Below are positions 1 to 42,300 of a stretch of DNA of 42,300 nt, one piece after another (position 1 is the stretch's first letter; each line of letters starts with the position of its first letter). The stretch is from Synechococcus sp. M44_DOE_062 (GTDB taxonomy: Bacteria; Cyanobacteriota; Cyanobacteriia; Thermostichales; Thermostichaceae), in assembly GCA_015295985.1 (NCBI GenBank), contig DVDX01000042.1, forward strand, positions 1 to 42,300. Reading direction: 5' to 3'. Below the pieces are notes generated by a model. The model saw only the letters and a list, made by a program, of their open reading frames with translations, was not told the origin of the DNA and ran no database searches. The translations under genes were made by a program, and so were the position numbers.

Positions 1-67
1 CGCTGTGACTCTCTTGGCCAGGTGATAGAACAGGGTCAAACCCAGAGCATTTGGGCGGTTTGTTGTC

Positions 68-214
68 ATGGCTACGTTGCAACCCAAAGTGACCCGCCAG
101 CTTTTAGCGGCCCTGACTTTGTTTGTCTGTCTGGGTCTGTTGCCTGCCTGTGGCGAGAGCAGCAGCAGCACTGTCAGTCCCCCCAGTATGACTCCCACCC
201 CCACCGGCTCGTAA
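68..214 (+). CDS. Small lipoprotein, 48 aa, unknown function
   Basis: The frame opens with ATG and ends with TAA, encoding 48 residues. It has a basic N-terminus (K7, R10), a hydrophobic stretch and a lipobox LLPAC with the lipid-attachment Cys at residue 28, followed by a short Ser/Pro/Thr-rich tail. That is the layout of a minimal exported lipoprotein anchored by its diacylated Cys. The next gene, also a lipoprotein, starts 16 bases after its stop on the same strand, so the two are probably co-transcribed. I do not recognise a family. The signal is clear; the function is unknown. Confidence 0.6.
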   Translation: MATLQPKVTRQLLAALTLFVCLGLLPACGESSSSTVSPPSMTPTPTGS

Positions 215-230
215 TTCGGCTGGTTTTTGC

Positions 231-1370
231 ATGCACTTGCACTGGTTGCCCAAGCTGGGTCAGCTTTGGGCCTTGGGGATCGTGGGGATCCTTTGTCTTT
301 GCCTGCTGGCGGCTTGTGGAGGATCCCCTACCTCGATGGAGCCACCGCGGGCAGGGGAAGTGCCGATTGCCAGCTTTTTGTGCCGACTGGATCGCCAGAC
401 CCGCAGCTTCACGGGGCCTATCTACGCCGAACCGCCCCAGGTTGCCACCTGCAACCCCGGTCGCCTTACGCCTGCAGCAGCCCAAAAGATGATGGATCGG
501 CTGAACTTTCTGCGGCTGTTGCACCAGTTGCCGCCAGTAAAGCTCAATCCTGAGTTCTTAGCAGCCGCCCAGCAAGCGGCCTTGATGCAGGTAGCCAATG
601 GTACTCTCAGCCACCAGCCGCCCCCCTCTTGGCGCTGCTTTACCCCTGCCGGGGAGGCGGGATCCCGCTTCAGCAACCTGGCCGTTGGGCCCATCCTAGA
701 GTTGAATGGCCCTGATCCAGGGCGGGTGTTGGCACGGCAGGTGGATATCTATTTTGCTGAGCCGGGCCGAGAGAACTTTGTGGACGTGGGCCATCGCCGC
801 TGGAACCTGTATCCCCAATACGCTCAGGGAGCTTACGGCATTGTCTTTGACCCACGGGCCGGACGGGTGACCCAGGCCAATGCCAACTGGATCTTTGGCT
901 TTGACGAGTCCGTGCGGGATCCGGAGTTTATTGCTTTCCCGGAAAGAGATGGCTACCTCTACCGCCTGGAAGGGTTTTCCGGCCAGCCCCTGTCTGCCTA
1001 CCGCTGGTCTTTCTCGGTGCCCAGCCGCGGTGGTGTCTCTGATCTCAGCCAAGCCCAAGTCCGCATCACCGATGCCCTCACCGGTGAGCCGGTGCCTGTT
1101 GGAGATCTCCGCGTGGGGGATCCCGCCTTTGGCCTGGAAACTTTGACCTACTCCGTGGGTTCGATCCAGCCCAATCGCAACTACCTCTTTGAGATCAGCG
1201 GCATCCGTCTCAACGGTGGATCCCCCCGCACCTACCGCTACACCACTGCCCTCTACGACTGCGATCCCCAGGCCCCCGAACGACCCGCACCCCTCACCGA
1301 AGGGCTAGGGATCCCACCCCGTCTGCTCTGGCAGATGGAGCCTTTCAACTCTTTCAGCCATCTCAACTAG
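231..1370 (+). CDS. CAP-domain (SCP/PR-1-like) lipoprotein
   Basis: This 379-residue protein begins with a signal peptide ending in the lipobox LLAAC (Cys29), so it should be an exported lipoprotein. Residues of about 78-210 resemble the bacterial CAP/SCP domain: a helix starting MMDRLNFLRLLH, then a 'LNPEFLAAAQQAALMQVANGTLSHQ'-type block whose LSHQ is the usual CAP histidine region, and later a GHRRWNLYP block. The remaining part to the C-terminus looks beta-rich, possibly an immunoglobulin-like module; that is inference. CAP proteins are exported and their exact biochemical role in bacteria is mostly unknown. It sits directly downstream of the 48-aa lipoprotein and upstream of the nirA promoter in the same direction. 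Domain assignment is fairly secure. Confidence 0.72.
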   Translation: MHLHWLPKLGQLWALGIVGILCLCLLAACGGSPTSMEPPRAGEVPIASFLCRLDRQTRSFTGPIYAEPPQVATCNPGRLTPAAAQKMMDRLNFLRLLHQLPPVKLNPEFLAAAQQAALMQVANGTLSHQPPPSWRCFTPAGEAGSRFSNLAVGPILELNGPDPGRVLARQVDIYFAEPGRENFVDVGHRRWNLYPQYAQGAYGIVFDPRAGRVTQANANWIFGFDESVRDPEFIAFPERDGYLYRLEGFSGQPLSAYRWSFSVPSRGGVSDLSQAQVRITDALTGEPVPVGDLRVGDPAFGLETLTYSVGSIQPNRNYLFEISGIRLNGGSPRTYRYTTALYDCDPQAPERPAPLTEGLGIPPRLLWQMEPFNSFSHLN

Positions 1371-1481
1371 CTTTTCCTCGCCCTCGGTTCCTCGCCTCAA
1401 GGGAAGAGAGAAGTTTGCTGCTCCTGGAAGCCTGACTTTATGCATAAGCCGCAATTAGAGAATGACAAAATAGCATAACTT

Positions 1482-1496
1482 GTTACAAAGTGTAAC
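1482..1496. promoter_or_regulatory. Inverted repeat overlapping the NtcA box
   Basis: GTTACA-AAG-TGTAAC is a perfect 6-bp inverted repeat with a 3-bp spacer. Its right arm supplies the left half of the NtcA-type box that begins at 1492. It could be a second regulator site (for example a LysR-type activator such as NtcB, known at nirA promoters of other cyanobacteria) or a duplicated NtcA half-site. The repeat is seen directly; the regulator is inferred. Confidence 0.45.
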
Positions 1497-1505
1497 GACC
1501 AGTAC
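1492..1505 (+). promoter_or_regulatory. NtcA-binding box of the nirA promoter
   Basis: GTAACGACCAGTAC is an exact match to the NtcA consensus GTA-N8-TAC. It lies 57 bases before the nirA ATG and 23 bases before a TAN3T hexamer, which is the geometry of NtcA-activated class II promoters. NtcA is the global nitrogen activator of cyanobacteria and responds to 2-oxoglutarate. Confidence 0.8.
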
Positions 1506-1528
1506 CAAAATTAACGGTTCGTCATCGC

Positions 1529-1534
1529 TAGGGT
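1529..1534 (+). promoter_or_regulatory. Candidate -10 element of nirA
   Basis: TAGGGT fits the TAN3T form of the -10 box at NtcA-dependent promoters, and 23 bases separate it from the end of the NtcA box. No good -35 box is needed or seen. The start site would fall around 1541, leaving a short leader before the nirA ATG at 1563. Confidence 0.5.
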
Positions 1535-1562
1535 AGCCAGTGTTCACCCCACGGCAGCGATC

Positions 1563-3116
1563 ATGGCGAACCAGTTTGAACGCATCAAAAGCGAGAAGGA
1601 TGGCTTGGCGGTCAAGGCTGAGCTGGAAGCGTTTGCCCGCCTGGGTTGGGAGAACATTCCTGAAGACGACCGGGATCATCGCCTCAAGTGGTTGGGGATC
1701 TTCTTTCGCAAGCGCACACCGGGTCAGTTCATGCTGCGGCTGCGCCTGCCCAATGGGATCCTCACCAGCGGCCAAATGCGCATGTTGGGCGCCATCATCC
1801 ATCCCTACGGAGAAGACGGCGTAGCCGACATCACCACTCGGCAAAACCTGCAACTGCGCGGCATTCCCATTGAAGAAATGCCCCAAATCCTGGGCTACCT
1901 GAAGGAGGTGGGCCTGACCAGCATCCAGTCGGGCATGGACAACGTGCGCAACATCACAGGATCCCCTCTGGCCGGTATTGACCCGGATGAGCTGATCGAT
2001 GTGCGCGGTCTCACCCGTAAGGTGCAGGACATGATCACCAACAACGGCGAAGGCAACCCTTCCTTCAGCAACCTGCCGCGCAAGTTCAACATCGCCATCT
2101 GCGGTTGTCGCGACAACTCGGTGCATGCCGAGATCAACGACCTGGCCTTTGTACCTGCTTTCAAAGAGGGCAAGCTGGGCTTCAACGTCCTGGTGGGGGG
2201 CTTTTTCTCAGCTCGCCGCTGTGCAGAGGCCATCGGGCTGGATGTTTGGGTGGATCCCCGCGACGTGGTTCCCCTGTGTGAGGCGGTGCTTCTGGTCTAC
2301 CGGGATCACGGCCTGCGGGCCAACCGGCAAAAGGCGCGGCTGATGTGGCTCATTGACGAGTGGGGCCTGGAAACGTTCCGGGCCAGTGTCGAGCGCCGGA
2401 TAGGCCACCCTCTGCCCAGAGCAGCGGAAAAAGACGAGGTGGTCTGGCACAAGCGGGATCTGATCGGGATCCACGCCCAGAAGCAACCGGGCCTCAACTT
2501 CGTTGGCCTGCACGTGCCTGTGGGGCGGCTAAACGCCCTGGAGATGATGGAGCTGGCCCGCTTGGCAGAGGTGTACGGCTCCGGAGAGCTGCGGCTGACG
2601 GTGGAGCAGAACGTGCTTATCCCCAATGTGCCCGACTCCCGAGTGGCCTCCTTGTTAAAAGAGCCGCTGTTGAAGAAGTTCTCCCCCAATCCAGGGCCAT
2701 TGCAGCGGGGGCTGGTGTCGTGTACGGGCAACCAGTTCTGCAACTTTGCCCTCATCGAGACCAAGAACCGGGCCGTGGCCTTGATGGAAGAGCTGGAGGC
2801 CGAGCTGGAGATGCCCCAAACGGTGCGCATCCACTGGACCGGCTGCCCCAACTCCTGTGGCCAGCCCCAGGTGGCGGATATCGGCCTCATGGGTACCACC
2901 GCTCGCAAGGACGGCAAGGCGGTGGAGGCGGTGGACATCTACATGGGGGGAGAAGTGGGCAAAGACGCCAAGCTGGGCGAATGCGTGCGCAAAGGGATCC
3001 CTTGCGAAGACCTCAAGCCGGTCTTGGTGGAGCTGCTCATTGAGCACTTCGGGGCCAAGCCGCGTCAGCATCCGTCCGCTACCCAGCCTTCTTCTTCCCC
3101 TCTGGTTACCTGCTAG
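1563..3116 (+). CDS. nirA: Ferredoxin-nitrite reductase
   Basis: NirA reduces nitrite to ammonium with six electrons from ferredoxin in the cytoplasm. The 517-residue length is normal for the cyanobacterial enzyme. The siroheme/[4Fe-4S] ligands are visible as C387-TGNQF-C393 and C428-PNS-C432, and the N-terminal ferredoxin-like half contains the conserved TTRQNLQLRG segment (about residues 94-103). The start is the first ATG after the NtcA promoter. It is the first gene of the nitrate operon; nrtA follows after 66 bases. Regulation by NtcA is strongly suggested by the upstream box. The last 20 or so residues are Ser/Pro-rich and probably not part of the fold. Confidence 0.96.
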   Translation: MANQFERIKSEKDGLAVKAELEAFARLGWENIPEDDRDHRLKWLGIFFRKRTPGQFMLRLRLPNGILTSGQMRMLGAIIHPYGEDGVADITTRQNLQLRGIPIEEMPQILGYLKEVGLTSIQSGMDNVRNITGSPLAGIDPDELIDVRGLTRKVQDMITNNGEGNPSFSNLPRKFNIAICGCRDNSVHAEINDLAFVPAFKEGKLGFNVLVGGFFSARRCAEAIGLDVWVDPRDVVPLCEAVLLVYRDHGLRANRQKARLMWLIDEWGLETFRASVERRIGHPLPRAAEKDEVVWHKRDLIGIHAQKQPGLNFVGLHVPVGRLNALEMMELARLAEVYGSGELRLTVEQNVLIPNVPDSRVASLLKEPLLKKFSPNPGPLQRGLVSCTGNQFCNFALIETKNRAVALMEELEAELEMPQTVRIHWTGCPNSCGQPQVADIGLMGTTARKDGKAVEAVDIYMGGEVGKDAKLGECVRKGIPCEDLKPVLVELLIEHFGAKPRQHPSATQPSSSPLVTC

Positions 3117-3182
3117 CAGTTCCACTGCAGCTCTGGGAGTTTTCCCGTCTTTTCTTCGTCGTTCAAAATCTTGGAGGTTCTG

Positions 3183-4505
3183 ATGTCTAACCTGTTCAAC
3201 GCTTCCTCTCCGGTCTCCCGTCGCCAATTTTTGGCCGGGGCGGCTGCTCTCACGGCTGGGGCAGTCACGGCTGGGATCCCACGGGCCCAGTCCCAATCTT
3301 TGGGCAGAGGCTACTGGGTGGCCCAGGCCGATACCCCCGAAACCACCACTGCCAAGCTGGGATTTATCGCCCTCACCGATGGGGCTCCCCTCATCATCGC
3401 CAAAGAAAAGGGGTTTTTCGACAAGTACGGCATGAAAGATGTAGAGGTGGTCAAGCAAGCCTCTTGGGGCACCACCCGCGACAACTTGGTGCTGGGATCC
3501 GCTGCCGGCGGCATTGATGGGGCGCACATTCTTACCCCCATGCCCTACCTCATCACCACGGGCAAAGTTACCGATGGCAAGCCGGTGCCCATGTACATTT
3601 TGGCCCGCTTAAATGTCAACGGTCAGGGCATCAGCATTTCCAACCAGTATCGGGATTTGCAAATCGGCCTGGATAGTTCCCCCCTCAAGGCCAAGTTTGC
3701 CGAGATCCGAGCTGCCGGCGGGGATCCCAAATGTGCGGTGACCTTCCCCGGCGGTACCCACGACATGTGGATGCGCTATTGGCTGGCCGCAGGCGGGATC
3801 GATCCCACCAGCGAGGTCTCCCTGATCGTGGTGCCGCCGCCGCAAATGGTGGCCAACATGAAGTCCAAAACCATGGAAGCCTTCTGTGTGGGCGAGCCTT
3901 GGAATGCCCAGTTGGTCAACCAGAAAGAGGGGTATTCTGCCGTCACCACCGGCGAGCTATGGAACGATCACCCGGAAAAGTCCTTGACCCTTCGAGCCGA
4001 CTGGGTGGATGCGCACCCGAAAGCCACCCTCGCCCTGTTGAAGGCGGTGCTGGAAGCCCAGATTTGGTGCGACCAGATGGAAAACAAAGAGGAGATGTGC
4101 CGCATCATCGGCGACCGCCGCTGGCTGGGGGTTCCCGTGCCCGATATCTTGGGCCGTGCCCGGGGCACCTTTGACTACGGTACGGGCAAGGTTGTTGAAA
4201 ACAGCCCCCACCTGATGAAGTTCTGGCGAGATGATGCTTCCTACCCCTTCAAGAGCCACGATCTCTGGTTCTTGACCGAAAACATCCGCTGGGGCTATTT
4301 GCCTGCCGATACCGATACCAAAGCCCTGGTGGAGCGGGTGAATCGGGAAGAACTCTGGCGGGAAGCTGCCAAAGCCATTGGCCAAGAAGCTGCCATTCCC
4401 CCCAGCACCTCTCGAGGGGTGGAAACCTTCTTCGACGGGGTGAAGTTCGATCCCGAAAATCCCGCCGGCTACCTGGAGCAATTGGCGATTAAGAAGCTGG
4501 CCTAG
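3183..4505 (+). CDS. nrtA: Nitrate/nitrite ABC transporter substrate-binding protein NrtA
   Basis: This is the periplasmic binding protein that captures nitrate or nitrite for the NrtBCD importer. I start it at ATG 3183 because GGAGG at 3173-3177 is well placed for it; an in-frame TTG at 3171 overlaps that site. The 440-residue product has a twin-arginine signal (S12-RRQFLAG) followed by a hydrophobic stretch, so export through Tat is likely; no lipobox Cys is apparent. The mature part has hallmark NrtA/CmpA blocks: the ligand-domain start KLGFIALTDGAPLIIAKEKG, TFPGGTHDMWMRYWLA, and VVPPPQMVANMKS. The HD within GGTHDMW matches the anion-binding His region of characterised NrtA. CmpA (bicarbonate) is the close alternative, but the nirA/narB context favours nitrate. 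Confidence 0.93.
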   Translation: MSNLFNASSPVSRRQFLAGAAALTAGAVTAGIPRAQSQSLGRGYWVAQADTPETTTAKLGFIALTDGAPLIIAKEKGFFDKYGMKDVEVVKQASWGTTRDNLVLGSAAGGIDGAHILTPMPYLITTGKVTDGKPVPMYILARLNVNGQGISISNQYRDLQIGLDSSPLKAKFAEIRAAGGDPKCAVTFPGGTHDMWMRYWLAAGGIDPTSEVSLIVVPPPQMVANMKSKTMEAFCVGEPWNAQLVNQKEGYSAVTTGELWNDHPEKSLTLRADWVDAHPKATLALLKAVLEAQIWCDQMENKEEMCRIIGDRRWLGVPVPDILGRARGTFDYGTGKVVENSPHLMKFWRDDASYPFKSHDLWFLTENIRWGYLPADTDTKALVERVNREELWREAAKAIGQEAAIPPSTSRGVETFFDGVKFDPENPAGYLEQLAIKKLA

Positions 4506-4565
4506 CTTGATCTTCTCAATTCTTCCAGGGCAAGTTGCAAAAACCCCTGCAAGCCCTCTGTCCAG

Positions 4566-4621
4566 GAGAGAAGGGATCCCCCAATCCTGATCCAGGATGT
4601 TCAACTTAAACCCCTTCTCTC
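4566..4621 (+). repeat. Nested stem-loops between nrtA and nrtB
   Basis: A perfect 10-bp stem (4566-4575 pairs with 4612-4621) encloses a second hairpin, ATCCTG-ATC-CAGGAT, at 4584-4598. No T-run follows, so it is not a typical intrinsic terminator. In binding-protein-dependent transport operons such intercistronic structures often stabilise the upstream message; that role here is inferred. Confidence 0.5.
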
Positions 4622-4665
4622 TTGGAATCCCCCTAAGTTAACTTCAACTTTACTCTCAGCAAGCC

Positions 4666-5625
4666 ATGAGGATTCTCCACTCTGCCCTGAAGATGGGCTA
4701 CCACCTCTTTCGGATCCTGCTTCCTCTCCTGGTTGACCTAGGCCACTGGCTGCTAAAGATCGGCCAAGGTTCTGTTCTTCAGTCCAGTACCGGGATCGGT
4801 TCTTCCGTCAGCTCTGCGCCTTCTTCTGCTTGGCGGCAGCGAGTCCAAATCCACAAAGCGCTGCGTCGCGTTCTGTTGCCCGCCACGGCCATCTTAATAG
4901 TGCTCATTCTCTGGCAAATCATGTACAGCCGGCCCGGCGCCAATTTGCCCACGCCTCTCCAAGTTTGGCAGGACACCTGGGATCCCCTTATTAAAGATCC
5001 CTTTTTTGACTATGGCGGCAATGCCAAAGGGCTGTTCTGGCAAATTTGGGCCAGCTTACGGCGGGTGTTCATTGGGTTTGCCCTGGCTGGCCTGGTGGGG
5101 GTTATGGGCGGCATGATCATCGGGGTCAATCGCTGGCTGTACGAGGCTTTGGATCCCATTTTTCAGGTGCTGCGTACAGTGCCGCCTTTGGCCTGGCTGC
5201 CGATTTCTTTGGCTGCCTTTCGGGATGCCAATCCTTCCGCTATTTTTGTAATTTTCATTACGGCCCTCTGGCCCATTTTGATCAACACCGTTGCCGGCGT
5301 ACAGCGGATCCCACAGGATTACCGCAACGTAGCAAGAATTGTGCGCATGTCGGGCTGGAAGTACTTTTTCAAAATAGTTTTCCCGGCAACTGTGCCCTAT
5401 ATTTTTACCGGCTTGCGCATTGGGGTGGGCTTGTCTTGGCTGGCCATTGTGGCGGCGGAGATGTTGATTGGCGGTGTGGGCATCGGGTTCTTCATCTGGG
5501 ATGCCTGGAATAGCTCCCGCATCAGCGAAATTATCCTGGCTTTGATCTATGTCGGGATGGTGGGTCTTCTGCTGGATCGCATCACGGCTTGGATTGGCTC
5601 GCTGGTGGTGGCTGAGGATCACTAA
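4666..5625 (+). CDS. nrtB: Nitrate ABC transporter permease NrtB
   Basis: NrtB is the membrane channel subunit. The 319-residue product carries a binding-protein-dependent permease domain with about six membrane segments from residue 60 onwards. It includes the conserved cytoplasmic EAA-type loop around GVQRIPQDYRNVARIVRMSG, which contacts the ATPases, and the family block WLAIVAAEMLIGGVGIGFFIWDAWN-like C-terminal region. The N-terminus is about 40 residues longer than typical NrtB (around 279), with a Ser-rich stretch, so a later start is possible, although no better ATG with a ribosome site stands out. It is separated from nrtA by 160 bases with a hairpin, and from nrtC by 72 bases. Confidence 0.92.
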   Translation: MRILHSALKMGYHLFRILLPLLVDLGHWLLKIGQGSVLQSSTGIGSSVSSAPSSAWRQRVQIHKALRRVLLPATAILIVLILWQIMYSRPGANLPTPLQVWQDTWDPLIKDPFFDYGGNAKGLFWQIWASLRRVFIGFALAGLVGVMGGMIIGVNRWLYEALDPIFQVLRTVPPLAWLPISLAAFRDANPSAIFVIFITALWPILINTVAGVQRIPQDYRNVARIVRMSGWKYFFKIVFPATVPYIFTGLRIGVGLSWLAIVAAEMLIGGVGIGFFIWDAWNSSRISEIILALIYVGMVGLLLDRITAWIGSLVVAEDH

Positions 5626-5697
5626 GTGAGCTTGGTCGAGTTTTAGGTTGGTTGCTGACAATTTCTCCATGCTCTCGAAAATCATCTCAGGGGAATC

Positions 5698-7689
5698 ATG
5701 AAGACCCAGCCTTACATTGAAGTGGATCATGTGGACAAGAGCTTTCTCCTCGACAACGGAGAGATCTACCCCGCTCTGAAAGACATCCACCTGGAGATCC
5801 AAAAAGGGGAATTTGTCTCGTTGATCGGCCACTCCGGCTGCGGCAAATCGACCCTGCTCAACATCATCGCCGGCCTGGAAAAGCCTTCCCGCGGGGGCAT
5901 TCTCCTGGAGGGCCGACAGGTTACGGATCCCGGCCCGGATCGCATGGTGGTGTTTCAGAACTATTCCCTGCTGCCCTGGCTGACCGTGCGGGAGAACGTT
6001 GCCCTGGCCGTGGACGAGGTGCTGGGATCCCTTCCCAAAGCGGAGCGAGACCGGATTGTGGCAGAACACATTCGCCGTGTGGGGTTGCAGGGGGCAGCCG
6101 ATAAACGCCCGGCGCATCTGTCAGGGGGGATGAAACAGCGGGTGGCCATTGCCCGGGCCTTGGCCATTCGTCCGCGAGTGCTGCTGTTGGATGAGCCTTT
6201 TGGCGCTCTGGACGCCCTGACGCGCGGCAGCCTACAGGAGCAACTGATGGAGATTGCCCAGGCGGAGCAGCTCACCTGTGTCATGGTTACCCATGATGTG
6301 GATGAGGCCCTCTTGCTTTCGGATCGGGTGGTGATGATGACCAATGGCCCCGCCGCCCACATTGGCCAAATTTTGCGGATCCCTTTTCCTCGGCCCCGCC
6401 ATCGTCTGGAAGTGGTGCGTCACCCCGACTACTACAGCCTGCGGGGAGAGATGATCTACTTTCTCAACCAACAAAAGCGGGCTCGCCAGAAAACGCCTAT
6501 CTCTGTGGCTATTGCCAAGCATGGCCTGGAGAAGGTCAATTTGGAGATTGGCTTTGTGCCCCTCAACGACTGCGCGCCTCTGGTGGTGGCCCAGCAAAAG
6601 GGCCTGTTTCAAAAGTACGGCCTGGAGCAGGTCACCCTGGTGCGAGAACCGGGCTGGAAGAGCATCTGGGAAGGGATCCGCTCCGGTCGGCTGGACGCGG
6701 CTATGGTGGTAGCCGGGATCCCGTTGGCTTCCACCTTGGGAGTAGGGGGAGTTCCGGTGCCTTTGGTTACCGCGCTAACCCTCTCCCGTGGCGGCAACGC
6801 CATTACCTTTGGACGCAGACTTTTGGAGCGAGGCGTTCAAAGCCTGGCGGATTTTCGCCAGTACCTCAACCGCACCCCCGACACAGTCCACACCCTGGGA
6901 GTGGTTCATCCGGCTTCCATGCAAAACTTCTTGTTGCGGCACTGGCTGGCCAGTGGGGGGGTGGATCCGGATCGGGACGTTACGTTGACGGTGATCCCAC
7001 CCCCGCAGATGGTGGCCCATCTCAAGGCCAGCAACATCGACGGCTACTGCGTCGGCGAGCCCTGGAACTCCCGCGCCGTGCGGGAACAGTTGGGATTTAT
7101 CGTCACCACCACTCCCGAAATCTTGCCCAGCCACATCGAAAAAGTGCTGACAGTGCGCCAGGAGTGGGCGCAAAACTACCCCCGCACCCATGTAGCTCTG
7201 GTCAAGGCGTTACTGGAAGCTTGCCAATACTGCGATCAGCCGCAGCACCGCCCTGAGATCCTGGAGTGGCTGGCCCAACCCCAGCATGTGGGAGCGGCCA
7301 AGGCGGATCTGCAGCCGGGGTGGACGGGTATTCTGCAGCGGGGCATTGCCGATGAATCGCAGGCCCTTGTCGGTTTTCATCAGTTTGCCAACGGGCGCAA
7401 CACCTGTCCCGAAAGGTTGGAACACCTCTGGATCTTGACGCAAATGGCTCGCTGGGGACTCTGCGCCTTTCCCCGCAATTGGATTTCGGTTCTCGACCAG
7501 GTTCTGGACAGCAAAACCTACGCTCTGGCTGCCAAAGAACTGGGCCTGCCGGATCGAGCCCATGACCGCGGAGCTTTGCTCTTTGCCGATGGATCTCGCT
7601 TCGACGGAGAGGATCCCGTTGCTTACCTAGAGTCTGTAGCCACACGGCAGGATCTCAAGCTGCAGGAATACCGGCTCAGCGAAGTTTAG
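5698..7689 (+). CDS. nrtC: Nitrate ABC transporter ATPase fused to an NrtA-like domain (NrtC)
   Basis: NrtC is the hybrid ATPase of the nitrate importer. Residues 1 to about 255 are the nucleotide-binding domain: Walker A GHSGCGKST, signature LSGGMKQRVAIARAL, Walker B VLLLDEPFGALDA and the switch His in VTHDVDEALLLSD. Residues of about 280-663 resemble NrtA (IGFVPLNDCAPLVVAQQKG, VIPPPQMVAHLKA, GYCVGEPWN) but lack a signal peptide and so stay cytoplasmic. In characterised NrtC this domain mediates inhibition of transport by ammonium or nitrogen-rich conditions. The 663-residue length matches the family (about 660). An AGGGGAATC ribosome site precedes the ATG. Confidence 0.95.
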   Translation: MKTQPYIEVDHVDKSFLLDNGEIYPALKDIHLEIQKGEFVSLIGHSGCGKSTLLNIIAGLEKPSRGGILLEGRQVTDPGPDRMVVFQNYSLLPWLTVRENVALAVDEVLGSLPKAERDRIVAEHIRRVGLQGAADKRPAHLSGGMKQRVAIARALAIRPRVLLLDEPFGALDALTRGSLQEQLMEIAQAEQLTCVMVTHDVDEALLLSDRVVMMTNGPAAHIGQILRIPFPRPRHRLEVVRHPDYYSLRGEMIYFLNQQKRARQKTPISVAIAKHGLEKVNLEIGFVPLNDCAPLVVAQQKGLFQKYGLEQVTLVREPGWKSIWEGIRSGRLDAAMVVAGIPLASTLGVGGVPVPLVTALTLSRGGNAITFGRRLLERGVQSLADFRQYLNRTPDTVHTLGVVHPASMQNFLLRHWLASGGVDPDRDVTLTVIPPPQMVAHLKASNIDGYCVGEPWNSRAVREQLGFIVTTTPEILPSHIEKVLTVRQEWAQNYPRTHVALVKALLEACQYCDQPQHRPEILEWLAQPQHVGAAKADLQPGWTGILQRGIADESQALVGFHQFANGRNTCPERLEHLWILTQMARWGLCAFPRNWISVLDQVLDSKTYALAAKELGLPDRAHDRGALLFADGSRFDGEDPVAYLESVATRQDLKLQEYRLSEV

Positions 7690-7724
7690 CTTTTGTTACC
7701 TTAGCCCCTCAATTGGAAAACACC

Positions 7725-8570
7725 ATGATGACCAGTCCTCGCCTATCTTCCTCACCGTTATCTTCTGCATCTCCGGTTGCCGGACTGCCCCTTCTTTGTC
7801 TTCAGAATGTGGGCAAAACCTACTTTACCTCAGCCGGATCCTTTGTTGCGCTGGAAAATGTCAATTTGGAAGTGGCTGCCGGTGAGTTTGTTTGCATTAT
7901 TGGCCACTCGGGCTGCGGCAAATCCACCTTGATCAACATGGTGGCTGGGTTTTCCACCCCCACTTCGGGATCCATTACCCTCAAAGGCCAGCCCATCACA
8001 TCCCCAGGGCCAGATCGGATGATGGTGTTTCAACATTATTCCCTTTTGCCCTGGCTGACGGCTTTTGAAAATGTTTATCTGGTGGTGGATCAAGTTTACC
8101 CAAACAAATCTCGGCGGGAGAAAAGGGAAATCGTTCAAGAACATCTGGAACTGGTGGGTTTGGCGGAGGCAGCCCACAAGCGGCCCAAGCAGCTTTCTGG
8201 AGGCATGAAGCAAAGGGTTGCCATTGCCCGCGCTCTTGCCATTCGTCCAGAAGTTTTGCTGTTGGATGAGCCTTTTGGGGCCTTGGATGCCATTACCAAA
8301 GAAGAGTTGCAAGACGAGCTGCTGGCTATTTGGCGGGATCACCGCTGCACGGTTTTGATGATTACCCATGACATCGACGAAGCTCTTTACTTGTCAGACC
8401 GGGTGGTGATGATGACCAACGGCCCCGCTGCCCATATCGGCGAGATCTTGACCATTCCCTTCGAGCGACCGCGCATCCGTTCCCGCATTATGGAGATGCC
8501 TGAGTTCTACGAATTGCGCAACCGTGCCCTTGACTTCCTCTATCGTCGCTTTGCCCATAGGGAGGATTAA
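7725..8570 (+). CDS. nrtD: Nitrate ABC transporter ATPase NrtD
   Basis: NrtD is the second, non-fused ATPase of the importer and pairs with NrtC. The 281-residue product (from ATG 7725; an in-frame TTG at 7713 and an ATG at 7728 are alternatives) has Walker A GHSGCGKST, signature LSGGMKQRVAIARAL, Walker B VLLLDEPFGALDA and ITHDIDEALYLSD. The N-terminal 25 residues are Ser/Pro-rich. It starts 35 bases after nrtC and is about as long as known NrtD. Confidence 0.94.
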   Translation: MMTSPRLSSSPLSSASPVAGLPLLCLQNVGKTYFTSAGSFVALENVNLEVAAGEFVCIIGHSGCGKSTLINMVAGFSTPTSGSITLKGQPITSPGPDRMMVFQHYSLLPWLTAFENVYLVVDQVYPNKSRREKREIVQEHLELVGLAEAAHKRPKQLSGGMKQRVAIARALAIRPEVLLLDEPFGALDAITKEELQDELLAIWRDHRCTVLMITHDIDEALYLSDRVVMMTNGPAAHIGEILTIPFERPRIRSRIMEMPEFYELRNRALDFLYRRFAHRED

Positions 8571-8603
8571 GCTAGGAATCAAAACGCTTGCAGAGGGAAG
8601 TTG

Positions 8604-9174
8604 ATGGCCGCTGCTCCGGTTCAGGTAGCTCCAACCGATCTTCCAATGGAGAAGCGGGTCTCTACTCTGCCCAAAACCCTTGCCGACTATCTGGCCAATC
8701 CGGTTGCCCAAACCGAATGGGTGGATGGCTGCATTGTAGAGAAAGTGGGGCAAACCTTAGGGCATGCCAAGATCCAAACCCGACTTCTCATCCGTTGGGC
8801 CGACTATGTCGAACATCAGCAATTGAGAGGCATGGTTTTGGTGGAGGCTCCCTGCCAAACGACAGGCAGAGTCAGAAGACCTGATGTTGCCTACCTATCT
8901 CCAGATTTGATCCAGCAATTTGGAGAGGATATTGCCATTCTGCTGCAGAGCTATCCCCTAATCGGAGAGATCCTCTCCCCAACCGACTCTGGAGAAGACA
9001 TTTTCTTGAAAGCCCAGGAGTATCTCAGCTCCGGTGCAATGGAAGTCTGGCTGGTTTTTCCCAAATTTTATCCAAACTCAGGATTGCTACCCTTGGCTAA
9101 CCGAACAGGAGACTGTCAAAAGCCAGGTTGTATTGCCCGGCTTTGAGATCCAAGTGGCCGATCTCCTTAGCTGA
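8604..9174 (+). pseudogene. Uma2-family (DUF820) nuclease-like gene, frameshifted
   Basis: The protein resembles the Uma2/DUF820 family, abundant in cyanobacteria and folded like restriction endonucleases. The N-terminal and middle parts are typical (WVDGCIVEK, RRPDVAYLSPD, GEILSPTDSGEDIFLKAQEYLSSGAMEVWLVFP in order). The frame that starts at ATG 8604 stops at 9146 with an atypical tail. The +1 frame instead reads YPWLTEQETVKS and then VVLPGFEIQVADLLS, the usual family C-terminus, ending at 9172-9174. Removing one T from the T5 run at 9055-9059 would join them, so I call a single-base frameshift. It lies inside the nitrate operon between nrtD and narB. It could also be a sequencing error, or a shortened but expressed 180-aa protein. 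Confidence 0.75.
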
Positions 9175-9248
9175 GAGACCCTTAACCTGATGGCCTATCG
9201 GGATCCAAAATGCAAGACAATGAGCCATCCTGGCAGGGATCCTAACTC

Positions 9249-11429
9249 GTGGTAACTGCAATGGAGCCGGAAAAAGCTGTCATCAAAACCCTATGTCCCT
9301 ACTGCGGCGTAGGGTGTGGATTGGAAGCGGTTGCAACAGCCTCAGGTGGCTGGAAAATGAGAGGCGACCGGGATCATCCTTCCAGCTTGGGGATGGTCTG
9401 TGTAAAGGGGGCCACGATCCTAGAGGCAGTTGGTCGGGATCGGCTGCTCTATCCCCTATTTCGGGAGAGCTTGGACCAGCCCTTTCGTCGCATTTCTTGG
9501 GATCAGGCTTTTGAGGAGATAGTTTCTCGGCTGCGCCGCCTCAAAGACAACCCCCACACCATAGCCATGTATGGATCGGGGCAGTTGCTCACTGAAGACT
9601 ACTACGTTGCTCAAAAGCTCATTAAGGGCTGCCTGGGAACCAACAATTTCGACACCAACTCGCGCCTGTGCATGTCCTCAGCCGTCTCGGCCTACACCCA
9701 ATCCCTGGGATCCGATGGCCCCCCCTGCTGCTATGAGGATCTCGATCTCTGCGATCTGGCTTTTCTGGTGGGCACCAACACGGCAGAGTGCCATCCCATT
9801 CTTTTTAATCGCTTGAAGAAGCGGCACAAGACCGGATCCCCCCTCAAAATAGGGGTAGTGGATCCCCGGCGCACTCAGACAGCAGAAGCTGCCGATCTCC
9901 ACTTAAAGATTCGCCCTGGTACGGATATCGATCTTTTCAATGGGATTGCCCATTTGCTGTTGAAGTGGGGATCAATGGCCACCGATTTTATCGAGGGCTG
10001 CACCCAAGGTTTTGCCGAATATGCAGCTTTGCTGGCCGATTATGAGCCGCAGATTGTAGCCCAGCGCTGTGGAATTGCAACCGAGGACTTGATCGAGGCG
10101 GCCAAGCTCTGGCAGGGATCCCAGAGGGTTCTCTCCCTTTGGTCGATGGGCCTAAACCAGTCCAGCGAGGGCACCGCCAAGATCACCAGCCTAATCAATC
10201 TCCATCTCCTAACTGGGCAAATTGGCCGACCGGGGACTGGCCCCTTTTCCTTGACCGGCCAGCCCAATGCCATGGGCGGTCGAGAAGCAGGGGGGTTATC
10301 CCATCTGCTGCCGGGATATCGGCTGGTGAGCCATCCGCAGCATCGAGCAGAGGTGGAGCAGGCTTGGGGCTTGCCCAGCGGCTCTATCTCCCCCCACCCA
10401 GGGCTGAGGGCCACCGAGATGATTGCCGCTCTGGAGACGGGATCCCTGCAATTCTTTTGGATTGTGGCCACCAATCCTTTGGTGAGCTTCCCCGATCTGG
10501 AACGGGTTAAAAAAGCCCTGAAAAAGTCTCCCTTTACTGTTTATCAAGAGGCTTATTACCCTACGGAAACGGCAGAATACGTCCATTTACTTTTGCCTGC
10601 CTGCCAGTGGAGCGAGAAAACCGGGGTGATGACCAATTCCGAGCGCAGGGTTACCCTTTGTCAAGCCTTTCGAGATCCCCCTGGCGAGGCCCGACCCGAT
10701 TGGGAGATCTTTGCTGAAGTGGGGCGCAGGTTGGACTTTGCAGCACCATTTTCCTTCCAAACAGCGGCAGAGGTTTATGCCGAATTTGCCGCCCTTACCG
10801 CAAATCGCCTCTGCGATCACTCCGGCCTCAGCCATGCCCTTTTGGCAGAACGAGGCCCTCAGCAATGGCCTTATCCCCAAGAAAGAGCCTCGGCTCCCCA
10901 TCCTGCTCGCCTCTACACAGATCTGCGTTTCCCGACCCCCGATGGCCGCGCCCGCTTTATCCCCCGTCATTCCCGTGGCTTAGCGGAGCCGCCCGATCCC
11001 CAGTTTCCCTACGTGTTAACCACCGGCAGGCTATACGGCCATTGGCACACCCAAACCCGCACCGGCAGGATTGAAAAAATCAGGCAAATGCACCCCCAAC
11101 CCTTTATTGAAATCCATCCTCGCGATGCAGAAAAACTGGGCATCCAAGATGGGGATTGGGTTCAAGTGCGTTCTGCCCGCGGACGGGCCTATTTCCCGGC
11201 CAAGATAACTGCCAACATTGCTCCCGGGACGCTATTTGTACCCATGCACTGGGGATCCCTCTGGGCAGAACAAGCTGAGTGTAATGCCCTCACCCACGAC
11301 ATCAGTTGCCCCGATTCCGGCCAGCCGGAATTAAAAGCCTGTGCCGTGGCTCTTGAGAAAGCCAATCCACCATCAAGAAATCCCCTCAGGTATCCTAACG
11401 GAGATTTCCATGGCTCTGTTTCAGTTTGA
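9249..11429 (+). CDS. narB: Ferredoxin-dependent assimilatory nitrate reductase
   Basis: NarB reduces nitrate to nitrite in the cytoplasm using a molybdenum bis-MGD cofactor and one [4Fe-4S] cluster. From GTG 9249 the product has 726 residues, the family length. Cluster ligands are C16-x2-C19-x3-C23 and C51 (in GMVCVKG), and the probable Mo ligand is C141 in SRLCMSS. The C-terminal molybdopterin dinucleotide-binding domain is seen around residues 585-700 ([34 protein letters not shown]). AGGGA at 9235-9239 is spaced correctly for the GTG; ATG 9261 in the same frame is the alternative start. It follows the Uma2 gene and overlaps narM by 20 bases. Confidence 0.96.
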
Positions 11430-11898
11430 ACAAGACTTTGCCGACTCTCTGCGATGCATTCCCATGAGCTTACGCCTGAAGCTGGATTTGTGCGGGATCA
11501 AGCTCAAGCTCCATCAATGGGCCAAGTTTCCCCTGGAAGAGAGGTGGAAGTGTGTTTACTGGCCCTCTGAATCTCCTCAAGACCTACAAGAGTTTCGTAG
11601 CTATCTACGTCAGTTAGTCCGCTCCACCTGCCACGAAGAGGTGCAAGAAATTCCCATTGATCCCCAGCCTGAGTGGCAAAACCCGCACCAGATCCCAACG
11701 GCTGTCCACCAAAAAACCCAAGACCTGGGGATCCAGCTTACCCTTGATTTCTGGAGAAATCTGCAGGATATCCAGAGGTTTGCCTTGCTTAAGTTAAGCC
11801 GCTCCCATCACGAAAACAAAAATTTCTTGCCCGCTCTGCAGGAGTTTGGCCTGAAGATGGCGAGGGACGGTGATAACAGCTATGGTCAACTCAGCTAA
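11410..11898 (+). CDS. narM: Nitrate reductase-associated protein NarM
   Basis: The 162-residue product begins [21 protein letters not shown] and contains [14 protein letters not shown], the hallmark of the cyanobacterial nitrate-reductase-associated (NarM) family. In Synechococcus elongatus narM is needed for active nitrate reductase, probably through maturation of NarB or its cofactor. The start at ATG 11410 has a GGAG site six bases upstream and lies within the last codons of narB, which implies translational coupling. It has no signal peptide and is cytoplasmic. It is the last gene of the operon; the next gene is convergent. Confidence 0.88.
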
Positions 11899-11960
11899 GG
11901 ATGGGACAGGGCTAAAAGTAGGATGGCATGGGGATAGACCTTGAGAGGAATAAGGTGGAG

Positions 11961-13493
11961 TTATGAGGGAGCTGCTGCGGCTTGTCGCCCCAAGACCCAT
12001 TCCACCAAGGTGCGCACTCCATAGCCGGTGGCCCCTTTGTTGTTATAGCCTGCATCCTTCTCTGTCCAAACAGGGCCTGCTATATCCAGGTGGGCCCAAG
12101 GGGTTTTCTCCACAAACTGCTTCAGGAACAGAGCAGCGGTGATGGATCCCCCTGAGCGGGGGCCGGTGTTTTTCATGTCGGCCACAATGGAGCTGAGCCC
12201 CTCGAAGTAGCCTTCCTCCAGCGGCAGGCGCCAGATTTTTTCGCCGGAAAGGTTGGCAGCCTGCTGTAGCTCCTGGGCTAGCGTCTCATCTGGGGTGAAC
12301 AAGCCGGCAATTTCTTCTCCTAGGGCAATCACACAAGCACCGGTTAGGGTAGCCAGATCGAGGATGGCATCAACGCCCAGCTTTTCTGCAAACACCAGGG
12401 CATCCGCCAAGGTGAGGCGACCTTCTGCATCGGTGTTGTTGACCTCGATGGTCTTTTGGTTAGAGGCGGTGAGGATATCCCCTGGGTGGATGGCATGGCC
12501 GCTGATCATGTTTTCCGTGGCAGCGACGATGAAGTGCAGTTCCACTTGCGGCTTAAGGGCAGCTAAGGCCCGTGCAGCTCCCAAAACTGCCGCTGCTCCC
12601 CCCATGTCGGTTTTCATCATGGCGATGCTGCGGGAGTCGGTTTTGATGTTTAACCCGCCGGAATCAAAGGTCAGCCCCTTACCCACCAGCGCCAATTTGG
12701 TGACGGGATCCCCTTGTGCCGGCTTATAGGTGAGGTGGATAAATTGAGGCGGCAGATCAGAGGCTTTGGCCACACCCAAGAAAGCCCCCATCCCCAGAGC
12801 TTCGCATTCTTCCTGTCCCAAAATTTCCACCTCTAGGCCGTATTCCTGAGCCAGTTGGCGGGCAGTATCGGCCAGGGCAAGAGGAGTCACAATGTTGGCG
12901 GGGGCAGCCACCAATTCCCGAGCCAAGATGGTTCCTGCCGCCATCTCAATAGCTCGCTGCAACGCGGCTTCGTAGTTGGGGCGATCCTGAGCCAAACCCG
13001 GCACCAAGAGGGTTACCTCCTGCACAGAAAAGCTGTTTTCCTCTTCCCCTTTGGCTGAGGATTTAAACCGATTGTCCCGGTGTGCCACCAGTAGACAGGC
13101 TTCGGCCACTGCCTGAACCACGCGCACCCGATCCAACCCCGTCTCCGGCAAAGACAGCATCACCTGCTTGGCTTTTAAGCTGTGAGCCTGGCGCAGGCCG
13201 TTGGCTGTGGCCCGTCGTAGGGCTTCCAGGGTTAGAGCGGCGGGATCCCCCAGCCCCACCAACACCAGTTTGCGGATCTCTCCTGTCAGGCGCAGGGCGA
13301 CACTGCTATTCGGCTTCCCCTGAAACCCCTGCTCCTGGACGGTTTCCGCCACCAGCCCCGACCACACCTTTTCATCCCAAGAGGCGATCTCAGGGGGCAG
13401 AGGAAAGCGACCATTCCCGCCGGAAGCGGCAAAGCAATAAACCAGAGCACATTCCCCTTGAGTGAGTGGCGGCTCGCTAAGATGAAGCTGCAT
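11961..13493 (-). CDS. pepA: Leucyl aminopeptidase (M17 family)
   Basis: PepA removes N-terminal residues from peptides in the cytoplasm using two metal ions. I place the start at the ATG whose first base is 13493 because AAGGA lies six bases upstream and the frame above it lacks family similarity. The product has 510 residues, normal for M17. The catalytic domain shows [27 protein letters not shown] and the family signature [14 protein letters not shown] at about residue 351. The N-terminal macro-like domain is present. It lies downstream of a FIST-domain gene on the same strand, with 80 bases between them. Confidence 0.94.
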
Positions 13494-13573
13494 GAGAAAT
13501 CCTTGACCAAGCTGTCGACACGGGATCCTCAGTCTATCCAATTTCGCCGGCTCTTGGGGCGAGGGATCCCTCC

Positions 13574-14899
13574 CTAGTGGGCGGGCCGGAAGATCCCGAA
13601 GCAGGAAGTGTAGCCGTGCAAAAAGGTGGATCCCCCAACGGGGCCGATCTCGCCATTGCAAAAGAACCCCCCCAAGGGTAACTCCCCAAGCAATTCCCGA
13701 AACCGTCGCGAGTCAAAGTCGGGGGTGCCGTACAGCCCTTTTCCCCGCCCCAAACAGGAGAACATCAATGCCCCGCAGGGATCCAGCCTCGGTTGAGAGG
13801 AGCTTTGCCTCAAGTTGCGCTCGGCGCAATAGCGGCTGAGGGCCCAGCGCAGATCTTCTGCGGAAGTCTGGGCATCCCGCAGATGAAATTGCACCGTCTG
13901 GCCAGGGCGCACCCGATCCCCAATGGCCAGCGCCCCCACACGCGGATCCACGCCCAAGATCACGCGAATGAGGAAATCTCCCGGCGTCGGCTCCGACTTG
14001 AACTCATCCATCAGCAGGCCGATGAAGAGAGAGTGGCGGGCCAATCGCTGATCCACCGGACTGAGCCGCTCTGCCAAGTCCTGCAAAACCGACAGAGGAG
14101 GGCGACCCTCCAAGCCGAGAATCACATTCCCCTCTGCTTCCGTCACCCGCAAGGGATCTCCAATGGGGCGACACCCTTGGGCCACCACTGCATCCAGCAC
14201 CACATTGCCGTAGAGCGCCAACCCCACCGTCCCTTCTCGGTACAGCTCCCGCCGAGGTGTGGAGGTACGCGCATCCAGCAAAAATAGGGCGTTGCCTCGA
14301 GGGCCGCGGCCCCCACTGGCCAATCCCCCCACTTTGACGGATCCCGGATAGGCGAAATCCAACCCCTGCAGCAGCTCTGAGATGCCAGAGGAAAATCCAT
14401 CGGCCAAGAGCAGAAAATGGGGCTTGCTCTGCGGCGGAACTCCAACACAATCGATCCAAGCAGAAGGAGCCGCATCCAAGTCCGGCAATTGGTTCCCCCG
14501 CAGATGAAAAGGATGCAGCACCACTTCCGGCATGACTGCCAAAGACAAGGAGAGAGCCGGGCCATCCTCAATTTCATGCCCCCCACCCACAATGCCACCG
14601 CCGGAGCAGCCAATCAAAACGTCCACCTCCAGCAGCTCCGACAGCAACGGCAACACCCGGATGTATTCGCTGGCAAAGGCCGCCGACACAAACAAAACCC
14701 CCAAGTTGGGCCGCAGCGGCTGAGAGGGAACATACCCCGTCAGCAGCCCCGGCAAGCCACTGGATCCCACCGTCTGCACCTGCCGACTTAGGGCGCTCTT
14801 CAGTTGCGCTGCCTGAAGCTTTGCCTTGGCTTCCTCCACCACCTGCCGCAGAGCCGCTTCTAGGGAAGGGAGCTGGGAGAGCGCGTTCACCCACTGCAT
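13574..14899 (-). CDS. FIST-domain sensory protein
   Basis: The 441-residue protein has the FIST_N plus FIST_C arrangement, thought to be a ligand-binding sensor module (F-box and intracellular signal transduction). The N-terminal part includes [19 protein letters not shown] and the C-terminal part ends in [28 protein letters not shown], the typical FIST_C Gly-rich loop region. There is no attached kinase, methyl-accepting or cyclase domain and no membrane segment, so the output partner is unknown. The start has AGGA eight bases upstream. It lies upstream of pepA on the same strand, which may mean co-transcription. Amino-acid binding has been proposed for FIST domains but is not shown here. 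Confidence 0.82.
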
Positions 14900-14991
14900 C
14901 GGCGTGTTCCTACGGTCTGGAGTGTGCTGTCTTTAGGCTAGCAATTTATGGCCAGGCTGGCTGTTCTGCACCATCTCTGTTCAAGACAGGA

Positions 14992-16707
14992 TCAGGGTAG
15001 ATAGGGCCGGGGATCCACAGGTGCCCCACCGCCGGGGCGGACTTCAAAGTGCAGATGCGGCCCTGTGCTCCAGCCGGTGCTGCCGCGGCTCATGATCGTC
15101 TGCCCTTGCTGCACGTACTGGCCTGTGGAAGCATAAATCTGATGGCCGTGGGCGTAGCGAGTAACAATTCCGTTGGGATGGCGGATATCCACCCGATTGC
15201 CGTAGCCATCCCCGGCATTCCCCGCAAAGATCACCACTCCCTCCTGAACGGCTACAATAGGGGATCCCACGGGGCCAGGAATATCTACCCCCGCATGAAA
15301 GCGACCGCGACGGTAGCCAAAGCCAGAGGTGATTTGCCCGGAGACCGGCCAGATAAACCCACTGCTGCGGGCCTGAGGAGGAGCTGGAGGAGGCGCTGGC
15401 CGAGCTTGTGGCTGGCTCTGAGCTCGTCGGGCAGGAGCAGGGGTGGGCTGCATACCCGGCGCTGGAATCGTAAGGCGTTGGCCAATGCGCAGCCAATGGG
15501 GATTGCGTAAGTTGTTGGCTTGAATAATAGACCGCTGAGTTACCCCGTAGCGGGCGGCGATCCGTTCGATGGTGTCACCGGCTCCAACCGTGTGGGTCAG
15601 GGATCCACCGACCAAGAGGGCTTGCCGTTCTTGTTCCATCCGCTGGACCCGGCGTTGCTGCTCGGCCTGTAATCGGGCTTGGGCTTCGGCTTGGCGTTGG
15701 GCTTCCTCTTCCTGCCGACGGCGCTCTTCCTCTTCGCGAGCTTTCTGGGCAGCGATCATCTCCTTCTGACGCTGGATCAACTCGCCCACATCGCCGGGGA
15801 TGAGCAGGCGTTGGCCAATGCGCAGATATTCCGGGCGCTCCAGGGGAGTCGCTTCGATGATCCGCTGCTGGGGAACTTGGTAGCGGTTGGCAATGTCCTC
15901 CAGCGTGTCTCCCTGCTTGACGGTGTAGATCAATCCCGGTTGGCTGGGGATCAGCAGCTTCTGCCCCGGCTTCAGCTCAGTACTGGCCTGAATACCATTG
16001 GAGACGGTAATGGCAGCCGCGTCGAGCTGATACATTTGGGTCAGTTGCCAGAGGGTTTCCCCCGGCTGAATTTCATGCTCCAGAATGCCTCTAGGCCCTT
16101 CTCCTGTCGGGATCCGTCCTTCTGCAAAAGCTTGGCGCAGTTGCTCCTTTTTCTGCTCGTAGTTTTGCTGTAGAGCGCCAGATAGCGTATGCACCGAGGG
16201 CGGGATTGGCTCTACAGCCGGAGACAGGGATCCCCAAGGGTGGCGGCTCAACTGTCGCTGCTGTAGGGTGGCGACCCCAGCCAAGCCCAGCATCAGCAAA
16301 AGCCCAGTAGCCCAAACCGGATATCCCCGACGCGCAGGAGCAGGATCCCCAGCCTCCGGATGAGCCGTCTCAGCCTCGGTCGGGCACCTGGGGGTGTCCG
16401 GCTGCAGCTCCGGCATCTGCTCTTCCCAGGCTTCTACGCCGGGATCCGCCTCCAGCTTTAGAAACCACACCAGGCCCGTCAAGCTGAGGGAGAGAGCCAA
16501 ACCGACCCATCCTGGCTTTGACTGCCCAGAGAGAGGGGCTGGAGTCCACTCCAGAAGACCAGCTTCCTCGGCAGATGAATCCGGAGAAGTCCAGGACTGT
16601 TCTGAAGGGATCCCCTTTGGGGGTGGGGGGAAAAGGGTGCTCACGGCAGCACCGCGGAAATCCAGCTCCCCCTTTTGGGGACTTGGGAAAGTGGGTTTTA
16701 AAGGCAT
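14992..16707 (-). CDS. LysM-M23 murein endopeptidase, membrane-anchored
   Basis: The 571-residue product probably acts on peptidoglycan in the periplasm. An N-terminal Pro-rich cytoplasmic part is followed by two hydrophobic segments (around residues 65-85 and 130-150). Three LysM peptidoglycan-binding repeats follow: HEIQPGETLWQL, YTVKQGDTLEDIANRYQV and HTVGAGDTIERIAARYGV. An Arg/Glu/Gln-rich coiled coil (about residues 310-365) separates repeats two and three. A Pro/Ala linker leads to an M23 LytM-type domain with HAGVDIPG, YAHGHQIY and the zinc motif HLHFEV. All zinc-binding residues of M23 (H-x3-D and HxH) are visible, so it looks catalytically competent. An in-frame GTG at 16713 is an alternative start. 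Confidence 0.87.
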   Translation of the reverse strand: MPLKPTFPSPQKGELDFRGAAVSTLFPPPPKGIPSEQSWTSPDSSAEEAGLLEWTPAPLSGQSKPGWVGLALSLSLTGLVWFLKLEADPGVEAWEEQMPELQPDTPRCPTEAETAHPEAGDPAPARRGYPVWATGLLLMLGLAGVATLQQRQLSRHPWGSLSPAVEPIPPSVHTLSGALQQNYEQKKEQLRQAFAEGRIPTGEGPRGILEHEIQPGETLWQLTQMYQLDAAAITVSNGIQASTELKPGQKLLIPSQPGLIYTVKQGDTLEDIANRYQVPQQRIIEATPLERPEYLRIGQRLLIPGDVGELIQRQKEMIAAQKAREEEERRRQEEEAQRQAEAQARLQAEQQRRVQRMEQERQALLVGGSLTHTVGAGDTIERIAARYGVTQRSIIQANNLRNPHWLRIGQRLTIPAPGMQPTPAPARRAQSQPQARPAPPPAPPQARSSGFIWPVSGQITSGFGYRRGRFHAGVDIPGPVGSPIVAVQEGVVIFAGNAGDGYGNRVDIRHPNGIVTRYAHGHQIYASTGQYVQQGQTIMSRGSTGWSTGPHLHFEVRPGGGAPVDPRPYLP

Positions 16708-16713
16708 CCTCAC

Positions 16714-17047
16714 ACCAACAGGTTGACACTAGAGTGCAAGAGAAGAAGATGTCAAAATGAGGGACACAAGCCCCTTGCCGCCGAGCACCACTGAGGTGAC
16801 CCAAGCCAGAGTGGAGTTCGCTAATGAACAGGCTGACTCACACTCAGGTTAGAGTACCGTAGTCAACAAATCTAGACAAGTCTTGGCAGATAATTTCAGC
16901 CAAAATGCTTGCCTCACAATGGTTCCAGCCCTTGGCTCCTTGAGATTTTGTCGAGCCTTATCCGATTTAGGACAAAATGTGCCATCGTACCTTTTTGGAA
17001 GACAAGGCCTGTTTTGCTGTAGCTGAAACTACAAACTAGGGACATCA
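16714..17047. other. Divergent intergenic region of 334 bases
   Basis: This stretch separates the M23 gene (leftward) and cysS (rightward) and must hold both promoters. I see no open frame of substance and no RNA gene. The only clear structure is an inverted repeat, ATTTTGTC at 16945-16952 and GACAAAAT at 16971-16978, listed separately. Confidence 0.5.
16945..16978. promoter_or_regulatory. Inverted repeat upstream of cysS
   Basis: Perfect 8-bp arms ATTTTGTC and GACAAAAT are separated by 18 bases, about 70 bases before the cysS start. The AT-rich arms and spacing could be an operator for a dimeric or looping regulator. No T-run follows, so it does not look like a terminator. Confidence 0.35.
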
Positions 17048-18655
17048 ATGGATTTGGTTGTCTACAACACATTGACTCGCCGCAAGGAAGTGTTTCAGCC
17101 GCTGGCAGCAGGTGGATCTCAACCCGTTTCCGTCGGCGATTCCCAAGGATCCGCAGCTCCGGTTGCGGGGGAGAAGCCCCTGGTGCGTATGTATGTCTGT
17201 GGTGTAACGGTTTACGACCTCTGCCACCTCGGCCATGCGCGTACCTACGTGGTTTGGGACATGGTGCGTCGCTACTTGGAGTGGCGTGGCTACCGGGTGA
17301 GGTATGTGCAGAACTTTACCGATGTGGATGACAAGATCCTCAAGCGGGCGTTGGAACGTGGCGAATCGATGCAGGCGGTGGCAGAACGCTTCATCGCCGA
17401 GTATTTCCAGGATATGGATCGCCTGAACATTAAGCGAGCCGATCTCTACCCGAGGGCAACCCAATCGCTGCAAGCCATGTTCCAGTTGATCCAATCTTTG
17501 GAGCTCAAAGGCTTTGCCTACCGAGTGCGGGATCCCATTCGACACCAGATCGACCCGTCTTCCTTCCGGCAAGCGGGGCACCAGCCGGAGACCCCTGCCT
17601 CTGTTCAGTACTCCGTTTACTACTCTGTCCGCAAGTTCCCGGATTACGGCCAGCTGTCCGGTCGCAAGCTAGAGGAGATGGAGGCGGGAGCCAGTGGCCG
17701 GGTGGGAGAAGAAGGAGCCGACAAACAGGATCCCTTCGACTTTGCCCTTTGGAAAGCGGCCCCCCCTTCCGAGCCGGGGTTTGCCTCCCCTTGGGGTTGG
17801 GGGCGACCGGGCTGGCACATCGAATGTTCCGCCATGGTGCGAGAGACCCTAGGAGATCACATCGACATTCACGCCGGCGGGGCAGATTTGATTTTCCCCC
17901 ACCACGAAAATGAGCTGGCCCAATCGGAGCCGATCACCGGCAAGCCGATGGCCAAATACTGGATGCACAACGGCTTTCTCAACATCAACGGCGAGAAAAT
18001 GTCCAAATCTCTGGGCAACTTCACCACCCTCCGGCAAGCCCTCGCCATCTATCACCCCATGGCCTTGCGGCTGTTCCTGTTGCAGACCCACTACCGCAGC
18101 CCAATTGACCTCACCGAGGCAGCCATGCAGGCAGCTAGCCGTGGCTGGGAAACCCTCCAGAAAGGGATCCACTGCGCCCAGCAATTCTGCAAAGGAGAAA
18201 AGGGATCCCCTGAGGCTGAGGCAATGCAAGCCTTTCAAGCTGCCATGGACGATGATTTTGGCACCCCCGGAGCGCTGGCTGTTGCCTTTGAATTGGCCAA
18301 AGAACTCACCCGCGAACACAACCTGTTCACCCATCAAGGCCAAACTCACCTGGAGCCCCAGGCCCTGAGGCAAAAAAGCGCCGCCCTGCTGGAGATTTTG
18401 GCTACTTTGGGATTCTGTTGGCCTGAAGTCATTGGCTACGAGGAAATCCACTTGGCTGCAGGTTCAGCTTTTAAGGTAGAAACAGTACAAACACAAATCG
18501 AAGCTGAGCAGATCGAGGAGCTGATTGCGCAGCGCTCGGCAGCCCGTAAGGCGAAAAACTTTTCAGAGGCAGATCGCATTCGGGATCAGTTGAAAGCCCT
18601 CGGTATCACCCTTATCGATCAAAAAGATGGCACCACCCGTTGGCTGCGAGAATAG
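17048..18655 (+). CDS. cysS: Cysteinyl-tRNA synthetase
   Basis: CysS charges tRNA-Cys with cysteine in the cytoplasm. The class I motifs are present: HLGHA (H60-H63, the HIGH box) and KMSKS (K317-S321). Zinc-binding residues are indicated by [18 protein letters not shown] and HHENELAQ. The 535-residue product is about 50-60 residues longer than usual. The extra sequence is near residues 19-44 (Gly/Ser/Ala/Val-rich, between [11 protein letters not shown] and VRMYVCG), in a charged insert around 164-185, and in a Glu/Gly-rich stretch near 215-228. The core is intact, so these are probably surface loops. Confidence 0.94.
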
Positions 18656-18678
18656 GGGTTGAGGAGCACTTCTCAGAC

Positions 18679-18700
18679 CTATAGTCACTTCAAGTCAAGA
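18679..18700. repeat. Solo copy of an IS630-like terminal repeat
   Basis: CTATAGTCACTTCAAGTC closely matches both ends of the miniature element at 41995-42158, which begin TATAGTCGTTTC and (on the other strand) TATAGTCATTTC. No matching second end is visible nearby, so this looks like a relic of an excised or decayed copy. Confidence 0.4.
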
Positions 18701-18799
18701 GTGAAACTGTCCCGTTGCCTTTCTCTTCCTTGGGCCGGGGGTGGTTGCGGAAGCGGCGCAGAGCAGTCGGGAAGTGTCTTAACCTAACTTGTAACCATA

Positions 18800-18830
18800 A
18801 AAGTGAGCCCGTTGGTTGGGCTATCACTTT
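18800..18830. terminator. Bidirectional hairpin terminator between cysS and the ABC transporter
   Basis: AAAGTGA-GCCC pairs with GGGC-TA-TCACTTT around a 7-base loop (18811-18817), with a 2-base bulge. On the minus strand the stem ends in TTTTAT, right after the stop of the ATPase gene. It lies between convergent genes and would serve both. Confidence 0.72.
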
Positions 18831-18834
18831 CAGC

Positions 18835-19668
18835 CTATGACTTGTAAGATCTTTCCAGGAAATCCAAGGCGTGATTCCTCAGTTCGTGATAGGTTTTCAT
18901 CTCGCGCAAATCGTGACGACTGGGGCGTGGACGCGGTAGGTTGACATTTAAAATCTCGGCAATCCGAGCCTTGGGGCCATTGCTCATCAAAACAACTCTG
19001 TCTGACATATAGACAGCCTCATCAACATCGTGGGTAATCATGATAACAGCCTGCCGGTGTGTCTCCCAAATGCCCAAAACCTCTTCCTGAAGTCGGCGTC
19101 GGGTGAGGGCATCCAAAGCTCCAAATGGCTCATCCATGAGCAATAACTTTGGCCGAATTGCTAAAGCCCGAGCAATTCCTACCCGCTGTTTCATCCCCCC
19201 AGAAATTTGATCGGGATATTTGTCGGCAGCCGCCTCTAGATGAACCAAGCGGATGTGCTCTTCGGTGATCTGCCGACGCTCTTGACGGGATTTGGTTTTG
19301 AGCACCTCATCCACCGCAAGCTGAATGTTGCCCCGTACTGTTAGCCACGGCAACAATGAATACTGTTGAAATACCATCATCCGCTCGGCTCCCGGCTTGC
19401 GAATCGGCTTACCCTCTAGGGTCAGGGATCCCTCTGTTGGTTGTTCTAGCCCTGCCACCAGTTTGAGCAAGGTGGATTTGCCACAGCCGGAATGACCAAT
19501 AATCGAGACGTACTCGGTTTCACCTACGGTGAGATCAATGCCATCGAGCACCACCAAATCTTGTCCCTGCCGGTTCCGATAAGTTTTCACCACCCCTTGG
19601 ATATCCAAGAAAGCATCTGATTTGGTTGGGAGATTCAAACCTTGGGTAACAGAAGCTGGATAATTCAT
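18835..19668 (-). CDS. NrtD/SsuB-type ABC transporter ATPase
   Basis: The 277-residue product is the ATPase of a nitrate/sulfonate/taurine-type importer. It has Walker A GHSGCGKST, signature ISGGMKQRVGIARAL (Ile instead of the usual Leu at the first position), Walker B LLLMDEPFGALDA and the switch region ITHDVDEAVYMSD. A GGAG site precedes the ATG. It is the last gene of a leftward cluster (permease, binding protein, ATPase), but 391 bases separate it from the binding-protein gene, so it may have its own promoter or a processed message. It lacks the NrtC-type binding-protein fusion. Substrate is unresolved; cyanate, nitrate or another small anion are possible. Confidence 0.85.
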   Translation of the reverse strand: MNYPASVTQGLNLPTKSDAFLDIQGVVKTYRNRQGQDLVVLDGIDLTVGETEYVSIIGHSGCGKSTLLKLVAGLEQPTEGSLTLEGKPIRKPGAERMMVFQQYSLLPWLTVRGNIQLAVDEVLKTKSRQERRQITEEHIRLVHLEAAADKYPDQISGGMKQRVGIARALAIRPKLLLMDEPFGALDALTRRRLQEEVLGIWETHRQAVIMITHDVDEAVYMSDRVVLMSNGPKARIAEILNVNLPRPRPSRHDLREMKTYHELRNHALDFLERSYKS

Positions 19669-20059
19669 GAAAAAGTCTCTCCTGGTTGATTAGTCAATAT
19701 CGAAAATCAGCAATAGGTGAATCTATCCAAGCAAGATATAGCTTTTCCCAACGGAGTTCTATTATAAGAAATGGCCAGCTAGAAGAGATTGAGGTAGATA
19801 TTGAACCGAGACTTTCGTAGAGAGCTGTAGATTTGGGTGAGCTGATCCATCTTTTGACTGTTGCAGAGTCGGGCGTAAGAAAGGGGAGAGTGATAATGCT
19901 TGCTGGCCTTTCATGGTGAGATCTCCGATGGGAGAGAATTGCAGGAAACATCAGTAGGCTAGAAGTTGGTTTTTGTGAAAAGGGCTTGGCAAACGATGCT
20001 TGTAGAGCCTATCCCTTAAACTGTTTTGTGACTCTGTCGAAAAAGAGGTTTGTTGGACA
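19669..20059 (-). other. Gene-free gap of 391 bases inside the transporter cluster
   Basis: No convincing gene lies here. An open frame on the minus strand (85 codons from an ATG at 19951) has no ribosome site and no recognisable similarity. GGATCC palindromes, dense elsewhere, are absent. The last bases hold the ribosome site GGAG of the ATPase gene. The gap could hold a promoter or a decayed insertion. Confidence 0.45.
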
Positions 20060-21478
20060 TCAGGATCGGCCTCCATAAGCTGTGGTGCGTATCCCCGGAA
20101 AAAACTGTAAAGGACGATTGGCGCGGATTTCGAAGCTATTGAGGTAACCCACAGGATCACCGGGATCAAAGGCTTTGCCATCGATAAATACCTCCTTTGG
20201 CTCCACCTTAAAATCCTCGGCAGGGCAAGGGATCCCCATTTCAGCGGCGATCTCCCGATACAGATCGGTGCGCCATGCTCGCCGGATCTGCTCCTCCACA
20301 TCAGCAGGGATCTCGGCGATTTGGTTCCAACGGGCCGCTTGAGTGACCAGCCAGAGCCCCTGAGATTGCCACAGAAACGTGGAGTGATCCTGCTCTGGGT
20401 GAGGTAGATCCTCAGGCATCCGAAAAAACAAGGTACTGTCTGGCATCTGGCGAGTCCGGTCTTGTCCATCAAAGCCGCCATAGTTGTAGTTCCCCACAAT
20501 GGCAGGTCTGGTGTAGCGCAGGGGAGCACCTGTGTAGGCGCGGGCCGAAATCAACTCCGCCACCTCCTCCCGGTGGTCATCGCAATACCGACAGGCTTCG
20601 ATCATCGCCATCACCAACGAGCGGTAGGTGCGGGGGTTCTCCTCGATAAAGCTCTCCATCACCGCCAATACTCGGTCGGGATGTCCACGCCAGATCTCTT
20701 TGCCGTGGGTGAAGGTGAACCCCACTCCCTCATTGCCCGCAATGGCACGGGTATTCCACGGCTCTGCCACCATGTAAGCTTGCATGGATCCAATGCGGAT
20801 ATGAGTCACCATCTGTGGCGGGGGAATGATAATGATGCGGAACTCGGCCATGGGATCGATCCCGGCTGCCCCTGCCAGATAGCGAATGAAGTACTCGTAG
20901 ATGGCGGAACTGAGCACTGTTGCCCACAGTCGCCGCTCGCCGGGCAAGCTCTGGAAATACCCACGAAAATCCCGTCCGAAGAGCTCCAGATCGCCCTTGT
21001 ATTCATACCAAGGCCGCAAGCCGTAGTCCCACATGGCGCGGTTCATGGTCATGGCGTTGCCGTGGCGATGAATGGTCATGGCCGCACACAGGGGAACCCG
21101 CCGCGCCCCTTCTGCCCCTAAGCGGGCATTGGTCACTGCTCCCGCCACCACCGGTGAGGCATCCAAGCGTCCGAAGATCACCCCATCGCGAGAGTTGGCC
21201 CAACTGGACTCGCGGCTCAAGCGCACATTCAACCCATATTTGCGAAAGAAACCTTTCTCATAAGCCACAGCAAAGGGTGCACAGTCGTTGACCGGCACAT
21301 GGCCCACCGTTAAATTGGGCTTTTCCAGGGATCCAGGATCCACCACCGGCTCGATATCGGCAGCCTCCACGGCTCTGTATCCTCTGCTCACCAGGATCCC
21401 GGCCCCCACAGCCCCCAAGCCCTGCAAGACTTTTCGGCGAAAACACAGTTTTGCACCACCTTCGGCCAGGACTTTCAT
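20060..21478 (-). CDS. NrtA/CynA-like ABC transporter substrate-binding protein
   Basis: The 472-residue product carries a twin-arginine-like export signal (FRRKVLQGLG followed by a hydrophobic run) and then an NrtA-family fold: LTVGHVPVNDCAPFAVAYEKG, RIIIIPPPQMVTHIR and YMVAEPWNTRAI. Where NrtA has GGTHDMW, this protein reads WATVLSSAIYEYFIRYL, so the His of the nitrate site is not conserved. That suggests a ligand other than nitrate, or a different binding mode; it is inference. GGAGG lies eight bases before the ATG. It follows the permease gene at 161 bases. Cyanate (CynA) is a possible alternative, but no cyanase gene is in the window. Confidence 0.82.
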   Translation of the reverse strand: MKVLAEGGAKLCFRRKVLQGLGAVGAGILVSRGYRAVEAADIEPVVDPGSLEKPNLTVGHVPVNDCAPFAVAYEKGFFRKYGLNVRLSRESSWANSRDGVIFGRLDASPVVAGAVTNARLGAEGARRVPLCAAMTIHRHGNAMTMNRAMWDYGLRPWYEYKGDLELFGRDFRGYFQSLPGERRLWATVLSSAIYEYFIRYLAGAAGIDPMAEFRIIIIPPPQMVTHIRIGSMQAYMVAEPWNTRAIAGNEGVGFTFTHGKEIWRGHPDRVLAVMESFIEENPRTYRSLVMAMIEACRYCDDHREEVAELISARAYTGAPLRYTRPAIVGNYNYGGFDGQDRTRQMPDSTLFFRMPEDLPHPEQDHSTFLWQSQGLWLVTQAARWNQIAEIPADVEEQIRRAWRTDLYREIAAEMGIPCPAEDFKVEPKEVFIDGKAFDPGDPVGYLNSFEIRANRPLQFFPGIRTTAYGGRS

Positions 21479-21639
21479 GAAAAACCCTCCGGTCGATGAC
21501 TTTGGTCAGGCAAGCATTGCGTAGCAGAGAGGGAGCAATTTGCAAAGCCAACAAAAAACTGATCCGGATCTAAAAATTTCTGAGAGCGAAGCTCGTCATT
21601 GACATCGAGAGGAACCGAAAAAGAGAAAATCACCCGGCT

Positions 21640-22479
21640 CTAGGTCTGGGTTGCCGGTCGGTGGGTCACCCAGCTTTGGATCCGTCGCAAAGCCAGATCC
21701 AGCACCAGCCCCGTTGCTCCAATCAGCAACACCGACAGGAACACTGCGCTTAAATTGAGACGGTTCCATTCATCCCAGACAAAAAATCCAATGCCAATGC
21801 CGCCGGTCAGCATTTCGACGGCCACAATGACCAACCAAGCAATGCCCAAGCTGATACGCAAGCCCGTAAATACATAGGGCAGGGCGGCAGGCCAGATGAT
21901 CTTGAGGATCCGTCGCCAGCGGGGCATTTCCAGCACCAGTGCCACATCCAGATAGTCTTGGGGCACACTGGCCACCCCCAAGGCCGTATTGATGAGGGTT
22001 GGCCACAGAGAGGTGATGAATATCACGAAAATGGCTGCGGGATCCGCCGAATTAAAAATAGACAGGGCAATGGGCAGCCAGGCTAGTGGAGAAACCGGCC
22101 TCAAAATCTGGACAGTTGGGTTAAACATCGCCATTGCCGATGGCGACATTCCAATCCAAAACCCCATAGGAATGGCCACCACTGCGCCCAGCAAAAAGCC
22201 AATCAAAACCCGCCGCAAACTCGCCAACAAGAGCCAGCCAACGCCCAAATCGCCCGGCCCACGCCGATAGAATGGATGAAGAATGTAGTCGAGATTGTCA
22301 ACAAAGGCTTGTGGTGGAGTGGGCACCAACTCCCTGCGAAAAAGAGCAACAACCCACCAAATTGCCAGTAGCAGGGCAAATCCGGCCATTGGCAAAATGA
22401 CCTGTTCTCGCCAAACGTACCTTTGGATCCAAAAACTTCCCCTGCGACCAATAGCCACCAGTTGAGAGCGGTTCTGCAT
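21640..22479 (-). CDS. NrtB-like ABC transporter permease
   Basis: The 279-residue product is an integral membrane subunit of an NrtB/CynB/SsuC-type importer, with about six membrane segments. The EAA-type ATPase contact loop is recognisable as GVASVPQDYLDVALVLEMPRW, and the C-terminal block WLVIVAVEMLTGGIGIGFFVWDEWN matches the NrtB family in pattern. Its length equals that of typical NrtB, without the N-terminal extension of the copy in the nirA operon. It is the first gene of the leftward cluster, so the promoter should be in the 442 bases upstream. Confidence 0.86.
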   Translation of the reverse strand: MQNRSQLVAIGRRGSFWIQRYVWREQVILPMAGFALLLAIWWVVALFRRELVPTPPQAFVDNLDYILHPFYRRGPGDLGVGWLLLASLRRVLIGFLLGAVVAIPMGFWIGMSPSAMAMFNPTVQILRPVSPLAWLPIALSIFNSADPAAIFVIFITSLWPTLINTALGVASVPQDYLDVALVLEMPRWRRILKIIWPAALPYVFTGLRISLGIAWLVIVAVEMLTGGIGIGFFVWDEWNRLNLSAVFLSVLLIGATGLVLDLALRRIQSWVTHRPATQT

Positions 22480-22544
22480 GTTGTTTGTAAGGTGAGGAGA
22501 AGTGAGGGGGGCAAGCTAAACAGCCGCTAGAGGGGGATAAAAGG

Positions 22545-22558
22545 GTACTGATAGTAAC
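22545..22558 (-). promoter_or_regulatory. Weak NtcA-like site upstream of the second transporter
   Basis: On the minus strand GTTACTATCAGTAC reads GTT-N8-TAC, one base from the NtcA consensus. A TAN3T hexamer (TAGCTT, minus strand from 22518) lies 26 bases downstream, slightly more than the usual 22-23. Possible nitrogen control of the transporter; weak evidence. Confidence 0.3.
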
Positions 22559-22587
22559 CCTCAGTCCCTTAGAAGGCATCCAGCCGA

Positions 22588-22619
22588 TGTACGCAAAATC
22601 CCTCTAGGGCAGACGTACA
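22588..22619. repeat. Nested stem-loop
   Basis: TGTACG (22588-22593) pairs with CGTACA (22614-22619), and inside it CCCT-CT-AGGG (22600-22609) forms a second short stem. It lies in the leader region of the leftward transporter and could be a regulatory RNA structure or protein site. Confidence 0.35.
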
Positions 22620-22921
22620 ACTCCGTAGCCACCTCTTAATGCCGACGGGGTTAGCTGACGGGCTAGAGCTAAGAGATGCTCTCCCTGGCGTTTGCTCAGA
22701 GTAAGCCCCCGAAATGGTTCCCCCGCTCTTGTTCAAAAACTGAACAGGATTAGGCTGGCCGGCATGGCTAGATGCTATCAGGGCCGATTCCTGATGTCAA
22801 GCCAAGGCAATTTCATCAATCTATAAACCCATATATATGCAAACCTGTTTTAGCAAGTTTCTCGGCTGAGGTTTCCAAGAGCCTCAATCCTCCAGTTGCC
22901 TCACGTTGCCTAGCACAGAAT

Positions 22922-24445
22922 TTACAGCTCTGAGCTGGAAGCCGTTTTTGAGTAAAACTCACGCATTTCTGTAAACCACTCCAACCGCGAGAGATCCCAG
23001 GTGTAGAACATGTGTCCGCCGCGATAATGACGTAGGGTGAGGTTGGCTTTTAGCCGTGGATCCAACTTCATCAAATCCACCAGGTGATTCGAGGCAAAGT
23101 AGGGAGTGACCAGGTCGTAAAAACCATGATGAATGCTCACCCGCATGTGGGGGTTGAGGGCCATACTGCTGCGCAGCTCATCCATTGCGCCGATGAATCC
23201 TTGTTTCAACTCTCCTTTCGGGGTGAACCGCCAGGACTTGAACACCTCTAGGTTCAGTAGGTGATAGGTCAACTCCGTTTCTACTTGCAAGGTCTCCCGC
23301 AAGTGGCTGTTGATGGCCGCCGTGAACAAGCGATCTAGCCCATCCAAGGTGGGATCGGATCCCTCAAAGGTAGGCCGATCCGGAAAGGGATCCACCGTGG
23401 TTACAGAAGCATCGTAAAGCCCCAGCACCAGTCGCTGCGACCGCAACAGCTCGCGGGCAAAACTGGCGATATCGATCCGCCCGCCTTTGTGGGCCACATA
23501 CTCTGGAGATAAGCCGATCCCTGCCGCCATCTCCTGATACACCGCTTGCCGTTCTGCCTCTGGCATCGCCTCCCCCATAGCCAAGAGGGGCAGCAGACGT
23601 TGCCGGGCAAAGCGTTCTGCTTTGGGCAGCAGGATCTGCAAATCCTTCCCCCAGCCACACCGTCCATGATGAGCTGCTGTGGCCACGTAGGAAGGGAAAA
23701 GCGTTGCCCAGGTGCTGAGGTTATAGTCGTTGGTCTCCAGCAACCCAAACTCAAGTGCAGGGGAGATGAGAATGGCCCCAGACAAGCCCACGCCAAACTT
23801 GGATTGCAGCTCCTTGGCCAGCCGCGCTACCCGAAACCCACCGTAGCTCTCGCCGGCAATGAAAATGGGGGAAAGCCAGCGTTTGTATCGGGAAAGGAAG
23901 CCCTGAATGAACTCGCCCAAGGATTGCAAATCCCGTTCCACATCCCAGAAGGGAGCTTCCTTAGGGGGATCCTCCGCCTTAGCATCCGGTTGGGGGGGCT
24001 TGGCCGCCGAATCGGATTTCTCCCGGGAATCTTTGGCATCTTGAGAATCCTTGGGCAGGGCGCGGCTGAACCCCGTCCCCACCGGATCGACAAAGACCAG
24101 GTCGGAAAAGGGCAGCCAACTTTCGGCATTGTCCACCAGCCGCACCGGAGAGGGAGGCAAACTGCCATTGGGCCCGAAGCCAATCCGTTTGGGCCCCAGG
24201 GCTCCCATGTGTAGGTAGGCAGAGGCCGCGCCAGGCCCGCCGTTGAATACAAAAGTGAGAGGGCGGTGCTGCGCAGCGGAGTCTTGCTTCAGATAGGCGA
24301 CGTGAAAGATCTCGGCCACCGGCTTTTCCCGCTGAAAAAGGGTCTGCCAACCGGCCAGCGCTCGGTAGGTGAAGCTCTCCTCTCCAGCCGTAAACCTGTG
24401 CTCAGTGGAGGAGAGGGGGGGAGTGGGCTTGGATTCAGTAGCCAT
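22922..24445 (-). CDS. S10 serine carboxypeptidase-like protein
   Basis: The 507-residue alpha/beta-hydrolase resembles peptidase family S10. Visible landmarks are the oxyanion-region FVFNGGPGAASAYLHMGALGP, the nucleophile GESYGG (Ser about residue 201), the probable catalytic Asp in YDLVTPY and the His in GGHMFYTW. No signal peptide is seen, although family members are often secreted. A Lys/Asp/Pro-rich low-complexity insert (about residues 132-162) interrupts the region after FVDPVGTGFSRALP. The physiological substrate is unknown. The gene stands alone, about 80 bases from the VirB10-like gene upstream on the same strand. Confidence 0.85.
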   Translation of the reverse strand: MATESKPTPPLSSTEHRFTAGEESFTYRALAGWQTLFQREKPVAEIFHVAYLKQDSAAQHRPLTFVFNGGPGAASAYLHMGALGPKRIGFGPNGSLPPSPVRLVDNAESWLPFSDLVFVDPVGTGFSRALPKDSQDAKDSREKSDSAAKPPQPDAKAEDPPKEAPFWDVERDLQSLGEFIQGFLSRYKRWLSPIFIAGESYGGFRVARLAKELQSKFGVGLSGAILISPALEFGLLETNDYNLSTWATLFPSYVATAAHHGRCGWGKDLQILLPKAERFARQRLLPLLAMGEAMPEAERQAVYQEMAAGIGLSPEYVAHKGGRIDIASFARELLRSQRLVLGLYDASVTTVDPFPDRPTFEGSDPTLDGLDRLFTAAINSHLRETLQVETELTYHLLNLEVFKSWRFTPKGELKQGFIGAMDELRSSMALNPHMRVSIHHGFYDLVTPYFASNHLVDLMKLDPRLKANLTLRHYRGGHMFYTWDLSRLEWFTEMREFYSKTASSSEL

Positions 24446-24522
24446 GAAATGAAAACAGGGATCGGCAACTTGATCCCCAGTGAATCACAAGTCGCCGGCC
24501 ATCAACACCCCCAAATGGAATC

Positions 24523-25116
24523 TCACAGCGTCAGCGGAGCTTCCAAGGTCAGATTGAAAGATTGGCCAGGGCGCAGCACCACCACCTGCGGAGCGGTAAC
24601 ATTGCCCACCGCCACTCCGGTCACGGCGCCTCCTAAGACATTGCCCACCGAGACCCCGCCCGTGATCGCCCCCAAAATGGCCCCTGCGGCTGCCCCAATG
24701 GCTGCATCTTGAGCAATGGCCTCAGCCGAATACTGACGGGGATCCTTTTCATCGTGGAGGATGTTGGAGGAAGCTCGTAGGCTGTAGGTACGACCGCCGA
24801 GAACAATAGAAGTACCGACAAAGCGGGATCCGCCCGCTGCAGGTTCCATCTGTCCAAAAACGCGGCTACCCGCCGGGATCACCAAGCGCCCCTGGCTGTC
24901 AAAAATGTTCTGAGTAACAGCCACTTCCAGAGGATAGACGGTGTCGGGATAAAAGTATTGCGGCCCTTCGCTGCTCAGGCTGCCGACCGGGATGATTGTC
25001 CCCTGTTCAAGACGGTAGGCACCCAATTCAAATAGCGGCTGAGCCGAACTTGGCAGAGGGGCCAACGCAGGGATCCCGGCCAGGCCAATAAGGGCTGCTG
25101 TTAAGATAGCTTTCAT
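24523..25116 (-). CDS. Exported protein with VirB10/TrbI-like domain
   Basis: The 197-residue product has a Sec signal peptide ending near PLPSSAQP, then a small beta domain with LEQGTIIPVGS, DSQGRLVIPAGSRVFGQ and LRPGQSFNLTLEAPL, the pattern of the VirB10/TrbI family C-terminal domain. A Gly/Ala-rich segment (AAGAILGAITGG) could be a membrane hairpin. I start it at ATG 25116, with GGAG nine bases upstream; an in-frame TTG at 25131 is less likely. No other conjugation or type IV secretion gene is nearby, so it probably has a different envelope role. Confidence 0.72.
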   Translation of the reverse strand: MKAILTAALIGLAGIPALAPLPSSAQPLFELGAYRLEQGTIIPVGSLSSEGPQYFYPDTVYPLEVAVTQNIFDSQGRLVIPAGSRVFGQMEPAAGGSRFVGTSIVLGGRTYSLRASSNILHDEKDPRQYSAEAIAQDAAIGAAAGAILGAITGGVSVGNVLGGAVTGVAVGNVTAPQVVVLRPGQSFNLTLEAPLTL

Positions 25117-25320
25117 GAGTAGAGTCTCCAATGCTTCTCCAAGTTCTGCAGAGTTCTGAGCAGTTGCCTGAAGCTGTTCCAGGTCAATTTGCTTCCTTAT
25201 CTCAACTTCTCTCCACTTCTAGGTTACCGAATCCTTCCTGAAGCTTGTTTTCCCCCACCAGTAGATTTGTCTTCAACTGTTGGCAGTTTGGGTGACCATC
25301 CTGCAGCACAACGCCTCTTA

Positions 25321-25346
25321 TTAGAAATGCTGGTTAGAAATGCTGG
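25321..25346. repeat. 13-bp tandem duplication across the thiL stop
   Basis: TTAGAAATGCTGG occurs twice head to tail (25321-25333 and 25334-25346). Each copy carries the TAA of the leftward thiL frame; the first stop in reading order is used, so the protein ends inside the duplicated unit. Confidence 0.8.
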
Positions 25347-26356
25347 AAGGCTTGCTGACGACTGAGGGCTTGCCCGTCCTTCAGCCAAACGGTTCCCTGC
25401 GGATCCCAGCCCGTCACTTCTCCAATCCAAACCGCCCCCGGCAATCTTTCCAACAGATGCTTGGCCAGCGACACCTCGGCACTGAGGAGCAGCTCAAAAT
25501 CTTCGCCTCCATAGAGCGCCCACTCCAAGGCTTGGGCCGGAAAAGCCTGCCGCAAAGCTTCTGAAATCGGGATCCGCTCCACCTCAATCCTCGCCTCCAC
25601 CCCACTGGCCTGACATACCTGCACCAGGGCATCCGCCAAGCCATCGCTGGTGTCCATACCGGCAATGCGCAAGGGATCCGGGATCCTGTCCAAGAGGGAC
25701 ACCAGATCCAGTCGCGGGCGCGGGTATTGGTGAGCTCTGATCAACTGCTCGCGCTCGGCTGCCGTGGCTGAGGATCCCTGTTCAGGATGGAGAAGCAGTT
25801 CCAAGCCTGCCCGCGCATCTCCGTGCGGCCCTGTCACCACCAGCCAATCGCCGGGTTGAGCCCGTCTGCGCTGAATAGCCCGCCCTGGCTGCACCGTTCC
25901 CAAAGCCGTGATTGCCACAAACCGATGCGGCGACCGACACAGATCCCCTCCCACCAGTGGGCATCCCCAGCGGGCGCAACAGGCTTGCATCCCTTGATAG
26001 AGCTCCTCCACCCAAACGACCGGTGTGGATCCCGGCAAGCCCAAACCCACCACCAACGCCTGTGGACGGGATCCCATCGCGGCCAGATCTGACAGATTGG
26101 CAGCCACCGCGCGCCAGCCCACCGCATGGGGCGGAGTTGTCAAGTCGCTGAAGTGAACTCCCTCCACCAACACATCGGTTGTCACCACCAACTGCCCCTC
26201 CGGAGCAGCCAACACCGCCGCATCGTCTCCTACCACCTGGGCCGGACAGTAGCGCTGCACGATCTGCAGCAGCCCCGCCTCCCCAATTGCCGAGATGAGT
26301 AGGGGGGAAGGATCGTTCTTTTGTGGGGAAGAACTGTGAGGAAGACCGGAGAACAA
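25334..26356 (-). CDS. thiL: Thiamine-monophosphate kinase
   Basis: ThiL phosphorylates thiamine monophosphate to the active cofactor thiamine diphosphate with ATP. The 340-residue product shows the family blocks GDDAAVLAAPEGQLVVTTDVLVEGVHF, NLSDLAAMGSRPQALVVGLGLP, GGDLCRSP, MDTSDGLADAL and YGGEDFELLL, containing the metal-binding Asp residues. The start is probably TTG 26356: an AGAGGG site lies five bases before it and no Met occurs earlier in the domain. The gene ends inside a 13-bp duplication. Length agrees with cyanobacterial ThiL. Confidence 0.92.
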   Translation of the reverse strand: MFSGLPHSSSPQKNDPSPLLISAIGEAGLLQIVQRYCPAQVVGDDAAVLAAPEGQLVVTTDVLVEGVHFSDLTTPPHAVGWRAVAANLSDLAAMGSRPQALVVGLGLPGSTPVVWVEELYQGMQACCARWGCPLVGGDLCRSPHRFVAITALGTVQPGRAIQRRRAQPGDWLVVTGPHGDARAGLELLLHPEQGSSATAAEREQLIRAHQYPRPRLDLVSLLDRIPDPLRIAGMDTSDGLADALVQVCQASGVEARIEVERIPISEALRQAFPAQALEWALYGGEDFELLLSAEVSLAKHLLERLPGAVWIGEVTGWDPQGTVWLKDGQALSRQQAFQHF

Positions 26357-26471
26357 AACAGCCCTCTGAGGGTAGCAAGGATAACAAAGCTAAAAGATTG
26401 GGTGGATCCTGGATTCTTGTTGGATGTTTCCTATGGATCCCGCCTGCACGCCACAGGCAAGCTAGAGAATT

Positions 26472-27059
26472 CTACCCCGCCGTCCGCTGTCCAATCAGGG
26501 CATAGAAGGGATCCCCGCCTCCGCCTGCCCAAAAGCCCAGCCAACCCATAGGGGCAGGCCGCTGGATCACTTTCACCACCTCAAACCCCGGCACTGACTC
26601 AAAATAGCGCCTGACCAACTCCACCCGCCCCGCCTCGGAGTTGTCCCGCCAAGCCTGGATTGCCTTCTGGAAAAACATGCGATTGGAGAAGCTGACGATG
26701 AACAGGCCCTGGGGCTTTAGGATGCGATACACCTCGGCAAACACCTGCTCCGGCTGCTGCAGATATTGCACCGAAACCGTATTCAGCACTGCCTCGAAGG
26801 ATTGATCGGGGAAAAGCAGAACTGGGTTTTGGTTCAAGTTCTGGATGAAGAAGTGATTGAGCCGAGGGTTGGCCGCCAGTTCCTCAGGGTTCATCCCGTG
26901 CCCTTCCACGTGGGCAAACTCCATCTCAGGTGGCAAATGGGAGACCCAACTGCTCATCAGATCGAGAATGCAGGTCTGAGGCCGCAGGTACTCGCGGTAC
27001 AGATCGGTGAGCTGGCCAATAAAGCCAGAGTCCACATGGGTTACAAAGCGAGGATAGCT
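26472..27059 (-). pseudogene. Class I methyltransferase, 3' part, interrupted by a TnpB element
   Basis: The frame reads SYPRFVTHVDSGFIGQL, DLMSSWVSHLPPE (SAM-binding region) and VSVQYLQQPEQVFAEVYRILKPQGLFIVSFSNRMF, the pattern of a small SAM-dependent methyltransferase widespread in cyanobacteria. The substrate is unknown. Its first 21 codons lie 1.4 kb away at 28425-28487 on the other side of an insertion element. Joining 28425 to 27059 gives one uninterrupted frame of 216 residues. A GTG at 27035 with no obvious ribosome site might still start a 187-residue product lacking the N-terminal 29 residues, so some residual expression is possible. Confidence 0.85.
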
Positions 27060-27200
27060 TTGACATGCTCCCCTGCCTAAGGGCAGGGGATTCTTGTTCT
27101 TGGTTCAGCGACAGCACTTACCGTGTCGGGTTGCCCATCCACGACAGCGGTGCTCATCTCCCCAAGCGTTCCCTCAGTGCTAGGCACCGAGGCGGTTCCC
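27060..27200 (-). ncRNA. Putative omega RNA (reRNA) of TnpB at the right end
   Basis: In TnpB systems the guide RNA scaffold comes from the 3' end of tnpB and the right end of the element, and the guide is the adjoining host sequence. Here the stop of tnpB lies in the right-end stem CCCCTGCC-TAAG-GGCAGGGG (27070-27089), and the guide would start at 27059 reading leftwards (AGCTATCCTCGCTTTG). The 5' limit is only a guess. Presence of the RNA is inferred from family knowledge. Confidence 0.4.
27070..27089. repeat. Right-end hairpin of the IS200/IS605-type element
   Basis: An 8-bp perfect stem CCCCTGCC/GGCAGGGG with loop TAAG lies seven bases inside the TTGA terminus. A variant of the same hairpin occurs at 42257-42276. 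Confidence 0.8.
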
Positions 27201-28355
27201 TTATGCCCTAAGGTACCGTTGTTCCACTCGATCCCCAACATCTCCAGACCCCGGATTAGGATGACCCTTGCGGCATTAACGTCGCAACAGAGCACTATCC
27301 CACATCTGGGGCATTGGTGGGTACGAGTAGAGAGAGTTTTCTGCACCCAATAGCCACAGCCGGAGCAGTCTTGGCTGGTGTACTGCGGGGGTACGGCTAT
27401 CACCACCTTGTCGAACACCTTGCCGTAGTAGTCCAGCCACCGGGTAAACAAACTCCAACTGGCATCGTGAATCGACTTAGCCAGATGATGATTTCGGACT
27501 AGGTTATGCACCTGCAAGTTCTCGTACACCACGATGTCGTGAGACATCACCACGCACCGGGCTAACTTGATCACCCAGTCCCTACGCTGGCGTTGGACTT
27601 TGAGATGCACTTTTCCTAGCCTTTTCCTTTGCTTGTGGTAGTTCTGGGATTGGGGCTTGATCCCTTTCCTGAACTTCCTGCTTAACCTCCGTTGATGTTG
27701 TTTTATCCTCCTTTCGCTACGTCTCAAAAACTTGGGACAATCTACCTTGTTACCGTTCTGGTCAGTATAGAAGTGAACCAGTCCTAAATCAATACCAATC
27801 ACCTGCCCCGTGTACTTCCCCGGCTCTTTGTGCTCGACATCCAAACAAAACTGAGCATAGTAGCCGTCGGCTCTGCGAATAACCCGCACTCGGTTAATTT
27901 TGTGCTGGAGAATGTCTTGCCGTGCTTCTCCATTGCAGTAGAGGGAGAAGGTGCCCGCCCCGAAACCATCCGTGAAGGTGATGCTCATGCCATCGGCAGA
28001 TAGCTTCCACCCGGATTGTTTGTATTCTACTGAACGGCAATGCTTTTTGAATTTGGGGTATCCCTTTTTCTTCTCCCCGTTTTTGCAGCGGCGATAGAAG
28101 TTAGAAATTGCAGACCAAGCCTATTCTGCACTGGCTTGCCGTGCCGCTGAGTTAAGCTGATTGGCAAAGGCAAATTCTTTCGCTAAATCTTTACACAGAG
28201 CGTAGAGTTGCTTCTTCCCTACCCCTTGATTATCCATCCAATAGCGCAAGCATTTATTTCGCACAAACTGCATCGTGCGAATTGCCTCATCCAGAGCTTG
28301 GTACTGCTCTGGGGTGCCGTTTAACGTTTAAGAGTTTGGCTTCTCGGATGAGCAT
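27077..28355 (-). pseudogene. tnpB: tnpB RNA-guided nuclease gene, decayed
   Basis: The full-length frame would start at ATG 28355 (MLIREAKLLN) and encode about 423 residues. It is broken twice: a 7-bp tandem duplication (28318-28331) shifts the frame after codon 10, and an amber codon at 28121-28123 follows ASAE. From the internal ATG at 27988 an open frame of 303 residues remains. That part keeps the RuvC residues (GIDLG, VVYENLQVHNL, CDVNAARVI) and the zinc finger CSGC...CPRC. The N-terminal helix-bundle and part of the wedge domain are lost, so activity against DNA is doubtful. The C-terminal tail ends within the right-end hairpin. Confidence 0.88.
28318..28331. repeat. 7-bp tandem duplication that frameshifts tnpB
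   Basis: CGTTTAA is repeated head to tail. Removing one copy joins MLIREAKLLN to GTPEQYQALDEAIRTMQFVR in one frame, the normal N-terminus of TnpB. Confidence 0.85.
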
Positions 28356-28381
28356 AATTTTATCACAAAGTTGGCTGAATA

Positions 28382-28408
28382 AAAGCCGCCCTGGAAGGGC
28401 GGGGCTTT
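28382..28408. repeat. Left-end hairpin of the IS200/IS605-type element
   Basis: CCGCCC (28386-28391) pairs with GGGCGG (28397-28402) around loop TGGAA, extended by AAAG/CTTT across a 2-base bulge. It lies 16 bases inside the left terminus at 28424. Confidence 0.65.
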
Positions 28409-28424
28409 AGACCCAAGGTCTTTG

Positions 28425-28487
28425 GTAAAAGAGGGCATCGTCGCTGGGATCCAACTTGGAGCGCTGCCAATCCTCAAGCACCACCAT
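28425..28487 (-). pseudogene. Methyltransferase, 5' fragment
   Basis: This 21-codon fragment (MVVLEDWQRS... ending DDALFY) is the start of the methyltransferase whose remainder is at 26472-27059. It ends at TTTAC next to the left end of the TnpB element. The ATG at 28487 is the natural start of the intact gene, giving a 216-residue protein after reconstruction. Confidence 0.8.
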
Positions 28488-28603
28488 GGCCAAATGGTTT
28501 CAAAGCTTAATCAAAGCTAACATTTCGCAGCCTTCAGAAAGGGGGCAGGCGTGATAGCTTAGCAGAGCAACGGTGGCAATTTCGCGAGGAACCCTTTGCC
28601 GTG

Positions 28604-28819
28604 ATGTCTGCGTCTTACCCCTCTTCGACGGCTCATTCTTCTGCTGAGTCCGGCTTTGGCCTGCGGGAGTACGTAACCGAACTGCAGCTCCACATGGCCC
28701 TGCAGGCTCGCAGCCTTACCCCTGCTCTAAGCGTTTCTCCAGCTCAGGACAGCCCCCTAGCTCTGGTGCAGCGGGCCCAGGCGGCTATGGAGAAGTCCGC
28801 TTCCCGCCAGTGGCTTTGA
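28604..28819 (+). CDS. Small hypothetical protein, 71 aa
   Basis: The frame starts with ATG 28604 (GTG 28601 is directly upstream) and has GAGGA about 10-13 bases before it. The product is Ser/Ala/Gln-rich, with one amphipathic segment (LREYVTELQLHMALQARS) and a likely helix near the C-terminus (LALVQRAQAAMEKSA). There is no signal peptide or known domain. It lies between the start of the broken methyltransferase (divergent) and the ABC permease (convergent). I do not recognise it. It could be a conserved small cytoplasmic protein. Confidence 0.5.
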   Translation: MSASYPSSTAHSSAESGFGLREYVTELQLHMALQARSLTPALSVSPAQDSPLALVQRAQAAMEKSASRQWL

Positions 28820-28843
28820 GCGGCACAGCCCGGGCAAAGATAC

Positions 28844-29698
28844 TCAGGCCAAACTTTTGCGCAACACCCCCTGCACCAGCAGAACTGACACTACGACAAA
28901 CCCCGCCAAGAGGCCCAGGGATCCCGCCAGGGTGAGATCGCCCCAGGGAGCCTGCAGCACCACATCGGCCCAGCTCCAGTTATCGCTGCGGTAGACATGG
29001 CGAATGGGCTCGATGGCAAAGGTGAGGGGGTTGAGGCTGGCCACCCAACGCAGCCAGGTGGGCATAAAGCTCAGGGGAGCCAAGGCCGTGCTGGAAAAGA
29101 TCAGGGGCAAGTTCACCAAAAAGATGAAAGCCAGCAATTGTTGGTGCCCCGGCATGGCAAAAGCCAAGCCCAAGCTCAGCGCCGTAAAGCCCAAGACCAG
29201 CAGGCTCACAATCAAGGCCACCACCGCCAAGCCTGATCCGTCAGGGATCCCAGCCCCCAGGGCATAGTCTGCCCCCACAATCACCGCCGTCTGCAGCAGC
29301 GCCAAACTGACGATGAACAGGCTGGAAGCAAGAACAATGGAAAAGCGAGAGGTGAGGGGAGCCACCAGCAATCGATTCAGAAAGCCAAATTCTCGGTCGA
29401 AAATCACCGGCACCCCGGCATTCAAGGCTCCACCAAAAGCCGTAAACACAATAACCCCCGCACCCAAAAACTGGGTGTAGTTTTGTCCGGCCCCAAAAAT
29501 GCCGGCAGGAGCATTCTGAAACAAGGCCCCAAACAAAATCAGCCAGAGCAACGGCTGGATAATGCCGACCAGCAAGGTTGTGGGGCGACGCTTCAGTTGG
29601 ATAAACAAGCGGCGGGTGAGGGCAAAGGTCTCCTGCCAAAAATCAGCCGTCAAAAGGGGGATCGGGTTGGATTGAACCGGGGAAGAGGCAGAGGTCAT
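28844..29698 (-). CDS. ABC-2 type transporter permease (DrrB-like)
   Basis: The 284-residue product has about six membrane segments and an ABC-2 domain (TTLLVGIIQPLLWLILFGALF, and the conserved NPLTFAIEPIRHVYR near the C-terminus). I place the start at ATG 29698, which has AGGAG eight bases upstream, rather than a TTG nine codons earlier. With the ATPase gene 131 bases upstream it forms a two-gene exporter of the daunorubicin-resistance (DrrAB) type. The exported substrate is unknown; lipids, polyketides or other hydrophobic compounds are typical. Confidence 0.85.
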   Translation of the reverse strand: MTSASSPVQSNPIPLLTADFWQETFALTRRLFIQLKRRPTTLLVGIIQPLLWLILFGALFQNAPAGIFGAGQNYTQFLGAGVIVFTAFGGALNAGVPVIFDREFGFLNRLLVAPLTSRFSIVLASSLFIVSLALLQTAVIVGADYALGAGIPDGSGLAVVALIVSLLVLGFTALSLGLAFAMPGHQQLLAFIFLVNLPLIFSSTALAPLSFMPTWLRWVASLNPLTFAIEPIRHVYRSDNWSWADVVLQAPWGDLTLAGSLGLLAGFVVVSVLLVQGVLRKSLA

Positions 29699-29829
29699 AC
29701 CCAAGCTCCTGTAGAGTTGCTGCAATCAATCAATTCAATCAATGCAATGTTCAATCCATCAACTCATGAATAATATCTCGATAGGTATTTGTACAGGGAT
29801 CAATAGGGCTCAATCATGAGGTGACGGAG

Positions 29830-30855
29830 TTACTTTTTCTTTTTGCCCAGGTTGGCCTCGGCAGCCGCCAGCTCCGCGTCCATGAGGGTTTGCCCGGTTG
29901 CCGCCAAATACACATCATCCAAGCTGGGACGAGATTGGGTGCTGCTGAACACCTCCAGCCCATGAGCCTGCAAGTGAGCGCGGATCTGGCTGAGGGGATC
30001 CTCTCCATTCCGCTGCACCACCAGGTTTAGGGCATTGCCCTGGGCACTGTTGATCACCACCTTCTGGACAAAGGGCAGGGATCCCAGCAGTTGGGCACCC
30101 CGCTGGGCCAGTTCCGCCGGGGCAAATTCCTGCAGCTTGACGGTGATGCGCTCTCCTCCAACACGGGCTTTGAGTTCCTCTGGGGTTCCCTCGGCGATTA
30201 CCTTACCCTGGTCGATGATGGCCACCCGATCCGCCAGCAGGTCGATCTCCTCCAGGTAATGGCTGCTGAGCACCACCGTGATCCCTGTGTTCTTGAGTTG
30301 GCGCAGAAAATCCCAGATGGCCAACCGACTGGGAATGTCCAGGCCCACCGTGGGCTCGTCCAAGACCAGCACCTGGGGTTGGTGGAGCAGTCCTGCCGCC
30401 AGATCCAAGCGTTTGCGCAGCCCGCCGGAGTAAGTACCGATGCGCTGGTCGGCACGGTCGGTCAGCCCCAGCAGCTCCAGGACGGCAGCGATTCGCTCTT
30501 GGGCCAGGGGGCGCGGCAGGTGGTAGAGATCGGCCTGCAACTGCAACAATTCTCGCCCGGTCAGCACCTTATCCAAGGCCACCTCTTGGGCAACAAACCC
30601 CAGTTTTTCTCGTACCGCTTTGGGGTTTTCGCTGGCCGGGATCCCGTACACCTCTATCCGGCCTGAGTCGGGACGGAGCAAGGTGCAGAGGCAATGCAAA
30701 GTGGTGGTCTTGCCCGCTCCATTGGGGCCGAGAATGCCGTAGATCTGGCCGGGTTCCACCTGAAACGAGACATCCGCCACGGCCACTGTGGATCCGTAGC
30801 GCTTCTGAAGTTGCTGTACCAAGACTGCGGGAGTACTTGACATGGGCATCCACAT
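29830..30855 (-). CDS. ABC-2 type transporter ATPase (DrrA-like)
   Basis: The 341-residue product powers the exporter encoded next to it. It has Walker A GPNGAGKTT, signature YSGGLRKRLDLAAGLLHQP, Walker B VLVLDEPTVGLD and the switch His in VLSSHYLEEIDLLAD. The C-terminal part (residues of about 230-341) is the accessory domain usual in DrrA/CcmA-type ATPases and ends in a Lys-rich tail. GAGGAA lies just before ATG 30855; ATG 30843 is an in-frame alternative. Confidence 0.9.
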   Translation of the reverse strand: MWMPMSSTPAVLVQQLQKRYGSTVAVADVSFQVEPGQIYGILGPNGAGKTTTLHCLCTLLRPDSGRIEVYGIPASENPKAVREKLGFVAQEVALDKVLTGRELLQLQADLYHLPRPLAQERIAAVLELLGLTDRADQRIGTYSGGLRKRLDLAAGLLHQPQVLVLDEPTVGLDIPSRLAIWDFLRQLKNTGITVVLSSHYLEEIDLLADRVAIIDQGKVIAEGTPEELKARVGGERITVKLQEFAPAELAQRGAQLLGSLPFVQKVVINSAQGNALNLVVQRNGEDPLSQIRAHLQAHGLEVFSSTQSRPSLDDVYLAATGQTLMDAELAAAEANLGKKKK

Positions 30856-31083
30856 TTCGCTTCCTCTAGGCTACCAAGCCTGTACAGAAGATGAGGGGTG
30901 GCGCTCGCCCCCATTTCTCGCCCCTTGCCGCCAACCCCATAAGGATGGTGGGAGCCGAACTGAGGCTCAAGTTATAGTGGGTCAGGCGAATCCGGTGGGG
31001 GATCCGCGCCCATCCTTCAGCTCAGTCCGGTTGGGTCGAACCCTCACCAAGGTGTTTGTTGTGGATCTGTGGAGAGGAGATGA

Positions 31084-32160
31084 ATGCTGAAGCCAAAGCG
31101 TGCCTCTTGTGAGGGCTCGGATTCCCCCACCGCAAAAGGTTGCCCTGCTGTAGCTTATGTAACTTTGGCGCTCTTGGCGCTCAGCCTGGTCGGTTGCGGC
31201 GAGGGAACAACTCCTCTAGGCCCTCTGGAAAATGTCTTTCTGCGGGCGGATGATTTTGAAATAACAGGGGGATCCCCGGCCGCAGGCGCGGTGGGGCCTT
31301 ACCTACAGTTCAACATGCGGCGGCAACGGGATAACCAAATCCTAAATCGCCCCCTCAATGTCTATGTGGACAATGCCGGGCTGGCAGAAAGGCGGAATCC
31401 CCCTCTGGACAACCAAAACCGTCCCATCCTCTTACAGCGCTCGGTGGCCTTTTTGGGCAATGGGCTGGATCTGAACAGAGATGGCCAGCCGGATCTGCCC
31501 CCCAAAGAACCCCCCAGCTTCACCAGTGGCCCGCTGCTGCCCTACGCCCCGCCCAATCAGTGGCAAAGTCGGGCTGCCCTTGCCTATGTTCCCGGACAGG
31601 CCAATATCCCCGGACGGGGCCCCAGCGACCGCTTTGGCATCTATTTTTCTTCCATCCTGCCCTACACCGGGCAGCTTCGCTTTCGCGCCCGTGACGAACT
31701 GGGCAATGCTTTTGCCCGCACCTTTGAGATCACCTATCTGCCAGCAGCCAGCCGTGCCACGGTCACAGTTACCTTGGCCAACCTCACCGCCACTGCCCAA
31801 GAGCCGGTTCTCATTGCCATTTGTAACCAGTTGGGAGCCGCTGCCGTGGTGGGCTTGCGGAGTGGCACATTTACCGAGCTGGTGGATCTCCTGCCAGCCC
31901 CAGGGCTGCCGGTGGATCCCACCCTGAGCGAGCCCATCCGCTATGTGGCCGAGGCTTATCAATTTAACCGCGATCAAGCCGTGATCCGCGTTTCCCAAAA
32001 TCCGGCTGATCCCAGCCGCATGAGTGTTCCTCTGCTGGGATCCGAAGGGGCAACCGGTCGGGCAGATCTGACGCTGGTGAACTCCGCCGGGGATCGGCTC
32101 ACCTGCTTCAACGATCGGCTTTCGGATCTGCGGGATACATTTTCTGACTTTTTCAGATAG
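31084..32160 (+). CDS. Lipoprotein with an EF-hand-like loop, unknown function
   Basis: The 358-residue protein has a long basic N-terminus, a hydrophobic run and a lipobox LSLVGC (Cys38), so it is probably an exported lipoprotein. A segment DLNRDGQPDL around residue 130 fits a calcium-binding DxNxDGxxD loop as in dockerins and EF-hands. The remainder is beta-rich with Pro/Gly turns (PYTGQLRFRARDELGNAF, RATVTVTLANLTA), suggesting immunoglobulin-like modules. No family is recognised. GAGGAG precedes the ATG. It is followed by a hairpin terminator and points toward gltS. Confidence 0.65.
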   Translation: MLKPKRASCEGSDSPTAKGCPAVAYVTLALLALSLVGCGEGTTPLGPLENVFLRADDFEITGGSPAAGAVGPYLQFNMRRQRDNQILNRPLNVYVDNAGLAERRNPPLDNQNRPILLQRSVAFLGNGLDLNRDGQPDLPPKEPPSFTSGPLLPYAPPNQWQSRAALAYVPGQANIPGRGPSDRFGIYFSSILPYTGQLRFRARDELGNAFARTFEITYLPAASRATVTVTLANLTATAQEPVLIAICNQLGAAAVVGLRSGTFTELVDLLPAPGLPVDPTLSEPIRYVAEAYQFNRDQAVIRVSQNPADPSRMSVPLLGSEGATGRADLTLVNSAGDRLTCFNDRLSDLRDTFSDFFR

Positions 32161-32472
32161 CGATTGATTGCAGTTCTCCATACAGCCAGTTGGTCGTGAG
32201 CTGGCACATACGCCCTGGTTCTCTCAGATCGTCCAAAGTTCGCCGGAAGAGTTGGCAGAAGAAGCTCGAATAATCTGTTCATGACGAGCTTTTTTGTCCT
32301 TCTTTGCCTATCCGCTCGCGAAGCGGATGGTAGAGCTTTTGCCCCAATGGTTGCCCTACTGGCAAAATTCAGCCCTGACTTGCGGCTGCCCCCTTTTCCT
32401 GTCGGATTGGAGTGCGATATGCTGGTTTTCCACCTCTAAAAGCGTGATTTATTCCAAACCGTTTTGACTCCT
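32161..32472 (+). other. Intergenic region of 312 bases before gltS
   Basis: It holds the terminator at 32262-32295, a second hairpin ATCCGCT-CGCGA-AGCGGAT (32310-32328) without a T-run of note, and presumably the gltS promoter in its last 100 bases. I do not see an exact GTA-N8-TAC box here. Confidence 0.5.
32262..32295 (+). terminator. Intrinsic terminator after the lipoprotein gene
   Basis: AAGCTCG (32262-32268) pairs with CGAGCTT (32285-32291) and the stem runs into six Ts (32290-32295). A G-U pair and further A-T pairs can extend it. It lies about 100 bases after the stop at 32160. Confidence 0.6.
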
Positions 32473-35400
32473 ATGAATCCCCATCGCTCTCAGGTCTCGG
32501 TTCCTATCCTGCAGGAAAACTGGCACTTTCAAGAGCGGGATGCTTGCGGGGTCGGCTTTTTGGTAGATCAGCGGGGGAGAGCCAGCCACGACCTCTTGCA
32601 GAAAACCCTTCAGGCCCTCACCTGCATGGAACATAGGGGTGGCTGTGGCGGCGACGGCCAGAGCGGCGATGGGGCGGGCATTGCGACGGCGATCCCCTGG
32701 TCGCTGCTGCAAGCAGAAAGGGAAGAAATTCGAGCTTTGGATCCCGCTCACAGCGCGGTGGGGATGGTCTTTCTGCCTCAGGATCCCGCTGAGTGCCAGG
32801 CGGTGCAGCAGGTGATCGATGAATACTTGGCCACCACCGACTGGCAGCGGGTGGCTTGGCGGCAGGTGCCGGTCAATCCCGATTGCCTGGGGCCGATGGC
32901 GCGGCAGACCATGCCCTCTATCTGGCAGTTGATCCTTGCTCATCCCAGCCTGAGCGGAGATACCCTGGAGCAGCAGCTTTATCTGTTGCGGCGGCGCATT
33001 CGGCGGCGGGTGGAGGCTCAGTTTGGCTTTTATGCCCTGTACTTTGCCTCTTTGTCCTGCCGGGTCATCGTTTACAAAGGCATGGTGCAATCGGCGGTTC
33101 TGGGCCGGTTTTATCGAGATCTGCAAAACCCCCTCTACACCACCGCCTACGCCACTTACCATCGCCGCTTCAGCACCAACACTCTGCCGCGTTGGTCCCT
33201 GGCCCAGCCTTTTCGTTACCTTTGCCACAACGGCGAGATCAACACCTACCTGGGCAATGTCAACTGGATGGCCGCCCGCGAACAAACCCTCTCCCATCCC
33301 CGCTGGGGTACGGCGGTCGAGGATCTGAAGCCGATTATTGATCCCGGCACCAGCGACTCGGCGGGCCTGGACGCCGTGTTTGAGCTGTTGATTCAGTCCG
33401 GCTACTCCACTCAGCAGGCGATGATGGTGCTGATCCCGGAAGCCTATCGCAACCAGCCGGAGCTTCAGGATCACCCGGAGGTGGTGGATTTCTACGAGTT
33501 CTTCGGCGGCCTGCAAGAGCCCTGGGATGGCCCGGCGATGGTGGTTTTCTGCGATGGCAAAACCATCGGCGCCACCCTAGATCGGAATGGATTGCGTCCC
33601 GCCCGCTATGCGATCACCCGCGATGGACTGCTGGCGGTGGGCTCAGAAGCCGGGGTGGTTGCCCTGCCGGAGACCGACATTTTGGAAAAAGGGCGGCTAG
33701 GCCCGGGGCAAATGCTGACGGTGGATCTGCAGAGCGGGCGCATCTGCAAGAACTGGGAGATCAAAACCCAGGTGGCCGCCCAACACCCCTACGGCGAGTG
33801 GCTCAAAGCCCATCGCGTTCAGCTCAGCACCCAAGGCTTTGAAAATACCCCTCACCTCTCGGAAGAACAACTGCTCCAAGCCCAAACTGCCTTCGGCTAC
33901 TCCTCGGAAGATGTGGAGATGATCATCGAGGAGATGGCAGCTACGGGCAAGGAGCCCACCTTCAGCATGGGGGATGATGCGCCGCTGGCTGTGCTGTCCA
34001 CCCAGCCCCATCCCCTCTACGACTATTTCAAGCAGCGCTTTGCCCAGGTCACCAACCCCGCCATCGATCCCCTGCGGGAGAGCTTGGTGATGTCTTTGGA
34101 TGTGTATCTGGGATCCAAGGGCAACCTGCTGGAGATCCGGCCTGAGCATGCCCGCCTATTGCAGTTGCGCAGCCCGGTGCTTAACGAAGCGGAGCTGGCT
34201 GCCCTGCAGCACACTCCTTTTCCCTGCCACACACTTCCGATTCTCTATCCGGTGGCTGCTGGCCCAGAAGGACTGGAAGCCCAAGTGCGGGCCCTCTGCC
34301 AGCAGGCGGCTCAGGCGGTGCGGGGGGGAGCTGAGATTTTGATTCTCTCGGATCGCGGCCTCAATGCCGAGCAAGCTCTGATCCCACCTCTGTTGGCAGT
34401 GGGCGCTATCCACCATCACCTCATCCAGGAAGGGTTACGCCTGCAGACCTCTCTGGTGGTGGAGACTGCCCAATGCTGGAGCACCCATCACTTTGCCTGT
34501 CTGATCGGCTACGGGGCCAGCGCCGTTTGTCCTTATCTGGCCTATGAAGCTGTGCGGCAGTGGTGGCACAAGCCCAAGACGCAAACCCAGATGGCCACCG
34601 GCAAGTTGCCCCAGCTTTCCCTGGCCGAGGTGCAACTGAAGTACCGCGCCGCCATTGAGGCAGGGCTGCTCAAGATTCTCTCCAAAATGGGCATTTCGCT
34701 GCTCTCCAGCTACCATGGGGCGCAGATTTTCGAGGCCATTGGTTTGAGCCAAGAGGTGATCAACCTGGCCTTCCGCGGCACGGTGTCGCGGGTAGGGGGC
34801 ATGACGCTGGCGGATCTGGCCCGCGAGGGCATGGTGAATCACCAGCGGGCTTTCCCCGAACTCACCTCGAAAAAGCTGGAGAACTTTGGCTTTATCCAGG
34901 CGCGGCCCAAAGGCGAGTACCACATCAACAGCCCGGAAATGGCCAAGCTGCTGCACAAGGCCATTGAATCGGGTCAGCCTGCCCACTATGAGATCTACAG
35001 AGCCCACCTGCGCAGCCGCACCCCCACCGCGCTGCGAGACCTGCTGGATTTCCGCAGCGACCGGGATCCCATCCCCCTGGAGGAAGTGGAGCCGGCGTCG
35101 GAGATTTTCAAACGCTTTGCCACAGGCGGGATGTCCCTGGGGGCCCTCAGCCGCGAAGCCCACGAGACCCTGGCCATCGCCATGAACCGCATCGGCGGCA
35201 AGTCCAACTCGGGAGAAGGGGGCGAAGATCCGGAGCGATATGCCCCCATCACCGATGTGGCCCCGGATGGCACCTCGGCCCGCTTTCCCCACCTGAAGGG
35301 GCTGCGTATGGGGGACAACGCCAGCTCAGCCGTCAAACAGGTGGCCTCGGGGCGTTTTGGCGTGACACCGGAGTATTTGCTCAACGCCCAGCAAATCGAG

Positions 35401-37080
35401 ATCAAGATAGCCCAGGGGGCCAAGCCAGGCGAGGGAGGACAACTGCCGGGCAAAAAGGTGAGTCCCTACATTGCCAAGCTGCGCCGATCTAAGCCGGGGG
35501 TGACCTTGATCTCGCCGCCGCCCCACCACGACATCTATTCCATTGAAGATCTGGCGCAGTTGATCTTCGACTTGCACCAGGTCAACCCCCAAGCCCAGGT
35601 GTCGGTGAAGCTGGTCTCGGAAGTGGGCATTGGCACGGTGGCAGCAGGGGTGGCCAAGGCCAACGCCGACATCATTCAAATCTCAGGGCATGAAGGGGGC
35701 ACCGGGGCTTCCCCTCTGAGTTCCATCAAACATGCCGGGGCACCTTGGGAGCTGGGCCTGGTGGAGGTACATCATGCCCTACTGGAAAATGGCCTGCGGC
35801 AGCGCTCCATCCTGCGGGTGGACGGCGGCATTCGCACCGGCTGGGAAGTGGTGATGGCAGCCATGCTGGGGGCAGAAGAGTTTGGCTTTGGCACTGTGGC
35901 CATGATTGCGGAGGGGTGCATCATGGCGCGGGTATGCCATACCAACAATTGCCCGGTGGGGGTAACCAGCCAGAAGGAAGAGCTGCGCAAGCGCTTCCCC
36001 GGCACACCGGATCACGTGGTGACTTTCTTCACGTTTGTGGCGGAGGAGGTGCGCCAAGTCCTAGCCCAACTGGGCTACCGCTCTCTGAAGGAGGTGATCG
36101 GGCGAGTGGATCTGCTCTGCCCGCGCGCCGATGTGGTTCTGCAGAAAACCCAATCCTTGAACTTGGAGTGTCTGCTGCGAACTCCCCCCGGCTTTGATCC
36201 CAACACCCTGCCCGACTGGTTGGAGCATGAGCCGGTTCATGCCAACGGCCCGGTGCTGGATGAGCAGCTCCTGGCTCAGCCGGAGGTGCTGAAGGCAGTG
36301 GAGACCTGCGGTACGGCCACGGTGGAGATCCCTATCGCCAACACGGATCGCTGCGTGGGCGGGCGCATTGCCGGAACCTTGGCCCGCTTGTATGGAGATA
36401 CCGGCTTTGCCCAACAGGGGGGGCAGTTGGATCTGCGCTTTGTCGGCAGCGCTGGCCAGAGCTTTGGCGCTTTTACACTGGCGGGGATGCGCCTGACTCT
36501 GACAGGAGAAGCCAATGACTACGTGGGCAAGAGCATGTGCGGGGGTGAGATCGTCATCTTGGCTCCCGGCGATGCGCCACGGGATCCCACGGAAAACGTG
36601 ATCTTGGGCAATACCTGCCTGTACGGGGCCACCGGGGGTTACCTATTCGCCAACGGCCAGGCAGGGGAACGCTTTGCAGTGCGCAACTCGGGAGCGCAGG
36701 CGGTGATCGAGGGATCCGGCGACCACTGCTGCGAGTACATGACCGGTGGTGTGGTGGTGGTGCTGGGGCGGGTGGGCCGCAACCTGGGGGCTGGGATGAC
36801 CGGAGGCCTGGCCTATGTGCTGGATGAGGAGGGCAACTTTCCCGCCAAGGTCAACGGGGAGATCGTGCGCATTCAGCGGGTACAGACGGCAGCAGCAGAG
36901 GCACAACTAAAGAGCCTGATCCAGGAGCACTATCGCCGCACCCATTCCCCCAAAGCGGAGCGCATTCTACAAAATTGGGAATCCTACTTGCCCCTGTTTT
37001 GGCAGGTGATCCCGCCCTCGGAGGAGGGCAGCGAGCTGACGGATCCCTTGCGATCCCAGCCGCTGGCAGTGGAGTCTTAG
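32473..37080 (+). CDS. gltS: Ferredoxin-dependent glutamate synthase
   Basis: Fd-GOGAT makes two glutamates from glutamine and 2-oxoglutarate with electrons from ferredoxin. From ATG 32473 the product has 1535 residues. The Ntn amidotransferase nucleophile is Cys25 in RDACGVGF, so the first 24 residues are probably removed. The central and FMN domains follow, with GGMSLGALSREAHETLAIAMNR and HEGGTGASPLSSIKHAG. The [3Fe-4S] ligands are in GCIMARVCHTNNCPVGV (C-x5-C-x4-C). The C-terminal glycine-rich beta-helix ends in VVVVLGRVGRNLGAGMTGG. The size and the absence of an adjacent gltD support the ferredoxin type (also called GlsF). A TTG at 32464 is an in-frame alternative start. It follows the nitrate operon in pathway, not in transcription. 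Confidence 0.95.
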   Translation: MNPHRSQVSVPILQENWHFQERDACGVGFLVDQRGRASHDLLQKTLQALTCMEHRGGCGGDGQSGDGAGIATAIPWSLLQAEREEIRALDPAHSAVGMVFLPQDPAECQAVQQVIDEYLATTDWQRVAWRQVPVNPDCLGPMARQTMPSIWQLILAHPSLSGDTLEQQLYLLRRRIRRRVEAQFGFYALYFASLSCRVIVYKGMVQSAVLGRFYRDLQNPLYTTAYATYHRRFSTNTLPRWSLAQPFRYLCHNGEINTYLGNVNWMAAREQTLSHPRWGTAVEDLKPIIDPGTSDSAGLDAVFELLIQSGYSTQQAMMVLIPEAYRNQPELQDHPEVVDFYEFFGGLQEPWDGPAMVVFCDGKTIGATLDRNGLRPARYAITRDGLLAVGSEAGVVALPETDILEKGRLGPGQMLTVDLQSGRICKNWEIKTQVAAQHPYGEWLKAHRVQLSTQGFENTPHLSEEQLLQAQTAFGYSSEDVEMIIEEMAATGKEPTFSMGDDAPLAVLSTQPHPLYDYFKQRFAQVTNPAIDPLRESLVMSLDVYLGSKGNLLEIRPEHARLLQLRSPVLNEAELAALQHTPFPCHTLPILYPVAAGPEGLEAQVRALCQQAAQAVRGGAEILILSDRGLNAEQALIPPLLAVGAIHHHLIQEGLRLQTSLVVETAQCWSTHHFACLIGYGASAVCPYLAYEAVRQWWHKPKTQTQMATGKLPQLSLAEVQLKYRAAIEAGLLKILSKMGISLLSSYHGAQIFEAIGLSQEVINLAFRGTVSRVGGMTLADLAREGMVNHQRAFPELTSKKLENFGFIQARPKGEYHINSPEMAKLLHKAIESGQPAHYEIYRAHLRSRTPTALRDLLDFRSDRDPIPLEEVEPASEIFKRFATGGMSLGALSREAHETLAIAMNRIGGKSNSGEGGEDPERYAPITDVAPDGTSARFPHLKGLRMGDNASSAVKQVASGRFGVTPEYLLNAQQIEIKIAQGAKPGEGGQLPGKKVSPYIAKLRRSKPGVTLISPPPHHDIYSIEDLAQLIFDLHQVNPQAQVSVKLVSEVGIGTVAAGVAKANADIIQISGHEGGTGASPLSSIKHAGAPWELGLVEVHHALLENGLRQRSILRVDGGIRTGWEVVMAAMLGAEEFGFGTVAMIAEGCIMARVCHTNNCPVGVTSQKEELRKRFPGTPDHVVTFFTFVAEEVRQVLAQLGYRSLKEVIGRVDLLCPRADVVLQKTQSLNLECLLRTPPGFDPNTLPDWLEHEPVHANGPVLDEQLLAQPEVLKAVETCGTATVEIPIANTDRCVGGRIAGTLARLYGDTGFAQQGGQLDLRFVGSAGQSFGAFTLAGMRLTLTGEANDYVGKSMCGGEIVILAPGDAPRDPTENVILGNTCLYGATGGYLFANGQAGERFAVRNSGAQAVIEGSGDHCCEYMTGGVVVVLGRVGRNLGAGMTGGLAYVLDEEGNFPAKVNGEIVRIQRVQTAAAEAQLKSLIQEHYRRTHSPKAERILQNWESYLPLFWQVIPPSEEGSELTDPLRSQPLAVES

Positions 37081-37184
37081 GGATCTCTCAGAGCCTGTCG
37101 GTAACACTTCTTATCCCCACGGCGGCCAGAGAGGCTGGTAAACTGCGAGAGTATACCTGGCCTTTTCATCCGCTCTAAATCACT

Positions 37185-38276
37185 ATGAGTCCCAGTTTGC
37201 AAGCTGCTCAAACTCAAGCGCGAGTGCCCACCGAGACCATCCTGACGCCGCGCTTCTACACCACCGATTTCGAGGCCATCGGCAAAATGGGCTTAGGGGA
37301 TCGAGAGGCCGATTTCCGAGCCATCCTGCAGGAGTTTCGCGCCGACTACAACCGCCATCACTTCGTTCGGGGCGAGGAGTTCAACCAAGACTGGGAAAGC
37401 CGCCTGGATCCGCAGGCGCGCCGGCTGTTTGTGGAGTTCTTGGAGCGCTCCTGCACAGCCGAGTTCTCCGGCTTTCTCCTCTACAAGGAGCTGTCGCGCA
37501 AGCTGAAAGAGACCAACCCCGTTTTGGCCGAGTGCTTTGCCCTGATGAGCCGCGATGAGGCCCGTCATGCCGGCTTTCTGAACCGCGCCATGGGCGACTT
37601 TAACATGGCCTTCGACCTGAGCTTTCTCACCAAGCACAAGTCTTACACCTATTTCGCGCCGCGTTTCATCTTCTATGCCACCTATCTCTCGGAGAAGATC
37701 GGCTACTGGCGCTACATTCTCATCTACCGCCACCTGGAGGCCCACCCTGAGGATCGCGTTTACCCAATCTTCAACTTCTTCAAGAACTGGTGCCAGGACG
37801 AGAACCGCCACGGCGATTTCTTCGCGCTGATGCTTCTGAGCCAGCCCAGGCTGCTGCAGGGGTGGGTGGCCAGGCTGTGGTGCCGCTTCTTCTTGCTGTC
37901 GGTGTTCGCCACCATGTACCTCAATGATGTGGGAGAGCGCCCCGATTTCTACCGCCTCATCGGCTTGGATCCCCATGCTTACGACATGGAGGTGATCTAC
38001 AAAACCAACCGCGAGGCGGCCAAGGTGTTTCCAGTGGTGTTGGATGTGGAAAACCCTGAGTTTGTGCGCCGACTGCAGAAGTGCGTGGCCAACAATGCCA
38101 AGCTGAGAGAGATTGCCCGGGGATCCGGCCCCTTCAAGGGTTTGCGCAAGCTGCCCCTCTACCTGAATAACTTCTATCAGTTTTTGCGGCTGTTTCTGCT
38201 CAAGCCCCGCCGTGCCGGCTTCTACTTGTGGGAGCAGCCTGAGCCCCGTTTTGAGGGAGCGGCTGTTTCTGCTTAA
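37185..38276 (+). CDS. acsF: Mg-protoporphyrin IX monomethyl ester oxidative cyclase
   Basis: AcsF forms the fifth ring of chlorophyll, turning Mg-protoporphyrin monomethyl ester into divinyl protochlorophyllide with oxygen. The 363-residue protein is a di-iron ferritin-like enzyme; the ligands are in [22 protein letters not shown] and [11 protein letters not shown] (two E/D-ExxH motifs). The start (MSPSLQAAQ) and whole length match the cyanobacterial family. It probably acts at the thylakoid or plastid-type membrane side with a partner such as Ycf54, which is not in this window. It starts 104 bases after gltS. This gene alone points to a chlorophyll-making, oxygen-using organism. Confidence 0.95.
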
Positions 38277-38349
38277 GCTGTCTGCTGCCTCGTCTCAGTC
38301 GCGTCAGCGGTGTGGAGCACTCTTGCAGGTAGGCCATCACAGGTAGACC

Positions 38350-39825
38350 ATGAACATCGCCACCGAGATTACTCCCCTCTTTTTGCTGGGAACGCTGGCC
38401 TTTTTGGGTTGGGGATTTTGGCGGGCTCGCCGACGGGGATCCCTGGCCGTCTGGGTGTGGTTGCAGGGATCCCTGCTCTTGTTGCCGTGGGTGGTTTTCC
38501 TGGGGCTGCTGCTGCTGGGGATCTACCTCAATTTTGCGGGCTTCCTGGTGTTGCTGCTGGTCTTTACAGGGCTTTATATCGCCGTGGGGCGCAAGACCCG
38601 CCAGTTGGCCCAGCAGGAGCTGCAGGCCCGTCGCGAGCAGTTGGCTCGTCTGGAGCAGCAGGGGGAAGCCCCTTCGGTGGGGGAGGTGCCTTCGCAATCA
38701 CCTGAGGTTCTGCAGCGGATCTCGGCTGAGGATCTGCAGGCCATTCAGTCTATTTTTGGCCTCGATACCTTTTTCGTCACCGAGACCGTCCCCTATGGGG
38801 AAGGGGCAATTTTTAAGGGCAACCTGCGCCAGGAGGCGGAGGTGGTGGTGCCCCTACTGGTGGAGAAGCTCAAAGAGCAGGTGGGCAGCCGCTATCAGCT
38901 CTTTTTGGTGGAGGATCCGGCGGAAAAGCCGGCGGTGGTGGTTTTGCCGGATCCCATCGTCAATTACCGCGCTTCCGTGGGGGCGCAGATCCTGGCGGGG
39001 GCGTTGCTGGTCTTCAGCTTCGTCGCCACGTTGGAGGTGGGGGCCAATCTCTTGGGCTTCCGGCTGTTGGATGCGCCGGGGCGCTGGGTGGAAGCCCTGC
39101 CGGTGGCAGCCGGGATCTTCGCCATCTTGCTGGTGCACGAGACCGGACACCGCTGGATGGCGGGCAAGTACGGGGTGCGCCTCAGCCCTGCCTTTGTTAT
39201 CCCCAGCTTGGGCATTGGCACGCTGGGATCCCTGAACCGCATCCAATCGCCAGTGCCCAACCGCAAGGCGTTGTTTGACATTGCCTTTGCCGGCCCGGCA
39301 GCGGGTGGGATCCTGTCGCTACTGGTGCTCTTGGCTGGCCTGAAGCTGTCTGGCTCAGGGGGGCTGTATGTGCCTACCGAGATATTCCGCAGCTCCATCC
39401 TGGTGGGCACTCTGGCCCGGCTGGTGCTGGGATCCGAGTTTCAGTCGGAGCTGATCCCCATTCATCCTTTCGTCGCCGTGGGCTGGATTGGCCTGGCGAT
39501 AACAGCCTTGAGCCTGCTGCCTGCCGGCCAGTTGGACGGGGGTCGCATTGTGCAGGCAGTGTACGGGCGGAAGACAGCGGCCCGCGCCACCTTCATCACC
39601 CTCATTGCCCTGGCGGTCGCTTCCTTCAGCAACGTGTTGGCCCTCTACTGGGCGCTGCTGATCCTGTTCATTGCTCGCGAGCCAGAGCGTCCCCCTCAGG
39701 ATGAAATCACCGAGACCGATGGGCAGCGGGATGCGTTGGCTTTGCTGGCTCTCTTTTTGATGGTGATGACCCTGTTGCCCATTGCTCCGGCTTTGGCGGG
39801 CTTTCTCAATTTCCCCAACGGCTGA
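38350..39825 (+). CDS. Site-2-protease-type M50 metalloprotease
   Basis: The 491-residue membrane protein has two N-terminal membrane segments, a soluble region with a coiled stretch (about residues 80-120) and then a multi-pass M50 domain. The zinc motif HETGH is at about residue 262-266 and the second metal motif LDGGR at about residue 396. This layout, with a long N-terminal domain before the protease, matches the EGY1-like family of cyanobacteria and chloroplasts. Substrates are unknown; anti-sigma factors are the usual class. Repeated CAGGTAGnCCAT units lie just before the ATG. Confidence 0.88.
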   Translation: MNIATEITPLFLLGTLAFLGWGFWRARRRGSLAVWVWLQGSLLLLPWVVFLGLLLLGIYLNFAGFLVLLLVFTGLYIAVGRKTRQLAQQELQARREQLARLEQQGEAPSVGEVPSQSPEVLQRISAEDLQAIQSIFGLDTFFVTETVPYGEGAIFKGNLRQEAEVVVPLLVEKLKEQVGSRYQLFLVEDPAEKPAVVVLPDPIVNYRASVGAQILAGALLVFSFVATLEVGANLLGFRLLDAPGRWVEALPVAAGIFAILLVHETGHRWMAGKYGVRLSPAFVIPSLGIGTLGSLNRIQSPVPNRKALFDIAFAGPAAGGILSLLVLLAGLKLSGSGGLYVPTEIFRSSILVGTLARLVLGSEFQSELIPIHPFVAVGWIGLAITALSLLPAGQLDGGRIVQAVYGRKTAARATFITLIALAVASFSNVLALYWALLILFIAREPERPPQDEITETDGQRDALALLALFLMVMTLLPIAPALAGFLNFPNG

Positions 39826-39873
39826 TGGAGCATAGGCTCAGGATCTGCCCGCGCGAGGAGCTCACCGCCATCC

Positions 39874-41835
39874 ATGCCTAGACCGGGGAAAGGCTTTGGC
39901 CCAAGCAGAGCTGGAAAAGACAGAGGAGAGCGTCTGCAGCGTTTGTTGGCTCAGGCCGTTCGCCATCACCAAGCAGGGCAGTGGCCACAGGCCGTCTCAC
40001 TTTACCAGCAGGTGCTACAGGCCCAGCCCACCCACCCGGAGGCGCTGCACCTCTTAGGGGTCTGTCGGCAGCAGCAGGGATCCCCAGAGGAAGCAATTGC
40101 CCTGATCCGGCAGGCCCTTGTCCAACAGCCTTGGTTCCCCGATGCCCACTTTAACCTGGGGATTGCCCTCAAGCAGGCGGGGCGGCTGGCGGAGGCGAAA
40201 ACTCACCTGCAACTGGCCCTAGAGCAGGGGGGGCCGGATCCAGAAGTCTTCTACCAGTTAGGGCTGGTGCTGCGGCAGCAGGGGGATTTGGAGGCGGCCC
40301 TCGTCCCCTTAGGACAGGCCCTGGAGCTGCAGCCGGACTTTGCCGATGCTGCCTACACCTTGGCCATTGTGCTGCGGGATTGTGGCCAAGAGGAAAAAGC
40401 GGCGGAGCTGTTTTACCGCCTTTGGCAGGCCGATCCTGCCGACTTGGCCGCTGCCCTGGGGTGGTGTGTGAGCCAGTTGCCCTTGCTGTACGCCTCGGCA
40501 GACCAAGTTCCCGTGGCCCGGGAGCGCTACCGCCAAGCCCTACAACAGGTAAAGGCCCGCTGGGAACAACTGCCGCGGGATCCGATAACCCTGGAGCAAG
40601 CGGCTGGCGGGATCGGCTCCGTCCAGCCCTTCTTTTTGCCCTACCAAGGCCAGAACGACCGCGATCTGCAGCAGCTCTACGGATCCCTGGTCTGTGAGGT
40701 CATGGCAGCCCGCTACCCCCACCCCCCTCTGCTGCTCAAGCAACGCGCCGACAAGCTGCGGGTGGGCATTGTCTCCGGCCTGTTTCGGGATCACTCTGTT
40801 TGGAAGATCCTGACTCGCGGCTGGGTAGAAGCTTTGGATCGCTCCCAAGTGGCTCTCTACGGCTTCCACACCTCTCCCGTTCACGATGAAATCACCCAAT
40901 CCTTACCCCCCTATTTCGAGCGCTTTGTGGCCGGATCCCGCAGCTTGGAGGAATGGCAAGCGGCCATTCGGGAAGCCCAGTTGGATGTGATCCTGTATCC
41001 CGAAGTGGGGATCGATCCCGTCTGCGCCCAGTTGGCCGCCTTGCGTTTGGCCCCCGTGCAGGCCATGGCCTGGGGACATCCACAAACCTCTGGGCTGCCC
41101 ACCATCGATGTTTTCCTGAGCAGTGAGCTCATGGAGCCGCCAGAAGGGACCAGCCACTACTGCGAACGGCTGCTTACCCTGCCCGGAATCGGCACCTACT
41201 ATGTTCCCCTGGATATTCTCCCGGCCCCGGTGGATTGGCGAGCTTGGGGGGTGGATCCCGATAGGGTGCTCTATCTCTGCGCCCAATCCCTGTTCAAATA
41301 CCTGCCCCAGCACGACGAGGTGTTCCCTTGCATCGCCCGGAAAGTGGGGAAGTGTCAATTTCTGTTTTTACGAGGCCGCTTCTCCCAAGGGATCCGCGAG
41401 CGCTTTTGGCAACGGATGCGGCGGGCCTTTCAAGCCTATGACCTGGCCGCTGAAGAGTATGTGGTGCTCTTACCAGAACTCTCCCCCGCAGAATATGCGG
41501 CCTACAACGCCCTGGGGGATATTTACCTGGATAGCCTCGGCTGGTCAGGGGGCAACACCACCCTGGAAGCCCTGCCCCACGGGCTGCCCATCGTCACCCT
41601 GCCGGGATCCCTGATGCGAGGCCGCCATACCTATGCCATCCTGCAGCAGATGGGGATCCTGGATACCATCGCTCACAACCTTGATGAGTACGTGCAGATT
41701 GCCAGCCGGTTGGGTTTGGATCCAGAGTGGCGAGAAGCAATGAGCCAGCAGGTGAAGGCTCGGCAGGAGCGCGTTTACCGAGATCCGGCTCCCATCCGCG
41801 CCCTGGAAGAGTGGTTGCAAAGTCTGAAGATCTGA
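39874..41835 (+). CDS. TPR protein with O-GlcNAc-transferase-like (SPINDLY) C-terminus
   Basis: The 653-residue protein has about five TPR helices pairs in residues 20-190 (AVRHHQAGQWPQAVSLYQQVL, HPEALHLLGVCRQQQGSPEEA, PDAHFNLGIALKQAGRLAEA and so on). The rest resembles the GT41 O-linked GlcNAc-transferase family: RVGIVSGLFRDHSVWKI, VQAMAWGHPQTSGLPTIDVFLSS and LDSLGWSGGNTTLEALPHGLPIVTLPG. The last block holds the nucleotide-sugar site and the PLP-like GGNTT. It presumably adds a sugar to Ser/Thr of target proteins or acts on other acceptors; the acceptor is unknown. It has no signal peptide and is likely cytoplasmic. Confidence 0.85.
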   Translation: MPRPGKGFGPSRAGKDRGERLQRLLAQAVRHHQAGQWPQAVSLYQQVLQAQPTHPEALHLLGVCRQQQGSPEEAIALIRQALVQQPWFPDAHFNLGIALKQAGRLAEAKTHLQLALEQGGPDPEVFYQLGLVLRQQGDLEAALVPLGQALELQPDFADAAYTLAIVLRDCGQEEKAAELFYRLWQADPADLAAALGWCVSQLPLLYASADQVPVARERYRQALQQVKARWEQLPRDPITLEQAAGGIGSVQPFFLPYQGQNDRDLQQLYGSLVCEVMAARYPHPPLLLKQRADKLRVGIVSGLFRDHSVWKILTRGWVEALDRSQVALYGFHTSPVHDEITQSLPPYFERFVAGSRSLEEWQAAIREAQLDVILYPEVGIDPVCAQLAALRLAPVQAMAWGHPQTSGLPTIDVFLSSELMEPPEGTSHYCERLLTLPGIGTYYVPLDILPAPVDWRAWGVDPDRVLYLCAQSLFKYLPQHDEVFPCIARKVGKCQFLFLRGRFSQGIRERFWQRMRRAFQAYDLAAEEYVVLLPELSPAEYAAYNALGDIYLDSLGWSGGNTTLEALPHGLPIVTLPGSLMRGRHTYAILQQMGILDTIAHNLDEYVQIASRLGLDPEWREAMSQQVKARQERVYRDPAPIRALEEWLQSLKI

Positions 41836-41994
41836 GGGGGATAGTTTGCGTGAGGACTGCTGGCTTCGATGAGGGATTGCGGTTCTCTTCAAACAAACGC
41901 CAGACCTCAACTCTACCTTTTCTGACTTCATGCTTCGTTCAAGGGAGGCATCCGTATTGCTGGGATCGGTAGTTGCCAGAAAAAGCTGTAGTCC

Positions 41995-42158
41995 TATAGT
42001 CGTTTCAGGTTAGGATGAGACGCTTGGGCCACTGTGTTGCTACGCAACGCTGCCGCGACCGCGCCAGCGGGACGGAGTCCTTGAAAAGCCTTCTGGCGTC
42101 CTGCATCCAACGTTTTAGGTATAGGCGCAGTGTCTTAGTTTGAATCGAAATGACTATA
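41995..42158. mobile_element. Miniature IS630-like element (MITE)
   Basis: The element begins TATAGTCGTTTC and ends GAAATGACTATA, which is an inverted repeat with TA at each end, the target duplication of IS630/Tc1-type elements. It is about 160 bases and has no transposase, so it would be non-autonomous. The interior includes a GC-rich stem-like stretch. A related end occurs alone at 18679-18700. Confidence 0.6.
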
Positions 42159-42246
42159 AACACCCATCTCATCCGGAGTTAGGGGGGTCGGAGAGGCGGC
42201 TTGGAGTGCTGGAGAACGTCTCAAGCTGTCTTCTTGGAGCGGAGGG

Positions 42247-42300
42247 TTGACATACTCCCTACCCTAAAGGGCAGGGATTCTTGACGCTTCAACAACCGCT
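42247..42300 (-). mobile_element. Right end of a second IS200/IS605-type element (cut by window end)
   Basis: TTGACAT at 42247 followed by CTCCC, a hairpin (42257-42276, with one A-C mismatch) and GGGATTCTTG matches the right end at 27060 almost base for base. The orientation is the same, so a tnpB would run leftwards into it from beyond the window. The terminus is at 42247. Confidence 0.75.

What the first reader, a model, noticed from the sequence alone, without database searches (positions are those of the whole stretch)
27060..28487. TnpB element inserted in a methyltransferase gene, with both junctions readable and a guide that matches the empty allele
Excising 27060-28424 joins TTTTAC to AGCTATCC and restores one 216-codon frame (DDALFY then SYPRFVTHVD). 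The left flank TTTAC and right terminus TCAA match IS608-type cleavage sites. In TnpB biology the guide is the host sequence next to the right end, here AGCTATCCTCGCTTTG, and the left flank TTTAC would act as the TAM. The RNA would therefore direct cutting of methyltransferase alleles lacking the element, favouring its spread in a population. The sequence shows the junctions; the targeting role is inference from known TnpB systems.
Basis: partly seen in the sequence, partly recalled or inferred. Interest (0 to 1): 0.72.

Follow-up and report, generated by a model that had tools for sequence, protein, structure and literature searches.

The report
Decayed TnpB transposon in methyltransferase gene
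A small jumping element of a well-known bacterial family has landed precisely inside a methyltransferase gene of a Synechococcus-like cyanobacterium; the insertion and the intact gene in relatives are real, but the element's RNA-guided cutting enzyme carries two disabling mutations, so the proposed targeting is most likely a thing of the past here.

Summary
On the minus strand, a 1365-bp element (28424 to 27060) interrupts a 216-codon methyltransferase frame. All five congeneric genomes searched carry the uninterrupted gene, fused exactly at the predicted point. In the closest (91% identical) the TAM-like TTTAC is intact and the first 14 guide bases match. The ends carry all four IS608 recognition motifs: TTAC, AAAG, GAAT, TCAA. 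About two dozen other sites in the genome carry related ends, mostly 240-410 bp elements without genes, and several have exact empty sites in the nearest relative. The right-end RNA fold is supported by compensatory changes. The functional inference is not supported for this genome. The element's tnpB is a pseudogene, with a 7-bp tandem duplication near codon 10 and a TAG stop about 70 codons further on, where two intact orthologues read arginine. The only other long copy is also broken. All three Y1 TnpA loci found are interrupted. That the guide matches the empty allele follows from the insertion mechanism and is not independent evidence of targeting. Best reading: a recently inserted, now non-autonomous IS200/IS605 (IS608-type, tnpB-only) element that has knocked out a conserved cyanobacterial methyltransferase. 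New copy of a known kind; modest interest.

The parts
27060..28424 (-). whole IS200/IS605-type element (1365 bp), left end at 28424, right end at 27060
   Evidence: exact empty site in congeners; 72% identical second long copy G000:C26
28425..28429 (-). left flank TTTAC (contains IS608-type cleavage site TTAC; would-be TAM)
   Evidence: sequence; TTAC at 16 of 19 left junctions of the family in this genome
28386..28404 (-). left-end hairpin CCCCGCCC-TTCC-AGGGCGG, preceded by left guide AAAG (28405-28408)
   Evidence: sequence; AAAG 5' of hairpin in nearly all copies
27077..28355 (-). tnpB pseudogene (start ATG 28353-28355, terminal stop 27077-27079)
   Evidence: guided_TnpB NF040570 253.9 bits over cut-off 100 when read through; 75-78% identical to intact TnpB of G004 and G001
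28318..28331 (-). 7-bp tandem duplication TTAAACG-TTAAACG, frameshift near codon 10 of tnpB
   Evidence: comparison with intact copies, which read LLNGT / LLYGT here
28121..28123 (-). in-frame TAG stop in tnpB (SAE*AW); intact copies have SAERAW
27060..27225 (-). right end with the putative omegaRNA/reRNA scaffold
   Evidence: RNA fold z = -3.2; consensus fold with 11 of 36 pairs showing two-sided compensatory change in 16 copies
27070..27093 (-). right guide GAAT (27090-27093) and right-end hairpin CCCCTGCC..GGCAGGGG (27070-27089)
   Evidence: sequence; conserved in family
27060..27063 (-). right cleavage site TCAA (element terminus)
   Evidence: TCAA at 20 of 24 right ends listed in this genome
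27044..27059 (-). host-derived guide AGCTATCCTCGCTTTG
   Evidence: 15/16 identical, first 14 exact, in G004 empty allele
26472..27059 (-). 3' part of interrupted class I methyltransferase gene
   Evidence: Pfam Methyltransf_11 5.3e-09 on the joined protein
28425..28487 (-). 5' part (21 codons) of the methyltransferase gene

Best explanation
This is a tnpB-only (no tnpA) element of the IS200/IS605 family with IS608-type ends. Shown: it sits 3' of TTAC inside a methyltransferase gene, with no target duplication, and the empty allele exists in all five congeners. Shown: its tnpB is a pseudogene, and no intact copy of that TnpB subfamily and no intact Y1 TnpA was found in this draft genome. Inferred: it was inserted in single-stranded form by a TnpA acting in trans, recently relative to the split from the nearest relative. 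Inferred: when its TnpB or a relative's was intact, the right-end RNA plus the flanking guide would have cut empty alleles carrying TTTAC next to the guide, as shown for other TnpBs. Today it most likely acts only as a disrupted-gene allele that may be mobilised passively.
For: Joined 216-codon frame. Exact empty site in G001-G005. Host frame still shows purifying selection and no stops (own vs G004 dN 0.018, dS 0.248), so the insertion is recent. All four IS608 motifs present. TnpB family membership, with the ISDra2 catalytic D, E, D aligned to acidic residues. Two lesions against intact orthologues of 418 and 426 aa. C26 copy broken. TnpA loci interrupted. At least five short copies of the same family (L146, L147, L150, L151, L154) also have precise empty sites in G004.
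Against: The genome is a 90-contig draft, so an intact TnpA or TnpB copy could lie in a gap. The two lesions rest on one assembly with no reads inspected. Empty sites could in principle also arise by precise excision in relatives, though five outgroups make that unlikely.
Confidence: 0.88

Rival explanations
1. One reading: the element is an active RNA-guided selfish unit whose RNA directs TnpB to cut methyltransferase alleles lacking the insertion, so that it spreads in the population.
For: Element, TAM, guide and scaffold anatomy all present. Empty allele with intact TTTAC and a 14-base perfect seed exists in G004. No TAM-plus-guide match closer than three mismatches remains in the own genome; only the element's own junction, without the TAM, and an unrelated 3-mismatch site were found.
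Against: tnpB frameshift plus nonsense codon; the only second long copy is also broken; no transcript evidence. The guide match is automatic for any such insertion.
Confidence: 0.06
2. The locus still makes a guide RNA that is used in trans by another, more distant intact TnpB of the same genome (for example those at C25, C16, C12, C7 or C58).
For: Several intact TnpB frames of 354-468 aa exist in the genome. The scaffold is conserved with compensatory changes among copies that encode no protein.
Against: Those TnpBs are only 25-36% identical to this one over partial lengths. The C7 element has a different scaffold and a different flank motif, TTAT. TnpB and its RNA usually co-evolve (established knowledge).
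Confidence: 0.06

Closest known systems
IS608 (Helicobacter pylori), IS200/IS605 family
   Same: TTAC left cleavage site kept in the flank, TCAA right end, guide motifs AAAG and GAAT, subterminal hairpins, no target duplication (PMC5934647)
   Different: no tnpA in the element; tnpB broken; cyanobacterial host
ISDra2 TnpB with reRNA (Karvelis et al. 2021, PMC8612924)
   Same: right-end RNA of about 150 nt ending in a host-derived guide; flank acts as TAM; catalytic D, E, D residues align
   Different: TAM TTGAT versus TTTAC/TTAC here; TnpB here is a pseudogene
PATEs, palindrome-associated elements of Haloquadratum (PMC3119063)
   Same: short gene-free relatives of IS605-type elements with subterminal palindromes, more numerous than the coding copies; IS200-type transposases mostly pseudogenes
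   Different: cyanobacterial; the copies here keep most of the right-end RNA scaffold
TnpB as gene drive of insertion sequences in plasmids (PMC11870625)
   Different: here chromosomal, and the nuclease gene is broken

Membership tests
IS200/IS605 family, IS608-type ends | insertion 3' of TTAC, no target duplication | tested here: met
   exact empty site in five congeners; TTAC at 16 of 19 left junctions
IS200/IS605 family, IS608-type ends | subterminal hairpins preceded by guides AAAG (left) and GAAT (right), right terminus TCAA | tested here: met
IS200/IS605 family, IS608-type ends | Y1 TnpA transposase in the element or supplied in trans | tested here: inconclusive
   none in the element; all three Y1 loci in the genome interrupted, but the draft has gaps and congeners have intact ones. 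The tnpB-only (IS1341-type) subgroup does not require its own tnpA
RNA-guided TnpB | TnpB family sequence with RuvC D-E-D and zinc ribbon | tested here: met
   NF040570 253.9 bits, Pfam PF01385 and PF07282, alignment to 8bf8 when read through
RNA-guided TnpB | intact reading frame able to make the protein | tested here: not met
   frameshift and TAG
RNA-guided TnpB | right-end RNA scaffold directly followed by guide | tested here: met
   sequence and structure level only
RNA-guided TnpB | guide RNA expressed and target cut | not testable with these tools
   needs RNA sequencing and cleavage assay

The most novel reading that the evidence does not exclude
The short gene-free copies form a dispersed set of guide RNAs, each matching its own empty site, kept functional by selection and served in trans by whichever TnpB is intact in the population, so that RNA-guided retention acts on elements that encode no nuclease.
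Probability: 0.15. Interest if true: 0.55.

Novelty: new member of a known kind. Interest (0 to 1): 0.3.

Why it matters
It gives a clean natural example of a TnpB element insertion with both junctions, the empty alleles and the decayed nuclease all readable. It also shows that a guide matching an empty allele is not by itself evidence of active targeting. The family of short copies that keep the RNA scaffold would be a tractable place to ask whether TnpB guides work in trans.

Tried and rejected
Rfam scan of the locus gave no match, even at E 1, so no curated RNA family covers this scaffold. Programmed readthrough or frameshifting was considered and rejected: intact orthologues read straight through both positions, and the 7-bp tandem repeat looks like a slip. 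A nuclease-dead TnpB-like regulator was considered and rejected, because the catalytic D-E-D residues remain and the frame is broken. Alternative downstream starts give only a 50-residue piece ended by the TAG and a 303-residue piece lacking the N-terminal domains. A second, intact methyltransferase copy in the genome was looked for and not found; only a 34% identical partial match turned up. Selection on the scaffold in short copies was examined by region: among close pairs the scaffold is only slightly more conserved than the middle (for example 97% against 94%), and copies were found by right-end similarity, so this is weak evidence. One short copy (L161) lacks most of the scaffold core. 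Script searches failed on file names and one search stopped part-way; the needed parts were redone.

Full report
What is there. Read on the minus strand, window 28424 to 27060 is a 1365-bp element lying inside a methyltransferase gene. The upstream host sequence ends ...GCCCTCTTTTAC. The element begins CAAAGACCTTGGGTCTAAAGCCCCGCCC... and ends ...GAATCCCCTGCCCTTAGGCAGGGGAGCATGTCAA. The host then resumes AGCTATCCTCGCTTTG.... Joining the flanks gives one 216-codon frame, with a Methyltransf_11 match and no curated equivalog above its cut-off.

The empty allele exists. The joined sequence was searched in relatives. All five congeners hold it uninterrupted, at 78-91% identity, as do more distant cyanobacteria. 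At the junction, G004 reads TTTAC then AGCTATCCTCGCTTCG: TAM-like flank intact, 15 of 16 guide bases (18 of 20), the first 14 exact. G001, G003 and G005 keep TTTAC but have 3-4 mismatches in 16, two of them next to the TAM; G002 has TCTAC. One study notes that the Deinococcus TnpB uses only about 12 proximal guide bases (PMC10278001), so only G004-like alleles would be plausible targets.

Which family. The IS608 hallmarks as given in PMC5934647 are left site TTAC, right site TCAA, left guide AAAG and right guide GAAT. All four are present, with AAAG and GAAT directly 5' of the two subterminal hairpins. In the own genome about two dozen further places carry one or both ends. Ends were located by alignment to the window element, not by motif. 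TTAC then stands at 16 of 19 left junctions, and TCAA at 20 of 24 right ends. Most copies are 236-413 bp and encode nothing.

These copies moved recently. Thirteen joined flank pairs were searched together in the congeners. For L146, L147, L150, L151 and L154, G004 has an exact fusion at the predicted point with a TTAC-type flank and 0-2 mismatches in 20 guide bases. Two others (L148, L153) are empty in G004 but diverged. L161 is ambiguous, because G004 has a small deletion there. The C26 site in G004 lacks the element, but the flank differs. The interrupted methyltransferase still shows dN 0.018 against dS 0.248 versus G004 and no stop codon, which fits a recent insertion. Only a distant second match for the methyltransferase was found in the genome.

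The nuclease gene is broken. Read through, the tnpB product matches NF040570 guided_TnpB at 253.9 bits against a cut-off of 100, and aligns to ISDra2 TnpB 8bf8 with the catalytic D, E and D in place. But the frame carries a 7-bp tandem duplication, TTAAACGTTAAACG (28318-28331), about ten codons in, and a TAG at 28121-28123 where the intact G004 (418 aa) and G001 (426 aa) proteins read arginine. Downstream starts yield only a 50-residue and a 303-residue fragment. The one other long copy in the genome, on C26, is split by frameshifts and stops. Other intact TnpB frames exist in the genome but are only 25-36% identical over partial lengths.

No intact transposase was found. The element has no tnpA. 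The Y1_Tnp model finds three loci in the genome: one with an in-frame TGA, one with an in-frame TAG and one split by a frameshift. The congeners have intact ones. The genome is a 90-contig draft, so absence is not proven.

The right-end RNA. The last 166 bases fold with z = -3.2 against shuffles. On 16 right ends, 97.4% of pair cells are standard. Eleven of 36 pairs show two-sided changes, 36 such cells against 1-4 in slid controls and 10.3 on average in shuffles. Related sequences inflate such counts, but the slid control keeps relatedness. No Rfam family matches. The resemblance to a TnpB reRNA or omegaRNA is therefore good at the level of position and structure; expression is untested.

Judgement. 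The claim that the RNA would direct cutting of empty alleles is established biology for active TnpB elements (PMC8612924; gene drive on plasmids, PMC11870625). Here the machine is broken in this genome. The match between guide and empty allele is a built-in consequence of insertion, not evidence of activity. The overall kind is known, including the short gene-free relatives (PATEs, PMC3119063). The open and more interesting point is whether short copies that keep the scaffold use a TnpB in trans; the evidence for selection on the scaffold in those copies is weak.

Identity of the organism. G004 (3,046,682 bp) and G001 (2,932,766 bp) match in length, from memory, the Yellowstone isolates Synechococcus JA-2-3B'a and JA-3-3Ab.

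Noticed in passing
L173 (G000:C7:110000-114000), L164, L169: Left guide and left cleavage site appear to change together: AAAG with TTAC in most copies, AAAA with TTAT in the C7 IS605 element and L164, CAAG with TGAC in L169, as expected if a TnpA reads its target by guide pairing.
   Followed up: partly
L103 (G001), L146, L150, L151, L155, L158, L161, L173, L174: Short palindromic repeats (such as AGGCCTACGGCCCGCT, 25 exact copies in the genome, none for the reversed control) sit inside TnpB frames, terminal hairpin loops and the RNA scaffold of IS605-type elements, recalling the small mobile repeats that target IS605 elements in Haloquadratum.
   Followed up: partly
G000:C71:48150, G000:C7:110747, G000:C16:23029-23384: All three Y1 TnpA genes found in this genome are interrupted although the family's short copies look recently mobile.
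   Followed up: yes
window 26472-28487: The interrupted methyltransferase is present in every congener and in many other cyanobacteria but has no curated name above cut-off; its loss here suggests it is dispensable in this strain.
   Followed up: partly
L103 (G001:C1:2702074-2703436): A TnpB copy in a congener carries several separate short-repeat insertions within one gene.
   Followed up: no
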